Shown one piece after another: positions 1 to 64,000 of a stretch of DNA of 64,000 nt. The stretch comes from Tabrizicola thermarum (lineage in GTDB: Bacteria; Pseudomonadota; Alphaproteobacteria; Rhodobacterales; Rhodobacteraceae). A program made the translations under genes and the position numbers. Below the pieces are notes generated by a model, which was given only the letters and a program-made list of their open reading frames with translations, was not told the origin of the DNA and made no database searches. Every line of letters begins with the position of its first letter. Position 1 is the stretch's first letter. Location of the stretch: assembly GCF_003574395.1 (NCBI RefSeq), contig NZ_KZ984537.1, forward strand, positions 5,665 to 69,664, written 5' to 3'.

Positions 1-880
1 GACGAAAATGTCGGCGTTCTCGCGCAGATAGGGGATCCAGCCGGTCTCGAAATCAAGCACCCCGCGCAGGGCCATGCGGTCGTTCAAGCCCTCGGCGCGG
101 ATGCGGGCGTCGAGCGCTTCGGCCAGGGGGCCCGATCCGTAGACATCGAGGCTGAACGGAACCCCCTTGCGCGCCAGTTCGGCGGCCACGCGCGGCAGTT
201 CCAGCACCCCCTTCATCGCCACGAAGCGTCCACCGAAGACCAGCCGCAGCGGGCGACCCTGCCGAAGCGCCGTCACCTTGGCGGCAAGTGCCGCGTCGTC
301 GATGATGGCTTCCTGCCGGACACGGTTGTCGAAGAACAGAAGCGTGTCGCGGCAAAGCCCCGCATAGGTGTCGTAGGTCGGGGTTCCGCTGCACTGCAAC
401 CCGGCGGCGATCGGCAAAAGCTCGTTGCGGCGCATACGCTCGGTCCGCCAGAGCCAGGTTGCGCCGTAACCGGATCACCGGGTTCGACACCTCGGCCGCC
501 ATGATCTGCCGCTCGGTCCAGGGCGAGTATTCGCTGACGAAGATCACCGGCACGCCAAGCTTGTGGCAGAGCTTCGCCGTCGCGCGTTCCGGGCGCGACA
601 AGAGTGCGACCACCGCCGCGGCCGAGGACAACCGCCGGGCCATTTCCTCGGGATCCTGCGGGCGGACCTCAAGGCCGGTCTCGCTCTCCCCCGGGAAATG
701 CTCGGCATGATCCATGTCGGTCGTCCGGGTTTCGGACAGGCGGACCAGACTGGTGACCGGGCCGGGCCAGTGCCGCGCATACTCGGCGGCCCCGGTCATG
801 TATTTCCGTGTCAACTCCAGCCCGCCCCGTGGTCCGCGGCTGGCAGAGAGGGAAGGCAACAGGATCAATTCGGTGTGCAC
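1..880 (-). pseudogene. GT4-family glycosyltransferase, frameshifted, cut by window edge
   Basis: Retaining glycosyltransferase of the GT-B fold, expected to act in surface polysaccharide assembly. The first frame starts at GTG 880, 14 bases after the GT61 stop, and makes sense ('VPVIFVSEYSPWT') to about codon 137. From there it turns into Arg/His/Gly-rich nonsense. Reading bases 470 to 1 one frame over continues the protein without a stop: 'RMRRNELLPIAAGLQCSG', then 'LRLVFGGRFVAMKG' and 'LDVYGSGPL', which is the usual nucleotide-sugar-binding C-terminal half. A one-base insertion (or two-base loss) therefore lies at about 445-480. The sequence cannot tell a true mutation from an assembly error. 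The neighbouring aminotransferase is also broken, which favours real decay. The 3' end lies outside the window. Confidence 0.8.
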
Positions 881-894
881 ATTCGAACCCCCGA

Positions 895-1947
895 TCAGGA
901 AAGCCGGTCCAGCATCAGGCGAATCTCGTCAGGATCGACGGAAAAGCCGCCCTCGGCGGGATGGGCGACGACAAAGCCGAAGGTCATGCCCATCCGGTCG
1001 GCGAATTCCTTGTAGGGCAGCGCGAAACGGTCGGGGGGCTGGATCACCAGGAAGGCGCCAGCGTCCGCCATCGAATAGATCGCATGGGAAAGATGGCTGC
1101 CCTCGACGCCGACCACGATCCTTGCGTCCAGCGACCGGCGCGCGATCTCGGAAGCATCCAGGCGGTTCAGGTCGAGAATGTCGAAGCCCTGCGTGGTGAG
1201 AAGGTCGATCAGCGCCGCCTCGTTGACCAGCTCCCGACGCTCGCCATCGCTGCCGCGGCGCAGGAAGACCCCGGCCGGTGCCCGGGCCGACCCGACCGCC
1301 TGCCGCAGACGGGCTCGGAGGGTCCGGTAGCGGGCCGCCTTGAAGGAATTCTGCGCGAAGTCGCTGTAGAGGATCAGACGATCCACCCGGGCGTGATCGG
1401 GAAGATCGGGCGCGGGCAGGTCCAGAAGCGCTCGGTAGCCTGCGGCATGGCCAAAGGCTTTCGACCTGGCGCCCAGCCGGACGGCGCCTTCCGGCGGGAT
1501 CATCTCCAGCGGAAAGGTGTCAAGCAGGAAGTTCCCGAAGAAGTCCGCCCCGGTCCATGAGGCCACAAGATGCGCCTCGGCAATCCGCTGTCGCCGGGGC
1601 AGGTCGGGATCGAGGATCCGCTGCGGTCCGTGGCCGATGCGAAGGGTGCCCCGACCGCAGTAAAGGTAGGCACCCGCAAGGACCGCATTCGTGAACACAT
1701 GGGCGCGGGTCGCGGAATGACGCCCGGGCGCACCTGCGATCAGCGACTGTTCAACGTCCCAGTCGCGCCACGGCGACAGGCGGCTGACCCGTTCGATCGC
1801 CCCGGGGGGGAAGATGGCCGGACGCCCCTCGGCGTCTTCCTCGGGACAAAGGTCCCAGCTTTCGACAGCAAGGGCGTGAAAATCCGCAAGCCTGCCCCCG
1901 ATCAGACGGCGCAAGCCTCTCTGAAGCAGGGCAGTATTCAGGGTCAT
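895..1947 (-). CDS. GT61 (DUF563) family glycosyltransferase
   Basis: Glycosyltransferase of 350 aa, probably cytosolic and part of the polysaccharide cluster that runs off the left edge. The ATG at 1947 overlaps the aminotransferase stop by 4 bases (ATGA); everything further upstream in this frame is Arg/Pro-rich shadow sequence, so I chose this start. Family signs are 'WTGADFFGNFLLDTFPLE' near residue 131 and 'VGVEGSHLSHAIYSM' near residue 279. The latter sits where GT61 proteins carry a G-x-x-G-A/S-x-L-x-N/H motif. The reading frame is complete, unlike both of its neighbours. Donor and acceptor cannot be inferred from sequence. Confidence 0.8.
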   Translation of the reverse strand: MTLNTALLQRGLRRLIGGRLADFHALAVESWDLCPEEDAEGRPAIFPPGAIERVSRLSPWRDWDVEQSLIAGAPGRHSATRAHVFTNAVLAGAYLYCGRGTLRIGHGPQRILDPDLPRRQRIAEAHLVASWTGADFFGNFLLDTFPLEMIPPEGAVRLGARSKAFGHAAGYRALLDLPAPDLPDHARVDRLILYSDFAQNSFKAARYRTLRARLRQAVGSARAPAGVFLRRGSDGERRELVNEAALIDLLTTQGFDILDLNRLDASEIARRSLDARIVVGVEGSHLSHAIYSMADAGAFLVIQPPDRFALPYKEFADRMGMTFGFVVAHPAEGGFSVDPDEIRLMLDRLS

Positions 1948-2980
1948 GGCCGACGGATGACCTCGATGACCCGATCCAGGTCGACCGGATCCAGATCGGG
2001 ATAAAGCGGCAGGCAGAGGATCCGGTCGGCGGCGCGGCGCGCAACGGTCAGGGCATCTGGCGCGGCCGAGGGAAGATGGTGATACATCGGCATGTCGGAA
2101 ATCAGCGGGTAGAAGTAGCGCCGCGCGAACAGGTCGTGCTCCCGCAGCCTTTGGTACAGACCGTCGCGGGTCATCGGATAGGCCTCGCCGACCAGGACCG
2201 GAAAGGCGTAGGAATTGTGCCCCTTCTGTCCCGGGGGGCACAGGCAGGTCACGCCCTCGACTTGCGACAGCGCCTCCCAATAGCGTGTTGCAACCCTGTC
2301 GCGCGCGGCAAAGGCGGCATCCATATGCGGCAGAAGCGCCAGGCCGACGGCGGCGTTCAGCTCGCTCATCTTGGTGTTGAGCCCGGTTTCAAGCACCGTG
2401 ACTTCGTCAAGGATCCCATAGTTGCCCAGGCGATCAAGCGCGACCTTGGTTTCGCGATCCGGCGAGATGATCGCGCCGCCCTCGAAGGTGTTGAAGACCT
2501 TGGTGGCGTGAAAGCTGAGAACCGACAGATCGCCCTCGGCGACAATCGGCCGCCCGCCGCGCCGCACCCCGAAGGCATGTGCGGCATCGTAGATCAGCTT
2601 CAGCCCATGGCGGCTGGCGATGGCCGCAAGAGCCGCCGTGTTGCAGGGCACCCCGTAACAATGCACCGCCAGGATCGCCTCGGTGCGGTCGGTGATCGCG
2701 GCTTCCACCGCCGCGGGGTCCAGGTTCAGCGTCACCGGGTCGATGTCGGCGAAGACCGGCGTGGCGCCCGCCCAGCGGATCGCATGGCTGGTCGCCACGA
2801 ACGAAAAGGGCGGTGTGATTATTTCTCCGGCAATTCCAAAATGCCGAAGCGACAAAAGAAGTCAAATCGAGCCATTGTTCACGATCGAGATGTGCTCGAC
2901 CCCAAGGTATGCCGCAAGGGCCATAGATCCGAGAAGGGCGGCAAAATCGGCCGCGTGACAAAGACTTGCGGGCGTTTCAT
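1944..2980 (-). pseudogene. DegT/DnrJ/EryC1 sugar aminotransferase, deletion plus nonsense codon
   Basis: PLP-dependent nucleotide-sugar aminotransferase family. The likely original start is ATG 2980: 'MKRPQVFVTRPILPPFSDL' is the standard N-terminus. After 'WPL' the frame goes wrong. The next recognisable piece, 'AAYLGVEHISIVNNGS', lies in another frame, so roughly 25 residues (the usual W-L-T-N-N-G-P region) were lost near 2905-2925. In that second frame a TGA at 2862-2864 interrupts the conserved N-N-G-T segment. Beyond it 300 residues are intact, including the PLP lysine in 'SFHATKVFN' and 'YDAAHAFGV'. A TTG at 2855 could start a truncated protein lacking about 60 residues. The stop overlaps the GT61 start. 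Base composition around 2960-3060 is clearly AT-richer than its surroundings. Confidence 0.85.
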
Positions 2981-3251
2981 CTGCTTATCAACTCGAAAAA
3001 AAGTCAGAAGGCTATTCATGGGCAGCGCCCACATATTCAAGTTTACACGAAAATCCCCAGCTCCGGCGTGATTTGCGATGGCGCGGGGGCTGGACGCATC
3101 CGGCCCCCGGTCCGTCCGGTCCCCGAAGCTGGCTCTTGGCGCCGTCCGGCTGTCCGGTGCATGGTTGCGGCCTGCACTGGGCAAAACCGCGCAGCGGGGG
3201 GGATCGTCAGCCCCCTCGTCTTCCGATGGCCCGGACTGAGAGGGAGAGCTC

Positions 3252-4148
3252 ATGTCGCCGCACCTGCCCGTGGTTCTGGTCGTCGGATCGCTGCACCACG
3301 ACATCATGGTCGAGTCCGATCACCTGCCCAGGGTTGACGAGACGGCGGTCGGGACGCGCTGGTATCCGAAGTTCGGCGGCAAGGGCGGCAACCAGGCCGT
3401 CGCCGCCGGGCAGGCCGGAGCGCGGTCCCGCATGGTCGGCGCGGTGGGGTGCGACGGGTTCGGGGCGTTTCTCCTCGACGCTCTGGACGCAGCGCAGGTC
3501 GACCGCCGCTTTGTCCGGCAGATCGACGGCACAGGCTCGGGGATGAGCGTGGCGATCCAGGATCGCAGCGGGGACTACGCCGCGATCATCGTCTCGGGGG
3601 CCAACCTGCGGATCGATCCGGCGGCTCTGGCCGATCCGGCGCTGTGGACGGACGTGCGGGCCCTCGTGCTTCAGAACGAAATCCCCGAGGCGGTGAATCT
3701 GGCCGCAGCCCGGGCGGCGCGGGGGCGGGATGTGACGGTCATCCTCAACGCGGCCCCGGCGCGCGCGGTGCCGGACGAATTGCGCAAGCTGGTCGACGTG
3801 CTGGTCGTCAACGCGGTCGAGGCAGAGATGTCCGGCGCCGCGACGGTCACCGACCTTGCCTCGGCGGTGGCGGCCGCGACCACTCTGGCCGGGGCCTACC
3901 GCAACGTCGTCGTCACTGCGGGGGCGCAGGGTCTGGCGCTCTGCACGGCGGGGGGCGAACCCATCGCCATCCCGGCGCGCAAGGTCGCGGTCGTCAGCAC
4001 ACACGGTGCCGGCGATTGCTTCACCGGCACTCTGGCCGCCAGACTGGCGCTTGGCCAGTCGCTGGTCGACGCCTGTCACGCGGCCTCGGACGCCGCAGCC
4101 CTGCATGTGTCCGGCAAGGCCGCCTCAGCGCCGCCGGACCGAACCTGA
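3252..4148 (+). CDS. PfkB-family carbohydrate kinase (ribokinase-like)
   Basis: ATP-dependent sugar kinase of 298 aa, cytosolic. It has the N-terminal PfkB signature 'FGGKGGNQAVAAGQAG' (about residue 40) and the C-terminal catalytic signature 'STHGAGDCFTG', in which the usual D-T-x-G-A-G-D reads S-T-H-G-A-G-D. The catalytic base Asp is kept. An AGGGAGAG ribosome-binding site stands just before the ATG. It is followed after 73 bases by a COG3618 lactonase on the same strand. The GGKGGN motif is of ribokinase type, but the substrate is not readable. A second, better-conserved ribokinase lies at 19814. I see no copy of the locus operator upstream of this gene, so it may be regulated apart. Confidence 0.8.
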   Translation: MSPHLPVVLVVGSLHHDIMVESDHLPRVDETAVGTRWYPKFGGKGGNQAVAAGQAGARSRMVGAVGCDGFGAFLLDALDAAQVDRRFVRQIDGTGSGMSVAIQDRSGDYAAIIVSGANLRIDPAALADPALWTDVRALVLQNEIPEAVNLAAARAARGRDVTVILNAAPARAVPDELRKLVDVLVVNAVEAEMSGAATVTDLASAVAAATTLAGAYRNVVVTAGAQGLALCTAGGEPIAIPARKVAVVSTHGAGDCFTGTLAARLALGQSLVDACHAASDAAALHVSGKAASAPPDRT

Positions 4149-4221
4149 TCCCGCGACAGAGCTTTCCCCGACGGGCGCTGCCGGTGTAGCATCCGGCAAG
4201 ACCCGATCACACGAGGCCAGG

Positions 4222-5064
4222 ATGCCCCGCTTCCCGATCATCGACAGCCACCTGCATCTGTGGGACCCGCAGCGGCTGACCTATCCCTGGCTGTTTCCGC
4301 CGCTCGACCGGCCCTTCCTGCCCGCAGATTTCCAGGCGGCAAGTGCGGGGATCGACATCGAGGCGCTGGTCTTTCTGGAATGCGATGCCGCCATCGATCA
4401 GGCCTTTGCCGAGGCGCAAGCCGTGCTGGCCTGGGCACAGGAAGAACCGCGCATCGCCGCGATGGTCTGCAATGCGGCGCTGGAGCGGGGCGACGCGGTC
4501 CGCGCCGATCTGGAGCGGCTGGCGGGGATCGAAAAGGTGCGCGGTGTCCGGCGCATCTATCAGGACCAGCCCGACCCCGCCTGGTGCCTGCGCCCCGATT
4601 TCGTGGCGGGCGTGCGGGCGCTGGCCGACTATGGGCTGACGTTCGACCTCTGCCTCAAGCACCCGCAGTTGCAGGCGACGATCGGTCTGGCCGATGCCTG
4701 CCCGAACGTTCCGATGGTGCTGGACCACATCGCCAAACCCGGCATCGCGGCGGGGCTGATGCAGCCCTGGGCCGACCAGATGCGCGACCTGGCAAGGCGC
4801 GAGAACGTGGTCTGCAAGCTCTCCGGCGTCGCAACCGAGGCAGGCGCGGACTGGACGCCCGAAACCCTGCGCCCCTACATGGATGTCGCGCTCGAGGCTT
4901 TCGGGCCGTCCCGGATCATGTTCGGCGGCGACTGGCCGGTCTCGACCCTGCGGCTGACCTATCCCGCCTGGGTCGCGCTGGTCGATGACCTGATCCGCGA
5001 CCTGTCAGAAACCGAACAGCGGCAGATTTACGCCGAGACGGCACGGGCCTTCTACCGGCTTTAG
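4222..5064 (+). CDS. Amidohydrolase-2 family lactonase (COG3618, fuconolactonase-like)
   Basis: TIM-barrel metal-dependent hydrolase of 280 aa; members include L-fucono-1,5-lactonase and 2-pyrone-4,6-dicarboxylate lactonase. The start is ATG 4222, preceded by GAGGCCAGG, with the family's N-terminal metal motif 'IIDSHLHLWDPQRL'. Further signs are 'FLECDAA', 'GVRRIYQDQPD', 'MVLDHIAKP' and the C-terminal 'IMFGGDWPVST' with the metal-site Asp. It ends 3 bases before the stop of the convergent UxaA-type dehydratase. Together with the aldo/keto reductase, FucU and the dehydratase it would complete the lactone-opening step of an oxidative deoxysugar/pentose route (inference). Confidence 0.82.
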   Translation: MPRFPIIDSHLHLWDPQRLTYPWLFPPLDRPFLPADFQAASAGIDIEALVFLECDAAIDQAFAEAQAVLAWAQEEPRIAAMVCNAALERGDAVRADLERLAGIEKVRGVRRIYQDQPDPAWCLRPDFVAGVRALADYGLTFDLCLKHPQLQATIGLADACPNVPMVLDHIAKPGIAAGLMQPWADQMRDLARRENVVCKLSGVATEAGADWTPETLRPYMDVALEAFGPSRIMFGGDWPVSTLRLTYPAWVALVDDLIRDLSETEQRQIYAETARAFYRL

Positions 5065-5067
5065 CCC

Positions 5068-6579
5068 CTACATCACCGCGCCGATCTGCCAGGGCACGAA
5101 CTCCGCCCCGCCGAAGCCCAGCTGTTCGGACAGCGTCCGCTCGCCCGAGGCGACGGCGATGATCTTCTCCAGGATCTCGGCGCCCTTCGCCGCGATGCTG
5201 ACCCCGTCGATGATGTCGCCGCAGTTGATGTCCATGTCCTCGGCCATCCGCTGATACATCTCGTTGTTCGTCGCCAGCTTGATGCAGGGGCTGGGCTTGT
5301 AGCCGGACACCGACCCGCGCCCGGTGGTGAACACGATCAGCGTGGCCCCGCTGGCGATCTGGCCGGTGACGCTGCACGGGTCGTAGCCGGGGCTGTCCAT
5401 GTAGACGAAACCGGGCGTGGTGATCGGCTCGGCGAACTTGTAGACCCCGGCCAGCGGCGCGGTGCCGCCCTTGGCCACGGCGCCCAGCGACTTTTCCAGG
5501 ATCGTCGTCAGGCCGCCGCGCTTGTTGCCGGGCGAGGGGTTGTTGTCCATCTCGCCGCCGTTGATCGCGGTGTAGTTCTCCCACCACCGGATGCGCTCGA
5601 TCAGCTTTTCCCCGACCTCGCGGCTGACCGCGCGGCGGGTCAGAAGATGCTCTGCCCCATAGATTTCCGGCGTCTCGGACAGGATCGTCGTGCCGCCCAT
5701 CCGCACCAGCAGATCGCTGGCATGGCCTAGTGCGGGGTTGGCCGTGATGCCGCTGTATCCGTCCGACCCGCCGCATTGCAGCCCGATCACCAGCTTCGAC
5801 ACCGGCGCCGGTGCGCGGGCGACCCAGGAGGCCACCTCCGCCATCTCGCGCAGCACCTCCAGCCCCTTGGCAATCGTCGCGCGGGTGCCGCCCGTGCCCT
5901 GAATCGTCATGTAGCGGAAATTGCCGTCAGGCCGCAGGCGCCCCTGCCCGACGAGGTCCGGCACCTGCATCACCTCGCAGCCCAGACCCACCAGCAGGAT
6001 GCCGCCGAAATTCGCGTTCCGCGCATAGCCCTTCAGCGTGCGCATCAGCGTGTCATAGCCCTCGTTCACCCCCGACATGCCGCAGCCGGTGTTGTGGACG
6101 ATGGGCACGAAACCGTCGATGTTCGGCATGGACGACAGGACCGGGTCCTTCTCCGCTGCCTCGGCGATGAAGCGCGCGACGGACCCCGAACAGTTGACCG
6201 AGGTCAGGATGCCGATGTAGTTCCGCGTCCCCACCTGCCCGTCGGCGCGGTGATACCCCATGAACTCCCGCATCGGCAGGGGTTCGAGGGGCACCACGCC
6301 TTGCCCGATCGCATAATCCGTGCTGTGCGGCCCCATCCCCAGATTGTGGCTGTGGATATGCGCGCCCGCCGGGATGTCCTCGGTCGCCTGGCCGATCGAC
6401 TGGCCATAGCGCAGGACGATCTCGCCCCTTGCGATGTCCCGCGTCGCCACCTTGTGCCCGCGCGGCACCGGACCCGGCAGCGGCACCGGCACCCCCGGCA
6501 CCTCCGCCCCCCCGGCAAGGTTCGCCAGCGCAATCACCAAGTTGTCCGTCGCGTGCAGTCGGATCGTCACATCGGCCAT
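5068..6579 (-). CDS. UxaA-family sugar-acid dehydratase (altronate/fuconate dehydratase-like)
   Basis: Dehydratase of 503 aa that makes a 2-keto-3-deoxy acid from an aldonate or altronate. An N-terminal SAF domain (about 1-95, 'GHKVATRDIARGEIVLRYG') is fused to the C-terminal UxaA domain ('GTRNYIGILTSVNCSGSV', 'HNTGCGMS', 'NNPSPGNKRGGLTTILEKS'), the full-length single-chain form. I take ATG 6579, which has AGGGGTG upstream, rather than the longer frame that starts inside the operator. The gene diverges from gntR and shares its operator. UxaA-type enzymes serve the L-fucose locus of Campylobacter jejuni (recalled). The substrate here is inferred from neighbours, not read from the protein. Confidence 0.85.
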   Translation of the reverse strand: MADVTIRLHATDNLVIALANLAGGAEVPGVPVPLPGPVPRGHKVATRDIARGEIVLRYGQSIGQATEDIPAGAHIHSHNLGMGPHSTDYAIGQGVVPLEPLPMREFMGYHRADGQVGTRNYIGILTSVNCSGSVARFIAEAAEKDPVLSSMPNIDGFVPIVHNTGCGMSGVNEGYDTLMRTLKGYARNANFGGILLVGLGCEVMQVPDLVGQGRLRPDGNFRYMTIQGTGGTRATIAKGLEVLREMAEVASWVARAPAPVSKLVIGLQCGGSDGYSGITANPALGHASDLLVRMGGTTILSETPEIYGAEHLLTRRAVSREVGEKLIERIRWWENYTAINGGEMDNNPSPGNKRGGLTTILEKSLGAVAKGGTAPLAGVYKFAEPITTPGFVYMDSPGYDPCSVTGQIASGATLIVFTTGRGSVSGYKPSPCIKLATNNEMYQRMAEDMDINCGDIIDGVSIAAKGAEILEKIIAVASGERTLSEQLGFGGAEFVPWQIGAVM

Positions 6580-6608
6580 CGCATCACCCCTGGGGCGGCC
6601 ACTTTCCG

Positions 6609-6636
6609 TTGACAGTGGCCTGCCTGAGTCTAACAT
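6609..6636 (+). promoter_or_regulatory. Predicted sigma-70 promoter of the gntR operon
   Basis: TTGACA (6609-6614), 16-base spacer, TAACAT (6631-6636). The -10 element lies inside the operator palindrome, the classic arrangement for repression. The expected transcription start is at or within a base or two of the gntR ATG at 6643, so the message would be leaderless. Confidence 0.6.
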
Positions 6637-6645
6637 GTTAGCATG
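6630..6645 (+). promoter_or_regulatory. Operator site 1 (CTAACATGTTAGCATG)
   Basis: Perfect 12-base palindrome CTAACATGTTAG followed by CATG, between the divergent dehydratase and gntR genes. The same 16-mer with C/T and A/G variation recurs at 9425 and 18217, each time in a divergent promoter region of the same locus. Likely bound by the GntR protein encoded next to it (inference). Confidence 0.78.
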
Positions 6646-7374
6646 CTACAAGGGCCCCCGACCGGACCACAAGACCAGAATGGCGCGGCCCTGCTGACGC
6701 CTCTCGACCGATTTCAGGGCTCTCTCGGCCAGCGGGTCTATCAAAGCCTGAAAGAGGCGATCCTCACGCTGGCCTTCCGCCCCGGCGACAGCATCCGCAA
6801 GCCCGAGATCTGCGAGCGTCTGGGGGTTTCGCGCAGCCCCGTGGCCGATGCGGTGGCACGGCTGGCGGCGGATGGCCTTGTCGACGTCATCCCCCAGGCC
6901 GGCACCTTCGTCACCCGCCTGTCGATGACCGACATCCGCGAAGGCGCCTTCATCCGCGAGGCGATCGAGGTCGCCGCCGCCGAACTCGTGGCCGAACGGA
7001 TCACCGAGGACCAGCTGCGCGACCTGCGCCGCACCCTGCGCCTGCAAGAGGCCCTGGTGGCCGATGGCGACCGGCAGGGCTTCATGGCGCTGGACGGCCA
7101 GATGCACGAGATGATGCTGTCCTTCACCGGCTTTCCCCACCTGCCGCAGGTCGCGCAGACCGCCTGGCTGTCGGTGCACCGCGCGCGCCAGCTGATCCTG
7201 CCGGTGGAGGGCCGCCTTCAGGCCACGCTCGACGAACACCGCGCGATCCTTGCCGCTTTCGAGGCGCATGACCCGCCCGCCGCCCGCCTTGCCGTCCAGC
7301 ACCATCTGCGCCAGCTTCTGACCTACCTCGCGCCCCTCGAACGCGCCCACCCCGAGCTTTTCGCAGCCCCATGA
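6643..7374 (+). CDS. GntR-family (FadR/FCD) transcriptional regulator
   Basis: DNA-binding regulator of 243 aa. The winged helix covers about 25-95 ('GQRVYQSLKEAILTLAFRPGD', 'ICERLGVSRSPVADAVARL'). The all-helical FCD ligand domain follows ('EAIEVAAAELVAERI', 'LDGQMHEMML', later 'LDEHRAILAAFEAHDP'), with His residues at positions used for metal/ligand binding in the family. The first in-frame ATG (6643) directly abuts the operator and has no ribosome-binding site; with the promoter above, this points to leaderless translation. The stop overlaps the isomerase start (ATGA). It probably controls the three operator sites of this locus in response to a sugar acid or sugar phosphate. Confidence 0.85.
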   Translation: MLQGPPTGPQDQNGAALLTPLDRFQGSLGQRVYQSLKEAILTLAFRPGDSIRKPEICERLGVSRSPVADAVARLAADGLVDVIPQAGTFVTRLSMTDIREGAFIREAIEVAAAELVAERITEDQLRDLRRTLRLQEALVADGDRQGFMALDGQMHEMMLSFTGFPHLPQVAQTAWLSVHRARQLILPVEGRLQATLDEHRAILAAFEAHDPPAARLAVQHHLRQLLTYLAPLERAHPELFAAP

Positions 7375-8333
7375 TCCCGAACAAGCCCCGCTATGCCACC
7401 CGCCTGAACGCCTTCAAGCGGAAGGGCGACACGGTGGCCCAGATGATCGCTGCCGCCGCGCAGGTCGGGGGCCTCGATGCCGCCGACCTGAACTTCCCCG
7501 ATCATTTCGACCATCATGCCCCGGCCGAACTGTCCCGCATTCTTTCCGACCACGGAATGGCGCTGAACGGCCTTGCCATGCGCTATTACACCGATCCGGG
7601 CTTCCGCCTCGGGGCCTTCAGCCACCCCGATCCCTCGGTGCGCCGCGCCGCCATCGACCTCACGAAACGCGGGATCGACGCGCTGGCGGCGATGGGCGGG
7701 CGGCTGATGACGCTCTGGCTCGGGCAGGACGGCTTCGACTATTCCTTCCAGGCCGATTACGCCCGGATGTGGGACGACAGCATTTCGGCCATCGCCGAGG
7801 TCGCCGACCACAACCCCGCCATCGACATCGCCGTGGAATACAAGCCCAACGAACCCCGCGCCCATGTGGTCATGCCCGACATGGCGACGACGCTGCTGGC
7901 CCTGGCGCAGGTCGCCCGGCCCAACACCGGGGTCACGCTCGACTTCTGCCACATGCTCTTTGCCCAGGAGATGCCCGCCCGTGCGGCGATGCTTGCGGGC
8001 CGTCACAGCCGCATCCTCGGCGTCCACCTGAACGACGGCTACGGCAAGCGCGACGATGGCCTCATCGCGGGCTCGGTGCATCCAGTCCAGACCGTCGAAC
8101 TCTTCGTGGCGCTGGACCGTCTTGCTTATGACGGGGTGATCTACTTCGACACCTTCCCCGACCATGGCGGCACCGATCCGGTCGGCGAGGCGCGGGCGAA
8201 CATCGCCGCGACCGACCGCCTGCGCGCCATCGCGCGGGACCTTGCGGGCAACGCCGATCTGGCCGCAGCCCAGGCCCGTCAGGACGCCGCCGCCGCCACC
8301 CGCATCGTGATGACCGCGCTTTACGGCGCCTGA
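7371..8333 (+). CDS. Sugar (phosphate) isomerase/epimerase, xylose-isomerase-like TIM barrel
   Basis: TIM-barrel protein of 320 aa, co-translated with gntR (ATGA overlap). Likely metal ligands lie in 'AVEYKPNEPRAH' (Glu), 'TLDFCHMLFAQE' (Asp, His), 'HLNDGYGKRDDG' and 'YFDTFPDHGGTD', in the order of AP-endonuclease-2/xylose-isomerase-like enzymes. It probably interconverts an aldose and a ketose or epimerises a keto-sugar. The substrate is not deducible. Pairing with an FGGY kinase in the same regulon suggests it makes the kinase substrate (inference). It ends 51 bases before the convergent aldo/keto reductase. Confidence 0.78.
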   Translation: MIPNKPRYATRLNAFKRKGDTVAQMIAAAAQVGGLDAADLNFPDHFDHHAPAELSRILSDHGMALNGLAMRYYTDPGFRLGAFSHPDPSVRRAAIDLTKRGIDALAAMGGRLMTLWLGQDGFDYSFQADYARMWDDSISAIAEVADHNPAIDIAVEYKPNEPRAHVVMPDMATTLLALAQVARPNTGVTLDFCHMLFAQEMPARAAMLAGRHSRILGVHLNDGYGKRDDGLIAGSVHPVQTVELFVALDRLAYDGVIYFDTFPDHGGTDPVGEARANIAATDRLRAIARDLAGNADLAAAQARQDAAAATRIVMTALYGA

Positions 8334-8347
8334 GACCGCTCGTCGTT

Positions 8348-8364
8348 GCCCCGTGCGACGGGGC
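8348..8364. terminator. Small hairpin between convergent genes
   Basis: GCCCCGT-GCG-ACGGGGC, a 7-base stem between the isomerase and aldo/keto reductase stops. There is no T-run, so it may act as a weak or factor-assisted bidirectional terminator. The bases just before it (CGCTCGTCG) resemble one arm of the dispersed intergenic repeat described elsewhere in the window. Confidence 0.4.
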
Positions 8365-8384
8365 AGCCGGTGCAGGAGCCACCC

Positions 8385-9407
8385 TCAGACCGGCGCATCG
8401 GCCCGGATCAGCCCCTCGTCCCGCAATGCCTGCCACAACGCCTGCGGGATCACCGCCTGCGCGGCCTGCAAATTCGACGCCATCTCCGACAGCCCTTGCC
8501 CGCCGGGAATCACCGAGACCACCGCCGGATGCCGCAAGGGGAACCGGAACGCCGCATCGACCAGCCGCACCCCATGCGCCGCGCAGACGTCTTGCAGACG
8601 TGCCGCCTTGTCCAGCACCCAGTCCGGCGCGGGCGCATAGTTGTAATGCACCCCGGGTTTCGGCCCGACGGCCAGCACGCCCGAATTGTAGGGCCCGCCG
8701 ACGACGATCCCCACCCCGCGCGCCTGACACAGCGGCAGGAAACTCTCCAGCGCCTCCTGCTCCAGCAGCGTATAGCGCCCCGCCAGCAGGAACAGGTCGA
8801 AATCGCCGCGCTCCAGCAGCCACTGGCAGGGCTCCCATTCGTTGATCCCGCCGCCGAAGGCCCGGATCACCCCCTGATCGCGCAAGGCGACCAGTGCGCG
8901 GTAGCCCCCCGCCATGAAGGCCTCCAGCCGTTCCTGCAAGGCCGCCTGCGAGCCGTGGTTGAAGATGTCCAGATCATGCGCATAGAGGATGTCGATCCGG
9001 TCCAGCCCCAGCCGCTCCAGCGAAAACTCCAGGCTGCGCATGGTGCCGTCATAGCTGTAGTCATAGACCTCCTTGCGCGAGGGCACATCGACCCATTTCC
9101 CCGCCCCGTCGCCCTGTCCCGGCGGCACGGCTCGCAAAAGCCGCCCGACCTTGGAGGACAGGACGTATTCGTCGCGCGGCTTGCCCCGCAGGAACCGGTT
9201 CAGCCGCGTCTCGGCCAGCCCCAGCCCATACAGGGGCGCGGTGTCGAAATAACGCACCCCGCCCTCCCAGGCCGCCTCCAGCACCGCATGGGCCTCATCG
9301 TCGCTGATCGCCCGGAACAGGTTGCCCAGAGGCGCCGTGCCGAAGCCCAGTTCGGTAAAGGTCAACCCGCCGTTTCCAAGGCGATCCCAGTGTCTTGTGG
9401 CCAGCAT
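8385..9407 (-). CDS. Aldo/keto reductase, aldose 1-dehydrogenase type (L-fucose/D-arabinose dehydrogenase-like)
   Basis: NAD(P)-dependent oxidoreductase of 340 aa. The AKR catalytic tetrad is visible: Asp and Tyr in 'YFDTAPLYGLGLAE', Lys in 'SSKVGRLL', His in 'DILYAHDLD'. The sequence style ('GFGTAPLGNLF' at the start, 'VIRAFGGGINEWEPC') fits the D-threo-aldose 1-dehydrogenase/pyridoxal dehydrogenase branch. I choose ATG 9407 because GGAGG stands 5 bases before it; the longer frame would begin inside the operator at 9425. It is expected to oxidise the sugar to the 1,5-lactone that the COG3618 lactonase opens. Divergent from the btpA module. Confidence 0.82.
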   Translation of the reverse strand: MLATRHWDRLGNGGLTFTELGFGTAPLGNLFRAISDDEAHAVLEAAWEGGVRYFDTAPLYGLGLAETRLNRFLRGKPRDEYVLSSKVGRLLRAVPPGQGDGAGKWVDVPSRKEVYDYSYDGTMRSLEFSLERLGLDRIDILYAHDLDIFNHGSQAALQERLEAFMAGGYRALVALRDQGVIRAFGGGINEWEPCQWLLERGDFDLFLLAGRYTLLEQEALESFLPLCQARGVGIVVGGPYNSGVLAVGPKPGVHYNYAPAPDWVLDKAARLQDVCAAHGVRLVDAAFRFPLRHPAVVSVIPGGQGLSEMASNLQAAQAVIPQALWQALRDEGLIRADAPV

Positions 9408-9424
9408 CCCCGCCTCCGTTTCTG

Positions 9425-9440
9425 CTGACATGCTAGTATG
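9425..9440 (+). promoter_or_regulatory. Operator site 2 (CTGACATGCTAGTATG)
   Basis: Second copy of the locus operator, with two substitutions relative to sites 1 and 3 and in the same orientation. It lies 18 bases upstream of the aldo/keto reductase start and 58 bases upstream of the btpA start, so it could control both divergent units. Confidence 0.7.
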
Positions 9441-9497
9441 ATCCGGCTTCCCGTCCAACGCCTTTCGCGTTAGCGTGACCCCCGTGGGAGGATGAGA

Positions 9498-10310
9498 ATG
9501 TCACGCTTCAAGGCCGTTTTCGGCGACCGCAAGCCCGTCATCGCCATGGTTCATCTCGGCGCCTCGCCGGGGGCGCCGTTGCATGACGCCGCCGCCGGGG
9601 TCGAGGGCATCCTCGCCGCCGCCCGCGCCGACCTGCGCGCGCTGCAAGCCGCAGGCTTCGACGCGGTGATGTTCGGCAACGAAAACGACCGGCCCTACGA
9701 GCTGCGCGTCGATGCCGCCACCTCCGCCACCATGGCCTACATCATCGGCCGCCTGCGGGACGAGATCACCGTGCCCTTCGGCGTCAACGTGCTTTGGGAC
9801 CCGATGGCCAGCCTTGCCGTCGCCGCCGCCACGGGTGCCGCCTTCGTGCGCGAGATCTTCACCGGCACCTATGCCTCTGACATGGGCATCTGGGCCCCCG
9901 ACGCCGGCGCCGCCGTCCGCTATGCCCAGCGGCTGGGGGCCGGAGACGTCGCCCGCCTCTACAACGTCTCGGCCGAATTCGCCGACAGCCTCGACCGCCG
10001 CCCCCTGCCGGATCGGGCGCGGTCCGCCGTCTTCTCCTCGATCCCCGACGCCGTCCTCGTCTCGGGCGCGATCACCGGCGAGGCCGCGCGGATGGAGGAC
10101 CTCGAAGCCGTCAAGCGCGTCCTGCCCACCACCCCCGTCCTCGCCAACACCGGGGTGAAACACGCCACGATCGCCGATGTCCTGGCCGTGGCCGACGGCT
10201 GCATCGTCGGCTCCGCGCTGAAGGTTGGCGGAGACACCTGGGCCGCCGTCGACCCCGACCGCGCCGCCGATTTCATGGCCCGCGCCCGCGCGGCACGAGG
10301 CGGGAAATGA
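9498..10310 (+). CDS. BtpA/SgcQ family TIM-barrel protein
   Basis: 270-aa protein of the BtpA/SgcQ family: 'RKPVIAMVHLGASPGAP' at the N-terminus, 'DAVMFGNENDRPYE', 'PFGVNVLWDPMASLAVAAA', 'PVLANTGVKH', 'GCIVGSALKVGG' near the end. BtpA was first linked to photosystem I accumulation in cyanobacteria, but most members sit in sugar operons and their reaction is unknown to me. GGGAGG lies 6 bases before the second ATG (9498), which I prefer to the ATG at 9492. It opens a four-gene chain in which every junction overlaps by 4 bases. In E. coli the homologue sgcQ shares an operon with the M42 protein sgcX (recalled), as here. Confidence 0.85.
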   Translation: MSRFKAVFGDRKPVIAMVHLGASPGAPLHDAAAGVEGILAAARADLRALQAAGFDAVMFGNENDRPYELRVDAATSATMAYIIGRLRDEITVPFGVNVLWDPMASLAVAAATGAAFVREIFTGTYASDMGIWAPDAGAAVRYAQRLGAGDVARLYNVSAEFADSLDRRPLPDRARSAVFSSIPDAVLVSGAITGEAARMEDLEAVKRVLPTTPVLANTGVKHATIADVLAVADGCIVGSALKVGGDTWAAVDPDRAADFMARARAARGGK

Positions 10311-11395
10311 CTCTCCCCTCCGTCGCCGAACTGACCACCCAACTCATGCTGATCCCCGGTCTCGCGGGTTATGAGACCCGCGTCGCCGCCGCCATCGCAG
10401 CACACCTCGACACCCTCGGCCTGCCGCACACCTCCGACCGCCTCGGCAACCTGACCTGCACGATTCCCGGCGACTCGGCCCTGCCGCCGGTCATGGTCTT
10501 CACCCACATGGACCAGCTCGGCTTCATCGTCCGCAAGATCGAAGCCTCGGGCCTGATCCGCCTCGAACGCCTCGGCGGCGTCCCCGAACGTGCACTTCCC
10601 GCGCAAGCGGTCCTCCTCTGCACCGACCACGGGGACCTCCCCGCCCTCATCGCCAACAAAAGCCACCACGCCACCTCGCCGGAGGAGAAATACAAGGTCC
10701 TCCCCTACGCCGAGCTCTACGTCGATGCGGGCTTCACCTCGAAAGCCGAAGCCGAGGCCGCAGGCGTCCGCATCGGGACCCCCGTCACCTACCTCCCCCG
10801 CGCGCTGACCCTCGCCAACGGCCGCATCGCCGGCACCTCGGTCGACGACCGCGCAGGCTGCGCCGCCCTCCTCAAACTCGCCGAGGCCCGCCAGCACAAA
10901 CCCGGCCCCATCCTTCACCTCGTCTGGTCGGTGCAAGAGGAATACAACCTCCGCGGCGTCCTCCCCGCCGCCACCGCGCTCCAACCCGCCATCGCGCTTC
11001 AGATCGACCTCCTCCTCGCCTGCGACACCCCCGACATGACGGCCCGAGGCGACGTCACCCTCGGCGGCGGCCCCGGCATCTCGCTCTACTCCTTCCACGG
11101 TCGCGGCACCCTGAACGGCGTCATCCCCCACCCCGCCCTCGTCCGCCTGTTGGAAACCGCCGCCGCCACCGCCAACCTCCCCCTGCAACGCTCCGCCCAT
11201 ACCGGAGCCCTCACCGACCTTTCCTACATCCAGTTCACGGGGCCCGAGGGCGTCGCCTGTCTCGATGTCGGCTTCCCGATGCGCTACTCGCACTCCGCCC
11301 TCGAAGTGGTGGACCCGGCAGACCTGCAAGGCCTCGTGACCCTCCTCGACACCGCGCTTTCCGCCATCACCCCGGACCTGAAACTCACCCGATGA
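10307..11395 (+). CDS. M42-family metallohydrolase (SgcX/FrvX-like)
   Basis: Protein of 362 aa in the M42 glutamyl-aminopeptidase/'endoglucanase' family. Likely metal ligands and catalytic residues are all present: 'VFTHMDQLGFIV' (His, Asp), 'TSVDDRAGCAAL' (Asp), 'WSVQEEYNLRG' (Glu-Glu), 'LLACDTPDM' (Asp), 'MRYSHSALE' (His). Homologues include true aminopeptidases, but sugar-operon members such as SgcX and FrvX have no proven substrate (recalled). The start overlaps the btpA stop (ATGA). The coding strand is markedly C-rich, with CTC as the usual leucine codon: the 60 bases from 10861 hold 32 C and 10 G by hand count. Most neighbours prefer CTG. This may mean a different origin. Confidence 0.82.
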   Translation: MTLPSVAELTTQLMLIPGLAGYETRVAAAIAAHLDTLGLPHTSDRLGNLTCTIPGDSALPPVMVFTHMDQLGFIVRKIEASGLIRLERLGGVPERALPAQAVLLCTDHGDLPALIANKSHHATSPEEKYKVLPYAELYVDAGFTSKAEAEAAGVRIGTPVTYLPRALTLANGRIAGTSVDDRAGCAALLKLAEARQHKPGPILHLVWSVQEEYNLRGVLPAATALQPAIALQIDLLLACDTPDMTARGDVTLGGGPGISLYSFHGRGTLNGVIPHPALVRLLETAAATANLPLQRSAHTGALTDLSYIQFTGPEGVACLDVGFPMRYSHSALEVVDPADLQGLVTLLDTALSAITPDLKLTR

Positions 11396-12867
11396 CCCAC
11401 ACCCTCGGTATCGACATCGGCACCTTCGAATCCAAAGGCGTCCTCGTCGACGCCAAGGGCCGCATCACCGCCCAGGCCTCCCGCCCGCACCGGATGCTCG
11501 TCCCCCGCGCCGGATGGGCCGAGCACCGCGCGGACGAGGACTGGTGGGGCGATTTCGTCCACATCACCCGCGACCTCCTCAGCCAGTCCGGCCTGAACCC
11601 CAGCGACATCAAGGCCGTCGCCACCTCTGCCATCGGCCCCTGCATGCTGCCCGTGGACGCCGCAGGCAAACCCCTGATGAATGGCGTCCTCTACGGCGTC
11701 GATACCCGCGCCACCGACCAGATCGCCGCCCTGAACGCCCGGATCGGAGAGGCCACCATCCACCAACGCTGCGGCAACGCGCTGACCTCGCAATCCGTCG
11801 GGCCCAAGATCCTCTGGCTCAAGGAAACCCACCCCGACCTTTACGCCCGCACGGCCAAGGTCCTGACCTCGACCAGCTACCTCACCTGGAAGCTGACCGG
11901 CGCATACGTCATCGACCACTACACCGCCGCCAACTTCTCGCCCCTTTACGACGTCACCACCCAGGACTGGACCGCCGACCTCGCCCCCGAGATCATCCCC
12001 CTCGACAAACTCCCGCGCCTCATGTGGTCCACCGAGATCGCCGGCCACATCACCGCCGCCGCCGCAGCCGAGACCGGCCTTGCCGAAGGCACCCCCGTCA
12101 CCTGCGGCACCATCGACGCCGCCGCCGAGGCGGTCAGCGTCGGCGTCCAGAACCCGGGCGAGATGATGCTGATGTATGGCTCGACCATCTTCATCATCCA
12201 GGTCACGGGCGAACCCGTCCGCGACCCGCGCCTGTGGTATGCGCCCTGGCTCTTCCCCGGCACCCATGCCTCGATGGCGGGCCTTGCCACCTCTGGCACG
12301 CTGACCCACTGGTTCCGCGACCAGCTGGCCCGCGACACCGACTTTGCCGCCCTCGTCACCGAGGCCGCCCAAAGCCCCAAGGGCGCCAAGGGCCTCCTCT
12401 GCCTGCCCTATTTCTCCGGTGAGCGCACGCCGATCCACGACCCGCACGCCCGCGGCGTGTTCTTCGGCCTGAACCTCACCCACACCCGCGCCGACCTGTT
12501 CCGCGCCGTCTGCGAAGGCATCGCCGCAGGCACCGCGCATGTGCTGGAAACCTATGCCGAGGTCGGCGCCTCCCCCGCCCGTGTCCTCGCCGTCGGCGGC
12601 GGCACGAAGAACCCGCTCTGGCTGCAAGCCACCTCCGACTTCGGCGGCGTTCCGCAGCACGTCTGCGAAAAGACCATCGGTGCCAGCTACGGCGACGCCT
12701 TCCTCGCCGCCTGCGCCATCGGGGCGGCGCAGCCGCAGGACATCCTGGCCTGGAACCCGAACGCGACCACGGTCCAGCCCGAAGCCGTCCCCGCCTATGC
12801 CACGCAATACCCGCTGTGGAAGCGGCTCTACACCCAGACCCGCGACCTGATGCAGGCCCTGCCGTGA
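11392..12867 (+). CDS. FGGY-family carbohydrate kinase (xylulokinase-like)
   Basis: ATP-dependent sugar kinase of 491 aa, usual family length. The N-terminal phosphate loop is 'LGIDIGTFESKGVLVD', followed by 'SAIGPCMLPVD', the middle 'TCGTIDAAAEAVSVG', 'MLMYGSTIFI' and the C-terminal ATP-binding 'VLAVGGGTKNPLWLQ'. Position and length fit xylulose/ribulose/fuculose-type kinases, but I cannot fix the sugar. It is joined to the M42 gene by ATGA and to the creatininase gene by GTGA overlaps, so its expression is tightly coupled to the module. It shares the C-rich codon use of the M42 gene. Confidence 0.86.
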   Translation: MTHTLGIDIGTFESKGVLVDAKGRITAQASRPHRMLVPRAGWAEHRADEDWWGDFVHITRDLLSQSGLNPSDIKAVATSAIGPCMLPVDAAGKPLMNGVLYGVDTRATDQIAALNARIGEATIHQRCGNALTSQSVGPKILWLKETHPDLYARTAKVLTSTSYLTWKLTGAYVIDHYTAANFSPLYDVTTQDWTADLAPEIIPLDKLPRLMWSTEIAGHITAAAAAETGLAEGTPVTCGTIDAAAEAVSVGVQNPGEMMLMYGSTIFIIQVTGEPVRDPRLWYAPWLFPGTHASMAGLATSGTLTHWFRDQLARDTDFAALVTEAAQSPKGAKGLLCLPYFSGERTPIHDPHARGVFFGLNLTHTRADLFRAVCEGIAAGTAHVLETYAEVGASPARVLAVGGGTKNPLWLQATSDFGGVPQHVCEKTIGASYGDAFLAACAIGAAQPQDILAWNPNATTVQPEAVPAYATQYPLWKRLYTQTRDLMQALP

Positions 12868-13601
12868 CCGACTTCGCCCGCCTCCGCCCGCACCAGCTGC
12901 AAGAGGCCATCGCGGCGAATACCCCCGTCGTCCTGCCCATCGGCGTGCTGGAGTATCACGGCCAGCATCTGCCCGCCGGGGTGGACCTTCTGGCGGTGAC
13001 CGAGGTCCTCGACCGCCTCGGCGATGCCGTCATCACTCTGCCGCCCTTCGCCTATGGCGCGGCAAGTCATGCTGTCGCGGGGCCGGAAGGGACCGGCACG
13101 ATCCACATCGACGCGGGCGCTATCCTGCCACTGGCCGAGGGGCTGTTCACTGCACTTTTGAAGGCAGGCTTCCGCAACATCCGTGGCGTGATCCACCACC
13201 AGACCGAAGGCTTCGATCAGGGGATGCCGACCGACCTTGCCTTCCGCCTTGCCGGTCGCACTGCGATCATGCGGTTCCTGGAAGGCACGCGCGGCCCCGG
13301 CTGGTGGGGCGACCGGGGGATGCAGGACTATTACGCCCGGCAGGCAGAGGGGGCCGACCCGTTCAACTGGATCCGCATCCACCCGCTGTTTCCCAAGGGT
13401 GCCGACTTCCCCTTCGATCACGCAGGGCAGGGCGAGACCGCCCTGATGCAGGCGCTTGCCCCCGACACGGTGGACATGGACCGCGCGCTGGAGGGGGGGC
13501 ACTGGTATACCGAGGATGCCGATCAGGCCTCCCGCACACTGGGAGAAGCGGGCGTGCAGATCGCACTGACCCATCTGCGGCAGGTGCTGGGTCTCGCCTG
13601 A
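12864..13601 (+). CDS. Creatininase-family amidohydrolase
   Basis: 245-aa protein starting at GTG 12864 (GTGA overlap with the kinase); upstream residues in the frame are shadow sequence. 'LPIGVLEYHGQHLPAGVDLL' near residue 25 is the family's metal motif (E-x-H-G-x-H-L-P-x-x-x-D). 'GFRNIRGVIHHQTEGFDQG' and 'FDHAGQGETALM' match the later His and Glu ligands. Members hydrolyse cyclic or linear amides such as creatinine or formamidopyrimidine intermediates (established). The presence of an amide hydrolase at the end of a sugar-kinase operon suggests a nitrogen-containing sugar derivative as substrate (inference). Last gene of the module. Confidence 0.8.
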   Translation: MTDFARLRPHQLQEAIAANTPVVLPIGVLEYHGQHLPAGVDLLAVTEVLDRLGDAVITLPPFAYGAASHAVAGPEGTGTIHIDAGAILPLAEGLFTALLKAGFRNIRGVIHHQTEGFDQGMPTDLAFRLAGRTAIMRFLEGTRGPGWWGDRGMQDYYARQAEGADPFNWIRIHPLFPKGADFPFDHAGQGETALMQALAPDTVDMDRALEGGHWYTEDADQASRTLGEAGVQIALTHLRQVLGLA

Positions 13602-13607
13602 AAACCC

Positions 13608-13674
13608 GCTCGTCGGTGGACTTCGTCCCTCCTCGCTGACCCTCCGACGGTAAGCCGAAGGCGCACGAGGAGGC
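13608..13674. repeat. Intergenic REP-like element, copy A
   Basis: Left arm 13608-13636 (GCTCGTCGGTGGACTTCG, then CCTCCTCGC). Right part 13654-13674 is the reverse complement of the arm type seen in copy B (GCCGAAGGCGCACGAGG). Lies between the convergent creatininase and fucU-like genes, as expected of REP/terminator-type elements. Confidence 0.55.
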
Positions 13675-13686
13675 ATCCCCGGGGCA

Positions 13687-14142
13687 TCACAACTCGGGCA
13701 ACTCCACCACGCCCTTCTTCAGGATGAAGCAGCCATAGGGGCCGGAGTCCGAGGTGCGGATGATCGCGAAGGCTTGCTTGGCGGCGGCGTAGAACTCGAA
13801 CCGCTCCAGCGCCGCGATGCGCACCGGGCGCCCCTCGGCCTGATCGACGACCGCCTGCATCCGGGCGAAGATCGGCACCTGCCCGTCCGGGTTGCCCACC
13901 ACCTGCATCCGCTGGACCGGGGCCGGGACGAAGGTATCCAGCGGCATCAGCGTCAGGATCGCCCTTGCGGCCGTGGGGATGTCGCATCCCGCCATGTCGA
14001 TCAGGCGCCCATAGGTCGTCTCTGCCGCAATGGTCGCCGCCGGGTGGTTGACATCGCAGATCACCAGATCATCGCCATGCCCCATCAGCATCAGGACATG
14101 CACCACCTCGGCCGACAGTCTCTGGTCGATCCCTTTCAGCAT
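13687..14142 (-). CDS. FucU/RbsD-family sugar mutarotase, copy 1
   Basis: 151-aa protein of the RbsD/FucU family, which interconverts the anomers or ring forms of fucose or ribose in the cytosol (established). 'MLKGIDQRLSAEV' and 'MGHGDDLVICDVNHP' hold the catalytic His and Asp, and 'YGCFILKKGV' is the C-terminal signature. Last gene of the minus-strand transporter operon (binding protein, two permeases, this gene). A second copy at 19360, roughly 45% identical by eye, ends the opposite operon. The length and 'MLKGI' start fit FucU better than RbsD. Confidence 0.85.
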   Translation of the reverse strand: MLKGIDQRLSAEVVHVLMLMGHGDDLVICDVNHPAATIAAETTYGRLIDMAGCDIPTAARAILTLMPLDTFVPAPVQRMQVVGNPDGQVPIFARMQAVVDQAEGRPVRIAALERFEFYAAAKQAFAIIRTSDSGPYGCFILKKGVVELPEL

Positions 14143-14235
14143 GTCTGCACGGGCCCGCAGAGTGTTACCAAATCATGAATGCCCACAGCCAAACCCTTGA
14201 TTTCATTGACGCCCAGAAACGCGCCGCGCGCGGTT

Positions 14236-15201
14236 CTACTTCACGGCCCCCGCCGCCATGCCCTTGATGATGAACCGCTCCAGCACGACTCCGATCACGA
14301 TCAGGGGCAGGATCGCCGCGAAGGACAGCGCCGCCATCGACCACCAGTTGATCCCCTGCGACCCGGTCTGGCTGGCCACCATCACCGGCAGGGTATTGGC
14401 GTGGGTCGAGGTCAGGAGGGCGGCGAAGAAATACTCGTTCCAGGTGAGCACCAGCGACAGGATGAAGGCCGCCACCATGCCGGGCAGGGCGATGGGCACG
14501 ATGATCGTCAGGAACGCCCCCCAGATCGACAGCCCGTCCACCAGCGCGGCTTCCTCCAGCTCGGTCGGGATGGTCTCGAACTGGTCCTTCATGATCCAGA
14601 TGACGATGGGCAGGACCGAGAGGGTGTAGAGAAGGATCAGCCCGATCCGGGTGTCGAGAAGCGCCAGCTCCTTGTAAAGGACCAGGAAGGGCAGGGCGAG
14701 CACGACGGGCGGCAGGATCAGCTGCGACAGGAAGAAGAACAGGATGTCGTCGTTTTTCATCCAGCCGAACCTGTAGCGGAACCGCGACAACCCATAGGCC
14801 GCCATCGTCCCCAGCACGACCGCCAGCGTCGAGGCCGTCAGCGAGACGATGGCCGAATTGCCGAACCGCTTCAGGAACTCGGCCCGGACGGTGCTTTCCT
14901 GTTGCAGGGTCTGGGGCGACAGGCCGATGGATTCCCAGCCCTTCCATTTCGGCGCGTAGAACAGCTTCTTTGCCCAGTCGCCCTCGGGCGTCCAGTCGGC
15001 GGGCCAGGGGATCATCTGGCCCTGCATCACGTTCGCGGCCAGCTTGAAGCTGGTCGTCGCGGTCCAGTAGATCGGGAACAGGCAGATCACCGCCCAGAAG
15101 ACAAGAACGCCGTAGATCGCGACCCGGCTGGCCCACCACTTCATGCGGAAGCCGCGGTCGGTGTCGCTGTCGCGGAAGATCTGGACGGGGGTGTCGGTCA
15201 T
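14236..15201 (-). CDS. ABC sugar transporter permease, MalG type
   Basis: Inner-membrane permease of 321 aa. N-terminal membrane segment at about 27-50 ('VAIYGVLVFWAVICLFPIYW'), then five more. The EAA loop that docks the ATPase is 'EEAALVDGLSIWGAFLTII' near residue 210. 'FILSLVLTWNEYFFA' follows. The N-terminal periplasmic loop (about 55-110) is long for the CUT1 type. It lies 7 bases after the MalF-type gene and is probably co-translated. It forms the heterodimer pore of the locus importer. Confidence 0.88.
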   Translation of the reverse strand: MTDTPVQIFRDSDTDRGFRMKWWASRVAIYGVLVFWAVICLFPIYWTATTSFKLAANVMQGQMIPWPADWTPEGDWAKKLFYAPKWKGWESIGLSPQTLQQESTVRAEFLKRFGNSAIVSLTASTLAVVLGTMAAYGLSRFRYRFGWMKNDDILFFFLSQLILPPVVLALPFLVLYKELALLDTRIGLILLYTLSVLPIVIWIMKDQFETIPTELEEAALVDGLSIWGAFLTIIVPIALPGMVAAFILSLVLTWNEYFFAALLTSTHANTLPVMVASQTGSQGINWWSMAALSFAAILPLIVIGVVLERFIIKGMAAGAVK

Positions 15202-15208
15202 CTGTCCC

Positions 15209-16312
15209 TCAGGTCCGGGGTTTCGTCAGGCGGTTGGCGAGCTTCATCAGCACCGTCATCGCGATGACGATCAGCACCAGATAGACCATCGCCAGCATGG
15301 TGCCGTAGCCCACGTTCGACCGTTCCCGGTATTCGCGGAAGATGAAGCTGGTGACAGTGTCCGTCGCGCCCCCCGGCCCGCCCGAAGTGACCGTGATGAC
15401 GATGTCGGCCAGCTTCAGCTTGAAGATGATGCGGATCAGGATCGCGGTCACGGACACCGGCAGCATCAGCGGGAAGGTGATCTCCCAGAAACTTTTCCAG
15501 CCCGTCGCGCCGTCGACCTTGCTGGCTTCCTGCAGTTCCTTCGGGATGGCCTGCAGGCCCGCCAGCAGCATGATCATCATGAAGGGGATGAAGGTCCAGG
15601 CGTCCAGCACCATGATGGTCAGCTTGGCCATCCAGGGGGACTCGAAGAAACTCGGGTTCTCGACGCCGAGGCTGCGGGCGAGGCGCGCCAGCGGGCCGAA
15701 GCGGGGTTCCAGCATCGACTTGCCGATCATCCAGGACACCGCGACCGGCGACAGCATCAGCGGCATCAGGAAGGCCACGCGCCAGAACTTGCGCGCGCGG
15801 ATCTGGCCCGCAAGGATAAGCGCCAGGCCGAAGGCAATGGCATATTCCACCACGATCGCCAGCACATAGATCACCATGTTGCCCAGTGCATTCCAGTAGA
15901 ACGGGTCGTGCCACATCTGCACCAGATTCGCGGTGCCGTTGAACTGGCGGCCGGAAAGGCTGGAGAGGTTCCAGTTGGAAAAGGCGATGACCAGCCCGAA
16001 CAACAGCGGGAAAACGGTCAGCGAGACGACGAACAGTGCCGCGGGCAGGACGAAGAGCGTGCGCTTGCCCTGTTCGCCGCGCGTGATGACCTGCGCCCAG
16101 CAGAGCGCGGTGGCCCAGAGGCAATAGGCGTAAAGCGTCGGGCGCCAGTTGGTGAAACCGAAGTCGCTCCAGCCCATCTGCTGCGCGGTCTGCGCCAGCG
16201 CCACAAGCGCCATGAGGCCCGCCGACCCCCAGACAAGCATCCGGCCCAGGCGTCGGCGGCTGTCCGAGATGTCGTCGCTGGTCACGACGTGAAGTTGATC
16301 GTTGCCGCTCAC
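15209..16312 (-). CDS. ABC sugar transporter permease, MalF type
   Basis: Inner-membrane permease of 367 aa starting at GTG 16312. Two extra N-terminal hydrophobic segments (about 28-75) precede the CUT1 core, which begins 'TLFVLPAALFVVSLTVFPLL'. The EAA docking loop is 'LQEASKVDGATGWKSFWEIT' near residue 260. Partner of the MalG-type gene just downstream. A strong hairpin in the 73 bases between the binding-protein gene and this gene would set a lower dose of permease than of binding protein. Confidence 0.87.
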   Translation of the reverse strand: MSGNDQLHVVTSDDISDSRRRLGRMLVWGSAGLMALVALAQTAQQMGWSDFGFTNWRPTLYAYCLWATALCWAQVITRGEQGKRTLFVLPAALFVVSLTVFPLLFGLVIAFSNWNLSSLSGRQFNGTANLVQMWHDPFYWNALGNMVIYVLAIVVEYAIAFGLALILAGQIRARKFWRVAFLMPLMLSPVAVSWMIGKSMLEPRFGPLARLARSLGVENPSFFESPWMAKLTIMVLDAWTFIPFMMIMLLAGLQAIPKELQEASKVDGATGWKSFWEITFPLMLPVSVTAILIRIIFKLKLADIVITVTSGGPGGATDTVTSFIFREYRERSNVGYGTMLAMVYLVLIVIAMTVLMKLANRLTKPRT

Positions 16313-16340
16313 CTGCCTGCCTCTGCCCCTGGCGATGAAA

Positions 16341-16365
16341 GGCGCGCGGGTTCGCCCCGCGCGCC
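16341..16365 (-). other. mRNA hairpin between binding-protein and permease genes
   Basis: GGCGCGCGGG-TTCGC-CCCGCGCGCC, a perfect 10-base GC stem directly after the binding-protein stop. Such structures commonly protect the upstream message and make the periplasmic binding protein more abundant than the permeases. No T-run follows in the direction of transcription, so full termination is not expected. Confidence 0.6.
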
Positions 16366-16385
16366 CCGGTGTTCACGGGTCGGGA

Positions 16386-18011
16386 TCACATTCCCAGACT
16401 GGCCTTGTAGAGCTTGATCTGGTTCTCGCGGCCGATCTGGTCGGTGATCTTTTCCCATGCGGCGGCGATGGCGTCCGCGGTTTCCTGCGCCGACTTGTAC
16501 TGCCCGGCAAAGCCCTTGGCCAACTCGTCCTCGGCCACCGAGTAGTACTGGAAGATCCCCGGGATCCGCGGCTCGATCGCGGCGTTCGGGTGGTTGTAGC
16601 TGTCGGCGTTCGACCCGAGGTAATCCTCGATGAAGGCCCGGTCATAGCCCGCCGCTTCCCATTCGTCGAAGTTGAAGTGCGAGTTGCGGTAGGGCTGGAA
16701 GCCGGACGGATAGGCCGCCGTCCACAGCGAGATGTCCTTGCCGCCCAGATGCGCCGCAGCCGACCAGGCGGCCTTGCGCTTCTTCTCGTCGCCGGAGACG
16801 CGGCTGGTCACATAGATGCCCCAGCCGATGTAGGCCATGACAGGCGCTTCGTTCGCGGTTTCCTCCCAGGCGCCGGCGGCCGAGTTGTAGCGGCGGGTCG
16901 AGCCGGGGTTGATCCCGAAGCCCACCACGTCGCCCACGACCGAGGTGTCCGAGGTCCGGGCCGATGACCCCACGTCGCCCCACCACATCAGCATCGAGCC
17001 CGTGCCCGCAAGGAACTGGCTGAAGGCCGTGGTGCCGGGGTCGGCATTGATCTGGTCCGCCGGATAGGCGTTGGCGGCGATCAGGTCCATCACGTCCTGG
17101 AAGGCCTGCACCCAGCCGGGGTTGTTGACGCGCGGCTTCATCGTCTCGGGGTCGAACAGCCAGGCCCGGTCGTCGGGATGTTTCACATAGGCCGCAGCAC
17201 GGTTGCAGACGAAGTAGAAACCGAATCCTCCCCAGCCCTTCAGCGGGTCAAGATAGCCATAGGCCGGCAGCCCGGTCAGCGGATCGGTCTTGCCGATCAG
17301 CGCCTTCGAGACCTCGTTGACCTCTTGCCAGGTCTTCGGCACCTCGGCCCCGCCGATGGCACCCTCGCCGAAATAATCCTTGCGGTAGGCGAAGGTGTGG
17401 CAGTCGCCGTCGATGGTGACGCGGTAGGTCTTGCCCTCCCAGGTCCCCACGGGGGGTTGCAGGTAGCCCACAAGGTCGTCCGCCTCGATCTGGGTCTTCA
17501 CCCAATCGGGCATCTCGTCCAGAAGGCCCTTCGACGCAGTGTCGCCCTCGAAGGGCGCGCCCATCTCGATGATGTCGAAATCGACGGTGCCTGTGGCGAT
17601 CGACTGCTGGAGGCGGCTGTTGTAGTCGGCCTGCGCCAGGTCGATCCAGTTGATCTTGGCGCCGGTATAGGCCTCCCAGGGTTTCAGGAAGCCGCGGAAC
17701 AGGAAATTGTGCAGGTTCTGGTTGTTCAGGCCAAGGAACGTCAGCTCCACCCCCGCGAATTCGCCTTGGGCCACGCTGGCCTTGGTGGCGCCGAGGCACA
17801 TCTCGCCGACCTTCTGCCAGTCGGCATCGGTGGGCGAGCCCATGCCTACGCCCGGGATCTTCAGGATCTCGGCGCGCAGGTTGTCCTGGGCGCTGGCCAT
17901 GCGCGCGGTCAGCGGCATCGCCGCCATCGCGCCCAACGCCGCCGAGCCCTGCAACATCCGGCGACGGCTGAGCCGCGACCGGGACATCATCTCGTAAAGT
18001 TCGACCTTCAA
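16386..18011 (-). CDS. ABC transporter sugar-binding protein, Tat-type signal
   Basis: Periplasmic solute-binding protein of 541 aa, long for family 1. I start at TTG 18011, which has GGGAGGAG 7-8 bases upstream; the frame before it is Pro/Arg-rich nonsense. The N-terminus '[19 protein letters not shown]' carries a twin-arginine-like motif and a hydrophobic stretch ending 'RMASAQ', so Tat export is likely. The mature part has the usual alternating lobes ('[18 protein letters not shown]', '[20 protein letters not shown]'). First gene of the minus-strand operon. A leader of about 200 bases separates the start from operator site 3. The large Trp/Tyr-rich binding lobe would suit a disaccharide or glycoside, but that is a guess. 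Confidence 0.86.
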
Positions 18012-18216
18012 GGTAGCTCCTCCCTCTGGAACGTGCCCGCTGCCGGTATCCGGTCGCGGCCTGGTGTCTGGTTGTCGTTGGTGCAGCATCAGCCCGCCTG
18101 CGGCCCGGCTCCCCCCGGAACCGCGCAGCGGCCACTGAACGGTCGGGGTCTCCCTCTCCCCAGTTTCGCAGCGGACAACTGGCAGCTTCGCAAGGCGACA
18201 GGGACCTGTCAAGATT

Positions 18217-18232
18217 CTAACATGTTAGTATG
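18217..18232 (+). promoter_or_regulatory. Operator site 3 (CTAACATGTTAGTATG)
   Basis: Third copy of the locus operator. The 12-base palindrome is identical to site 1 and differs in one base of the CATG tail (T for C at the 13th base). It lies between the divergent transporter operons, 83 bases before the ATPase start. A plausible promoter toward the ATPase is GCGACA (18195-18200), 17 bases, TAACAT (18218-18223), again with the -10 inside the operator. Confidence 0.76.
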
Positions 18233-18299
18233 GTCAGCGGATGGACAGACCCGGCATGACTGGGTTACCACTTGTCGCGGGAAACAGGGGAGGGCGCGC

Positions 18300-19349
18300 T
18301 TGGCCGAGGTGACGATCCGCGCGTTGCGCAAGACTTATGGCGGCTTGCAGGTCATCCACGGGCTGGATCTGGACATACCGGACGGGGCCTTTGTCGTGCT
18401 GGTCGGGCCGTCGGGCTGCGGAAAGTCCACCCTGTTGCGGATGATCGCGGGGCTGGAGGAAGTCACGGCGGGCGACATCCTGATCGGCGCGCGACGGGTG
18501 AACAACCTGCCCCCGTCCGAGCGTGACATCGCCATGGTGTTCCAGAACTACGCGCTTTACCCGCACAAGACCGTGGGCGCGAACATGGGCTTTGCGCTGA
18601 AGATGCGCGGAATGGACAAGGCGGCGATTCGGGCAAAGGTCGAACGCGCGGCCGAGATTCTGGGGCTGACCCCCTACCTCGACCGTTATCCCCGCGCGCT
18701 GTCTGGCGGTCAGCGCCAGCGCGTGGCGATGGGCCGGGCCATCGTGCGCGACCCGCAGGTGTTCCTGTTCGACGAACCGCTGTCGAACCTCGACGCCAAG
18801 CTGCGCGTCCAGATGCGCACCGAGATCAAGGAGCTGCACCAGCGGCTGAAGACGACCACGGTCTATGTCACGCACGACCAGATCGAGGCGATGACGATGG
18901 CCGACCGGATCGTCGTGATGCAGGGCGGCCGGATCGAGCAGGTCGGCGCGCCGCTGGAACTGTACGACCGCCCGGCGAACACCTTCGTCGCGGCCTTCAT
19001 CGGCAGCCCGTCGATGAACCTGCTGGACGGCCGAATTGCGGGCGGGCGGGTGGAGGTTGCAGGGGCCAGCCTGCCCCTGCCTCCGGGGGTGGCCGCCGAG
19101 GAGGGCCGCGAGGTGGTCTACGGCATCCGGCCCGAGCATCTGGCCGAGGCGGCGCAGGGCCTGACCGGCACGGTGGCCGTGGTCGAACCGACGGGGTCGG
19201 AAACCCATGTCGTCGTCCGCCTTCCGGGCCGCGAGGTCACGGCGGTTTTCCGGAACCGGGTAAGTTTCGGGCCGGGGGCCACGATCACACTGGCGCCCGA
19301 CGCCGCCGTGGCGCATCTATTCGACAGGGCCTCGGGCCGGCGGCTGTAA
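18300..19349 (+). CDS. ABC sugar transporter ATPase, MalK/UgpC type
   Basis: Cytosolic ATPase of 349 aa that powers the importer. TTG 18300 is chosen because CAGGGGAGGG precedes it and the homologous N-terminus '[15 protein letters not shown]' begins there. Walker A is 'GPSGCGKST', then the Q-loop '[12 protein letters not shown]', signature '[15 protein letters not shown]', Walker B '[12 protein letters not shown]', H-loop 'VTHDQ'. The C-terminal TOBE/regulatory part (about 235-349) is shorter than in E. coli MalK. It lies 10 bases before the second fucU-like gene. It opens the plus-strand operon controlled by operator site 3. Confidence 0.9.
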
Positions 19350-19359
19350 GGGGGGAGAG

Positions 19360-19812
19360 ATGCTGAAAGGAATAGACAACCGGCTGAACGCCGAGGTGCT
19401 GGCCACCTTGCGCGCGATGGGCCACGGCGACGTGCTGATCGTTGCGGACACCAATTTTCCGTCGGATTCGGTTGCGCGGGCCACGGTGACGGGCAAGCTT
19501 CTGCGGATGGAGAACCTGACCTGCGCCGAGGCGGTGAACGCGATCCTGTCGGTCCTGCCGCTTGACACCTTCGTCGCGGATTTCGCGGGCCGGATGGAGG
19601 TCGTCGGCGCGCCGGACGAGATTCCGCCCGTGCAAAGGGAGGTCCAGGCCGAGATCGACCGCGCCGAGGGCCGTCCGCGCCCGATGATCGGGATCGAACG
19701 CTTTGCCTTCTACGACATGGCGCGCAAATCCTATGCCGTGATCCAGACCGGCGAGCGCCGCTTCTACGGCTGCTTCATGTTCCGCAAGGGCGTGATCCCA
19801 CCGGAGGCGTGA
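19360..19812 (+). CDS. FucU/RbsD-family sugar mutarotase, copy 2
   Basis: 150-aa paralogue of the protein at 13687, with the same landmarks: 'MLKGIDNRLNAEV', 'MGHGDVLIVADTNFP', 'FYGCFMFRKGVI'. The gap to the ribokinase start is one base and GGAGG lies near the stop, so the two are translationally coupled. Having one mutarotase in each divergent transporter operon suggests either two sugars or the two anomer equilibria of one sugar. The close tie to ribokinase would fit an RbsD-like role for this copy and a FucU-like role for the other (inference). Confidence 0.85.
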   Translation: MLKGIDNRLNAEVLATLRAMGHGDVLIVADTNFPSDSVARATVTGKLLRMENLTCAEAVNAILSVLPLDTFVADFAGRMEVVGAPDEIPPVQREVQAEIDRAEGRPRPMIGIERFAFYDMARKSYAVIQTGERRFYGCFMFRKGVIPPEA

Positions 19813-19813
19813 C

Positions 19814-20731
19814 ATGAAACCCATCGTGATCCTTGGCATCTTCGTCGCCGACACCGCCTATCGCGCCGAACGTCAGCCGAAGATGGGCGAGACCATCCTC
19901 GGTACGTCCTTCGTCCTGGGGCCGGGGGGCAAGGGCTCGAACCAGTCCGTCGCGGCGGCGATGGCGGGGGGCCGCGTGCATTTCATCACGCGCCTGGGCG
20001 ACGATGCCTTTGCCGACATCGCGCGGGCGACCTGGGCCAGGGCTGGCGTCGTGCCCGAGGTCAAGGTGGATGCCGAAAGCTATACGGGTGCCGCCTATAT
20101 CTTCATCGAGAACGCCACTGGCAACAATGCGATCATCGTCTCGCCCGGGGCGGCGGGGCGGGTTTCGGTCGAGGATGTCGAGGAGGAGGCCGATCTGATC
20201 CGGTCCGCCGCGATCTTCGTCACCCAGCTGGAACAGCCGATCCCGGCAGCATTGCGCGCGTTGCAGATCGCGCGCGCGGCGGGCGTGACCACGATCCTGA
20301 ACCCGGCCCCTGCGGCCAGCCTGCCGGACGAGATGCTGGCGCTTTGCGACTATGTCACCCCGAACGAATCCGAAGCCGAGGCGCTGACAGGTCTGCCGGT
20401 GACCTCGGTCGACGAGGCGAAGGCGGCAGCGGCGGCGCTGCTGGCGCGGGGCGTGGGCGCGGTGGTCATCACGCTGGGCGACAAGGGCGCGCTGTATCAT
20501 GACGCAGCCCGCACCGTGCATGTCCCGGTGATCTCGGCCGGGCCTGTGGTGGAAACCACGGGCGCGGGCGATGCCTTCAACGGCGGCTTTGCCGTGGCGC
20601 TGGCCGAGGGGAAGGATGTGATCGACGCGGTGCGCTTTGGCTGCGCGACGGCAGGGATTTCCGTCACCCGGCCGGGCACCGCGCCCTCGATGCCCGCTCG
20701 GGCGGAAATCGACGCGCTCCTGACGCGGTGA
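19814..20731 (+). CDS. Ribokinase-family sugar kinase
   Basis: PfkB kinase of 305 aa. Signatures: 'LGPGGKGSNQSVAAAMAGG' (about residue 35), 'TILNPAPAASLPDEM', 'TPNESEAEALTG', and the catalytic 'VETTGAGDAFNGGFAVAL' (D replaced by E in D-T-x-G-A-G-D, while the catalytic Asp after G-A-G is kept). This is closer to classical ribokinase than the gene at 3252. Last gene of the ATPase-fucU-kinase operon; a bidirectional hairpin follows. Confidence 0.87.
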   Translation: MKPIVILGIFVADTAYRAERQPKMGETILGTSFVLGPGGKGSNQSVAAAMAGGRVHFITRLGDDAFADIARATWARAGVVPEVKVDAESYTGAAYIFIENATGNNAIIVSPGAAGRVSVEDVEEEADLIRSAAIFVTQLEQPIPAALRALQIARAAGVTTILNPAPAASLPDEMLALCDYVTPNESEAEALTGLPVTSVDEAKAAAAALLARGVGAVVITLGDKGALYHDAARTVHVPVISAGPVVETTGAGDAFNGGFAVALAEGKDVIDAVRFGCATAGISVTRPGTAPSMPARAEIDALLTR

Positions 20732-20749
20732 TCGGCCGGGCAAGCAAAT

Positions 20750-20775
20750 GGCCCGGAGGGTGAAGCCCCCGGGCC
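20750..20775. terminator. Bidirectional terminator-like hairpin
   Basis: GGCCCGG-a-GGG-TGAAG-CCC-CCGGGCC between the convergent ribokinase and secreted-protein genes: a 10-base stem with one bulged A. No long T-run on either side. Confidence 0.6.
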
Positions 20776-20796
20776 GTCTTCATCAGCGGAAGGGGG

Positions 20797-21621
20797 TCAG
20801 TTGGTCAGCAGGTAATAGCTGTTCCGCGACCCGCCCGTGTTCTGCACCGTGACGTAGAAATAGCCGTCCCAGGCCGGAGTCCAGTCGCAGTAGAGCTTGT
20901 CCGACCAGCTGACATCGTAGCAGATGACGTTGCCGTTCTCGTCCGTCACCGCAACGTCCAGGTTGGCATCGCCGTCGCCGACCACGGCCACCTCGGCATA
21001 GGAATTGCCGTAGTAGGGAATTTCCCAGACATCGGTCTGGCCGGCAGGCAGGCGCGACAGCCATTCGACCGCCCCACCGATCCGCCCGCGCGAGCCCTCG
21101 GCCATCGCGTCCTCGATCAGGCCCAGCACCGCCTCGTCATCGGCGGCAAGCTCCTTGGCCTTGGCGAACATCGTCTCGGCGGTGACGGGCGCTTCGGCGG
21201 CACCCTCGTCATCCGAGGTGGCGGAGAAGAAGGTGGCCTTGGCCACCGCGCGCGGGGTGCCGTCGTTCATCATCGGCGCGGGGGCGGCGGGGGCTGCAGC
21301 GGGGGCTGCCTTCTTCGCGAAGGTTGCCTGATCCCCTTCGGCGAAGGCGATCTTCGCGGGGTCGAGAGCGGCAGGCTCGGCCGGTTTCAGTTCGACCGAG
21401 GCCGCCAGCTTGGCCGCGGCCAGCACCGTCAGCGCATCGCCCTGCGCTGCACCAAAGGCGTAAAGGTCCTGTGAAAGCCCCATGGTCGCGGCCCCGCCCA
21501 TCGCAGCATCAGCCGCAGGGGAGCCCAGGTTCGGGCCGGTCTTGTCCTGTGCGACGGCAGGCAGGGTCAACGCGGCAATCGCGGTCGTGGCAATCAGAAG
21601 GGCAAATGTCCTGGGTGTCAT
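20797..21621 (-). CDS. Secreted protein with C-terminal PPC-like beta-sandwich, unknown function
   Basis: 274 aa, Sec signal peptide at 1-24 ('FALLIATTAIAALTLPAVA'-AQ). The middle (about 60-150) is Ala/Pro-rich with few landmarks. The last 90 residues ('AGQTDVWEIPYYGNSYAEVA', 'VVGDGDANLDVAVTDENGNV', 'CDWTPAWDGYFYVTVQN') have the D-x-D-x-x-L-D-V-x-V-x-D and F-x-W/F-T-P-x-x-x-G-x-F-x-V pattern of pre-peptidase C-terminal (PPC) domains. Two cysteines in this domain could pair. It is a paralogue of the next upstream gene (21727), same strand, 105 bases apart. I do not recognise a named family for the whole protein; the function is unknown. Confidence 0.7.
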   Translation of the reverse strand: MTPRTFALLIATTAIAALTLPAVAQDKTGPNLGSPAADAAMGGAATMGLSQDLYAFGAAQGDALTVLAAAKLAASVELKPAEPAALDPAKIAFAEGDQATFAKKAAPAAAPAAPAPMMNDGTPRAVAKATFFSATSDDEGAAEAPVTAETMFAKAKELAADDEAVLGLIEDAMAEGSRGRIGGAVEWLSRLPAGQTDVWEIPYYGNSYAEVAVVGDGDANLDVAVTDENGNVICYDVSWSDKLYCDWTPAWDGYFYVTVQNTGGSRNSYYLLTN

Positions 21622-21726
21622 GGCGAATCCTGGGGTTTCACCGTCCCGGCATAGAACGTGACGGGCCGATCCTTGCAGACCTTTCCCGGGTTGAGAAGAT
21701 GTCTTGATGTGACAAATGCCGTCACC

Positions 21727-22428
21727 TCAGCTTCCGACCAGCTGGTAGCTGTTCAGCACCTCGCCATGGTTGCGGATCCTGACGCTGAAAAAGCCGTTGC
21801 GCGCGGGGGTGAACCGGCACAGCGCCGGGGTGGTCCCGGGCGGCAGGGCGCAGACGATGTTGCCGCTGTCATCCGTGACCGTCAGGTCCAGCGTCGTGTC
21901 GCCGTCGCCGATCAGGCCAAGCTCGGCCGCGACGTCGCCGAACAGGGCGATACGCCAGGTGTCGGCCTGTCCTCCGGCAAGATCGGACATCGCTTTTATC
22001 GCGGTGGGCAGTCGTCCGTGGGGCCGCTGCGCGTCGAGGTCGTAGACGATGTCCTGCAGGGCGTAATCCTCTCCGGCAAGGGCCTGGGCGATGGCCAGCA
22101 CCTGCGGCGAGGCGGGGTCGGGGGCTGCGGCCCGTCCGACGACCTGATCGGCGGCGGGCTTGCCCTCGGTCGTCTTCGCCCAGCCGGTCGGCTGTCGCAC
22201 CGTGACCGAGCGGGCCAGACGGATCGCGGCAAGCAGCAGGATGGTGTCGCCTTGCTGCATGGCCGCCTGATAGGTCTGCTGCGCCAGCACGATCCGCCCG
22301 GCTGCCCCGTCGGTCCCCGATCGGGTCGGCGCCACATTGGCCGGGTCGGCCGCGGAAGGGCTCGCGGTTGCAAGAAGGGCGGCCAGGATCGGGGCGGCAA
22401 GGCGCATGGGGCGGTGTTCGGCGGGCAT
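21727..22428 (-). CDS. Secreted PPC-like protein, paralogue of the 20797 gene
   Basis: 233 aa with a signal peptide ('LAAPILAALLATASPSAA'). The C-terminal 90 residues align with the downstream neighbour ('LIGDGDTTLDLTVTDDSGNI' against 'VVGDGDANLDVAVTDENGNV'; 'CRFTPARNGFFSVRIRNHGE' against 'CDWTPAWDGYFYVTVQNTGG'), and both end in N-S-Y-x-L. The N-terminal half is much more diverged and lacks the neighbour's Ala/Pro linker. Start uncertain: ATG 22428 or ATG 22407, neither with a clear ribosome-binding site. Divergent from argE. Unknown function, probably periplasmic. Confidence 0.68.
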   Translation of the reverse strand: MPAEHRPMRLAAPILAALLATASPSAADPANVAPTRSGTDGAAGRIVLAQQTYQAAMQQGDTILLLAAIRLARSVTVRQPTGWAKTTEGKPAADQVVGRAAAPDPASPQVLAIAQALAGEDYALQDIVYDLDAQRPHGRLPTAIKAMSDLAGGQADTWRIALFGDVAAELGLIGDGDTTLDLTVTDDSGNIVCALPPGTTPALCRFTPARNGFFSVRIRNHGEVLNSYQLVGS

Positions 22429-22536
22429 GGGCGGAGTCTTGCAAAGCCTGCGTCCGGCGACAAGGGCGCAACGCCGTCAACGGGTGCTTTCCGGGCCTTC
22501 GATTTCGCGCTAGCAGGGACAGGAGGAGAGACCGAC

Positions 22537-23685
22537 ATGCGCGAGATACTGGACCGGCTTCTGGCCTTCGACACGGTCAGCCACCGGCCGAACATGGCCC
22601 TGATGGACCATGTCCGGGGCTTGCTGGAGGCGGCGGGGATGACCGTGACTCTGGTGCCGGATGCGGCAGGGGGGAAGGCCAACCTCTTCGCCTCGACCGG
22701 CCCCGAGGGCGTTCCGGGGGTGATGCTGTCGGGGCATACCGATGTGGTGCCGGTCGAAGGGCAGGCCTGGACGGTGCCGCCCTTCGCTCTGACCGAGGCA
22801 GACGGGCGCTATTACGGGCGCGGGGCGGCGGACATGAAGGGGTTCGTCGCCTGCGCCGTCGAGGCGATGCTGCTGGCCGCCCGCCGTCCGCTGACGGTGC
22901 CGCTGCATCTCGCGCTGTCCTATGACGAGGAGATCGGCTGCATGGGGGTGCGGTCGCTGATCGACCTTCTCGCGGCGGCCCCGGTGAAGCCTCGGTTCTG
23001 CATCGTGGGGGAACCGACAGGGATGCAGGTCGCCACCGGGCACAAGGGAAAGGTCGCGCTGCGGGCGACCTGCCGGGGGCGGGAGGGACATTCGGCGCTG
23101 GCCCCGCTGGCGCTGAACGCGCTGCATCTGGCCGGGGATTTCCTGGCGGCGGTGCGGCGGGTGCAGGCCGAGGTGGCGGCAACCGGGCAGCGGGATGGGG
23201 ACTATGATGTGCCTTACTCGACGCTGCATGTGGGGAAGATGCAGGGGGGCGTGCAGGTCAACATCGTGCCGAACCATGCGACGCTGGATTTCGAGATCCG
23301 GTCGCTGGCCGGGGAGGATGTGGCGGGGCTGATCCGGCGGCTGGAGGCCGAGGCGGAGGCGATCGTGGCACCCTTGCGGGGGGAGTTCCCGGAGGCGGCC
23401 ATCGTGGTGGAGCGGCTGTGGGACTATCCCGGCCTCGGGACGCCGACGGATGCCGAGGTGGTGCGGTTCGTGAAGGGGCTGACGGGGGCGAACGGGACGA
23501 TGAAGGTCGCCTTCGGGACGGAAGGCGGGCTGTTCGATCAGCGGCTGGGGGTGCCCACCGTGATCTGCGGGCCGGGGTCGATGGCCCAGGGGCACAAGCC
23601 GGACGAGTGGGTCTCGGTCGAGCAGGTGGAGCGGTGCCGGGGGATGCTGGCGGCGCTGGTGGAGCGGCTGGAGTCGGGGTTCTGA
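22537..23685 (+). CDS. argE: Acetylornithine deacetylase (ArgE-like, M20 family)
   Basis: M20 metallohydrolase of 382 aa that releases ornithine from N-acetylornithine. AGGAGGAG precedes the ATG. Metal ligands: 'LSGHTDVVPVEG' (His, Asp), 'GRGAADMKGFVA' (Asp), 'LSYDEEIGCMG' (Glu-Glu), 'VGEPTGMQV' (Asp/Glu site) and 'CGPGSMAQGHKPDEW' (His). The last motif is the typical ArgE C-terminal signature. The lid/dimer domain spans about 180-290. The plus strand here is G-rich, opposite to the sugar module at 9.5-13 kb. Many Rhodobacterales carry several argE-like genes, so a related N-acyl amino acid substrate is possible. Confidence 0.85.
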   Translation: MREILDRLLAFDTVSHRPNMALMDHVRGLLEAAGMTVTLVPDAAGGKANLFASTGPEGVPGVMLSGHTDVVPVEGQAWTVPPFALTEADGRYYGRGAADMKGFVACAVEAMLLAARRPLTVPLHLALSYDEEIGCMGVRSLIDLLAAAPVKPRFCIVGEPTGMQVATGHKGKVALRATCRGREGHSALAPLALNALHLAGDFLAAVRRVQAEVAATGQRDGDYDVPYSTLHVGKMQGGVQVNIVPNHATLDFEIRSLAGEDVAGLIRRLEAEAEAIVAPLRGEFPEAAIVVERLWDYPGLGTPTDAEVVRFVKGLTGANGTMKVAFGTEGGLFDQRLGVPTVICGPGSMAQGHKPDEWVSVEQVERCRGMLAALVERLESGF

Positions 23686-23924
23686 GTGCCGCGCCGCGCG
23701 TGGTGCGGTTTTTCGAGTGTTGAAAATCAATGGGTTGGCTGTGGGCGTTAGGCATTTGTTTACCGATGCCCAAGCGCCATCCGTCCCACACCGCAGGCCC
23801 GATCCGGCGGGAAAGCGCCGGTTTCTCTGCGCCGCAGCAGATATATCCGGCGCGCGCCTTACAATCCGCCGGCGGCGCCCCATCTTTAAGGAAGCGGGCC
23901 ATCCGTCCGCATAAAAGGACTTTC

Positions 23925-24335
23925 ATGAACATTGTTGAAACGGCTGCCGGCAACCCGGCTTTCTCGACGCTTGTGACCGCGCTGACGGCGGCCAACCTGA
24001 CCTCTGCCCTGGGCAGCACCGGACCCTTCACGGTCTTCGCCCCGTCGAACGACGCCTTCGCCAAGTTGCCCAAGGGCACCGTCGAAGACCTGGTCCTGCC
24101 CGCGAACAAGGACAAGCTGGTGGCGATCCTGAAGCTGCACGTCGTGTCCGGCAAGCACATGGCGTCGGAGTTCACCGGCAAGACCGCCGACATCGCCACG
24201 CTGGGCGGAGAGAAAGTCACCGTGACCGGCAAGGACGGGTCCGTCCACGTCGGCAAGGCCAAGGTCAGCTCGGCCGATCTGGGGGCCTCGAACGGGGTCA
24301 TCCACGTCATCGACACCGTGATGATGCCCGCCTGA
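23925..24335 (+). CDS. Single fasciclin (FAS1) domain protein without signal peptide
   Basis: 136 aa, entirely one FAS1 domain. H1-type motif 'GPFTVFAPSNDAF' near residue 35, the Y/H motif region 'LKLHVVSGKHMASEF', and 'SNGVIHVIDTVMMP' at the end. FAS1 proteins are normally exported adhesins. Here translation starts at ATG 23925 (AAAAGGA upstream) directly with 'MNIVETAAGNPAFSTLV', leaving no room for a signal peptide, and the preceding 239 bases hold no good extension. Either the protein is cytosolic or it leaves the cell by another route. Followed by a clear intrinsic terminator. Confidence 0.82.
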   Translation: MNIVETAAGNPAFSTLVTALTAANLTSALGSTGPFTVFAPSNDAFAKLPKGTVEDLVLPANKDKLVAILKLHVVSGKHMASEFTGKTADIATLGGEKVTVTGKDGSVHVGKAKVSSADLGASNGVIHVIDTVMMPA

Positions 24336-24363
24336 CCAGCGGACAGCGAAGGTAACGAGTTCG

Positions 24364-24384
24364 GGGGCCGGTGGCCCCTTTTTT
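24364..24384 (+). terminator. Rho-independent terminator after the fasciclin gene
   Basis: GGGGCC-GGT-GGCCCC followed by six T. A classic intrinsic terminator 29 bases after the stop codon. Confidence 0.85.
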
Positions 24385-24421
24385 CATGCGGTTCGCAGGA
24401 AGAGTCGGGCCGAAGCCCGAC

Positions 24422-25039
24422 CTACATCAGCGCCTTAAGCCGGTCGGCCTGCGCCTGGCCGATCCGGTAGTGGCCGGTGATCGGATAGGCGAAGAGGATG
24501 TCCTCTTCCTTCACGCCCGCGCCGATATTGTGCAGGATCAGGGGAATGCCCGTCGCGGTGCGACGATCCGAGACGATGCCGATATGGTCGAGGTTGCCGG
24601 GCAGCTTCCATGTCACGATGTCGCCGGGCAGGTAGGGCCTTGGGCCTTCGTCCAGCGGCAGCCCTGCCCCGATCCGGTCGAACAGCGTCTGGAGGTTCGG
24701 CACCCGCCGATGGTCGATGTTGCGATCGGGCCCGGCAAGGCCCCAAAGCGCGGGATAGGCCGAGAACGCCGCCTTCATGTCGCGGTTCACCGCCAGTTGC
24801 AGGTCGATTCCCCAGCCGTCGCGCAACGCGCGGATCACGACATCGGTGCAGACGCCCCGGTCGCGCGGGATGTCGCCGCCCGGAAACTCCAGCGCGGCAT
24901 AGGCCGGGTCGTAGGTCAGCGTCACCCCCACCTGATCCCGCGCGGCGGCGGTCAGGCGCGAGGGTTCGGACCCCGCAAAGGCAGGGGCGGCAACCAGAAG
25001 CGACAGGATGAGGCACAGGAACCGCATGGCGCGAATCAT
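24422..25039 (-). CDS. DUF1287 family exported protein
   Basis: 205 aa; ATG 25039 ('MIRAMRFLCLILSLL') or ATG 25027 are both possible, either leaving a signal peptide ending 'APAFAGS'. The mature part has the DUF1287 pattern: 'LTYDPAYAALEFPGGDIP', 'DRGVCTDVVIRALR' (Cys), 'NIDHRRVPNLQTLF', 'LPGDIVTWKLPGNLDHIGIV' (His) and 'ILHNIGAG'. A Cys near the N-terminus followed by a late His is the NlpC/P60-like papain arrangement, so a periplasmic cysteine hydrolase acting on the wall is plausible (inference). It diverges from mnmH with about 90 bases between them. Confidence 0.8.
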   Translation of the reverse strand: MIRAMRFLCLILSLLVAAPAFAGSEPSRLTAAARDQVGVTLTYDPAYAALEFPGGDIPRDRGVCTDVVIRALRDGWGIDLQLAVNRDMKAAFSAYPALWGLAGPDRNIDHRRVPNLQTLFDRIGAGLPLDEGPRPYLPGDIVTWKLPGNLDHIGIVSDRRTATGIPLILHNIGAGVKEEDILFAYPITGHYRIGQAQADRLKALM

Positions 25040-25127
25040 GCCCTGTTCACAGCCCCGTGGGTAGTCAGGATTTTCCGTGATCCGCGCGGGCTGGCACCTT
25101 TCCGCCGGGGTCGGTAAGAGTTTCGTG

Positions 25128-26180
25128 ATGGCCGTTACACTCACCTCTCTTGCCGATCTGGCGGCGCATGGCTTCGATGACATCATCGACGTCCGCGCGC
25201 CCGCGGAATATGCCGAGGATCATCTGCCCGGCGCGATCTCTCTGCCCGTGCTGGACGACGAGGAGCGCGCGCGGGTGGGGACGATCTACAAGCAGGTCTC
25301 TCCCTTCACCGCGCGCAAGATCGGCGCGGCGCTGGTGGCGAAGAATGCCTCCGCGCATCTTCAGGGGCCTCTGGCCGACAAGCCGGGGGGCTGGCGCCCG
25401 CTGGTCTATTGCTGGCGCGGCGGGCAGCGGTCGGGGTCGTTTGCGACGATCCTGTCCCAGATCGGCTGGCGGGTCGAGACGCTGTTGGGCGGCTACAAGG
25501 CCTGGCGCGGGCTGGTGGTGCGCGAGGTCTATGACACGCCGGTCCGCGCGCCGGTGGTGGTGCTGGACGGGAACACAGGCTCGGCCAAGACGGAGGTGCT
25601 GAACCTGTTGCCCGGCTTCGGGGTGCAGGTGATCGACCTCGAGGGGCTGGCACGGCATCGGGGGTCGCTGTTCGGGGCGCTGGGGGAGCAGCCGTCGCAG
25701 AAGGCCTTCGAGTCGGCGCTGGCGCTGGCCCTGGCCGGTCTGGACCCGTCGCGGCCCGTGGTGGTGGAGGCGGAAAGTTCGAAGATCGGCAATTGTCGTC
25801 TGCCGCCGGAGATCTGGAAGGCGATGGTCGCGGCCCCGCGGGTGGCGATTGCGGCCCCGCGGCCTGTGCGGGCGGAGTATCTGGCGCGGGCCTATGCCGA
25901 TCTGACGGCGGACCCCGTGCGGCTGGCCGGGACGCTGGGTCTGCTGCGGCCCGTGCATCCGGGCGAGGTGATCGAGGGCTGGCTGGCGCTGGCGGCGACA
26001 GGGCAGCATGCGGCGCTGGCCGAGAGCCTGATGGAACGGCATTACGACCCCCGCTACGGCAAGCACCGGGCGCGGATGGCGGTGCCGGTGGCCGAGGTGG
26101 CAGCCGATGACCTGCGGCCCGAGGCCTTGCCGGGGCTGGCGGCCCGGGTGGCCGAGGCGGTGCGGGGCCTTACGCGCTGA
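25128..26180 (+). CDS. mnmH: tRNA 2-selenouridine synthase MnmH (SelU)
   Basis: Converts 2-thiouridine at tRNA wobble position 34 to 2-selenouridine via geranylation, using selenophosphate from SelD. 350 aa. An N-terminal rhodanese domain ('FDDIIDVRAPAEYAEDHLPG'; active-site loop 'YCWRGGQRSGS' with Cys) is followed by a P-loop ATPase-like domain ('LDGNTGSAKTEVLNLLPG') and 'VVEAESSKIGNCRLP'. The ATG at 25128 is preceded only by GTAAGAG. It converges on and overlaps selD by 11 bases, so the donor enzyme is adjacent. No selA or selB is seen here, so selenium use may be limited to tRNA. Confidence 0.9.
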   Translation: MAVTLTSLADLAAHGFDDIIDVRAPAEYAEDHLPGAISLPVLDDEERARVGTIYKQVSPFTARKIGAALVAKNASAHLQGPLADKPGGWRPLVYCWRGGQRSGSFATILSQIGWRVETLLGGYKAWRGLVVREVYDTPVRAPVVVLDGNTGSAKTEVLNLLPGFGVQVIDLEGLARHRGSLFGALGEQPSQKAFESALALALAGLDPSRPVVVEAESSKIGNCRLPPEIWKAMVAAPRVAIAAPRPVRAEYLARAYADLTADPVRLAGTLGLLRPVHPGEVIEGWLALAATGQHAALAESLMERHYDPRYGKHRARMAVPVAEVAADDLRPEALPGLAARVAEAVRGLTR

Positions 26181-28350
26181 CGGTCAGGTGCGGCGGCCCC
26201 GCAGTGACGGTGCCGATGAGCGCGGCGTCATGGCCAGCGGCCTTGAGGGCGACCAGAAGCGTTTCGGCCTGATCGGACGGCACGGCGGCAAGCAGGCCCC
26301 CGGCGGTCTGCGGATCGCTCAGGAGGTCCACGCGCGGGTCCTGCGGGGCGGTCATCCGCCAGGAGACGGCGGCAAGGTTCGCCGGTTGCAAGGAGGATCC
26401 ATGGCCCTGACGCGCAAGCTCCAGCACGCCGGGCATGAGGGGGATGTCTGTCAGCCGGAGGGTGGCGGCGGTCTGCGAGGCGTCGAGCAGTTCCAGAAGG
26501 TGCCCGGCAAGGCCGAAGCCGGTGACATCGGTCATGGCCGTGGCGTGGGGCGTCAGGATCGCGGCGGCCGACCCTTGCGCGCGGGTCATCTGCCCGATGC
26601 AGGCGGCCCAGACTTCTCCCATCAGCCGGCCGGGCGGCCGGGCGAGGGCCATCTCGGCGGCGAGGATGGTGCCGGAGCCGAGGGGCTTCGTCAGGATCAG
26701 CGCGTCGCCGGGGTTCGCGCCGCCCTTGCCGATGGTGCGGGTCGCGGTGCCGGTGACGGTGAAGCCGATGGTCAGCTCGGCTCCTTCGGTGGAATGGCCG
26801 CCCACGATGTCGGCCCCGGCTTCGCGGAAAGTGGCGGCGGCTTCGTCCATGATCTCGGCAAGCGTCCGGGTCTGGAGATCGGGGCCTAGCGGCGGGAGGG
26901 TGATCTGGGCGAGGGCGACCTGAGGGTCGGCCCCCATCGCCCAGACGTCTCCCATCGCGTGCAGGGCGGCGATGCGGGCCATGAGGCGCGGATCGTGGCT
27001 GAAGGCGCGGAGGTGGTCGGTGGTGAGCACCTGCGCTCCGGTCGGAGTGGCCAGGACAGCAGCGTCGTCGCCGGGGCCGGAGCGGACCTCGGGGCGCGCG
27101 GGGGCGGGAAGGGTGGCGAGGGCCTGCGCCAGGACGCCGGGGCCGAGTTTCGCGCCGCAGCCGCCACAGAGCGGGCGCCGGGCGAGGAGGGCGGCGAGGC
27201 CCTCGGTGGCCTCGGCCGGGGTCGCGGGTGCGGGCATCGCGGGGTAGGGGCCGAAGCGGTCCATGAACCGGCGGTCGATCCGGTCCTTCAGGCGCCAGAA
27301 GCGCGGGCCGCTGGCCGTCAGGCCCCATTTTTCCGCGATGGCCGACTGCTGCCCGAGAGACACGAGCTTCAGGTAGTCGGTCTGCGGGCGGAAGGGTTTC
27401 AGCGGTCTGCCGGTCAGCGCGGCGCGGAGGTTGTGGAACAGCACCGGCGCGGCGCGGACGGCGAAGACCCCGGCCTTGGGGCGGGGGTTTGCGGCAAGGG
27501 TGGCGCAGTCGCCGACGGCAAAGATCAGCGGATCGGAGCTGCGCAGGGTGGCGTCGGTGACCAGGAAGCCGTTCCGGTGGTCGAGACCGGTCCGGGCAAG
27601 CCAGGGGTGCGGGCGGGCTCCGGTCGCGGTCAGGGTGAAGTCGGAGGGGAGCGTCTCGCCGGTGGCAAGGGTGACGGCGGAGCGGGTGATCGCGGTGACC
27701 TCGGTGGCGAGGCGGAGGGTGATGCCGGCCTGCGCGAGGCGGCGGCGCAGGGTATTGCGCGCGGTGGGGGAGAACGTGGGCAGGAAGTCCGCAGCGCGGT
27801 CGATCAGGGTGACCCGGGCGCCTTGTCCAAGACGGTGGGCAGAGGCGAGGGCAAGTTCCACCCCGCCGAGGCCCGCGCCGAGAACAGTGATGCGCGGGGC
27901 GTCGGGGTGCCGGGCAACGAAGGCCTCCCAGGCCTGGGCATAGCGGCCAAGGGGCTTGGCGGCGACGGCGTGCTCGGCGGCCCCCGGCAGCGACGGCAGG
28001 TCGGAGGTGATGCCGATGTCGATGGCTGCAAGGTCGTAAGGCAGGGGCGGGCGGCTGGCGAGGTGGATCAGCCGGGCGTCGCGGTCGATGCCCGTCGCGC
28101 GGTCGAGGATCAGGCGGGCACCAGCGAACCGGGCGAGGCGGACGAGGTCGATCATCAGCTCCTCCCGCCGGTAGTGCCCGGCGATGAGGCCGGGGAGCAT
28201 TCCCGTATAGGGCGCGGCGGGGTCGGGGTTGATGAGCGTGAGGCGGGTGCCGGGGAGCGGGTTCATCGCCCACATCCGCAGGACCAGCGCATGGGTGTGC
28301 CCTCCGCCGATGAGGACGAGGTCTTTGATCTGGGGGAAGGCTGGGGTCAT
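26170..28350 (-). CDS. selD: SelD selenophosphate synthase fused to an N-terminal FAD/NAD(P) oxidoreductase
   Basis: 726 aa in two parts. Residues about 1-380 are an NDH-2-like pyridine-nucleotide-disulfide oxidoreductase: 'LVLIGGGHTHALVLRMWAM' (FAD site), 'ITVLGAGLGGVELALASA' (NAD site), 'IFAVGDCATLA'. The rest is SelD: 'LCGGCGAKLGPGVL', where Cys takes the place of E. coli Cys17/Sec and Lys that of Lys20, with Ala at the Cys19 position; then 'GPGDDAAVL', 'AMGDVWAMGADP', 'VGGHSTEGAEL', 'TKPLGSGTI', 'MTDVTGFGLAGHLLELL'. ATG 28350 fits the start of the FAD domain. This fusion is known in cyanobacteria and alphaproteobacteria. The reductase may supply reduced selenium to the synthase (inference). 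Overlaps mnmH end to end. Confidence 0.9.
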   Translation of the reverse strand: MTPAFPQIKDLVLIGGGHTHALVLRMWAMNPLPGTRLTLINPDPAAPYTGMLPGLIAGHYRREELMIDLVRLARFAGARLILDRATGIDRDARLIHLASRPPLPYDLAAIDIGITSDLPSLPGAAEHAVAAKPLGRYAQAWEAFVARHPDAPRITVLGAGLGGVELALASAHRLGQGARVTLIDRAADFLPTFSPTARNTLRRRLAQAGITLRLATEVTAITRSAVTLATGETLPSDFTLTATGARPHPWLARTGLDHRNGFLVTDATLRSSDPLIFAVGDCATLAANPRPKAGVFAVRAAPVLFHNLRAALTGRPLKPFRPQTDYLKLVSLGQQSAIAEKWGLTASGPRFWRLKDRIDRRFMDRFGPYPAMPAPATPAEATEGLAALLARRPLCGGCGAKLGPGVLAQALATLPAPARPEVRSGPGDDAAVLATPTGAQVLTTDHLRAFSHDPRLMARIAALHAMGDVWAMGADPQVALAQITLPPLGPDLQTRTLAEIMDEAAATFREAGADIVGGHSTEGAELTIGFTVTGTATRTIGKGGANPGDALILTKPLGSGTILAAEMALARPPGRLMGEVWAACIGQMTRAQGSAAAILTPHATAMTDVTGFGLAGHLLELLDASQTAATLRLTDIPLMPGVLELARQGHGSSLQPANLAAVSWRMTAPQDPRVDLLSDPQTAGGLLAAVPSDQAETLLVALKAAGHDAALIGTVTAGPPHLTVSA

Positions 28351-28538
28351 CGGGCTCTCGCGGTCGTGCTGGGCGAGGCATAGCGGAAGGCGCGCGTCCG
28401 GGCCAGCGCCCATCAAGCGGCGCCGCAGTCGCGGCAAGTCTCTTGGGTCGCCTGCGCTGCCGTCGCCGCTGGTCTCCGCGGTGCTGGGGGAGCGGTTCGG
28501 CGGCTTTCCCGACCCCTGTGCGGGTGGAGGTCGTGGGA

Positions 28539-28573
28539 GCCTCCGGCGGGAGTATTTGTTGAAAAGAGCAAGC
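28539..28573 (+). repeat. Dispersed intergenic repeat, copy 1
   Basis: GCCTCCGGCGGGAGTATTTG then TTGAAAAGAGCAAGC. Matches the reverse complement of 28743-28774 almost base for base and resembles 31866-31900. This GC-block/GTATTTG/GAAAAAG pattern is familiar from intergenic regions of Rhodobacteraceae (recalled). Confidence 0.75.
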
Positions 28574-28742
28574 TGCGTTTCCTTTTTCTTTACCTTTTTC
28601 CGATCTTCTTTCGGGGCGGTACAGGGAGGAGTCCCGATGACCGCAAAAGGGCAAGTCGCCCCGGCGGCGTGGGAAGCTCTCCCTTCGCACTGTAGTGGTG
28701 CCGACCGCCGGGGTGCATTGCTTGCCCCGCATCGCCCTGGAT

Positions 28743-28774
28743 TTGCTCTTTTTCCAAATACTCCCGCCGGAGGC
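28743..28774 (-). repeat. Dispersed intergenic repeat, copy 2 (inverted)
   Basis: Reverse complement reads GCCTCCGGCGGGAGTATTTG then GAAAAAGAGCAA. With copy 1 it could form a long stem around a 169-base loop. Lies 95 bases beyond the truncated end of dnaE2. Confidence 0.75.
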
Positions 28775-28868
28775 GCCGACATCGGCCACCTGGCGCTGGC
28801 GCGTCAGGAGGGATCCGCGGATGCGCCGCCGAGCGGGCCCTCGACGGGCCCCGAGGTGGCCCCCCTTT

Positions 28869-31709
28869 TCAGGCAGCCTCCAGCCAGGGCCGGAGAAGCG
28901 CCATGGGATGCGCGCGGAGTGTCAGGCGCATGGCGACGTAGTCCTCGACCACGGCTTCGCCCATGGTCATTTCACGGAACTGCACGGCGGGTTCGGTGAT
29001 CCCCTCGCCGTCCATGTCGGCGGCGAAGAGGGGGAGGGGCGACCCTTCGGCGAGCGCCTCGGCGGCCCAGAGCGCGTCGCGGCGGGCAAGGCCCAGGGCG
29101 GCGAAGGCGTCGGCTTCGGCGAGGCGCGTCAGGGTGGCGCGGCTGACCCCGGCGCGGCGCCAGACGTCCTGCACGGTCTGATAGCCGTTGCCGCGCGCGC
29201 CGGTGATCCAGCGGGCGTCCTCTTCCGCGATGCCCTTGATCTGCCGGAACCCAAGGCGCAGCGCCAGTTCGGGCGGCTGGCCGGGCCGGTCGAGCCATTC
29301 CATCCGGTTGTCCCAGTGGCTGGCGTTGATGCAGGGCGGCAGGACGGTCACGCCGTGTTCGCGCGCATCGCGGACGATCTGGGCGGGGGCGTAGAAGCCC
29401 ATCGGTTGCGAGTTGAGGAGGGCGCAGGCGAAGATGCCGGGGTGGTGGCGCTTGATCCAGGCGCTGGCATAGACGAGGAGCGCGAAGCTCGCCGCATGGC
29501 TTTCGGGGAAGCCGTAGCTGCCGAAGCCTTCGATCTGGGCAAAGCAGCGTTTCGCGAAATCCTCGTCATAGCCGCGGGCCAGCATCCCGCCGATGAAACG
29601 GTCGTGGAATTCGCTGACCGATCCGTGTTTCTTGAACGTGGCAAGCGAGCGGCGCAGGCGGTCGGCTTCCTCGGGCGTGAAGCCCGCGCCGACGATGGCG
29701 ATCTGCATGGCTTGTTCCTGAAAGAGCGGCACGCCGAGGGTTTTCCCCAGCACGCGGCCCAGTTCGTCCGAGGGGAAGCTGACCTGTTCCTGCCCGTTCC
29801 GGCGGCGCAGGAAGGGGTGGACCATGTCGCCCTGGATGGGCCCCGGGCGGATGATCGCGACCTGGATCACGAGGTCGTAGAAGCATTTCGGGCGCATCCG
29901 GGGCAGGAAGTTCATCTGGGCGCGGGATTCCACCTGAAAGACGCCAAGCGAGTCGGCCCGGCAGAGCATCCGGTAGGTCTCCGGGTCTTCCGGGGGCAGG
30001 GTTGCCAGGGTGAAGTGCTGGTGATGGTGTTGCTGGAGGAGGTCGAAGGCCTTGCGGATGCAGGACAGCATCCCGAGCGCCAGGATGTCGACCTTCAGGA
30101 TCTTCAGCGTGTCGATGTCGTCCTTGTCCCAGGGGATGACGGTGCGGTCCTCCATCGTGGCGTTTTCCACCGGACACAGTTCGTCGAGGCGGCCTTCGGT
30201 GATGATGAAGCCGCCGACGTGCTGGCTCAGGTGCCGGGGGAAGCCCTGGATTTCGTCGATGAGCTGCATGGCCTGGCGGAGGCGGCGGTCGGCGGGGTCG
30301 AGGCCGATTTCCCTGAGCCGCGTCTCGGTCACGGCACCGGGGCCGCCCCAGCCCCAGATCTGGCTGGACATGGCGGCGAGGGTGTCCTCGCTGAGGCCCA
30401 TGGCGCGGCCGACCTCGCGCACGGCGCGTTTGCCGCGGTAGTGGATGACCGTGGCGCAAAGGCCCGCGCGGTGGCGGCCGTATTTTTCGTAGATGTGCTG
30501 GATCACCTCTTCCCGGCGTTCGTGTTCGAAATCGACGTCGATGTCGGGAGGTTCGTTCCGCGCCTCGGAGATGAAGCGTTCGAAGACCATGGTGCCGATC
30601 TCGGGGGAGACGGAGGTGACGCCAAGCGCGTAGCAGACGACGGAATTGGCGGCCGAGCCGCGGCCCTGGCAGAGGATGCCGCGTTTGCGGGCGAAGTCCA
30701 CGATGTCGTGGACGGTGAGGAAGTAGGGCTCGTACCGCAGCTTGGCGATGAGGGCGAGTTCGTGGGCCATCTGGGCACGGACCCTGTCGGGCGGGCCTTC
30801 GGGGTAGCGCCAGTTCAGGCCCGCCTCGGCCAGGCGGGCGAGGCGCTGGGCGGCGGTTTCGCCGCCGGTGACCTCGGAGGGGTATTGGTATTGCAGTTCG
30901 TCCAGCGAGAAGGCGGCGCGGGCGGCAACTTCCCCGGCGCGGTGGACCGCCGCCTCGTGCCCGGCGAAGAGGCGGAGCATTTCCGGTTCGGACCGCAGGC
31001 GGCCTTCGTTGTTCGGGAGCGCGCGGCGGCCGAGCTTGTCGACGGGGACGCCGAGGCGGATCGCGGTCAGGACATCGGCGAGGCGGCGGCGTCTGCCGTG
31101 GTGCAGGAAGGGCAGGCCGGTGGCCACGGTGGGGATGTTCAGCGTTTCGGCGAGGCGGGCGAGGTGCTGGAAGCGGGTCGCGTCCTGGCCGTCGTAGCGC
31201 GGGGCCATGGCGAGGGAGACCTGGCCGGGGAAGCGTTGGGCGAGGCTTCGGGCCTGGGCCTGCCAGAGTTTCGGGTCGGCGGTGGTGCCGGTTTCGGCCA
31301 GCGTCAGGCGCTGGTCGGGGGGGAGGAGGAGCATCTCCATCCCCTCGCCCCAGTCGAGGAGGTCTGTGAGGTGAAGCGTGCAGTCGCCCTTGGCGGCGCG
31401 GAGGCGGCCCTGGCTGAGGAGGCGGCAGAGGCGGCCCCAGGCGGCGCGGTCGCGGGGAAGGGTCGTGACCTGGACGCCATCGGTCAGGACGATGCGGGCG
31501 GCGGGGATCAGGCGGATCTTCGGGCCGCCGTCGCGGGCGAGTTCGCGTGCCCTGGTGTGGGCGCGGACGATGCCGGCGACGGAGTTCACGTCGGCGATGG
31601 CGAGGGCGGGCATGTCCATCTCGGCGGCGCGCAGGATCATCTCCTCGGGGTGGGAGGCCCCGGTGAGGAAGGTGAAGTTCGACAGCGCGGAGAGTTCGAC
31701 GAAGGGCAC
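28869..31709 (-). CDS. dnaE2: Error-prone DNA polymerase DnaE2, C-terminally truncated
   Basis: SOS mutagenesis polymerase of the C family, 946 aa. PHP domain at the N-terminus ('VPFVELSALSNFTFLTGAS'), polymerase core with 'ILCQGRGSAANSVVCYALG', catalytic 'PPDIDVDFEHERR', 'HVGGFIITEG', 'IRPGPIQGDMVHPFL', 'GSYGFPESHAASFALLVYA'. Family members run about 1050-1150 aa. This one stops at 'LRAHPMALLRPWLEAA', so the last 100 or so residues with the OB fold are missing. I use GTG 31709, because the alternative TTG at 31733 lies inside the LexA box. The usual partners imuA/imuB are not adjacent. It may still polymerise, but recruitment or processivity could be impaired (inference). Confidence 0.88.
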   Translation of the reverse strand: MPFVELSALSNFTFLTGASHPEEMILRAAEMDMPALAIADVNSVAGIVRAHTRARELARDGGPKIRLIPAARIVLTDGVQVTTLPRDRAAWGRLCRLLSQGRLRAAKGDCTLHLTDLLDWGEGMEMLLLPPDQRLTLAETGTTADPKLWQAQARSLAQRFPGQVSLAMAPRYDGQDATRFQHLARLAETLNIPTVATGLPFLHHGRRRRLADVLTAIRLGVPVDKLGRRALPNNEGRLRSEPEMLRLFAGHEAAVHRAGEVAARAAFSLDELQYQYPSEVTGGETAAQRLARLAEAGLNWRYPEGPPDRVRAQMAHELALIAKLRYEPYFLTVHDIVDFARKRGILCQGRGSAANSVVCYALGVTSVSPEIGTMVFERFISEARNEPPDIDVDFEHERREEVIQHIYEKYGRHRAGLCATVIHYRGKRAVREVGRAMGLSEDTLAAMSSQIWGWGGPGAVTETRLREIGLDPADRRLRQAMQLIDEIQGFPRHLSQHVGGFIITEGRLDELCPVENATMEDRTVIPWDKDDIDTLKILKVDILALGMLSCIRKAFDLLQQHHHQHFTLATLPPEDPETYRMLCRADSLGVFQVESRAQMNFLPRMRPKCFYDLVIQVAIIRPGPIQGDMVHPFLRRRNGQEQVSFPSDELGRVLGKTLGVPLFQEQAMQIAIVGAGFTPEEADRLRRSLATFKKHGSVSEFHDRFIGGMLARGYDEDFAKRCFAQIEGFGSYGFPESHAASFALLVYASAWIKRHHPGIFACALLNSQPMGFYAPAQIVRDAREHGVTVLPPCINASHWDNRMEWLDRPGQPPELALRLGFRQIKGIAEEDARWITGARGNGYQTVQDVWRRAGVSRATLTRLAEADAFAALGLARRDALWAAEALAEGSPLPLFAADMDGEGITEPAVQFREMTMGEAVVEDYVAMRLTLRAHPMALLRPWLEAA

Positions 31710-31727
31710 GGGCGACTCGCATGGCGT

Positions 31728-31742
31728 GAACAAATGGGGAAC
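31728..31742 (-). promoter_or_regulatory. LexA (SOS) box of dnaE2
   Basis: GAAC-AAATGGG-GAAC, a perfect direct repeat GAAC-N7-GAAC (GTTC-N7-GTTC on the coding strand), the LexA site of Alphaproteobacteria. Lies 19 bases before the GTG start chosen for dnaE2. Confidence 0.85.
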
Positions 31743-31865
31743 ATTTTGCCATGGGCGCGCCCGGCTGGCCAGCGGCTTCGCGGGGTGGGGCGGTTTGGAA
31801 ATTGAGCGCCTTGCGGCGCAAGCCTTTGTCTCGCCTCTGGCGCAGGCGCCAACCGGCTCGGACGT

Positions 31866-31900
31866 GCCTCCGGCGGGGATATTTGCGGACAGATGAAAGC
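31866..31900 (+). repeat. Dispersed intergenic repeat, copy 3
   Basis: GCCTCCGGCGGGGATATTTG then CGGACAGATGAAAGC, 10 bases before the stop of the minus-strand adenosine kinase gene. Same core as the two copies beyond the other end of dnaE2. Confidence 0.68.
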
Positions 31901-31909
31901 GTGACGGGG

Positions 31910-32893
31910 TTAGATCAGGCCTTCCTTGCGGAAGAGGGCCTTGAGGTCGGTCTCGGGGCGGGCGCCGAAGTGGGAGATCACCTCGGCGGCGGCGACGCAG
32001 CCCATGCGGCCTGCCGTGGCGAGCGACTGGCCGGTGGCGAGGCCGTAGAGGAAACCGGCGGCGAACTGGTCGCCTGCGCCGGTGGCATCCACGGGGACGA
32101 CGCGGTGGACGGGGACCACGGCCTGTTCCTCGCCGCGCACGACGATCACGTCATGGCCGGAGCGGGTGCAGACCACGAGGCCCGCGTCGGCGGCGGCCTG
32201 TTCGAGGGCGGCGGAGAGGTCGGTCTGGTAGAGCGAGCACCATTCGTGTTCGTTGCCGATGACGTAGTCGAGCGACTTGACCAGGCGGCGGAAGTCGCCC
32301 CTGTGGCGATCGACGCAGAAGGGGTCGGAGAGCGCGATGCCGGCCTTGCCTCCGGCCTTGTGGCAAAGCTCCACCGCGCGTTCGAAGGCCTGTTTGCCCT
32401 TGGGCTTGTCGTAGAGGTAGCCTTCGAGGAACAGGATCTCGGCGTTGCCTGCCACGCTGTCGGACACGTCGTCGGGGCCGAGTTCGGAGGAGATGCCGAG
32501 GTAGGTGTTCATCGACCGCTCGCCATCGGGGGAGACGAAGATCATCGAGCGCGAGGTCGGGAGTTCGCCGCCGGGGACGGGGGGGTTGACGAAATCGGTG
32601 CCTTCCTCGGTCATGCTGCGGGCATAGAAGCGGCCGAGCGCGTCATCGTGGACGCGGCCGATGAAGGCGGTGGTGAGGCCGAGGTTGCCAAGGCCCGCCA
32701 GCGTGTTCGCCACCGACCCGCCGGGGGCCTGCTGGCGGTTCTGCATTGCGCCGTAGAGGAGTTCCCCGCGTTCGCGTTCGACGAGTTGCATGATGCCCTT
32801 CTGGATGCCCATCAGGTCCAGGAACGAGTCATCGGCGGTGGAGAAGACATCGACGATGGCATTGCCGATGCCGACGACCTGATAGGACTTCAT
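31910..32893 (-). CDS. Adenosine kinase (PfkB family)
   Basis: 327-aa kinase of the AdoK-like PfkB group: 'YQVVGIGNAIVDVFSTADD' at the N-terminus, 'APGGSVANTLAGLGNLG' (in place of G-G-K-G-x-N), 'YLYDKPKGKQAFERAVELC', and catalytic 'VDATGAGDQFAAGFLYG'. It phosphorylates adenosine or a related nucleoside for salvage. The start overlaps the nth stop (ATGA), so the two form an operon. 'Adenosine kinase' is the usual annotation for this alphaproteobacterial group. Confidence 0.83.
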   Translation of the reverse strand: MKSYQVVGIGNAIVDVFSTADDSFLDLMGIQKGIMQLVERERGELLYGAMQNRQQAPGGSVANTLAGLGNLGLTTAFIGRVHDDALGRFYARSMTEEGTDFVNPPVPGGELPTSRSMIFVSPDGERSMNTYLGISSELGPDDVSDSVAGNAEILFLEGYLYDKPKGKQAFERAVELCHKAGGKAGIALSDPFCVDRHRGDFRRLVKSLDYVIGNEHEWCSLYQTDLSAALEQAAADAGLVVCTRSGHDVIVVRGEEQAVVPVHRVVPVDATGAGDQFAAGFLYGLATGQSLATAGRMGCVAAAEVISHFGARPETDLKALFRKEGLI

Positions 32894-33534
32894 GCGGTTT
32901 TTTCCTCGTAAAGGCACCAGTCCCGGATCGGGCAGATGCCGCATCCGGGTTTGCGCGCGGTGCAGATATACCGGCCGTGCAGGATAAGCCAGTGGTGGGC
33001 ATGGGCCTGGTATTCCACCGGCACGTTGTCCTCGATCGCGCGCTCGACGGACAGTTCGTCACGGCCGGGGCAGATGCCGGTGCGGTTGCCGACCCGGAAG
33101 ATATGGGTATCGACGGCCTGGGCGGGGTGGTGAAACCACATGTTCAGGACGACATTGGCGGTCTTGCGCCCCACCCCCGGCAGGGTCATCAGCGCCGCGC
33201 GGGAGGAGGGGACCTCGCCGCCGAAGGTCTCGATCAGGAGGCGGGAGAGCTTGATGACGTTCCTGGCCTTGTTGCGGTAAAGGCCGATGGTCCTGATGTG
33301 TTCGATGAGGCCGTCCTCGCCCAGGGCAAGCATCTTTTCCGGCGTGTCGGCGATCTGGAACAGCCTGCGCGTGGCCTTGTTCACGCCGACATCGGTCGCC
33401 TGGGCCGAAAGCGCCACGGCGACGAGGAGAGTGAAGGCGTTCACATGCTCAAGTTCGCCCTTCGGTTCGGGCTCGATCTCGGCGAAGCGGGCGAAGATCG
33501 CCTTCAGCGTGGCGTAGGGAAGCTGCGGGGTCAT
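32890..33534 (-). CDS. nth: Endonuclease III
   Basis: Bifunctional DNA glycosylase/AP lyase of base excision repair, 214 aa. Helix-hairpin-helix 'LPGVGRKTANVVL' with the catalytic Lys, 'VDTHIFRVGNRTG' with the catalytic Asp, and the C-terminal [4Fe-4S] cysteines in 'CTARKPGCGICPIRDWC'. I start at ATG 33534; an in-frame extension to 33564 has no homology. Divergent from the Ada-like methyltransferase, so two repair genes may share a 99-base promoter region. Confidence 0.92.
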   Translation of the reverse strand: MTPQLPYATLKAIFARFAEIEPEPKGELEHVNAFTLLVAVALSAQATDVGVNKATRRLFQIADTPEKMLALGEDGLIEHIRTIGLYRNKARNVIKLSRLLIETFGGEVPSSRAALMTLPGVGRKTANVVLNMWFHHPAQAVDTHIFRVGNRTGICPGRDELSVERAIEDNVPVEYQAHAHHWLILHGRYICTARKPGCGICPIRDWCLYEEKTA

Positions 33535-33633
33535 GGGCCCTATGCAGCACGAAAGGCGGGCCACGACAAGCCGCAGGAAACGGGTCGCGGGGCCGGCGGG
33601 GTGCGACTAGATTGCCAGGCCAAGGAGAACGCC

Positions 33634-34464
33634 ATGACGGACCAATCCCCTTCCTACCACTATCAGGTGATCGGCCGCGCGTTGCAGGTGATCGACGCGG
33701 AAGGCCCCGCGCTGACGCTGGAGGCGCTGGCCCGGCGGATGAACATGAGCCCCGCGCATTTTCAGCGCGTCTTCAGCCAGTGGGTCGGGGTGAGCCCGAA
33801 ACGGTATCAGCAATACCTGACGCTGGGCCATGCGCGGCGGCTGCTGGCCGAGCGCCACACGCTGCTTGGCACCGCGCTGGAGACGGGGCTGTCGGGCACG
33901 GGGCGTTTGCATGACCTGTTCCTGACCTGGGAGGCGATGAGCCCCGGCGACTATGCCAGGGGCGGCGCGGGGCTGACGATCCGCTGGGGCTGGTTCGAAA
34001 GCCCCTTCGGTCCCGCGCTGGTGATGGCCACCGAGAAGGGCATCTGCGGGATGGGCTTTGCCGATGAGGTGGGAGCCGAGGCGGCGTGGCAGGATCTGGC
34101 CCGGCGCTGGCCGAGGGCGGACTACCTGGAGGACCGCGCGGCGATCCTTCCCCTGGTCGAGGCAGCCTTCGGCGGGCGGGCGACGCCCCTGCACCTGATC
34201 GGCGCTCCGTTCCAGATCAAGGTGTGGGAGGCGCTGCTGGCGATCCCCACGGGCCATGTCACCACCTATGCCGACATCGCCAGCGCGATCGGCCACCCGC
34301 AGGCGCATCGGGCGGTGGGGACGGCGGTGGGGCGGAACCCGATCTCGTTCCTGATCCCCTGCCACCGGGCGCTGCGGCGCGACGGGGGGCTGGGCGGCTA
34401 TCACTGGGGCCTGCCGCGCAAGCGCGCCATGCTGGCCTGGGAGGCCGCGCGCACAGAGTTGTGA
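33634..34464 (+). CDS. AraC-HTH/methylated-DNA-protein cysteine methyltransferase (Ada-like, no Zn domain)
   Basis: 276 aa. An AraC-type helix-turn-helix (about 15-105, 'LEALARRMNMSPAHFQRVFS') is fused to an O6-methylguanine-DNA methyltransferase: 'PFQIKVWEALLAIPTGHVTT' and the acceptor-cysteine motif 'NPISFLIPCHRALRRDGG'. The N-terminal AdaA domain with its four Zn cysteines, which senses methylphosphotriesters in E. coli Ada, is absent. The protein therefore probably repairs O6-methylguanine, and if it regulates it must be triggered otherwise. CAAGGAG precedes the ATG. Confidence 0.88.
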   Translation: MTDQSPSYHYQVIGRALQVIDAEGPALTLEALARRMNMSPAHFQRVFSQWVGVSPKRYQQYLTLGHARRLLAERHTLLGTALETGLSGTGRLHDLFLTWEAMSPGDYARGGAGLTIRWGWFESPFGPALVMATEKGICGMGFADEVGAEAAWQDLARRWPRADYLEDRAAILPLVEAAFGGRATPLHLIGAPFQIKVWEALLAIPTGHVTTYADIASAIGHPQAHRAVGTAVGRNPISFLIPCHRALRRDGGLGGYHWGLPRKRAMLAWEAARTEL

Positions 34465-34583
34465 ATGCGCGGAACCCTGCCGACGGCGCAGGGAACCGGC
34501 AGCCTCTCGACGGCGTTGATGTATTGTGGCACGGGTCTGAGAGCAGGCCCACCAATGGGCGCACTATCGAGGCGAGAGCAAAC

Positions 34584-35240
34584 ATGATGATGAAGACCCC
34601 CCTTTTCCTGGCCGTGGCCGGCGCGCTGACCCTGACTGCCTGCGTCGATCCCAACGCCTATCCCGATGACCCGAACGCCCGCCAGCGCAGCGGCGCGATC
34701 ATCGGCGGCCTCACCGGCGCCGTCGCGGGTGCGGCGGTGTCCTCGGGGGACGACAAGCTGAAGGGTGCCCTGATCGGCGGCGTGCTGGGCGCGGGCACGG
34801 GAGCGATCATCGGCGCCGACCTTGACCGGCAGGCGGCCGAGTTGCGGGGTTCGCTGAACTCCAACATCTCGGTGACGAACACGGGCGAATACCTGATCGT
34901 GAACATGCCGCAGGACCTGCTGTTCGCCGTGGACAGCGCTTCGGTCCGCCCGGACCTGCGCCGCGACCTGAACACGGTCGCCTCCAGCCTGCTGAAATAT
35001 CCCAACAGCCGGATCGAGGTGATCGGCCACACCGACAACACCGGCTCGGCCGCCTACAACCAGGACCTGTCGCAGCGTCGCGCCGTGTCGGTGGCTTCGA
35101 TCCTGCGCGAAAGCGGTGTGCCGGGCAGCCGCATCGCGGCCTACGGTCGCGGCGAGGATCAGCCGATCGCGTCGAACCTGACGCCGGAGGGCCGCGCCCA
35201 GAACCGCCGGGTCGAGATCATCATCCGCCCGACGCGCTGA
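34584..35240 (+). CDS. OmpA-family lipoprotein
   Basis: 218 aa. Lipoprotein signal with lipobox 'LTLTAC' (about residue 20), Gly-rich glycine-zipper segment 'SGAIIGGLTGAVAGAAVS' and 'GALIGGVLGAGTGAIIG' (about 36-80), then a C-terminal OmpA peptidoglycan-binding domain ('LLFAVDSASVRPDLR', 'RIEVIGHTDNTGSAAYNQDL', 'GRGEDQPIASNLTPEGRAQN'). Likely anchors the outer membrane to peptidoglycan (YiaD-like). Three consecutive ATGs; I use the first, 34584. A terminator follows. Confidence 0.86.
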   Translation: MMMKTPLFLAVAGALTLTACVDPNAYPDDPNARQRSGAIIGGLTGAVAGAAVSSGDDKLKGALIGGVLGAGTGAIIGADLDRQAAELRGSLNSNISVTNTGEYLIVNMPQDLLFAVDSASVRPDLRRDLNTVASSLLKYPNSRIEVIGHTDNTGSAAYNQDLSQRRAVSVASILRESGVPGSRIAAYGRGEDQPIASNLTPEGRAQNRRVEIIIRPTR

Positions 35241-35264
35241 TCGCTTCTGCGCAGACGTCAGAAA

Positions 35265-35291
35265 GGGGTCAGCCCGGGCTGGCCCCTTTTT
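35265..35291 (+). terminator. Rho-independent terminator after the OmpA lipoprotein gene
   Basis: GGGGTCAGCC-CG-GGCTGGCCCC with one mismatched pair, followed by TTTTT. Confidence 0.8.
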
Positions 35292-35312
35292 CGTTGTGAT
35301 CCTGGCAAAATC

Positions 35313-35329
35313 GGTCATATTTTCGGACC
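35313..35329 (+). promoter_or_regulatory. Possible autoregulatory operator GGTC-N9-GACC
   Basis: Inverted repeat GGTC-ATATTTTCG-GACC in an AT-rich patch 17 bases before the second GntR gene. Spacing is wider than the T-G-G-T-N3-A-C-C-A site usual for FadR-type regulators, so this is tentative. Confidence 0.35.
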
Positions 35330-35346
35330 AATAGACAGGGCCCGCC

Positions 35347-36114
35347 ATGCCGTTCCAGAAAGTCACTCCCGAAAAGCTGTCCAGCACGGTCGTTCGCCAG
35401 ATCGAACAGCTGATCCTGCGAGGTATCCTGCGCCCGGGGGAACGGCTGCCCTCGGAACGCGACCTGGCAGAGAGGATGGATGTCTCGCGCCCCAGCCTGC
35501 GCGAAGCCATTGCCGATCTGGCCCAGCGGGGGCTTCTGGTCAGCCGGGCGGGGTCCGGGATATTCGTGGCCGATGTGCTGGGGTCGGCCTTTTCGCCCGC
35601 TCTGGTCGAGTTGTTTGCGACGCATGACGAGGCGGTGTTCGACTACATCGGCTTTCGCCGCGACATCGAGGGGCTGGCCGCGGAACGGGCGGCGACCTTC
35701 GGCACCGAGACCGATCTGAGGCTGATCGACACGATCTTCGGCAAGATGGAGGCGGCGCATCAGAAGCGCGACCCCTCGGACGAGGCGCAGCTGGATGCCG
35801 AGTTCCACATGGCGATCATCGAGGCGAGCCACAACGTCGTCATGCTGCACATGCTGCGGTCGATGTTCGACCTGCTGCGGCAGGGGGTGTTCTACAATCG
35901 GCAGATGATGTTCAGGAACCGGATGACGCGGGACCAGCTTATGGACCAGCACCGGGCGATCAACACGGCGATCCAGTCGCGTGATGCGGTGGCGGCGCGG
36001 GCGGCGGTCGCGGCGCATATGGACTATGTGGAGCAGGCCTACCACGACCAGATGCGCGCCGAGAAGCACGAACGCATCGCGCGCCAGCGCCTGGAGCACG
36101 AGTCGAGCCGGTAG
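35347..36114 (+). CDS. GntR-family (FadR/FCD) transcriptional regulator 2
   Basis: 255 aa. N-terminal winged helix 'STVVRQIEQLILRGILRPG', 'LPSERDLAERMDVSRPSLREA', then an FCD domain ('DAEFHMAIIEASHNVVMLHM', 'DQHRAINTAIQSRD') with the Asp/His positions of metal-binding members. The sequence resembles PdhR/LldR-type regulators of pyruvate, lactate or glycolate genes, but its targets are not visible: accA follows on the same strand after 95 bases with its own ribosome-binding site. Unrelated in sequence detail to the regulator at 6643. Confidence 0.83.
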   Translation: MPFQKVTPEKLSSTVVRQIEQLILRGILRPGERLPSERDLAERMDVSRPSLREAIADLAQRGLLVSRAGSGIFVADVLGSAFSPALVELFATHDEAVFDYIGFRRDIEGLAAERAATFGTETDLRLIDTIFGKMEAAHQKRDPSDEAQLDAEFHMAIIEASHNVVMLHMLRSMFDLLRQGVFYNRQMMFRNRMTRDQLMDQHRAINTAIQSRDAVAARAAVAAHMDYVEQAYHDQMRAEKHERIARQRLEHESSR

Positions 36115-36209
36115 GGCGGCCCGCAGCAGCCTTCTGCCATCCTTTTCCGGCCGAGTTGCATCAGCCCATGCCCAAGGGCATATAGGGCGTGATCCGAAAA
36201 GGAAGCGCC

Positions 36210-37169
36210 ATGCAGTATCTCGAATTCGAAAAGCCGCTCGCCGATATCGAAGGCAAGGCAGAAGAGCTTCGCGCGATGGCCAAGACGGGCGGCGGCGTGG
36301 ACATGTCGAAAGAGGCCGAGGCGCTGGACCGCAAGGCCGAAGCGGCGCTGCGCGATCTCTACAAGTCGCTGACCCCCTGGCAGAAATGCCAGGTGGCCCG
36401 TCACCCGGAGCGGCCGCATTGCCTGGACTATGTCAATCAGCTGTTCACCGAGTTCACCTTGCTGGCCGGCGACCGGGCCTTTGCCGATGACCATGCGGTG
36501 GTCGGGGGCCTTGCCCGGTTCAACGACCGGCCGGTCATGGTGATCGGCCACGAGAAGGGCAACGACACCAAAAGCCGCATCCAGCGCAATTTCGGCATGG
36601 CGCGGCCGGAAGGCTATCGCAAGGCGATCCGGCTGATGGACCTGGCCGACCGCTTTCGCCTGCCCGTCATCACGCTGATCGACACCGCAGGGGCCTATCC
36701 CGGCAAGGGTGCCGAAGAACGTGGTCAGGCCGAGGCCATCGCGCGGTCCACCGAGAAATGCCTGTCGATCGGCGTGCCGCTGGTCAGCGTGGTGATCGGC
36801 GAGGGCGGCTCGGGCGGCGCGGTGGCCCTGGCCACGGCGAACCGGGTGGCGATGCTGGAACATTCGATCTATTCCGTCATCTCGCCCGAGGGCTGTGCCA
36901 GCATCCTGTGGAAGGATGCCGAAAAGATGCGCGAGGCGGCCGAGGCATTGCGGCTGACGGCGCAGGACCTGCAAAAGCTGGGCATCATCGACCGGATCGT
37001 GAAAGAGCCCGTCGGCGGGGCGCAGCGCGCGCCGAAAGAGGCGATCGAGGCGGTCGGCAAGGCGATCGAGGCGATGCTGGGCGAGCTGTCCGGCAAGAAG
37101 CCCGAGACGCTGATCCGGGAGCGGCGGCAGAAATTCCTGGACATGGGGTCGAAGGGGCTGGCGGCTTGA
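36210..37169 (+). CDS. accA: Acetyl-CoA carboxylase carboxyltransferase subunit alpha
   Basis: 319 aa, normal length. '[19 protein letters not shown]' at the start, '[19 protein letters not shown]', '[20 protein letters not shown]', '[20 protein letters not shown]', '[16 protein letters not shown]'. Pairs with AccD (not in the window) to move the carboxyl group from biotin to acetyl-CoA in fatty acid synthesis. AAAAGGAAG precedes ATG 36210. The stop overlaps a small exported-protein gene (TTGA). Confidence 0.95.
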
Positions 37170-37657
37170 AGCGCTGGCTGCTGGCTGTCGTCGCGGGGGT
37201 TCTGTCCACCGCAGCGACGGCGGGCACCCTGGAGGGGCGTCTGGTGACCTTCACGGTCGAGACCTGGGACGACCGGGCGGCCCCTCTGTTGGTCGCGCGT
37301 GGCCGGACGGTGGTCGTCGGTCAGGGCACCGAGTTCGGGCTGGGGCCCGAGGGGTTCACCGGCGGGCTTGACGTGGTGCCGGTCGCGGTGGAGATCGCGC
37401 CGAACCGGATCGAGCTGAGCTATCCCAAGGGGATCGGGCGGTTCCATGAGGCCCGGTTCAACGGCTATGTGCTGCGGTTCGAGACCGATTGCGCGCTGTT
37501 TCAGAGGGTGGCGGTGGACCCGGCGGGGACGACGATGAAGGTCACCGAGGTCTGGGCCGAGACCGGCGCGCTGTATATCAACGTGTCGGGTCTGGGCTAT
37601 GGGCCGAAGGCGAGGCTGGCGCTGGATGTCGAGGTCGCGGACTGCCCGTTGAGCTGA
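37166..37657 (+). CDS. Small exported protein of unknown function
   Basis: 163 aa from TTG 37166, overlapping the accA stop by 4 bases. N-terminal signal peptide '[20 protein letters not shown]'. The remainder is beta-rich with no motif I recognise; two Cys ('FETDCALFQ' and 'VEVADCPLS') could form a disulfide. Support for coding: continuous frame, signal peptide, GC-rich third positions, and position coupled to accA. Function unknown. Confidence 0.65.
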
Positions 37658-37898
37658 GGCGTCGTTTCGGGCCGGGCTTCCTGTCGCGGGGCAGGCAGCG
37701 ATGCGGGACGACGCCCCCCGGAAGCGGTTCCACCACATCCTGCGGGCCGGAGTCGGGCGGGCGTGGCGCGACTGGCGATGCGAAGCGCCTGCCGTCAGGG
37801 AGGAATTCATACCCTCCGAACCTCGCCCGGGATACTGGCAGAAGGGAAATGCAGGTCGCTTTGCGGCCATCAGGCCCCGGCTCTTGCGCCTTTGTGCG

Positions 37899-38624
37899 TC
37901 AGGTGCGGAACCCGGCCTCGGCCATCAGGCGGTTCGAGTTGGTTTCGACTTCGGCTTCAAGGCGGGCCATGAAGTCCTGCACCTTGAGGCCGGGAGCGAT
38001 GGGGGGCAGGAACTCCACCACGGCCAGCCCCGGTTTGCGCAGGATGCCGCGCTTGGGCCAGAAGATGCCCACATTGGTGGCGACGGGATAGCACGGCTGT
38101 CCGAGTTGTTCGTAAAGCAGTCCGGTGCCGACCTTGTAGGGCTTGCTCGTGCCCGGGGCGACGCGGGTGCCTTGCGGGTAGATGATGAGCTGGCCGGGCT
38201 CGGCGGCGCCTTTCGCGACATCGGCCTTCATCCTGCCGATGGCCGCGCCTCGCTTGCCGCGGTCCACGGGGACGCAGCCGATGCGCAGCGCGTATTGGCC
38301 AAGGAAGGGCGCATACATCAGTTCGCGCTTCATGATGAACTTGGCGGCGGGGACCGCGTTGAAGATCAGGATGATGTCGAGAAAGCTCTGATGCTTGGCG
38401 GCGATGATGCATTCTCCGGTGGGGGGCGTGCCGCGCACCTCGGATCTCAGGCCGCAGAGAACGCGGAGCGAGACGATAACCCAGCGGCAGAAGGTCTTGC
38501 AGGCGACCCGCGCGCCGCGCCGCGAGAACAGCGCCCAGGGGGCGAAGAGGACCGCCAGCACGGCCATCGCCAGATACATCTGGACGATGAAGATCAGGGA
38601 CAGGAGCCAGCGGATCGGGGTCAT
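37899..38624 (-). CDS. plsC: 1-acyl-sn-glycerol-3-phosphate acyltransferase
   Basis: 241 aa. N-terminal membrane segment 'LLSLIFIVQMYLAMAVLAVL', catalytic H-x4-D in 'AAKHQSFLDIIL', substrate motif 'IIYPQGTRVAPG' (the usual E-G-T-R reads Q-G-T-R), and 'YPVATNVGIFWP'. Makes phosphatidic acid at the inner membrane. The ATG at 38624 overlaps the ftsX stop (ATGA), so it is the last gene of an ftsE-ftsX-plsC operon. Confidence 0.88.
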   Translation of the reverse strand: MTPIRWLLSLIFIVQMYLAMAVLAVLFAPWALFSRRGARVACKTFCRWVIVSLRVLCGLRSEVRGTPPTGECIIAAKHQSFLDIILIFNAVPAAKFIMKRELMYAPFLGQYALRIGCVPVDRGKRGAAIGRMKADVAKGAAEPGQLIIYPQGTRVAPGTSKPYKVGTGLLYEQLGQPCYPVATNVGIFWPKRGILRKPGLAVVEFLPPIAPGLKVQDFMARLEAEVETNSNRLMAEAGFRT

Positions 38625-39517
38625 GTCAGTTCCCGCAGTTTCTGGAAGGCGGCGCGGCGGGTGGCGAGGAAGGCCACCATAGCCGCCACGGGAGGCAGCG
38701 CAAAGGGCAAGAGCCAGCCCGTGCCGGAAAAGCCGAGGCCGGTGAGAAAGCCCCCGGCGGCATCGGCGGCGGGCAGGGCGGCGACGCCCAGCAGACCGGC
38801 CGCAGCGCCCACCGCAGCCCCGGCGAGGGTGCGCAGCGTGAAGCGGCGGACGAAGGCGCGGGCGATGTAGCTGTCCTTGGCGCCGACGAGGCGGAGGACG
38901 CGGATCACCTCGGCATTGGTGGCAAGGGCCGCGCGGGCGGCGAGCGTGATCATCGCGGCCATGGCTGCACCGATCAGCACGATGGAGAGGGCCCCGAGCA
39001 GACGGATGCGGCTTGCGGCCTCGGCCAGGGGGCGGCGCCAGCGGGTGTGGTCGTCCAGGATCGCTCCGGGGGCTTCGGCGGCAAGGCGCTGTTTCAGGCC
39101 CTCGGCATCGTAGGGCGGGTCGGCCTCGACAACCTCGATCAGGCGGGGGATCGGCAGGGTCTCGACCGGGAGGCCCGGGCCGAACCAGGGTTCGAGCAGG
39201 GCCCGCATCTCGGCATCGTCGATCAGCCGGTAACTGGCGATGCCCGGGGTGGTGGCCAGCGCGGCCAGGATCGCGTCGGTCTGGATCTGCACCTGTTCGA
39301 CCGGAGCCGAGAGGCGGATGGTCGAGGTCCTTGCCAGCGCCTCGGACCAGCGGTTGGCCAGGCGGCCGGAGGCGAGCGAGAGGGCCAGGGCGAAGACGCA
39401 GAGGAAGGTCATCGCCCCTGCGGTGAAGGTTGTCAGCCAGGCGGTGGGGCCGGAGGGGGGGACAACCTCCAGCGCCCGGGTCGCGGGACTGGCGGGTTTG
39501 GCGGCGGGGGGTCTCAC
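38621..39517 (-). CDS. ftsX: Cell-division ABC permease FtsX
   Basis: 298 aa from GTG 39517, overlapping the ftsE stop (GTGA). Four membrane segments: one near residue 25 ('WLTTFTAGAMTFLCVFALAL') and three after residue 175 ('LLGALSIVLIGAAMAAMIT' and later). The periplasmic loop of about 110 residues lies between the first and second segments, as in FtsX. 'NAEVIRVLRLVGAKDSYIAR' is the conserved cytosolic motif. Works with FtsE to activate wall hydrolases at the septum. Confidence 0.85.
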   Translation of the reverse strand: MRPPAAKPASPATRALEVVPPSGPTAWLTTFTAGAMTFLCVFALALSLASGRLANRWSEALARTSTIRLSAPVEQVQIQTDAILAALATTPGIASYRLIDDAEMRALLEPWFGPGLPVETLPIPRLIEVVEADPPYDAEGLKQRLAAEAPGAILDDHTRWRRPLAEAASRIRLLGALSIVLIGAAMAAMITLAARAALATNAEVIRVLRLVGAKDSYIARAFVRRFTLRTLAGAAVGAAAGLLGVAALPAADAAGGFLTGLGFSGTGWLLPFALPPVAAMVAFLATRRAAFQKLRELT

Positions 39518-40185
39518 AGGTCGGCCCCCGCAAGCTGGACGCGGTGCCTGGCGATGCGCAGCACGCGGGCCTGGATCTGCGCCTTGGCCTGGCGGATGAG
39601 GTTGAGGTCGTGGGTGGCCACGAGGATGGTCTTGCCCATCTTGTTCAACTCCACCAGCAGGGTGAGGATGCGGAGCGACATCTCCCAATCCACGTTGCCG
39701 GTGGGTTCGTCCGCAAGGATCACGTCGGGGTCGACGATCACGGCGCGGGCCAGGGCTGCGCGCTGGCGTTCGCCGCCCGACAGCTGCGGGGGCAGCGCAT
39801 CGGCAAGGTGCTTCAGCCCGACCCAGGCGAGAAGGTCGTCAAGGTCCTGGGGCGAGCTTTCGCGGTCGGACACGGTGAAGGGCAGCGCCATGTTGGCGGC
39901 CAGCGTCATGTGGTCGAGGAACTTGCAGTCCTGATGCACGATGCCGATGCGGCGGCGGGTGCGGGCAACATCGTCGCGCGACAGGCTTTTCACGTCGCGG
40001 TCGAACAGGATGACGCGGCCCGAGGTTGCCGTAAGTTCGGCATAGGCGAGCTTCAGGAAGGTCGATTTGCCTGCCCCGGACGGGCCGGTCAGGAAGTGGA
40101 ACGATCCCGGTGCCAGCTTCAGCGAGACGTCCGACAGCAGGTCTCCCCCGCCGTAAGTGTAGGCCACGTTCTCGAAAGTGATCAC
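39514..40185 (-). CDS. ftsE: Cell-division ATP-binding protein FtsE
   Basis: 223 aa from GTG 40185 (CAGGGGAAC upstream). Walker A 'GPSGAGKSTFLKL', Q-loop 'IVHQDCKFLDHMT', signature 'LSGGERQRAALARAV', Walker B 'VILADEPTGNVD', H-loop 'VATHDL'. First gene of ftsE-ftsX-plsC. Divergent from the zinc-ribbon protein. Confidence 0.92.
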   Translation of the reverse strand: MITFENVAYTYGGGDLLSDVSLKLAPGSFHFLTGPSGAGKSTFLKLAYAELTATSGRVILFDRDVKSLSRDDVARTRRRIGIVHQDCKFLDHMTLAANMALPFTVSDRESSPQDLDDLLAWVGLKHLADALPPQLSGGERQRAALARAVIVDPDVILADEPTGNVDWEMSLRILTLLVELNKMGKTILVATHDLNLIRQAKAQIQARVLRIARHRVQLAGADL

Positions 40186-40361
40186 GTTGTTCCCCTGCCG
40201 CAGTTCCGGGATGTCGGCCCTGTGCCCGCCCCTGTCAGTGCGCTTTCCATCGCACAGGCGCAAACGATTGCACAAGAGCACGCGACAAGGCCTTGGAACG
40301 ACAGGAATTAAGGTCTACAACGTCCCGAGGCGACCGGAAAAACAGGCGTTGAGGGACAGGA

Positions 40362-41441
40362 ATGCGGTTGGTTTGCCCGAACTGCGAGGCCAAGTACGAG
40401 GTGCCCGAGGACGCGATTCCGGAAACGGGCCGTGACGTGCAATGCGCCAATTGCGGCCACGCCTGGTACCAGATGCGCCCCCGGGCTGCGGTTGCCGAAC
40501 CCGTGGCGGTGGCGCCGGTGGTTCCTCCGCCGAGCGTGTCGGCCCCAGAGCCTGCGCCTGCGCCTGCGCCCGAACTTGGCCCGCAGCCGCAGCCCGAGCG
40601 CGCGCCGGTTGAATCCGATCCGCCGGTTGCGCCCGACGTCGTGGCGGCCCCCGAAGCGCCCGTCGATCCGGTGCCTGCCGCGCCTGTCGAGGACACCGCC
40701 GAGCCGGTGCCCGAGCCGGTGCCCGATCCGGTGACTGCCGCCGTGGCGGTGGCTGATCCGGGGACCGCAGAACCCGCAGCGCCCGCTGCGCCGGAAGCCG
40801 CTGCGGCCGATCCGGTCGCCACCAGCGCGCCGGACGCCACGGACGAGGACGAGACGGAGGCCGAGGCGCCCGCCCCGCTGGCCGAGGCCGGTGCGGCAGC
40901 CCCGGCTGCCTTTGCGGTGGACGAGTCGGTCCTGGCGATCCTGCGGGAAGAGGCCGAGCGCGAGGCCCAGGCCCGCAAGGCCGAGGCGGCAAGGCCCCTG
41001 GAAGTGCAGCCCGATCTCGGCCTCGTGGAGGTCGCAGCGCCGAAGAAGCCGGTCGAGGTCATCAGCGTCGATGAACCCGTGCCGGCCGCCGCCGCCGCCG
41101 AGAGCGACGACCGTCTCGGCCTGCGCAAGGCCCGGCTGCCGGATGTCGAGGAGATCAACTCGACCCTGCGCCCGGTCGGACAGCTGGCCGAAGAGAGCGA
41201 GGACGAGGCTCCCGCGCCCGTCGCCGAGGGCGGCAGCAGTTTCCGCAGCGGCTTTCTGCTGGTCATGGTCATCGCGATCCTCGGGGCTGCGCTGTACATC
41301 AGCGCCGACGCTCTGGCCCAGGCGGTCCCGGCGCTGGCGGGAGTGCTGAAAAGCTATGTCGGCTTTGTCGACAACCTGCGGCTTCAGCTTGACGGGCTGA
41401 TGCAAAGCGCGACTGTCGCGATCAACGGCAGCGGCGGCTGA
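40362..41441 (+). CDS. MJ0042-type zinc-ribbon membrane protein
   Basis: 359 aa. N-terminal zinc ribbon with two C-x2-C pairs ('[18 protein letters not shown]', '[14 protein letters not shown]'), a long Ala/Pro/Val/Glu-rich low-complexity linker (about 42-290), and one C-terminal membrane segment '[19 protein letters not shown]'. Ribbon and tail suggest a cytosolic sensor or scaffold anchored in the inner membrane. In Alphaproteobacteria such proteins stand next to ftsE/divergent division genes (recalled), but their role is unclear to me. Confidence 0.82.
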
Positions 41442-41526
41442 GGCCCAAATCGGCTTGCCCCGGGCGGGGCGGGCCATTATCCGTTGCGGCGAGCCAATTC
41501 CCGCCCGAGTGCCGCAAGGAGCCGTC

Positions 41527-43260
41527 ATGACCAACCAGCGTTTCGACAAGTCGAAGCTTCCCAGCCGCCATGTGACCGAAGGTCCGGCGCGCGCCCCGCA
41601 CCGCAGCTATTTCTACGCGATGGGGATCACCGAGGAAGAGATCCACCAGCCCTGGGTGGGCGTGGCGACCTGCTGGAACGAGGCGGCGCCTTGCAACATC
41701 GCGCTGAACCGTCAGGCGCAGGTGGTCAAGCAGGGCGTGAAAAAGGGCGGCGGCACCCCGCGCGAGTTTGCCACGATCACCGTGACCGACGGGATTGCCA
41801 TGGGGCATGAGGGGATGCGCTCTTCGCTCGCCAGCCGCGATGCCATTGCGGATACCGTGGAACTGACGATGCGCGGGCATTGCTATGACGCGCTGGTGGG
41901 TCTGGCAGGCTGCGACAAGTCGCTGCCGGGGATGATGATGGCGATGGTGCGGCTGAACGTGCCTTCAGTCTTCATCTATGGCGGGTCGATCCTGCCGGGC
42001 CGCTATCAGGGCCAGGACATCACCGTGCAGGACATGTTCGAGGCCGTGGGCAAGCACCAGGCCGGGAACCTGTCGGATGCCGAGCTGGAGATCATGGAGC
42101 GGGTGGCCTGCCCGTCCTCGGGCGCTTGCGGGGCGCAGTATACCGCGAACACCATGGCCTGCGTGAGCGAGGCGATCGGGCTGGCGCTGCTGAATTCGTC
42201 GTCCGCCCCGGCGCCCTACGAATCCCGCGACCAGTTCTGCGAGGCCTCGGGCGTCGCGGTGATGAACCTGATCGAGAAGAACATCCGCGCGCGGGACATC
42301 GTGACGCGGAAGGCACTGGAGAACGCGGCGCGGGTGGTGGGCTGCACGGGCGGCTCGACCAACGCCGCGCTGCACCTGCCGGCCATCGCGAACGAGGCCG
42401 GGATCGACTTCGATCTGTTCGACGTGGCCGACATCATGCGCGACACGCCCTATTTCGTCGATCTGCGCCCGGGCGGCCGCTATGTCGCCAAGGATCTGCA
42501 CGAGGTCGGCGGCATCGCCGTGGTGATGAAGGAGCTTGCGAAGGCGGGACTGCTGCATCTGGACTGCATCACCGCCAGCGGCAAGACGCTGGGCGAAAGC
42601 CTGGAGGAAATCCGCGGCGAGGCGGATGGCAAGGTGATCTGGAACATCGGCTCGCCCATCACCAAGACCGGGGGCGTGGTCAGCCTGAAGGGGAATCTTG
42701 CGCCCGACGGGGCCATCGTGAAGGTCGCGGGCATCGAGACCCAGTTCCAGCGCTTTGTCGGCCCGGCGCGGGTCTTCGACTGCGAGGAAGACTGCTTTGC
42801 CGCGGTGAAGGCACGCGAGTACAAGGAAGGCGAGGTCATCGTCATCCGCTATGAGGGGCCGGCGGGCGGGCCCGGGATGCGCGAGATGCTGGCGACCACG
42901 GCGGCGCTGTCCGGGCAGGGCATGGGCAAGAAGGTGGCGCTGATCACCGATGGCCGGTTCAGTGGCGCGACGCGGGGGTTCTGCGTCGGCCATGTGGGAC
43001 CGGAGGCCGCGCATGGCGGGCCGATCGCGCTGATCCGCAACGGCGACATCATCACCATCGACGCGACCACGGGCGAATTGTCGGTGGCGCTGACGGATGA
43101 GGAACTGGCCGCGCGCAGGGCCGCCTGGCCCGGGCCGCGCAAGACCGACTATGCGACGGGCGCGATCTACAAGTTCGCCAAGCTCTGCGGCGGTGCGCGC
43201 TGGGGGGCGGTGACGCATCCGGGGGCCAAGGCGGAAACCCACGTCTACATGGACCAGTAA
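41527..43260 (+). CDS. ilvD: Dihydroxy-acid dehydratase
   Basis: 577 aa; makes the 2-keto acids of valine and isoleucine. Fe-S cysteines in '[16 protein letters not shown]', '[15 protein letters not shown]' and '[17 protein letters not shown]'. Substrate/metal motifs '[13 protein letters not shown]', '[15 protein letters not shown]', '[18 protein letters not shown]'. The length fits the short, probably [2Fe-2S], class. CAAGGAG precedes ATG 41527. Two small genes follow on the same strand. Confidence 0.93.
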
Positions 43261-43266
43261 GACAGC

Positions 43267-44040
43267 ATGGCCGGTCGCCTTGCACAGCGTCTGGAGGCCT
43301 GGCACCAGCGCCGGGTCGAAAGCCGGTGGGCGCGGATCGCGGCCGAGGTCGAGACGATGGACAGCATCGAGGCCCGTGCGCTGCGGGCCGAGGCGCGCGG
43401 CCTGCGGCGGCATCTTGACCGGGCGTTGCAGGCGGCCGATGCGCGGCTGGCGGTGCCGGGCCTCGGCGCGGGACTGCCGCAGATGCCGCTGGGGACCGAC
43501 TGGGTCTGGCGGCCGGACCTCTGGCGCGGGGCCTTGTCGGGGCCGGGCCAGGTGGCCGCAGGCGACCGCACGGCGCTGGACGAGGGCGTCGCGCTGTATC
43601 ACGACTGCCCGCTGGGTGAAGTGGTGGTGCGGCAGGTCCGCAACCAGGCCCCCGAGGACCGCGCGCCCTATGGGCTGGCCATCGACGTGTTCGGCTTTCA
43701 CGGCAGCTTCCTGTCGCTGGCGCTGACGTTGCCCCCGGCGTGCATCGAGGGTCTGAAGGCGCGGCATCTGGTCCGGGCCGAGATGGTGATCGACTGCGAC
43801 CGCCCGGTGAAGGCCTATGCGCGGCTGAACGTGAAGCACGGGCCGAACCTGGCGCAGCCGGTCAGCAGCCTGCCCGAACAGGGGCGCGACAAGCTGGCCG
43901 AGTTCGACCTGGCCCATGTCGATCTCAACGACCGGCGCATCGAGCGTGCCTGGCTGGACCTGATCCTGAACGACGCGGCGATGACGCGGGTCGTGATCCG
44001 CGACGTGGTGGTCAGCCGCCGGCCTCGGGCCGAGCTGTGA
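43267..44040 (+). CDS. Conserved Rhodobacterales hypothetical protein (DUF6478-like)
   Basis: 257 aa, no signal peptide or membrane segment. The N-terminus is helical and Arg/Ala-rich ('RLAQRLEAWHQRRVESRWAR'). The C-terminal two thirds are beta-rich with 'GEVVVRQVRNQAPEDRAPYG', 'DVFGFHGSFLSLALTLPP', 'YARLNVKHGPN'. This pattern matches a family I associate only with Rhodobacterales. It starts 6 bases after ilvD and is followed closely by another small gene. Function unknown. Confidence 0.72.
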   Translation: MAGRLAQRLEAWHQRRVESRWARIAAEVETMDSIEARALRAEARGLRRHLDRALQAADARLAVPGLGAGLPQMPLGTDWVWRPDLWRGALSGPGQVAAGDRTALDEGVALYHDCPLGEVVVRQVRNQAPEDRAPYGLAIDVFGFHGSFLSLALTLPPACIEGLKARHLVRAEMVIDCDRPVKAYARLNVKHGPNLAQPVSSLPEQGRDKLAEFDLAHVDLNDRRIERAWLDLILNDAAMTRVVIRDVVVSRRPRAEL

Positions 44041-44050
44041 CGGGGGCAGG

Positions 44051-44401
44051 ATGAAGCTGGTGCAGGGCAGGATCGCGGGCGGGGTCTGGGAGGGCGTGGT
44101 CGAGGCCGAGACGGCCCCGGTCGTCGAGGCGCTGCACATGGGGCGGGCGATCGAGGGGGTCGAGGTCCGGCCTGTGGCGGGCAGGTCCGGCCAGTTCGGT
44201 GTGGCGGTCCCGATCCCGGTCTGGGCGCTGAACGAGGGCGTGCAGACATTTGTCGTGCAGGCGGGGGGCGAGAGGATCGCCGCGTTCACCCTGATCGCAG
44301 GTCAGCCGCTGGATGAGGATATCCGGGCGGAAGTGAGCCTCTTGCGGGCGGAACTGGATTTGCTGAAGCGCGCCTTCCAGCGCCACGTCCGCGAGAGTTA
44401 A
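44051..44401 (+). CDS. Small protein of unknown function
   Basis: 116 aa; GGGGGCAGG stands directly before ATG 44051, 10 bases after the previous stop. Beta-rich first 85 residues ('IEGVEVRPVAGRSGQFGVAV'), then a short amphipathic helix ('EVSLLRAELDLLKRAFQRHV') that could form a coiled coil. Probably co-expressed with the preceding DUF6478-like gene. No function can be assigned. Confidence 0.68.
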   Translation: MKLVQGRIAGGVWEGVVEAETAPVVEALHMGRAIEGVEVRPVAGRSGQFGVAVPIPVWALNEGVQTFVVQAGGERIAAFTLIAGQPLDEDIRAEVSLLRAELDLLKRAFQRHVRES

Positions 44402-44475
44402 GCCTCGTCGTGCGCCTTCGGCTTCTCCTCGGAGGGGCTGCCCCAGCGAAGAGCGCCGAAGGCGAACGACGAGCC
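44402..44475. repeat. Intergenic REP-like element, copy B
   Basis: Left arm GCCTCGTCGTGCGCCTTCGG (44402-44421) pairs with right arm GCCGAAGGCGAACGACGAGC (44455-44474) with one mismatch. It fills the gap between convergent genes and could also serve as a bidirectional terminator. Confidence 0.7.
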
Positions 44476-44480
44476 GTCCG

Positions 44481-44966
44481 TCAGAGTTGCGACAGAAGGT
44501 GCTCGCCCGCCGAAATCTCGCAACCAGTGCCGGTTTCCGGGTTGAACTTCGTCACCACCCCGTTCTCGGCCAGAAGCGAATAGCGTTTGGACCGGTTGAA
44601 GAAGCCCAGTTGCGGGACGTCGAAGGTCATGCCGATGGCCCTGGTGAAGCTCGCGTCCGCATCCCCCAGCATGGTGATTCCGGCAGCGGTCGCGCCTGTC
44701 GCCTCGCCCCAGGCCTTCATCACGAAGGGGTCGTTGACCGCGATGCAGATGATCTCGTCCACTCCCTTTTCGGCGAACTGCTTTGCGGTGCGGATGAAGC
44801 TGGGCACATGCGCGGTCGAGCAGGTGCCGGTATAGGCGCCGGGCAGCCCGAAGATCACCACCTTGCGGCCTTTCAGCCTGTCGGACAGCCTTACCGCCTC
44901 GGCCCCGGTGTCGCCCATGCGCAAGAGCGTGGCGTCGGGCAGGCTCATACCTTCGGCAATCGTCAT
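44481..44966 (-). CDS. Peroxiredoxin, Prx5 type
   Basis: 161 aa. Peroxidatic motif 'FGLPGAYTGTCSTAHVPSF' with Cys near residue 49 and the catalytic Thr and Pro. Then 'IAVNDPFVMKAWGE', and a C-terminal 'ETGTGCEISAGEHLLSQL' with a possible resolving Cys. Reduces hydroperoxides in the cytosol at the expense of thiols (glutathione/glutaredoxin or thioredoxin). Divergent from the ferredoxin-reductase-like gene, 87 bases apart. Confidence 0.9.
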   Translation of the reverse strand: MTIAEGMSLPDATLLRMGDTGAEAVRLSDRLKGRKVVIFGLPGAYTGTCSTAHVPSFIRTAKQFAEKGVDEIICIAVNDPFVMKAWGEATGATAAGITMLGDADASFTRAIGMTFDVPQLGFFNRSKRYSLLAENGVVTKFNPETGTGCEISAGEHLLSQL

Positions 44967-45053
44967 TTTGCATCCTTCTGGTCGCGGCGCGTTGCGCCTG
45001 TTGCGCCTTGGGTTATAGGGTCCGGCGCGGAACCTGCCAGAGGGGGGAGTGCG

Positions 45054-46256
45054 ATGCGCGTGGTGATCGTCGGGGCCGGACAGGCCGGGGCGGCCCTGGC
45101 CGCAAGGTTGCGGGCGCTGGGGCATGACGGCGAGATCGTGATGCTGGGCGATGAGCCTGCGCCGCCCTACCAGCGACCGCCCCTGTCGAAGGCCTATCTT
45201 CTGGGCGAGATGGGCGAGGACCGGCTCTGGCTGCGTGCGCCGGAGTTCTGGGCCGAGAACCGGGTGGAGCTGCGGCTGGGGCAGTCGGTCAGCGCGATCG
45301 ACCCGGTCGGAAAGACGGTCACGGTCGCGGGCGCGCCGATGGCCTATGACCACCTGGCGCTGACCACCGGATCGACGCCGCGGCGGTTGCCTGCGGCGGT
45401 TGGTGGGGCTCTGGCGGGCGTCTACACTGTACGCACCCTTGCCGATGTCGATGCGATGCGGGGCGAGTTCGTGGCGGGCCGCCGCGTCATCATCGTCGGC
45501 GGCGGCTATATCGGGCTGGAGGCGGCGGCGGTCGCCTCGAAGCTGGGGCTGGACGTGACGGTGCTGGAAATGGCGCCGCGCATCCTGCAACGGGTGGCCG
45601 CGCCCGAGACTTCGGATTTCGTGCGGGCGCTGCACAAGGCGCATGGCGTGAAGGTGCTGGAGTCCACGGGGCTGGAGCGGCTGGAGGGCGAGACCCGGGT
45701 CACCGGGGCGGTGCTGAAGGACGGGCGGGTGCTGCCGGCGGATTTCGTGATCGTGGGCGTCGGGATCACGCCGAACACGGGGCTTGCCGAGGCGGCGGGG
45801 CTGGTGATCGACAACGGGATCGCGACGGACGAGATGGGGCGGACCTCGGACCCGTTCATCTGGGCGGCGGGGGATTGTGCGTCCTTCCCGTGGCAGGGCG
45901 GGCGCATCCGGCTGGAGTCGGTCGGCAATGCCATCGACCAGGCCGAGGCGGTGGCGGCGAACATCCTGGGGGCCGGGCAGCCCTATCATGCGAAACCCTG
46001 GTTCTGGTCGGACCAGTTCGACCTGAAGCTGCAGATCGCGGGGCTGAACACGGGCTATGACCGGATCGTCACCCGCAAGGGCGAGGGCGCGGCGGTCAGC
46101 TTCTGGTACTATCGGGGGGCGGAGCTTCTGGCGGTGGATGCGATGAACGACAGCCGGGCCTACATGGTCGGCAAGCGGCTGATCGAGACGGGCAAGTCGC
46201 CCGCGCCTGACGTCATCGCCGGGACCGGGGACCTGAAGGCCCTGCTCAAGGCATGA
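45054..46256 (+). CDS. FAD-dependent ferredoxin reductase-like oxidoreductase
   Basis: 400 aa. FAD motif 'VVIVGAGQAGAALAARLRAL', 'PYQRPPLSKAYLLGE' (typical for ferredoxin/rubredoxin/putidaredoxin reductases), NAD motif 'VIIVGGGYIGLEAAAVASKL', 'PFIWAAGDCASFPW', and C-terminal 'PWFWSDQFDLKLQIAGLN', the family hallmark. Would pass electrons from NAD(P)H to a [2Fe-2S] ferredoxin. The partner P450 or dioxygenase is not in the window. The stop overlaps rsmD (ATGA). Confidence 0.88.
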   Translation: MRVVIVGAGQAGAALAARLRALGHDGEIVMLGDEPAPPYQRPPLSKAYLLGEMGEDRLWLRAPEFWAENRVELRLGQSVSAIDPVGKTVTVAGAPMAYDHLALTTGSTPRRLPAAVGGALAGVYTVRTLADVDAMRGEFVAGRRVIIVGGGYIGLEAAAVASKLGLDVTVLEMAPRILQRVAAPETSDFVRALHKAHGVKVLESTGLERLEGETRVTGAVLKDGRVLPADFVIVGVGITPNTGLAEAAGLVIDNGIATDEMGRTSDPFIWAAGDCASFPWQGGRIRLESVGNAIDQAEAVAANILGAGQPYHAKPWFWSDQFDLKLQIAGLNTGYDRIVTRKGEGAAVSFWYYRGAELLAVDAMNDSRAYMVGKRLIETGKSPAPDVIAGTGDLKALLKA

Positions 46257-46813
46257 GGATCATCGGCGGCGCGCGCCGGGGCCTGAAGCTGGCCGATGTG
46301 GGCGAGGGCGATGCGGCGGCGCACCTGCGCCCGACCTCGGACCGGGTGCGCGAGGCGATCTTCAACCTGCTGGTCAACGCGCAGGGCGACCCCGTCACGG
46401 GCGCGCGGGTGCTGGACCTGTTCGCGGGGACGGGCGCTCTGGGGCTGGAGGCTCTCAGCCGGGGGGCGGCCGAGGCGATCTTTGTCGATGACGGGGCCAA
46501 GGCGCTGGCGCTGGTCCGGGCGAATATCGCGAAGATGCGGGCAGAGGGGCAGACGCGGGTGATCCGGCAGGACGCGCGGAAGCTGGGGGCGCATGCGGGC
46601 GCGCCATGCGGGCTGGTGTTCCTGGACCCGCCCTACGGGAAGGGTCTGGGCGAGCAGGCCCTGGTCGCCGCGCTGAAGGGCGGCTGGCTGGCCCCGGGCG
46701 CGATGGTGGTCTGGGAGGAAGGCACGGCCCCGGCGGTGCCCGAAGGGTTCGATCTGGTGGATCAGCGCAGATACGGGGATACGGTCGTCACGCTGCTGCG
46801 GGCCTTGGCATGA
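46253..46813 (+). CDS. rsmD: 16S rRNA (guanine-966-N2)-methyltransferase
   Basis: 186 aa. 'MRIIGGARRGLKLADV' start, 'LRPTSDRVREAIFNLL', SAM site 'VLDLFAGTGALGLEALSRG', and catalytic 'LVFLDPPYGKGLGEQAL' (D-P-P-Y). Methylates G966 of 16S rRNA during 30S assembly. Joined by ATGA overlaps to the reductase before it and the HAD gene after it. Confidence 0.92.
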   Translation: MRIIGGARRGLKLADVGEGDAAAHLRPTSDRVREAIFNLLVNAQGDPVTGARVLDLFAGTGALGLEALSRGAAEAIFVDDGAKALALVRANIAKMRAEGQTRVIRQDARKLGAHAGAPCGLVFLDPPYGKGLGEQALVAALKGGWLAPGAMVVWEEGTAPAVPEGFDLVDQRRYGDTVVTLLRALA

Positions 46814-47466
46814 CCCGTCCTGCCGCGGTTCTTTTCGACTGTGACGGGGTCATCGTCGACAGCGAAGGCCCGAGCTTCCTGCTGTTCCTGGAAGAGCTGG
46901 CTGTGCATGGTCTTCCCCTGACGCCGGAAGAATTCGAGACGCGCTTTGTCGGCGGCACGGTCGAGATGGTCGCGGAGCGCGCCCGGGCGGCGGGGGCGCG
47001 GTTGCCGGAGGATTGGGTCGCGCGGTTCTATGACCGGATGTATGCGATGCTGACCGACGGGGTGCCGCTGGTCGAGGGCGTGACCGGCGTGCTGGACCGG
47101 CTGGATGCGGCGGGGGTGCCCTATGCCGTGGGCTCGAACGGGTCGATGCAGAAGATGCAGATCACGCTGGGGCAGCATGGGCTGATGGGCCGGTTCCGGG
47201 CAGTGGTGTCGGGCCAGGCGATCGGCAACCCGAAGCCCGCGCCGGATGTCTATCTGCAGGCGGCGGCAGCCTGCGGGGTCGATCCGGGGGCCTGCGTCGT
47301 GATCGAGGACAGCGCCAATGGGGCCAGGGCGGGGCTGGCAGCGGGGATGCGGGTGCTGGGCTATGCCGAACACGGGGTGGGGACGCCGACGGCGCGGCAA
47401 CTGACCGCGCTGGGCGTGCCGCTGTTTCACCGGATGGCGGATTTGCCGGGGCTGATCGGGCTCTGA
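46810..47466 (+). CDS. HAD-superfamily phosphatase/phosphomutase (beta-phosphoglucomutase-like)
   Basis: 218 aa. Motif I 'VLFDCDGVIVDSEGPS' with the nucleophile Asp, cap domain about 18-85, motif II 'YAVGSNGS', motif III 'GNPKPAPDVYL' (Lys), motif IV 'CVVIEDSANGARAGLAAGM'. Belongs to the PGMB/Gph-like subgroup that hydrolyses or isomerises small phosphates. Substrate unknown. Translationally coupled to rsmD. Confidence 0.85.
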   Translation: MTRPAAVLFDCDGVIVDSEGPSFLLFLEELAVHGLPLTPEEFETRFVGGTVEMVAERARAAGARLPEDWVARFYDRMYAMLTDGVPLVEGVTGVLDRLDAAGVPYAVGSNGSMQKMQITLGQHGLMGRFRAVVSGQAIGNPKPAPDVYLQAAAACGVDPGACVVIEDSANGARAGLAAGMRVLGYAEHGVGTPTARQLTALGVPLFHRMADLPGLIGL

Positions 47467-47490
47467 CGGATGGTGGGCAGATTGCCCACC

Positions 47491-48099
47491 CTACAGGCGG
47501 CGTCGCGCGCGCAGTGCTGCCCCGATCGTGCCGTCGTCGAGATAGTCGAGTTCGCCGCCGATGGGCACGCCCTGGGCCAGCGTGGTGATCTGGGCCTCGG
47601 TCCCTGCCAGAGCGTCGGCGATGTAATGCGCGGTGGTCTGGCCGTCGACGGTGGCGTTCAGCGCCAGGATCACCTCCCGGATTGCTTCATCGGCCACACG
47701 GGCGACGAGGCGGGGGATGCCGAGCTCCTCCGGCCCGATGGCGTCCAGCGCCGAGAGCGTGCCGCCCAGGACATGATAGCGGCCCTTGAAGACCTTGCCG
47801 CGCTCCATGGCCCAGAGGTCGGCCACGTCCTCGACCACACAGATCTCTCCGGTCGCGCGGGCCGGATCGGCGCAGATGCCGCAGACCTCGGTGGTCGAGA
47901 TGTTGCCGCAGATCCGGCAGTCCTTGGCGGCCAGCGCGACCTCGGCCAGGGACTGGGCGAGGGGGGCCATCAGCTGTGCACGTTTCTTCAGCAGGGTCAG
48001 GACCGCCCGGCGGGCCGAGCGGGGACCAAGGCCCGGCAGCCGGGCCATCAGATCGATCAGCGCCTCGATGCCGGTTTCGTCTGCCGGGGCGGCGGGCAT
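47491..48099 (-). CDS. recR: Recombination mediator protein RecR
   Basis: 202 aa. N-terminal helix-hairpin-helix '[18 protein letters not shown]', Zn finger '[18 protein letters not shown]' and Toprim domain ('[14 protein letters not shown]', '[19 protein letters not shown]'). Helps load RecA in the RecFOR pathway. The ATG shares one base with the ybaB stop (TGATG), the standard dnaX-ybaB-recR order, here with a GNAT gene inserted after dnaX. Confidence 0.94.
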
Positions 48100-48452
48100 C
48101 AGAACGGCAGTTTGGTTCCGGGCGGGATGCCCAGTTCGGTGGCAAGCCGGGTCATCTCCTGTTCCGTCCGCAGCCTGCCCTGGTGAAGCGCGTCGCGGAC
48201 GGCGGCAAGGATCAGGTCCTCGGCCACTTCCTTTTCCGACGGCACCAGGATCAGCGGGTCGATGTCGAGCCCGGTGATATCGCCCTTGGCGGTGGCCGTC
48301 ACCTTGACCAGCCCGGCCCCGGCTTCGCCGGTGACGGTGGTGCGCGCCAGTTCCTCTTGCAGTTCGGCAAGTTTGCCCTGCATTTCCTGCGCGGCCTTGA
48401 CCATCTTGGCCATGTCGCCCAGGCCGCCCAATCCCCCGAGTCCTTTCAGCAT
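48099..48452 (-). CDS. ybaB: YbaB/EbfC nucleoid-associated protein
   Basis: 117 aa. Gly-rich start '[19 protein letters not shown]', central '[20 protein letters not shown]', conserved end of the fold '[16 protein letters not shown]'. Small dimeric DNA-binding protein usually between dnaX and recR, as here. Confidence 0.92.
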
Positions 48453-48506
48453 GTCGTTCTCCGTCCGTTTGGTCCGAGATACGGTGCTATGCGTGGTGGC
48501 GCAAGC

Positions 48507-48971
48507 TCAGGGAAGGGCGCGGAACAGCATTCGGCGGGGTTCGAAGCCCTCGGCGCGGAAGAAGGCATGGGCTTCGGTGTTCGCTGCCCAGGTGTCGAGC
48601 AGGATCTCGTCGGCGTTCAGGTCGCGCGCAAGCTGTCGCGCGGCGGACAGAAGAGCGCGGCCCTGGCCCTGGCGGCGGGCCTCGGGGGCGACGGCGATGT
48701 GCTCGACCATCAGGCGGCGATAGCCGGGAGAGAAGATCGAGCCTTCGCGCTGCTGAAGCTGGCAGAGGGCATAGCCGGTCGCCGGGTCTCCGGCCAGAAA
48801 GGCGGTGCAGGCGGGATCGGCGAGGCGGTCGGCGAACCAGGCGGTCAGGGCGGAAGGATCGGGGTCGGGAAAGAAAGCCTCGGGGTAATGGGCGGCATGC
48901 CAGCCCTGCACATGGGCGTTCAGCCGTGCAAGCGTTGCCGCATCGCTCAGGCTGGCCCGGCGAGGCGTCAT
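48507..48971 (-). CDS. GNAT-family N-acetyltransferase
   Basis: 154 aa. Acetyl-CoA-binding motif A 'VEHIAVAPEARRQGQGRALL' (R-x-x-G-x-G/A) and motif B 'NTEAHAFFRAEGFEPRR'. The substrate is not predictable. The start overlaps the dnaX stop (ATGA), so it is co-translated between dnaX and ybaB. Confidence 0.85.
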   Translation of the reverse strand: MTPRRASLSDAATLARLNAHVQGWHAAHYPEAFFPDPDPSALTAWFADRLADPACTAFLAGDPATGYALCQLQQREGSIFSPGYRRLMVEHIAVAPEARRQGQGRALLSAARQLARDLNADEILLDTWAANTEAHAFFRAEGFEPRRMLFRALP

Positions 48972-50722
48972 TCCTCGAACGGGTCCCAGTCGTCGTCGGC
49001 TTCGGGCTCGGCGGTGGGCAGGGCGGCTTCGGCGGCGGCGGCGGTCATGGCTTCGGGCGAGCGGACCTCGACGATCCGCGCGCCGGGGAAGGCGCTGAAC
49101 ACGGCCTGCACCAGCGGGTTGCCTTCGGCTTCGGACCGGATCTCGGCCAGTTGGCGTTCACGTTGTTCGGCGATGGTCGGCGCACCGCCCGAGCCGACGA
49201 CCGAGACAGCCCAGCGCGCGCCGGTCCAGCCTTGCAGACGCTGGCCGAGGCGGGCGGCAAGGTCGGGCCTTGCGCCCGGGGCGGGTTCGAACTCGATCCG
49301 GCCGGGGGCATAGCGGGCCAGACGGAGGCCGGTCTCCACCTCGTTCAGAAGCAGGATGTCGCGCTTCTGCCGGATCAGCTCGATCACCTGGGCAAAGCTG
49401 GCGTAGACCTGCACCTGGCTTTCGGCCAGCACCGGGGCGGCGGCGGTCATCGTCGGGCCTCGGGTCGGGGCAGAGTGCAACGGGCCAGGGCGCGGGGCAT
49501 GGACCGTGCCACCGGAAGGCCCGCCACCGGCAGAAGCGCCACCGGGCATCGGCGGGGGACGCGGGCTGTCCTGCAACTTTCGCACCAGCGTCTCCGGGTC
49601 GGGAAGGTCGGCCACATGGGTCAGCCGGATCACCGCCATTTCGGCGGCCATCATCGCGTTCGGGGCAAGGGCCACCTCTTCGAGAGCCTTCAGCAGCATC
49701 TGCCACATCCGCGTCAGCGCGCGCATCGGCAGGCGGGCTGCCATGTCGGTGCCGCGCGCCTGTTCGTCGGGCGGGGTCGTCGGGTCCTCGGCGGCGGCGG
49801 GGTTGATCTTGATGACCGAAATCCAGTGCGTGATCTCGGCCAGATCGCGCAGGACGGCCATCGGATCGGCGCCATCGGCGTATTGCGCCGAAAGTTCCGC
49901 CAGAGCCGAGGCCGCATCGCCCTTCATCACCAGATCGAACAGGTCCAGCGTCCGGCCCCGGTCGGCCAGGCCCAGCATCGCGCGGACCTGTTCGGCGGTC
50001 GTCTCGCCCGCGCCATGGCTGATCGCCTGGTCCAGAAGGCTGGTCGCATCGCGGGCCGAGCCTTCGGCGGCGCGGGTGATGAGGGCAAGCGCATCGTCGG
50101 TGATCGACGCCCCTTCCGCCGTGGCGATCCGACGCAGCAGCGCCATCATCACCTCGGGTTCGATCCGTTTCAGGTCGAACCGCTGGCAGCGCGACAGGAC
50201 GGTGACCGGAACCTTGCGGATCTCGGTGGTGGCGAAGATGAACTTCACATGCGCGGGGGGTTCCTCCAGCGTCTTCAGCAGTGCGTTGAAGGCGGCGGTG
50301 GACAGCATGTGCACTTCGTCGATGATATAGACCTTGAAGCGCGCCGAGGCCGCCCGGTAGTGCACGCTGTCGATGATCTCGCGGATGTCGCCGACCCCGG
50401 TGCGGGAGGCCGCGTCCATTTCCAGCACATCGACATGGCGGCCTTCGGCGATGGCGCGGCAGGGTTCGCACCGGCCGCAGGGCTCGGTCGTGGGGCCGCC
50501 GGTGCCGTCGGGGCCGACGCAGTTCAGGCCCTTGGCGATGATCCGGGCGGTGGTGGTCTTCCCCGTCCCCCGGATGCCGGTCATGATGAAGGCATGCGCG
50601 ATCCGGTCCGCCGCGAAGGCGTTCTTCAGCGTGCGCACCATCGCCTCTTGCCCGACGAGGTCGGCAAAGGTCTCGGGTCGGTACTTGCGGGCAAGGACCT
50701 GGTAGGCTTTCTCTTCGGACAT
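48968..50722 (-). CDS. dnaX: DNA polymerase III subunit gamma/tau
   Basis: 584 aa clamp-loader ATPase. 'YQVLARKYRPETFADLVGQE', Walker A 'GIRGTGKTTTARIIAKGLN', Zn module cysteines in 'EPCGRCEPCRAI', Walker B/DExH 'YIIDEVHMLSTAAFNALLK', sensor 'ATTEIRKVPVTVLSRCQRF'. Gly/Pro-rich linker at about 400-440, then a C-terminal domain ending acidic 'EADDDWDPFEE'. I see no obvious slippery A-run that would make a separate gamma form. Heads the dnaX-GNAT-ybaB-recR operon. Confidence 0.95.
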   Translation of the reverse strand: MSEEKAYQVLARKYRPETFADLVGQEAMVRTLKNAFAADRIAHAFIMTGIRGTGKTTTARIIAKGLNCVGPDGTGGPTTEPCGRCEPCRAIAEGRHVDVLEMDAASRTGVGDIREIIDSVHYRAASARFKVYIIDEVHMLSTAAFNALLKTLEEPPAHVKFIFATTEIRKVPVTVLSRCQRFDLKRIEPEVMMALLRRIATAEGASITDDALALITRAAEGSARDATSLLDQAISHGAGETTAEQVRAMLGLADRGRTLDLFDLVMKGDAASALAELSAQYADGADPMAVLRDLAEITHWISVIKINPAAAEDPTTPPDEQARGTDMAARLPMRALTRMWQMLLKALEEVALAPNAMMAAEMAVIRLTHVADLPDPETLVRKLQDSPRPPPMPGGASAGGGPSGGTVHAPRPGPLHSAPTRGPTMTAAAPVLAESQVQVYASFAQVIELIRQKRDILLLNEVETGLRLARYAPGRIEFEPAPGARPDLAARLGQRLQGWTGARWAVSVVGSGGAPTIAEQRERQLAEIRSEAEGNPLVQAVFSAFPGARIVEVRSPEAMTAAAAEAALPTAEPEADDDWDPFEE

Positions 50723-50787
50723 GGAACCCCCGGTGAGTCAGCCGTCAGATTAGGGCGCGGGGGGCGGAAGGTCCACCGGGAAGGCGC

Positions 50788-51348
50788 TCAGGCGGGGCCG
50801 TATAGCCGCGCAGGCAGGCCGCGCAGCACGTCGGACTTGCGGCGGGTGCGGGCCAGGGTCCAGCTGCCCTGAAAGCCGATGATGAAGGTCTCGGCGGCGT
50901 CATGGGCGGCTTCGGGGGACAGTCCCAAGGCTTCGCCATGGCGGGCGGCGGCGGCGATGATGCGGTCGAAGGACTGTTCAGCCTGGGCGCGGAAGCGGTC
51001 CTGGTCGGGGCCTTCGAACAGAAGTCCGAAGATCGGGCAGGCATCGGCGCTGTTCAGGATGTCGAAGAGCTTGGCCATCTTGTAGCAGAAGGTCGTCACC
51101 CCGTGCCGCCAGTCGGGCGCTGCGCGAAAGCTGTCGTCGATGACCCGGATGATTTCCGAAGCCGTCCAGTCGGCGGCGGCGCAGGCGAGGTCGGCCTTGC
51201 CATCCGGGAAATGGTGGTAAAGCGAGCCCTTGGGCACCCCGGCCTCGGCCAGGATTTCGGACAGCCCGGTGCCGTCATAGCCGCGCTGGCGAAAAAGGCG
51301 CGTGGCGGCCTGGATCAGGCGGTCGCGGGTGGAGAGTTCGTCGTTCAT
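50788..51348 (-). CDS. TetR-family transcriptional repressor
   Basis: 186 aa. N-terminal HTH 'ATRLFRQRGYDGTGLSEILA' and 'AGVPKGSLYHHFPDGKADL', the most conserved TetR segment. The C-terminal domain carries a single Cys ('ADACPIFGLLFEG') typical of YcdC/LmrA-like members. It faces the alpha/beta hydrolase gene across 99 bases that contain two 16-base palindromes, so it very probably represses itself and the hydrolase. Confidence 0.88.
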   Translation of the reverse strand: MNDELSTRDRLIQAATRLFRQRGYDGTGLSEILAEAGVPKGSLYHHFPDGKADLACAAADWTASEIIRVIDDSFRAAPDWRHGVTTFCYKMAKLFDILNSADACPIFGLLFEGPDQDRFRAQAEQSFDRIIAAAARHGEALGLSPEAAHDAAETFIIGFQGSWTLARTRRKSDVLRGLPARLYGPA

Positions 51349-51386
51349 CGCGTCAACATAGGCAGTCGCGGGGCGCGGGAAAAGGC

Positions 51387-51402
51387 TAGACCGATCGGTC
51401 CA
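51387..51402. promoter_or_regulatory. TetR operator 1 (TAGACCGATCGGTCCA)
   Basis: Near-perfect palindrome (one mismatch at the outer pair) 39 bases upstream of the tetR start. Its centre is 26 bases from the centre of operator 2, about two and a half helical turns, so the two sites lie on opposite faces. Confidence 0.85.
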
Positions 51403-51412
51403 GTCATGCTAC

Positions 51413-51428
51413 TAGACCAATCGGTCTA
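51413..51428. promoter_or_regulatory. TetR operator 2 (TAGACCAATCGGTCTA)
   Basis: Palindrome with one central mismatch, 20 bases before the hydrolase ATG. The shared core with operator 1 is TAGACC-R-ATCGGTC. The TAGACCGATCGGTCTA type is common for Rhodobacterales TetR proteins of this sort (recalled). Confidence 0.85.
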
Positions 51429-51447
51429 ATGCTGGCGAGGGCGGGAG

Positions 51448-52314
51448 ATGCTGGACGCAACCAGGCAGGCAGACATTGACGCGGAAGACCTGGACATCCG
51501 CAGCGATGGCGCGGTGTTGCGGGGGCGGATCACCCGACCGAAGGGCACGCCGCGCGCGGCCCTGGTGCTGCATGGCGCAACCGGCGCCCCGGCGCGGTTC
51601 TATCGCGGCTTTGCGGAATGGGCGGCGGCCGAGCGGCACCTTGCCGTCCTGACCTACGACTACCGCGATTTCGGTGCCTCGCTGCGCCGTCCGATGCGGG
51701 GGTCGAAGGCCACGCTGGCCGACTGGGGGCGGCTGGATCAGGCGGCGGCGCTGGCGGCCCTGGCGCGGATGTATCCTGATACGCCCCTGTGGGTGCTGGG
51801 ACATTCCGTCGGCGGGCTGTGGCTGGGCTGGCATCCGGCGATGGAGCGGGTCAGCCGCGCGATCGCCATCGGCGCCGGGTTGACGCATGTCAGCGACCAT
51901 CCCTGGCGCTATCAGTGGAAGGCGCGGGCCTTCTGGTCGCCGCCGGTGCGTGCCCTGGCGGCGGTGGCGGGCTATCTGCCGGGCCGCATGATCGGGCTTG
52001 GCGCCGACCTGCCGCGCGGGGTGTATGAAGACTGGCGGCGCTGGTGCACCACGCGCGGCTGGCATCTGAGCGACGTCGGCCGCACCCTGCCCCTGCCCGA
52101 TCCCGCGCGCGTGACGGCGCGGCTGCGGATGATCGCGGTGGCGGATGACGATCTGGTCCCGCCCGAGGCCGTTTGGCGGGCAAGGGCGCTGTATCCCGAG
52201 GCGATGAAGGAGCAGAAGGTCCTGCGCCCCGCCGATTTCGGGCTGGCGAGCATCGGCCACATCCCACCCTTCAGCCGCCGCAACGCGGTGCTGTGGCCCG
52301 CGATCCTGGATTAG
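51448..52314 (+). CDS. Alpha/beta hydrolase
   Basis: 288 aa, cytosolic. 'AALVLHGATGAPARFYRGFA' (oxyanion region), 'VLTYDYRDFGASLRR', nucleophile elbow 'LWVLGHSVGGLWLGWHPA' with Ser, late Asp in 'MIAVADDDLVPPEAV' and His in 'SIGHIPPFSRRN'. Resembles COG4757-type hydrolases. Controlled by the divergent TetR gene. Substrate unknown; possibly an ester or lactone that also induces TetR (inference). Confidence 0.84.
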   Translation: MLDATRQADIDAEDLDIRSDGAVLRGRITRPKGTPRAALVLHGATGAPARFYRGFAEWAAAERHLAVLTYDYRDFGASLRRPMRGSKATLADWGRLDQAAALAALARMYPDTPLWVLGHSVGGLWLGWHPAMERVSRAIAIGAGLTHVSDHPWRYQWKARAFWSPPVRALAAVAGYLPGRMIGLGADLPRGVYEDWRRWCTTRGWHLSDVGRTLPLPDPARVTARLRMIAVADDDLVPPEAVWRARALYPEAMKEQKVLRPADFGLASIGHIPPFSRRNAVLWPAILD

Positions 52315-52868
52315 CGCATCAGCTCGGCTTCGGACCAGCCGACAAGGTGCATGTCCTCGGCCCGGGCCGGGTGGTCGTCGCCCACGATGAATTCGTCCAG
52401 CTGCGGCGGCTTGACCGGGGTTGCCGACAGCATCCCGTGCACCTGTCCGCGGTGATGGGTCTGGTGCTGAAAGAGATGCGACAGGATGTCGTCGCGGCGG
52501 TCGTGCTGAACCCGCGCGGCCCGGTCGATGGCGACGATCTCGACAAGAGCATCGGGTGTCAGGCTTTCGACATGCGCCAAGAGGGCGCGATCGCTGTCGG
52601 TCTGCCATGCGGCCAGGGTGGGCAGGTCGGGACAGGAATCCGCTGCGTCGAGCCAGGCGGTGTCCAGCGGGCGGCCCAGAAGCGCGTTCAGGTAGAAGCG
52701 ATCCACCATCAGGATATGGTTCAGCGTTTTCTGGATCGAGCCGAAGAAGGACGGGCGCGCGGCGGTCAGCTCGGCCGGGTCCAGCGCAGCGCAGGCCCGG
52801 TGCAGCCGCGCATTGGCCAGCAGATTGGCCTGGGCCAGTTTGCGGAAGATGCGAAGGGAATCGGTCAT
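52311..52868 (-). CDS. DinB-family protein
   Basis: 185 aa, four-helix bundle. Metal-binding His in 'FGSIQKTLNHILMVDRFYL' and 'LSHLFQHQTHHRGQVHGML' (the classic H-x3-H motif), Trp/Pro end. DinB/YfiT proteins include thiol-dependent S-transferases and hydrolases with Ni/Zn. I start at ATG 52868; an ATG 12 bases upstream is possible. Its stop overlaps the convergent hydrolase gene by 4 bases. Confidence 0.83.
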   Translation of the reverse strand: MTDSLRIFRKLAQANLLANARLHRACAALDPAELTAARPSFFGSIQKTLNHILMVDRFYLNALLGRPLDTAWLDAADSCPDLPTLAAWQTDSDRALLAHVESLTPDALVEIVAIDRAARVQHDRRDDILSHLFQHQTHHRGQVHGMLSATPVKPPQLDEFIVGDDHPARAEDMHLVGWSEAELMR

Positions 52869-53417
52869 GCGCAGCCCCATTTCCGAGCATTGTAGCAGAG
52901 CCTGGTATCCCGGGCCCGGCAGAAGAACCACGCACTCCGAAAGGCTGTATGCCGGAATAGGAGCCTGCAAGGGGTGCCGGAAGAAACGCATGTGGCTCCA
53001 AAGCGATGCTGACCCTGAGCGTGGTGGTATCAGAGAGGTCGGGTGGGACTTGTGCGTTGAACCTTGGGACCTCGTGATCGACCGATGTCCTCGATACCCA
53101 AGCCGAACATGAAAGAGGTACTTTCAGCCCCAGCCGGTCGGGGATGGTCGAATCCTCCGCTCCCATCGCTGAGAGAGCGATCTATCAAAGCGGAGAGTCA
53201 CACGAGGAAAAGCGCCGCAGCCCGGCTTTCCTGGCACTGAAGCTGTGCTTTTATCCATAGTGTCATGCGTATCTGGACTGATGAGGCAGCATCTGCCTGG
53301 CGGGACACCCGTCGCCGTCAGCCGCGCAGCCATCCCCAAGTTCAGGGGCATAATGAAATTGTTCTCTTCGCGCTCGCAGCGTATCGTGCAGCCAGTTGAC
53401 CATCAGGGACCGCATTC
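52869..53417. other. Long non-coding gap, no recognisable gene
   Basis: 549 bases, less GC-rich than the neighbours, between the DinB gene and the HlyD-type gene. Short open frames on both strands have no motif, ribosome-binding site or coding character I can support. It could be decayed sequence at the edge of an accessory block. Confidence 0.55.
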
Positions 53418-54407
53418 ATGAAGTCTACAGAGATGTCCCGCAAACCTTTCTTACCCTTTGCGGTCTTGGCCCTTCTGGTGGCGCTGGTAATCGCCGCGGT
53501 CTGGTGGGCGACCCGCCCGGGGCCCTTGCTGATCCAGGGTGAGGTCGCGGCGCCGCGTGTCGATGTCTCGGCCCGAATCTCGGGTCGCGTCATGAGGATC
53601 GAGGCCGATCTTGGCCAGCGCGTCGAAGAGGGCCAGAGCCTTGCGAAGTTGTCGAACCCGCAGCTGGTCGCTGCCCATGCGGCCGCCGCCTCCGGCCTCC
53701 GCGTCGCGCGCGCCTCCGCGGCCGCCATGATCGCCACTCGGCCCGAGCTGATCCGCGCCCGCGAAGCGGAGCTGGCCGCAGCCCAAGCCGATCTGCGCTT
53801 GGCCGAGGAACAGCTGGCGCGCGACAGAGGCCTGTCGGAACAGGGCGTGCGTGCGCAGGCAGCGCTGGATCAGTCGAAGCGCAACCTCGACGCCGCCGCC
53901 AGCCGTGTCGCGGCTGCCCAGGCGCAACTGGACCTTGCCCGTGCCGGCGCCTCTCCAGAGGAGCGCGAGGTCGCCAACGCACAGGTCGCCCAGGCAGAGG
54001 CCACATTGGCGCAACGCCAGGCCGATCTGGACGAGCTGGAGATATTCGCGCCGATGACGGGAGAGATTTCGGGCCGCAACATCGAGCTGGGCGAGAATAT
54101 CGGCCCCGGCACGCCGATCTTCACCATCGTCGATCTGGATCAGGCCTGGTTCACCTTCAACCTGCGCGAGGATCTGCTGCCGGGGCTGGCCGTGGGCGAC
54201 CGGCTGACCGTCCGCGTCCCCGCGCTGGATGTCGAGACCGAGGCCGAGATCACCTTGATCAATGTCCAAGGCCAGTTCGCCAGCTGGCGCGCCACTCGCG
54301 CGACGGGCGATTTCGACTTGCGCAGCTTCGAACTGCGCGCCCGCCCGGTCCGGCCCTTGAAGGACCTGCGCCCCGGCATGTCCGCTCTCATCCAACTGGA
54401 CCGCTAG
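53418..54407 (+). CDS. HlyD/EmrA-family membrane-fusion protein
   Basis: 329 aa. N-terminal membrane anchor 'FLPFAVLALLVALVIAAVWW', biotinyl-lipoyl-like halves 'GRVMRIEADLGQRVEEGQSL' and 'IFAPMTGEISGRNIELGENI', and a long Ala/Gln-rich coiled coil between them (about 75-200, 'AEATLAQRQADLDELE'). YhiI/YbhG-like periplasmic adaptor of an ABC-2 exporter. First of three closely spaced genes. Confidence 0.88.
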   Translation: MKSTEMSRKPFLPFAVLALLVALVIAAVWWATRPGPLLIQGEVAAPRVDVSARISGRVMRIEADLGQRVEEGQSLAKLSNPQLVAAHAAAASGLRVARASAAAMIATRPELIRAREAELAAAQADLRLAEEQLARDRGLSEQGVRAQAALDQSKRNLDAAASRVAAAQAQLDLARAGASPEEREVANAQVAQAEATLAQRQADLDELEIFAPMTGEISGRNIELGENIGPGTPIFTIVDLDQAWFTFNLREDLLPGLAVGDRLTVRVPALDVETEAEITLINVQGQFASWRATRATGDFDLRSFELRARPVRPLKDLRPGMSALIQLDR

Positions 54408-54411
54408 GGCC

Positions 54412-55563
54412 ATGTTGGCCGTCATGGCGCGCGAGTTCCGCCTGCTGCCGCGCCGCCCTGCGCTGGCGGGGCTTGTCGTGGTGCTGCCGCTGGTGATGCT
54501 GCTGGTGCTGGGGGGAATCTTTCGCGCGGGGATTGCCACCGGCATGGCGGTGGCGGTGATCGACCTCGACCGCTCGGACCTTTCGCGCGCCGTAACGCGG
54601 ATGCTGGACGCCGCCCCCGAGCTGACCGTGACCCATCGCGCTTCCGATCTGTCAGAGGCGCGGTCGCTGATCGTCTCGGGTGCGGTGCGTGGTGCGGTGC
54701 TGATGCCGCCGGACCTGGAGCGCGACATCATCCGGGGCGAGCGCCCCGAGATCGTCACCTTCTACGACAACCAGCACATGAGCGCCGGGACGATGGTCGC
54801 GCGAGGCGCCCGCAACGCCATCGACGCGGCGCTGACCGGGCTGCGCCTGTCGGTGCGCCAAAGCCAGGGTGAGTCCCCTGTGCAGGCCACGGTCAGCCTG
54901 CAGCCCATTCCGTTGCAGGCGCATGCGCTGTTCAACCCGGCCTTCGACTATGTGCATTTCCTGCTGGCCGCGCTGATCCCCACGGTGTTGCAGATCATCG
55001 CCGCCGCCGCGACAGCCTATGCGGTCTCGCTGGATTTCGGGACCGGTCGGCATCAGCGCGTGCTGATGCGCATGGCTGGGGGCATTCTGCCGGCGATGCT
55101 GGGCAAGGTTCTGCCCTACACGATCATCTTCCTGCTGATCCTGGGACTGTCGGATGTGGCGCTTTATGGCTGGCTGGCAGTGCCCCTGCGCGGATCGTTG
55201 TGGCTGATGGCATCGGGCGCGGTCCTGTTCGTGCTGGCCTCACAGATGATCGGTGCGCTGGCCTTCATTCTCGGCCGCGACATGGGGCGGGCCGCCAGCC
55301 TGATCGCGATCATCACAGCGCCAGCCTTCGGCTTCATGGGGCTGGGTTTCCCGCGCGAGGCGATGTCCCCCCTGGCACAGGCCTGGGGCGCGGCGATTCC
55401 CGGCACCTGGTATGTGCAACTGCGCATCGACCAGTCGCTGCGGGCGACACCTCTGGACATATCTGCGGTGTCGGTCCTGTGGCTGGCCGTGATCGCAGGG
55501 GTGCTGGCCGCGCTGGTCCTGACGCAGCTCTCGCGCCTGTCCCGGCTGGAGGCCCAAGCATGA
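54412..55563 (+). CDS. ABC-2 type permease 1
   Basis: 383 aa, YhhJ/YbhS-like. First membrane segment about 20-40 ('LAGLVVVLPLVMLLVLGGIF'), periplasmic domain about 45-180 ('VAVIDLDRSDLSRAVTRML'), then five segments from about residue 185, with 'GFMGLGFPREAMSPLAQAWG' near the end. Starts 4 bases after the HlyD gene, and its stop overlaps permease 2 (ATGA). No ATPase is encoded with it. Confidence 0.86.
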   Translation: MLAVMAREFRLLPRRPALAGLVVVLPLVMLLVLGGIFRAGIATGMAVAVIDLDRSDLSRAVTRMLDAAPELTVTHRASDLSEARSLIVSGAVRGAVLMPPDLERDIIRGERPEIVTFYDNQHMSAGTMVARGARNAIDAALTGLRLSVRQSQGESPVQATVSLQPIPLQAHALFNPAFDYVHFLLAALIPTVLQIIAAAATAYAVSLDFGTGRHQRVLMRMAGGILPAMLGKVLPYTIIFLLILGLSDVALYGWLAVPLRGSLWLMASGAVLFVLASQMIGALAFILGRDMGRAASLIAIITAPAFGFMGLGFPREAMSPLAQAWGAAIPGTWYVQLRIDQSLRATPLDISAVSVLWLAVIAGVLAALVLTQLSRLSRLEAQA

Positions 55564-56729
55564 GCGAGCTTTCCACCGCCTTCCGGGCCGAGCTGCATGC
55601 GGTCCTCGGCGACAGGCAGGTGCGGTCGATCGTTCTTCTGGCGCTGGTCATCTACGCGCTGATCTATCCGCTCCCCTATCGGGCCGAACTGCTGCGCGAC
55701 GTGCCCGTGGTGCTTGTCGATCAGGATCGCACCACCGCCTCGGCCGAATTGGCACGCCGGGTGGACGCCTCCGAGGCCGTCGCCCTGACCCATGACGCCC
55801 CCGACATGGTCGAGGCCACACGGCTGGTCCATGAACGCCGCGCCTTTGGCGTGATGCTGATTCCCGACGGGTTCGAACGCGCCCTGCTGCGCGGCGATCA
55901 AAGCCCCGTCGCGCTGTATGCCGATGCCAGTTATTTTCTGATGTATCAGCGGGTGATGCAGGGCGCTGCCGTTCCCCTGCGCCAGCTGGGCGCCGAAATC
56001 GAGGCTGGCCGCCTCATCGCCCACGGCACGCCTCGCGCGGTCGCCCTTGCGCAGGTCAGCCCGGCCAACCAGATCGAGGTGCCGCTGTTCAACCCCGCCG
56101 CAGGCTATGCAACCTATGTGCTGCCCGCGGCTTTCGTGCTGATCCTGCAGCAGACCATGATGATGGGCCTGGCCCTGGCCGCGACGCGGCGAAGGCCGCT
56201 GCCTGGGCATCCGGTCTGGCGCCTGCTGGGACGAGCGGCGGCATGGCTGACGATATGGGCAGGGCTGCTGCCGCTCTATCTGATCGTGCTGCCGGTGCTC
56301 TACGGCCTGCCGATCCTGGGCGGGCCCGGGACGCTGACAATGCTGGGCCTGCCCTTCGTGCTGGCTGCCGGTTTTCTGGCGCAGCTGGTGGCTGCGCTGT
56401 TCCGACGCAGCGAGGTCGTGCAGGTCGTGCTGCTGGCGACGGGCCTGCCCTTCTTCTTCCTGTCCGGCTTTGCCTGGCCGGTTGAGGCGATCCCGGCGCA
56501 TCTGAACGCTCTGGCGCAACTGATCCCGTCCACACCGGCGATCGACGGGCTGGTGCGGGTGACGCAAATGGGCGCGACCTTGCCCCAGATCGCGCCCGTC
56601 CTGTGGCACCTCTGGGCGCTCGCGGGCGGGCTGGGCCTCATCGTCCTTGCAGTCGAGACCCGCAGCGCGGCACAACATACGCCCACTGCCTGTGAGGAGC
56701 CCGCCGCAAGTGGCAACTCGTCCCGATGA
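55560..56729 (+). CDS. ABC-2 type permease 2
   Basis: 389 aa, paralogous in plan to permease 1: one N-terminal segment ('SIVLLALVIYALIYPL'), periplasmic domain ('VVLVDQDRTTASAELARRV'), then five segments with 'LPFFFLSGFAWPVEAIPAHL' as the hallmark near residue 300. The two probably form a heterodimer exporter pore. The C-terminal tail after residue 370 is polar and unusual ('HTPTACEEPAASGNSSR'). The next 350 bases hold no gene. Confidence 0.85.
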   Translation: MSELSTAFRAELHAVLGDRQVRSIVLLALVIYALIYPLPYRAELLRDVPVVLVDQDRTTASAELARRVDASEAVALTHDAPDMVEATRLVHERRAFGVMLIPDGFERALLRGDQSPVALYADASYFLMYQRVMQGAAVPLRQLGAEIEAGRLIAHGTPRAVALAQVSPANQIEVPLFNPAAGYATYVLPAAFVLILQQTMMMGLALAATRRRPLPGHPVWRLLGRAAAWLTIWAGLLPLYLIVLPVLYGLPILGGPGTLTMLGLPFVLAAGFLAQLVAALFRRSEVVQVVLLATGLPFFFLSGFAWPVEAIPAHLNALAQLIPSTPAIDGLVRVTQMGATLPQIAPVLWHLWALAGGLGLIVLAVETRSAAQHTPTACEEPAASGNSSR

Positions 56730-57080
56730 AGCGGCATCTTGCATGAGCCGCGTGCTTTGCGCGGCGCACAAGATGCAAAGCAGGGCTCTCGCAGCCCAGA
56801 CATGGTAGAAATCAACCAGGACAACGAGGCGCTTTGGCCCGGGAGAGCCTCAAGTATCTTCTGAACCACGACCCCGAGAGCAATATCTTCGCCTGGCGAA
56901 GTCCTCCTTCGCTTGCCGGCCGCCTGCCTCTGCATGACCCGAACCTGACCGACCGAGCTGAGCGACCATGAGGACCGCTGCACGTCGCACAACAGGTGCG
57001 GCGAAACCTGCGGCCTGCACCACATGCGCAGACCATGCTGAACCACGGACCGAGAGTGGCAGGCACGCCAAAAGAGGGGG
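56730..57080. other. Gap after the exporter, no gene seen
   Basis: 351 bases downstream of the second permease, up to the SRP RNA. No frame with coding character and no recognisable ATPase fragment. A hairpin near 56742-56783 (CATCTTGCATGAGCC and GCACAAGATGCAAAG share CTTTGCATCTTG-like arms) may end the exporter transcript. Confidence 0.45.
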
Positions 57081-57178
57081 GTGAGAGGCTGGACAACGAC
57101 CCAAGCGGGGCTCGTTACGGCTGCTTCCTTCCGGACCTGACCGGGTTGGCGAGGCGCCTGCCCGCGCCAACCTCTCGC
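57081..57178 (-). ncRNA. ffs: Signal recognition particle RNA, small bacterial type (4.5S)
   Basis: The invariant SRP core GGTCAGGTCCGGAAGGAAGC reads on the minus strand from 57142 (plus-strand complement ending GACCTGACC). Flanking arms close the long hairpin: GAGAGG (57083-57088, plus) against CCTCTC (57171-57176). The length of about 95-100 bases fits alphaproteobacterial SRP RNA. It lies upstream of, and in the same direction as, dnaX but 6.4 kb away; the intervening DNA is accessory. Confidence 0.93.
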
Positions 57179-57236
57179 AGGTCATATAGGCGGGGGCGAC
57201 GGGATTCGCAAGGAACTCGCTCTTCGCGCAAGGCTT

Positions 57237-57266
57237 GCCTCGTCGTTCACTTCGTGGCCTCCTCGG
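57237..57266 (+). repeat. Intergenic REP-like element, copy C (single arm)
   Basis: GCCTCGTCGTTCACTTCGTG then GCCTCCTCGG, matching the left arms of copies A, B and D. The right arm is weak (CGGTCGCGTGAAGCC). Confidence 0.55.
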
Positions 57267-57325
57267 GGGGCGGTCGCGTGAAGCCATACAGGGCGCGACG
57301 CGCGCGGCGCAGCGGAGGGGATGAC

Positions 57326-58699
57326 ATGACCAGACTGCAACGCCTGGACTGGCCGGACAACGGAACGCCCGACCTGCCGCCCGCCTTTGCGCCACAGGAG
57401 GCCGAGGCGCGGCTGGCGGTCGTCCGGGAGGCGATGCTGCGGGCGGGATATGCGGCGCTGGTGATCTATGGCGACCGGGAACATGCGGCCAACCTGCACT
57501 GGCTGACCGGCTTCGATCCGCGCTTCGAAGAGGCGGTGCTGGTCGTGACGGCGGGCGATGCGCTCTTGCTCGCGGGGAACGAGTGCCTGGCCTATGCCGC
57601 CGTCTCGCCGCTGGTCGCGGCGGGGCGGGTGCGGACCGGGCTTTGCGCGTCCCTGTCGCTGCCCAGCCAGCCGCGCGGGTCAAGGCGGCTGTGGGACTGG
57701 CTGGACGAGGTCATTCCCCCCGGCGCGACCGTGGGCGCGGTGGGGTGGAAGTGGTACGGGGCCGACGAACTGCCGCCGGGTGCCGACCCTGCCCTGGCGC
57801 TGGACGTCCCGGCATTTCTGGCCGACCCGCTGCGCGACCGGGCGGGGCGGGTGGAAAACGCGACTGCACTTTTCATGCATCCCGCCCATGGCCTGCGCGC
57901 CCGGGTCGGCGCGGACGACATCGCCCGTTTGGAGTTTTCGAACCACATGGCCGCCTCGGCGCTGAAGCGGATGGTGTTTGCCCTGCAGGAGGGCATGACC
58001 GATTTCGCCGCGGTCGAGGCCGCGCGGATCGGCGGGCTGCCGCTGGGCTGTCATGTCACCTTTGCGATGGGCGACACGCCGGGGCTGTCGGGGCCGGTGG
58101 GGGACCGGATCCGGCGCGGAGTGCCCGCCAGTTTCAACATCGCGCATTGGGGGTCGAACATCTGCCGGGCGGGCTGGATGGCGCGGGGGCCGGACGACCT
58201 GCCCCCCGGCGCGGCGGGCTATCTGGAAGAGTTCGTGTTTCCCTATGCGCAGGCCATGTCGGACTGGTGCGCGATGATGCGGCCCGGCGTGGCGGGGGGC
58301 GCGGTCTGGGCGATGATCCACGACCGCCTGCCGGCCCATTTCGGCATCACGCTGAACCCCGGCCATCTGATCGGGCTGGACGAATGGATGTCCTCGCCGA
58401 TCATGCCGGGGTCGGGGATCCCGCTTGCCTCGGGCATGGCGATGCAGATGGACGTGATCCCGGCGCATCCGGCCTGGGGCTCGACCCGGATGGAGGACGG
58501 CTATGTCATCGCCGACGACGCCCTGCGCGAGGAGCTGGCGCGGCGGCATCCCAATCTCGTCCGCCGTTGCGCGGCGCGGGCTGCGTTCATGACCCGGGTG
58601 ATCGGCATGGACGTGCCCGACAGCCTGTTGCCGCTTGCCGACACCTGCGGGATCATCGCGCCCTGGCTGCTGGACCCGGCGCAGGTCGTGGTGCTTTAG
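57326..58699 (+). CDS. M24/creatinase-fold protein, metal ligands apparently lost
   Basis: 457 aa; GAGGGG then ATGAC precede ATG 57326. Two domains as in creatinase/prolidase: N-terminal about 1-165 ('LVIYGDREHAANLHWLTGFD'), then the pita-bread part. In M24 peptidases five ligands (D, D, H, E, E) are needed. Here the region of the two Asp reads 'SFNIAHWGSNICRAGWMARG', and only a His in 'NPGHLIGLDEWMSSPIMPG' is clear, so classical aminopeptidase activity is unlikely. It may be a metal-free hydrolase like creatinase or DMSP lyase-type members. It precedes a FadH-type reductase by 104 bases on the same strand. Confidence 0.78.
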   Translation: MTRLQRLDWPDNGTPDLPPAFAPQEAEARLAVVREAMLRAGYAALVIYGDREHAANLHWLTGFDPRFEEAVLVVTAGDALLLAGNECLAYAAVSPLVAAGRVRTGLCASLSLPSQPRGSRRLWDWLDEVIPPGATVGAVGWKWYGADELPPGADPALALDVPAFLADPLRDRAGRVENATALFMHPAHGLRARVGADDIARLEFSNHMAASALKRMVFALQEGMTDFAAVEAARIGGLPLGCHVTFAMGDTPGLSGPVGDRIRRGVPASFNIAHWGSNICRAGWMARGPDDLPPGAAGYLEEFVFPYAQAMSDWCAMMRPGVAGGAVWAMIHDRLPAHFGITLNPGHLIGLDEWMSSPIMPGSGIPLASGMAMQMDVIPAHPAWGSTRMEDGYVIADDALREELARRHPNLVRRCAARAAFMTRVIGMDVPDSLLPLADTCGIIAPWLLDPAQVVVL

Positions 58700-58803
58700 G
58701 CCAGCCGACCCGTCCCACCGGGGGGAGCACCCGATGTTACGTTGCGTTCCGGGTGACGCCGCGCCCGCGCTTCGCCATTCTGCGCCCCGCAAGGGAGGCC
58801 CGC

Positions 58804-60828
58804 ATGACCCACTATCCGCATCTGCTGTCGCCAATCACGCTGTCGGGGGTGACGCTGCGAAACCGCAGCCTGATGGGCTCGATGCACACGGGGCTGGAGG
58901 AGACGGGCGACTGGGGCCGCGTCGCGGCCTTCTATGCGGCGCGGGCGCGCGGCGGGGCGGGGCTGATCGTCACCGGCGGCATGGCGCCCAACCGCGAGGG
59001 CGGGGTGTTCCCCGGCGCGGCGGGGCTGTTTTCCGCCACCGACATCGCCAACCACCGGCGCGTGACCGATGCCGTCCATGCCGAGGGCGGGCGGATCGCC
59101 ATGCAGATCCTGCACGCCGGGCGCTATGCCTACGGCAAGGACTGCGTGGCGCCCTCGGCCATCAAGTCGCCGATTTCCCCCTTCCCGCCGCGCGAACTGG
59201 ATGAGGAGGGGATCGAGAAGCAGATCAGCGACATCGCTACAGCCGCCGCGCGCGCCATCGAGGCAGGCTATGACGGCGTCGAGGTGATGGGGTCCGAGGG
59301 GTATTTCTTGAACCAGTTCCTGGTCACCCACACCAACCGCCGGACCGACGGCTGGGGCGGGTCCTACGAGAACCGGATGCGCCTGCCGGTCGAGGTGGTG
59401 CGCCGGGTGCGCGCGGCGATGGGGCCGGGGGCGGTGCTGATCTACCGCATCTCGCTGATCGACCTGGTGCCGGACGGCTCGACCTGGGACGAGGTGGTCA
59501 CGCTGGCCAGGGCGGTGGAGGCGGCGGGGGCGTCCTGCCTCAACACCGGGATCGGCTGGCACGAGGCGCGGGTGCCGACGATTGCGACCTCGGTCCCCCG
59601 CGCAGGATTTGCCGATCTGACCGCGCGGCTGCGGCCCGAGGTGGGGATTCCGGTCATCACCTCGAACCGGATCAACGCGCCCGAGGTGGCGGAAAGGCTG
59701 CTGGCGATGGGGGCGGCGGACATGGTGTCGATGGCGCGGCCCTGGCTGGCGGATGCCGATTTCATCGCGAAGGCGGCCAGCGGGCGCGCGCGCGAGATCG
59801 CGCCCTGCATCGCCTGCAACCAGGCCTGCCTGGACCATACGTTCAGCGGCAAGCTGACCTCGTGCCTCGTCAACCCGCGCGCCTGCCATGAGACCGAGCT
59901 GGTCTATGCGCCCGCCGAGACGCCGAAGCGCGTGGCGGTCGTGGGTGCGGGGCCGGCGGGCATGATGGCGGCCATCGTGGCGGCGGGGCGGGGTCACGAG
60001 GTGACGCTGTTCGACAAGGCCGGTCGGGTGGGCGGTCAGTTGAACCTGGCGAAACAGGTGCCGGGGAAAGAGGAATTCCATGGGCTTGTGGACTGGTTCG
60101 CGACCATGCTGACCGCTCCGCGGATCACCTTGCGGCTGGGGCACGAGGCCACGGCCGACGACGTGGCGGGCTTTGACGAGGTGGTCATCGCCACCGGCGT
60201 CACCCCGCGCGATCCGGGGATTCCGGTCGAGCCGGGGGCGAAGGTCCTGTCCTATATCGACGTGCTGACCGGCGCCCCGGTGGGGCGACGGGTGGCCGTG
60301 GTCGGTGCGGGCGGGATCGGCTTCGACGTGGCCGAGACCTTGGTGCACGAAGGCGTCAGCCCGACGCTTGACCCCGGTCTCTGGCGCGCGGAATGGGGCG
60401 TGTCGGCGCCATGGCAGGATCGCGGCGGGCTGAGCCCCGAGGGGCCGAAACCGCACCCGCCCGCGCGCGAGGTGTATCTGTTGCAGCGCAAGGCGGAAAA
60501 GCCGGGCCGGGGCCTGGGCAAGACCACGGGCTGGATCCACCGGGCGAGCCTTGCCATGAAACGGGTCCGGATGCAGGGCGGGGTGAACTACGAACGCATC
60601 ACGCCCGAAGGGCTGTGGATCAGCCACGGGCCGGACCGCACGCAGCCGGAGCTTCTTGCGGTCGATGCCGTGGTGCTGTGCGCGGGGCAAGAGCCGGAAC
60701 GCGGGCTCGGCACGGAACTGGACCGGCGCGGCATCCCCCACCATCGGATCGGCGGGGCCGATGTGGCGGCGGAACTGGATGCCAAGCGCGCGATCGATCA
60801 GGCCGCGCGCCTGGCAGCCAGGCTGTAG
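58804..60828 (+). CDS. NADPH-dependent 2,4-dienoyl-CoA reductase-like FMN/FAD/Fe-S oxidoreductase
   Basis: 674 aa, same length as E. coli FadH. The Old-Yellow-Enzyme TIM barrel covers about 1-365 ('LLSPITLSGVTLRNRSLMGS', 'GYDGVEVMGSEGYFLNQF', 'VSMARPWLADADFIAK'), followed by the [4Fe-4S] cysteines 'IAPCIACNQACLDH' and 'TSCLVNPRACHE'. A FAD/NADPH part follows ('RVAVVGAGPAGMMAAIVAA', 'VAVVGAGGIGFDVAETLVHE'). Reduces dienoyl-CoA in unsaturated fatty acid oxidation, or a related enone. The pairing with the creatinase-fold gene suggests a different substrate (inference). A REP-like hairpin follows. Confidence 0.87.
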   Translation: MTHYPHLLSPITLSGVTLRNRSLMGSMHTGLEETGDWGRVAAFYAARARGGAGLIVTGGMAPNREGGVFPGAAGLFSATDIANHRRVTDAVHAEGGRIAMQILHAGRYAYGKDCVAPSAIKSPISPFPPRELDEEGIEKQISDIATAAARAIEAGYDGVEVMGSEGYFLNQFLVTHTNRRTDGWGGSYENRMRLPVEVVRRVRAAMGPGAVLIYRISLIDLVPDGSTWDEVVTLARAVEAAGASCLNTGIGWHEARVPTIATSVPRAGFADLTARLRPEVGIPVITSNRINAPEVAERLLAMGAADMVSMARPWLADADFIAKAASGRAREIAPCIACNQACLDHTFSGKLTSCLVNPRACHETELVYAPAETPKRVAVVGAGPAGMMAAIVAAGRGHEVTLFDKAGRVGGQLNLAKQVPGKEEFHGLVDWFATMLTAPRITLRLGHEATADDVAGFDEVVIATGVTPRDPGIPVEPGAKVLSYIDVLTGAPVGRRVAVVGAGGIGFDVAETLVHEGVSPTLDPGLWRAEWGVSAPWQDRGGLSPEGPKPHPPAREVYLLQRKAEKPGRGLGKTTGWIHRASLAMKRVRMQGGVNYERITPEGLWISHGPDRTQPELLAVDAVVLCAGQEPERGLGTELDRRGIPHHRIGGADVAAELDAKRAIDQAARLAARL

Positions 60829-60833
60829 TCACG

Positions 60834-60896
60834 GCTCGTCGGTGACTTCGCCCCTCCTCGCCGGGGGGGCGAGGAGGAGACGAAGTCACCGGCGAG
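60834..60896. repeat. Intergenic REP-like element, copy D
   Basis: GCTCGTCGGTGACTTCG then CCCCTCCTCGCC (60834-60862) pairs with 60869-60896 (GGCGAGGAGGAGACGAAG then TCACCGGCGAG). The stem is nearly perfect, about 28 bases. It lies between convergent fadH-type and EF-hand genes and is the best-formed of the four copies. Confidence 0.8.
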
Positions 60897-60904
60897 GTTT
60901 CGCG

Positions 60905-61165
60905 TCAGCCGCCCGACGACGCCTTGGGCAGGGCAATCACGCCATTGTCCAGCGCGGTCTGCAGTTCGGTCTGGTCCACGCCGCCGTCAGCGTTCGTGTC
61001 GATGGCCTTGAACCCGTCTTCGGAAAGGTCCGTCCAGACCGCCTGAAGCTCGACCAGCGACCAGCTGCCGTTGCCATCCGCGTCGGCGACCTCGGGAAGC
61101 GTGGCCTGGGCCAGGGCGGCGGTTGCAAGGGCCATGGGGGCAAGCAGGATTGCGATGCGTTTCAT
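60905..61165 (-). CDS. Small exported EF-hand protein
   Basis: 86 aa with signal peptide 'IAILLAPMALATAALAQA'. The mature ~67 residues are two canonical EF-hand loops, 'DADGNGSWSLVE' and 'DTNADGGVDQTE', each with acidic positions 1, 3/5, 9 and Glu at 12. It should bind two Ca2+ ions in the periplasm or outside. Partner unknown. Confidence 0.85.
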   Translation of the reverse strand: MKRIAILLAPMALATAALAQATLPEVADADGNGSWSLVELQAVWTDLSEDGFKAIDTNADGGVDQTELQTALDNGVIALPKASSGG

Positions 61166-61533
61166 GGAAGTCTCCTTCTTCTACTTCAGAGTGCATGGTG
61201 CGGGTTTTCCCGCCCCGAGGAGTAGCTAGGCGGTTCTGGAAGAATGTTCCATAGACGAGGGCGAATCTGGCTTTTCGATAACGCTTTGTTGCCGTTCAAC
61301 GGTATGTTGGCGAACATTTTCCCGCCGATGCAGGCAGGCCGTCCCTTTCCTTGCGCAGGGAAATGCACCTTTCAGGCGAAGGCTTGCCGATGCAAGGGGG
61401 CCGCAAGTCGTTTCCCCGCCTTGAACGATCCCCCACAATACCCCGGATCGGTCGCGCGATTGCCGCCATCCTGCCCGATTTCCTTGTGAAACCTGTCTGT
61501 CACAAACGGCGTGATTGTTCCCAAGAGGACACT
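61166..61533. other. Divergent regulatory region between EF-hand and lysR genes
   Basis: 368 bases without a gene. Locally AT-rich around 61240-61320, with the palindrome CCGTTCAACGG (61292-61302). The region is suited to hold both promoters; no LysR T-N11-A site stands out clearly. Confidence 0.5.
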
Positions 61534-62439
61534 ATGGATCGACTGACAGAGATGGAGGCCTTTGCCACGGTGGTGGACCAGGGCGGCTTCACCGATGCAG
61601 CCAAGAAGATGGGGATTTCCAAGTCTGCCGTCTCGAAACATGTCTCGGCGCTTGAGGCCCGGCTGGGCGCGCGCCTGTTGAACCGCACCACCCGCCGCGT
61701 CAGCCCGACCGAGATCGGTCTTGCCTATTACGATCGGGCCCGTCGCGTGCTGAACGACGCGGGCGAGGCCGATGCGCTTGTGACGTCGATGCAGTCCGCG
61801 CCTTCGGGCCTGTTGCGCGTGTCGGTGGCCACCGATTTCGGGGTGAATCTGCTCTCGCCAATTCTCGGGGATTTCCTGCTGGAATATCCCGACATCACGG
61901 TGAACATGGTCCTGAACAACCGCTATGTCGAACTGATCTCCGAAGGCTTCGACATGGCGATTCGCGTGGGCGAGCTGGAGGATTCGTCGCTGCGCGCCCG
62001 CAAGCTGACCGAGACGACCAAGCGGATGATCGGCTCGCCCTCGTATTTCCAGCGGTTCGGGCGGCCGCAGAAGATCGACGATCTGAACGACCACAAGCTG
62101 CTGCACTATTCGAATCAGGCCAACGGCAATGTCTGGAAGATCACCGCGCCCTCGGGTGAAAAGCGGCAGGTGCGCTCGGTCGGATGGCTGACGGTGAACG
62201 ACGGGCAAAGCCTGCTGAACGCGGCGATCTCGGGCCTTGGCATCGCCTATCTGCCGTCGTTCCTTTATGCCGACGCCATGCGTCAGGGCCTGGTCGAAGA
62301 GGCGATTCCCGGGCTGCCGACCGAAGTGCTGGGGATCTATGCGGTCTATCCGCCGGGCCGGTTCACCCAGCCGAAGGTCCGCGCCTTCATCGACTTCCTC
62401 GCGCGGCGCTATGCCGACAAGGGTCCCGACAACTGGTGA
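61534..62439 (+). CDS. LysR-family transcriptional regulator
   Basis: 301 aa. N-terminal HTH 'MEAFATVVDQGGFTDAAKKM', 'SKSAVSKHVSALEARLGARL', 'RTTRRVSPTEIG', then the periplasmic-binding-protein-like effector domain ('LLRVSVATDFGVNLLSPIL', 'FDMAIRVGELEDSSLRARKL'). CrgA/DsdC-like subgroup. CAAGAGGAC precedes the ATG. The adjacent divergent gene encodes the EF-hand protein; the real targets are unknown. Confidence 0.87.
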   Translation: MDRLTEMEAFATVVDQGGFTDAAKKMGISKSAVSKHVSALEARLGARLLNRTTRRVSPTEIGLAYYDRARRVLNDAGEADALVTSMQSAPSGLLRVSVATDFGVNLLSPILGDFLLEYPDITVNMVLNNRYVELISEGFDMAIRVGELEDSSLRARKLTETTKRMIGSPSYFQRFGRPQKIDDLNDHKLLHYSNQANGNVWKITAPSGEKRQVRSVGWLTVNDGQSLLNAAISGLGIAYLPSFLYADAMRQGLVEEAIPGLPTEVLGIYAVYPPGRFTQPKVRAFIDFLARRYADKGPDNW

Positions 62440-62445
62440 TCCGCT

Positions 62446-62471
62446 CCGTCAGGTTCCGGAACTGCTGACGG
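62446..62471. terminator. Hairpin between convergent lysR and OmpA-domain genes
   Basis: CCGTCAG-GTTCC-GGAAC-TG-CTGACGG: 12 paired bases with a two-base bulge. No T-run, so it is probably a weak bidirectional terminator. Confidence 0.55.
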
Positions 62472-62493
62472 CCAATTGTCCCCCTCTCGGTCG

Positions 62494-63450
62494 TCAACGG
62501 GTCGAAGTGACAACCACTTCGACCCGCCTGTTTTTCTGCCGACCCTCTTCGGTCCGGTTCGTGGCGCGCGGTGCCAGAAAGCCCACGCCCTTTGCGATCA
62601 CCCGGGCGGGGTCCGCACCGTGGGTCTTGATCAGCGCCTCGGCCACTGCTTCGGCGCGGCGTTGCGACAGGGCGATGTTCCCGGCCAGGCTGCCCGAAGC
62701 ATCGGTATGTCCGACCAGCGCCACGGTGCCGTCGGGATTGGCCTTCAGCCAGGCCGCCACGGCGGCAAGCGAGGCATAGTCGCCCTCGGCCAGGCTGGCC
62801 GAGCCACTGGCAAAGACCAGATCGTCCAGCACCGCGACGCCGACCTGATCCAGCGCCTGCCCGATCCCGCTGGCCCCTGGCACAGTGGCGGCGGCGATCG
62901 GGGCGACGACTTCGTCGGGAAGGTCGATCTCGGTCGCGGGTGTGCCGGCGGTCGGCGCGGTGGTCAGCGGGGCCTCTGTGACCCGGGTGATCTGGACATA
63001 GCCTGCACTTCGGCTGCGGCTGACCAGGATCGAGACGGCCTCCTTGCCCTTGACGGCGGACAGAAAGCGGTAATCGGACAGATCGACATGCATGTCCGGC
63101 TCGGGCATCACCTCGGTGCCGAAGCGGAAGTCAAAGCCGCCGCAATTGCGGGAGTCGCATTCGAACACGATCTCGTAGCCCGCCGCCGTCACCTGGTCAC
63201 GCAGGGGGGCAAGCAGGGCCAGCGTCGTCGCGCCCTCACTGCCAAGCCGGTAGGCGCGCTGGTCCAGCGCCCCTTCGACCACGCGCGAGGGCACGGTCGA
63301 GCCGTCGAAGGCGGCGACCGGCAGGGCATAGCTGCCCGGCACCTCGCGGCGGCTCTCCTCGCCCAGCACTTGGGCCGGAAGGTCCAGCGTCAGCGCGACG
63401 ACCGGCGTCGCCAGCATCTGCATCAGAACAAGGAAGATGGCCTTCGGCAC
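62494..63450 (-). CDS. OmpA-domain exported protein with DUF4892-like N-terminal region
   Basis: 318 aa from GTG 63450, with a signal peptide ('AIFLVLMQMLATPVVALTLD'). Residues about 30-165 contain 'LLAPLRDQVTAAGYEIVFEC', 'CDSRNCGGFDFRFGTEV' (two Cys, likely disulfide) and 'YVQITRVTEAP', resembling DUF4892. The C-terminal OmpA domain ('LVFASGSASLAEGDYASLAA', 'VALVGHTDASGSLAGNIALS', 'NRTEEGRQKNRRVEV') binds peptidoglycan. Probably a periplasmic/outer-membrane protein. It lies 19 bases downstream of the GNAT gene. Confidence 0.83.
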   Translation of the reverse strand: MPKAIFLVLMQMLATPVVALTLDLPAQVLGEESRREVPGSYALPVAAFDGSTVPSRVVEGALDQRAYRLGSEGATTLALLAPLRDQVTAAGYEIVFECDSRNCGGFDFRFGTEVMPEPDMHVDLSDYRFLSAVKGKEAVSILVSRSRSAGYVQITRVTEAPLTTAPTAGTPATEIDLPDEVVAPIAAATVPGASGIGQALDQVGVAVLDDLVFASGSASLAEGDYASLAAVAAWLKANPDGTVALVGHTDASGSLAGNIALSQRRAEAVAEALIKTHGADPARVIAKGVGFLAPRATNRTEEGRQKNRRVEVVVTSTR

Positions 63451-63469
63451 TGCCCGTCGCTTTCCGCGA

Positions 63470-64000
63470 TCATTTCATTCGATAGTGATACTGTCCCACA
63501 ACCCGCATGCCAAGGCGATCATACAGCGCACGGGCAGCGGCGTTCTGCCGGGTGACGACCAGCGACAGCCGGGTGGCGCCTTCGGAGGCGGCCCAGTTGG
63601 CCGCCGCGTGCAGCAGCGTCCGCCCCGCGCCCCTGCGGCGCTGTTCGGGGCGGACCTCAAGCGCGTGGAGCATCGCCTCGGACCCGTGGCAGGCGACAAA
63701 GGCCACCCCGGCGGGGCGGTCGCCCGTCCGGGCCAGAAGCACGGCCTTCGGCCCCTGCACCCGATCCATCACCGCGATCCGGGCCGGCCCGATGCCGCCC
63801 TCGGCCCAGATCGCGCGGGCGATCTCCAGCGGCGGCCAGTGCGGAAAGGCGGCAAGCGGGGGCAGATCGGCGGTCAACGCCGCGACCGGCGCGGCATAGG
63901 CCACCACCGGGTCGATCACGCGCCAGCCGCGACGGCCAAGGGCGGCGTCCAGCGCCGCGTCGGCCTCGCGCACCAGCATCAGCGGCTCGGCCATCGCGGC
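63470..64000 (-). CDS. GNAT-family N-acetyltransferase, 5' end outside window
   Basis: At least 176 codons, open to the right edge. Acetyl-CoA motif 'LHALEVRPEQRRRGAGRTLL' and 'NAAARALYDRLGMRVVGQYH' near the end. The ATG at 63994 is probably internal, because GNAT proteins of this kind have about 50 further residues before 'VREADAALDAALGRRGW'. Substrate unknown. Confidence 0.8.
   Translation of the reverse strand, partial: AAMAEPLMLVREADAALDAALGRRGWRVIDPVVAYAAPVAALTADLPPLAAFPHWPPLEIARAIWAEGGIGPARIAVMDRVQGPKAVLLARTGDRPAGVAFVACHGSEAMLHALEVRPEQRRRGAGRTLLHAAANWAASEGATRLSLVVTRQNAAARALYDRLGMRVVGQYHYRMK

What the first reader, a model, noticed from the sequence alone, without database searches (positions are those of the whole stretch)
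9498..13601. BtpA/SgcQ - M42/SgcX - FGGY kinase - creatininase: an overlapping module with no known pathway
Four genes are joined by three 4-base overlaps, so their products are made in coupled amounts. The BtpA/SgcQ reaction is unknown to me, M42 members in sugar operons have no proven substrate, and creatininase-family enzymes cut amides. The sgcQ-sgcX neighbourhood recurs in E. coli in a PTS operon (recalled), here in an ABC/kinase setting. Together they hint at catabolism of an unusual, perhaps nitrogen-bearing sugar derivative that ends as a phosphorylated ketose. This is the strongest candidate for an undescribed system in the window.
Basis: partly seen in the sequence, partly recalled or inferred. 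Interest (0 to 1): 0.8.

Follow-up and report, generated by a model that had tools for sequence, protein, structure and literature searches.

The report
GntR-controlled sugar regulon with BtpA/SgcQ
The four-gene operon appears to be one arm of a larger sugar-uptake and breakdown system under one regulator, and genomes that lost or swapped one of its genes suggest that the uncharacterised BtpA/SgcQ protein does the same job here as in a ribitol-type sugar-alcohol operon.

Summary
In detail: BtpA/SgcQ, M42/SgcX, FGGY kinase and a creatininase-family protein are joined by three 4-base overlaps. The conserved core is BtpA-M42-FGGY: in 83 countable loci (81 distinct), M42 follows BtpA in 83 and FGGY follows in 80; creatininase follows directly in only 38. 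The proteins are of the E. coli sgc kind (46% to SgcQ, 37% to SgcX). The module does not stand alone. A palindromic site found three times in the 3.65-Mb genome lies at this promoter, at the GntR promoter and at the ABC-importer promoter, so I read the module as one arm of a GntR regulon (importer, mutarotases, ribokinase, isomerase-like protein, oxidative arm). SgcQ-clade BtpA also sits in ABC-SDR-FGGY operons; one rhizobial binding protein closely matches 5IAI, a structure holding ribitol. Of 56 family genomes with this M42, seven lack an intact local BtpA; four of the seven carry the SDR-operon type of BtpA elsewhere, none of the other 49 does; three reverse swaps were seen. I infer that BtpA acts on the FGGY product, probably a pentulose phosphate. 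Substrate, reaction and the roles of M42 and creatininase are unproven. No described pathway was found in the open-access papers searched.

The parts
9498..10310 (+). BtpA/SgcQ family protein (A-type of the SgcQ clade); predicted phosphate-binding-type TIM barrel
   Evidence: PF03437 241.9 bits; 46% to E. coli SgcQ; model pLDDT 84.3; trees
10307..11395 (+). M42 metallopeptidase-family protein of SgcX type
   Evidence: PF05343 230.7 bits; 37% to SgcX; motif HGRGT[LM]xG
11392..12867 (+). FGGY carbohydrate kinase, xylulokinase-like but under the equivalog cut-off
   Evidence: PF00370/PF02782; TIGR01312 303.5 bits against cut-off 380.25
12864..13601 (+). creatininase-family protein (optional member)
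   Evidence: PF02633 100.8 bits; directly downstream in 38 of 83 loci
9426..9440 (+). shared site TGACATGCTAGTATG between AKR and BtpA
6631..6645 (+). shared site TAACATGTTAGCATG at the GalD-like/GntR promoter; overlaps the ATG called for GntR
18218..18232 (+). shared site TAACATGTTAGTATG between binding protein and ABC ATPase
6643..7374 (+). GntR/FCD regulator, proposed to bind the shared site
   Evidence: PF00392 and PF07729; site upstream of BtpA in 52 of 61 loci with this GntR, 8 of 35 without
7371..8333 (+). xylose-isomerase-like TIM barrel, overlaps GntR by 4 bases
   Evidence: PF01261 90.5 bits
8385..9405 (-). aldo-keto reductase, divergent from BtpA (start read by eye)
   Evidence: PF00248 149 bits
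5068..6636 (-). galactarate/altronate-dehydratase-like protein
   Evidence: PF20629, PF04295; TIGR03248 372.5 bits, cut-off 730.85
4222..5064 (+). amidohydrolase, lactonase-like; no shared site found before it
   Evidence: PF04909; L-fucono-1,5-lactonase model 151.8 bits, cut-off 400
3252..4148 (+). PfkB kinase 1; no shared site found before it
   Evidence: PF00294 157.9 bits
13687..14142 (-). RbsD/FucU family protein 1
   Evidence: PF05025 118.6 bits
14236..15201 (-). ABC permease 1
   Evidence: PF00528
15209..16312 (-). ABC permease 2
   Evidence: PF00528
16386..18011 (-). ABC substrate-binding protein, 541 aa
   Evidence: PF01547 47 bits; generic sugar-binding fold in a low-confidence model
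18300..19349 (+). ABC ATPase, UgpC/MalK type
   Evidence: NF008653 505.3 bits, cut-off 432
19360..19812 (+). RbsD/FucU family protein 2
   Evidence: PF05025 119.2 bits
19814..20731 (+). ribokinase-type PfkB kinase 2
   Evidence: TIGR02152 303.8 bits, cut-off 299.65; NF008353 273.2, cut-off 341 not reached

Best explanation
The stretch from about 5.1 to 20.7 kb is one catabolic regulon for an imported sugar or sugar conjugate, controlled by the GntR/FCD protein at 6643. Shown by sequence: a conserved BtpA-M42-FGGY core, and one palindromic site at three divergent promoters and nowhere else in the genome at up to 1 mismatch. Inferred: GntR binds the site; the ABC system imports the compound; the FucU-type proteins and the isomerase-like TIM barrel handle a free aldose; AKR, lactonase-like and dehydratase-like proteins form an oxidative arm; the overlapping operon forms a phosphorylating arm. 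In that arm FGGY makes a ketose phosphate, most likely a pentulose phosphate, and BtpA converts it (aldol cleavage or isomerisation), the same step that SgcQ-clade BtpA performs in SDR-FGGY polyol operons. M42, in some species with the creatininase-family protein, would hydrolyse the imported derivative to free the sugar for FGGY; this last part is the weakest.
For: Core order conserved. Site three times in 3.65 Mb, control 0. BtpA has a predicted TIM barrel whose closest solved structures include phosphate-binding enzymes. SDR-FGGY-BtpA operons with ABC importer; the binding protein of L194 matches 5iai_A with 656 bits, which PMC8468352 uses as a ribitol structure (passages). Swaps: of 56 genomes with SgcX-type M42, 7 lack an intact local BtpA and 4 of these 7 hold the B-type BtpA elsewhere, a fifth holds an SgcQ-clade one, while 0 of 49 with A-type BtpA hold a B-type (4 of 4 falling in the 7, p = 9.5e-5 if genomes were independent). 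Reverse swaps: A-clade BtpA in SDR-FGGY operons of Shinella, Labrenzia and G1066.
Against: Two of the 7 (G924, 86% complete; G1078, 71% complete) have no other BtpA found, so BtpA may be dispensable. The B-type copies proposed as stand-ins (L050, L051, L052, L184) carry no copy of the GntR site at up to 2 mismatches, and in G085 the B-type copy has no FGGY or SDR found near it. Genomes share ancestry, so the p value is too good. The window FGGY and the B-type FGGY are only 31-36% identical (for the former query). No M42 in B-type operons. Binding-protein ligand in a crystal need not be the natural substrate. 9 of 61 loci with the GntR lack the site before BtpA. Fold matches do not single out a reaction. 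sgc mutants had no growth defect.
Confidence: 0.42

Rival explanations
1. Nitrogen-bearing sugar: the imported compound is an N-acyl, aminoacyl or glycosylamine-type sugar; M42 and creatininase-family proteins open the amide, and BtpA removes or rearranges the nitrogen-bearing part of the phosphorylated sugar (as TrpF- or HisA-like barrels do).
For: Two amide-hydrolase-type families in the operon; amide-hydrolase-type genes beside BtpA in other loci; a NagA-type amidohydrolase, ROK kinase and SIS_2 gene upstream in Devosia loci; sgc induction on nitrogen-containing carbon sources.
Against: No control for these neighbour counts was run; SDR-FGGY-BtpA operons lack a shared amide hydrolase; creatininase absent beside the core in more than half of the loci.
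Confidence: 0.25
2. De Ley-Doudoroff-like single route: AKR, lactonase-like and dehydratase-like proteins make a 2-keto-3-deoxy acid, FGGY phosphorylates it and BtpA cleaves it to pyruvate, like KDPG aldolase.
For: Both arms share the site; KDPG and KDPGal aldolases are among the top fold matches.
Against: SDR-FGGY-BtpA operons and Devosia-type loci have no dehydratase found beside them; L218 keeps AKR and lactonase-like genes without BtpA-M42-FGGY; other barrels match equally well.
Confidence: 0.1
3. Repair or detoxification: BtpA and M42 dispose of a damaged or side-product sugar phosphate made by the kinases instead of carrying the main flux.
For: BtpA goes with different kinases or a PTS; HAD phosphatases stand in some operons; the module is missing from some regulons (L218-L220); sgc mutants grew normally.
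Against: In the SDR-FGGY-BtpA operons with annotation no other enzyme for the ketose phosphate stands beside BtpA; this is not decisive, since D-ribulose or D-xylulose 5-phosphate would need none.
Confidence: 0.15

Closest known systems
E. coli sgcXBCQAER operon
   Same: SgcQ and SgcX relatives together (46% and 37% identity); sugar phosphate expected
   Different: PTS and RPE-like SgcE in E. coli; here ABC importer, FGGY kinase and GntR; function of sgc unknown
Alphaproteobacterial ABC-SDR-FGGY polyol operons (ribitol-type)
   Same: SgcQ-clade BtpA beside an FGGY kinase and an ABC importer
   Different: SDR and DeoR instead of M42, FucU, GntR; BtpA B-type in most, A-clade in Shinella, Labrenzia, G1066
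E. coli fuc route FucU-FucI-FucK-FucA (route recalled)
   Same: FucU-family protein, isomerase-like barrel, FGGY kinase and a last step that BtpA could fill
   Different: FucU matches under cut-off (70.0 and 76.8 of 141); fuculokinase model 100.3 of 470.9; no FucA relative seen
Oxidative L-fucose/L-rhamnose-type pathway
   Same: AKR, lactonase-like, dehydratase-like genes; SDR and FAH hydrolase relatives as a pair elsewhere in the genome (67% each)
   Different: Every model tested is under its curated cut-off
RuMP pair HPS/PHI
   Same: HxlB-like SIS gene after FGGY in 23 of 83 loci; HPS/PHI among fold matches of BtpA
   Different: SIS protein 143 and 154 bits, cut-off 160; no HxlB-like gene in this window's operon; BtpA is not an HPS by any sequence search made

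Membership tests
BtpA/SgcQ family (PF03437, TIGR00259) | score over curated cut-off | tested here: met
   241.9 of 30 bits; 244.2 of 153.4
Photosystem I biogenesis protein BtpA (NF045918) | score over equivalog cut-off | tested here: not met
   151.4 of 400 bits
SgcX-type M42 | clade motif HGRGT[LM]xG shared with SgcX | tested here: met
   99 of 99 M42 reading frames of the loci (93 distinct, E. coli and Salmonella SgcX included); not seen in the four best PDB chains
M42 aminopeptidase | peptidase activity | not testable with these tools
   metal-ligand positions (recalled) are kept in the alignments
E. coli sgc operon kind | PTS components beside SgcQ and SgcX | tested here: not met
   ABC importer and FGGY kinase instead
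Xylulokinase (TIGR01312) | score over equivalog cut-off | tested here: not met
   303.5 of 380.25 bits
Creatininase (TIGR04448), IolN (NF041098) | score over equivalog cut-off | tested here: not met
   69.2 of 235 and 31.2 of 245 bits
Ribokinase (PfkB 2) | score over equivalog cut-off | tested here: met
   TIGR02152 303.8 of 299.65, but NF008353 273.2 of 341
L-fucose mutarotase (NF011949) | score over equivalog cut-off | tested here: not met
   70.0 and 76.8 of 141 bits
KDPG aldolase, HPS and other phosphate-binding TIM barrels | a fold match that stands out | tested here: inconclusive
Ribitol-type pathway | BtpA exchangeable with B-type BtpA | tested here: inconclusive
   4 of 7 against 0 of 49 genomes, 2 of 7 without any other BtpA; no experiment

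The most novel reading that the evidence does not exclude
BtpA/SgcQ is an uncharacterised enzyme family that converts a ketose phosphate (aldolase or isomerase) and is exchangeable between a ribitol-type SDR-FGGY pathway, this M42-FGGY regulon and the sgc operon; SgcX-type M42 is a peptidase-fold enzyme recruited to free the sugar from a conjugate.
Probability: 0.3. Interest if true: 0.75.

Novelty: new variant of a known kind. Interest (0 to 1): 0.6.

Why it matters
BtpA/SgcQ and SgcX occur in well-studied bacteria without a known reaction; the sgc operon of E. coli gave no growth phenotype and its substrate is unknown. The gene swaps suggest where to look: the reaction can be sought in the simplest setting, an SDR-FGGY-BtpA operon with ribitol as a suggested ligand, and then carried over to this regulon and to sgc. 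The shared site marks out a regulon whose inducer can be screened for.

Tried and rejected
Rejected: the four genes as a self-contained pathway; creatininase as an obligate member; the photosystem protein as an equivalent. The binding-protein model (pLDDT 67.4, 21 close sequences) gave only a generic sugar-binding fold. A PDB sequence search with BtpA found nothing at E 0.01. Fold searches named no reaction. My first gene caller set few genes in some loci (L039, L045, L047, L049; these have 40-55% G+C), and my first counts missed 22 loci whose start lies inside the alignment; one search replaces both. One search aligned a protein with an unrelated frame and is worthless. The guess that SgcX-type M42 is always with A-type BtpA failed: 7 of 56 genomes. 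A search for M42 in 385 class genomes found 4, of which one (L190, 30-32%) is not of this type by identity.

Papers. Read: section 8 of PMC13343008 and passages of it. Passages only: PMC8468352, PMC5797941 (sgcXBCQAER encodes a PTS for an unknown sugar, SlyA-repressed), PMC11433714 (names the family, cites a 2024 New Phytologist paper on cyanobacterial BtpA in tetrapyrrole biosynthesis, which is not held, and which I did not read). All others were seen as listings. One search listed 40 of 232 papers and one search listed 20 of 60; the library holds open-access papers only, so the lack of a described pathway is limited to that.
Full report
Observation. Pfam confirms the four families. No equivalog model reaches its cut-off for BtpA, M42, FGGY or the creatininase-family protein; BtpA passes the subfamily model TIGR00259.

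Conservation. I fetched 20 stretches from the family and the best 80 of 459 BtpA relatives in named genomes, mostly Rhodobacterales, also Devosia, Hoeflea, Stappia and other Hyphomicrobiales. Of these 100, 83 could be counted (3 left out for BtpA under 65%, 14 for too little sequence; two genomes occur twice). M42 follows BtpA in 83 of 83 and FGGY follows in 80 of 83. Creatininase follows directly in 38, an HxlB-like SIS protein in 23, both in 8, neither in 30. The SIS protein scores 143 and 154 bits against the HxlB cut-off of 160. The core is three genes with optional additions.

Link to sgc. The window BtpA is 46% identical to SgcQ, the M42 37% to SgcX. Of 99 M42 reading frames in the loci (93 distinct) 99 carry HGRGT[LM]xG and 97 [QL]EE[FY]NxRG; the first motif is not in the four best solved M42 chains as aligned. 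The SgcX type is a recognisable subgroup.

One regulon. In the window and 12 relatives the stretch between AKR and BtpA holds a nearly invariant block. The same sequence stands before GntR and between binding protein and ABC ATPase. TRACATGYTAGYATG occurs three times without mismatch in the window (5 matches at up to 2 mismatches, expected 0.15) and three times in the 3.65-Mb genome at up to 1 mismatch, in this locus each time; the reversed control gave 0. In the 100 relatives there were 200 matches in 71 loci (both strands counted) against 1 in one mononucleotide shuffle; 138 of the 200 lie at GalD/GntR, AKR/BtpA or ATPase/binding-protein gaps. The site precedes BtpA in 52 of 61 loci with the GntR homologue and 8 of 35 without; some of the latter are cut short; 4 of 100 were not countable. 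By position the site could serve six transcription units: dehydratase-like; GntR with isomerase-like barrel; AKR; BtpA-M42-FGGY-creatininase; binding protein, permeases and FucU; ATPase, FucU and ribokinase. That GntR binds it is inference. No site was found before PfkB1 or the lactonase-like gene.

The arms can be separated. Devosia-type loci hold BtpA-M42-FGGY, importer and FucU without the oxidative genes nearby. G083 holds importer, FucU, two PfkB kinases, isomerase-like protein, GntR, AKR and a distant lactonase-like protein but no BtpA-M42-FGGY (L218; no hit in its genome). In 149 family genomes M42 is in 25, the binding protein in 27, both in 21. L110 and L130 hold importer, BtpA, M42, kinase, FucU, isomerase-like and SIS proteins, then a HAD phosphatase and an aldehyde dehydrogenase, with no FGGY in the stretch. 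The own genome has an adjacent pair of SDR and FAH-hydrolase relatives (67% each) elsewhere, so the oxidative arm could be completed.

BtpA contexts. Of 398 phylum genomes 22 have a match, 19 over the cut-off. Trees show a distant clade C (beside PfkB, often with phosphotriesterase-like, class-I amidotransferase and TenA genes), an SgcQ clade proper, the B-type clade and the A-type sequences of this locus; the order among A, B and SgcQ is unresolved, and the bootstrap had not settled. B-type stands with FGGY, SDR, DeoR and an ABC importer in L050-L052, L134, L168, L171, L176, L191, L194, L228 and L229 (in L051 and L229 the set was partly found); L184 is an exception. A sugar kinase or PTS was found near BtpA in most contexts; my queries found none near it in L135, L183, L184 and L226. 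In the rhizobial A-type locus L167 the importer is of another kind and DhaK and DhaL relatives follow. The predicted fold (pLDDT 84.3) agrees with a phosphorylated substrate but does not name the reaction.

Ribitol. The binding protein of the Rhizobium operon L194 matches 5iai_A at 656 bits over residues 30-428. PMC8468352 (passages) treats 5IAI as a crystal structure of ribitol. A route ribitol-SDR-FGGY-BtpA is plausible there. The Labrenzia binding protein matches 5iai with only 125 bits, so other polyols are possible elsewhere.

Gene swaps. In 340 family genomes SgcX-type M42 is in 56 and A-type BtpA in 51 (three partial: G022 in two frames, G102 and G1006 short); 49 have both (counted from lists copied by hand). 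The 7 with M42 but no intact local BtpA: G040 (another ORF in the gap), G068 (194-base gap), G085 (139-base gap), G140 (about 77 N-terminal residues left), G920 (287-base gap), G924 (146-base gap), G1078 (60 C-terminal residues left). G040, G068, G085 and G140 hold B-type BtpA (50-56%) elsewhere, G920 an SgcQ-clade one (45%), G924 and G1078 none (86% and 71% complete). B-type is in 6 of 340 genomes: these four and two without M42 (G1063, G989); 0 of the 49 genomes with M42 and A-type BtpA has a B-type. The chance of the four falling among the seven is 9.5e-5 if genomes were independent, which they are not; the lesions differ, which suggests several losses. The stand-in copies carry no GntR site at up to 2 mismatches, a result against co-regulation. 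In reverse, Shinella, Labrenzia and G1066 have SDR-FGGY operons with a BtpA that groups with the A-type L167 (98/99 support). The simplest reading is that A- and B-type BtpA do the same reaction and that both pathways meet at one phosphorylated intermediate.

Literature. PMC13343008 (section 8): sgcABCEQX is induced on nitrogen-containing carbon sources, mutants grew normally, substrate and function unknown. PMC5797941 (passages): a PTS operon for an unknown sugar. No paper giving BtpA/SgcQ a catabolic function was found in the searches, which list only part of the hits and hold open-access papers only.

Verdict. A real, conserved and, as far as searched, uncharacterised system, larger than described, of a known general kind (ABC-linked sugar catabolism) with two protein families of unknown reaction at its centre. 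What BtpA does has become testable; what M42 and the creatininase-family protein do has not.

Noticed in passing
L137, L139-L141, L166, L170, L172-L174, L179-L181: A distant BtpA clade stands beside a PfkB kinase, often with phosphotriesterase-like, class-I amidotransferase and TenA genes and an ABC importer: another uncharacterised recurrent cluster.
   Followed up: partly
L090, L091, L096, L108: In Devosia the BtpA operon lies beside permeases, a ROK kinase, a GntR/UTRA regulator, a SIS_2 protein and an amidohydrolase (families read in L108), which looks like an amino-sugar cluster.
   Followed up: partly
L167:8204-18732: BtpA-M42-FGGY in a rhizobial-type genome with another importer type and DhaK/DhaL relatives downstream.
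   Followed up: partly
L056, L058, L076, L079, L082, L089, L103, L128 and L033 between permease 2 and binding protein: A block with a membrane protein resembling PucC/LhaA-type proteins (recalled by eye, no family search) stands between permease and binding protein (clusters c19, c20, c26, c30).
   Followed up: no
window 13687-14142 and 19360-19812: Two RbsD/FucU-family genes in one regulon, both under the FucU cut-off.
   Followed up: no
window 895-2855, minus strand: A DegT-like aminotransferase and a possible glycosyltransferase left of the regulon, seen in translation only.
   Followed up: no
window 6631-6648: The shared site covers the ATG called for GntR, so its true start may lie downstream.
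   Followed up: no
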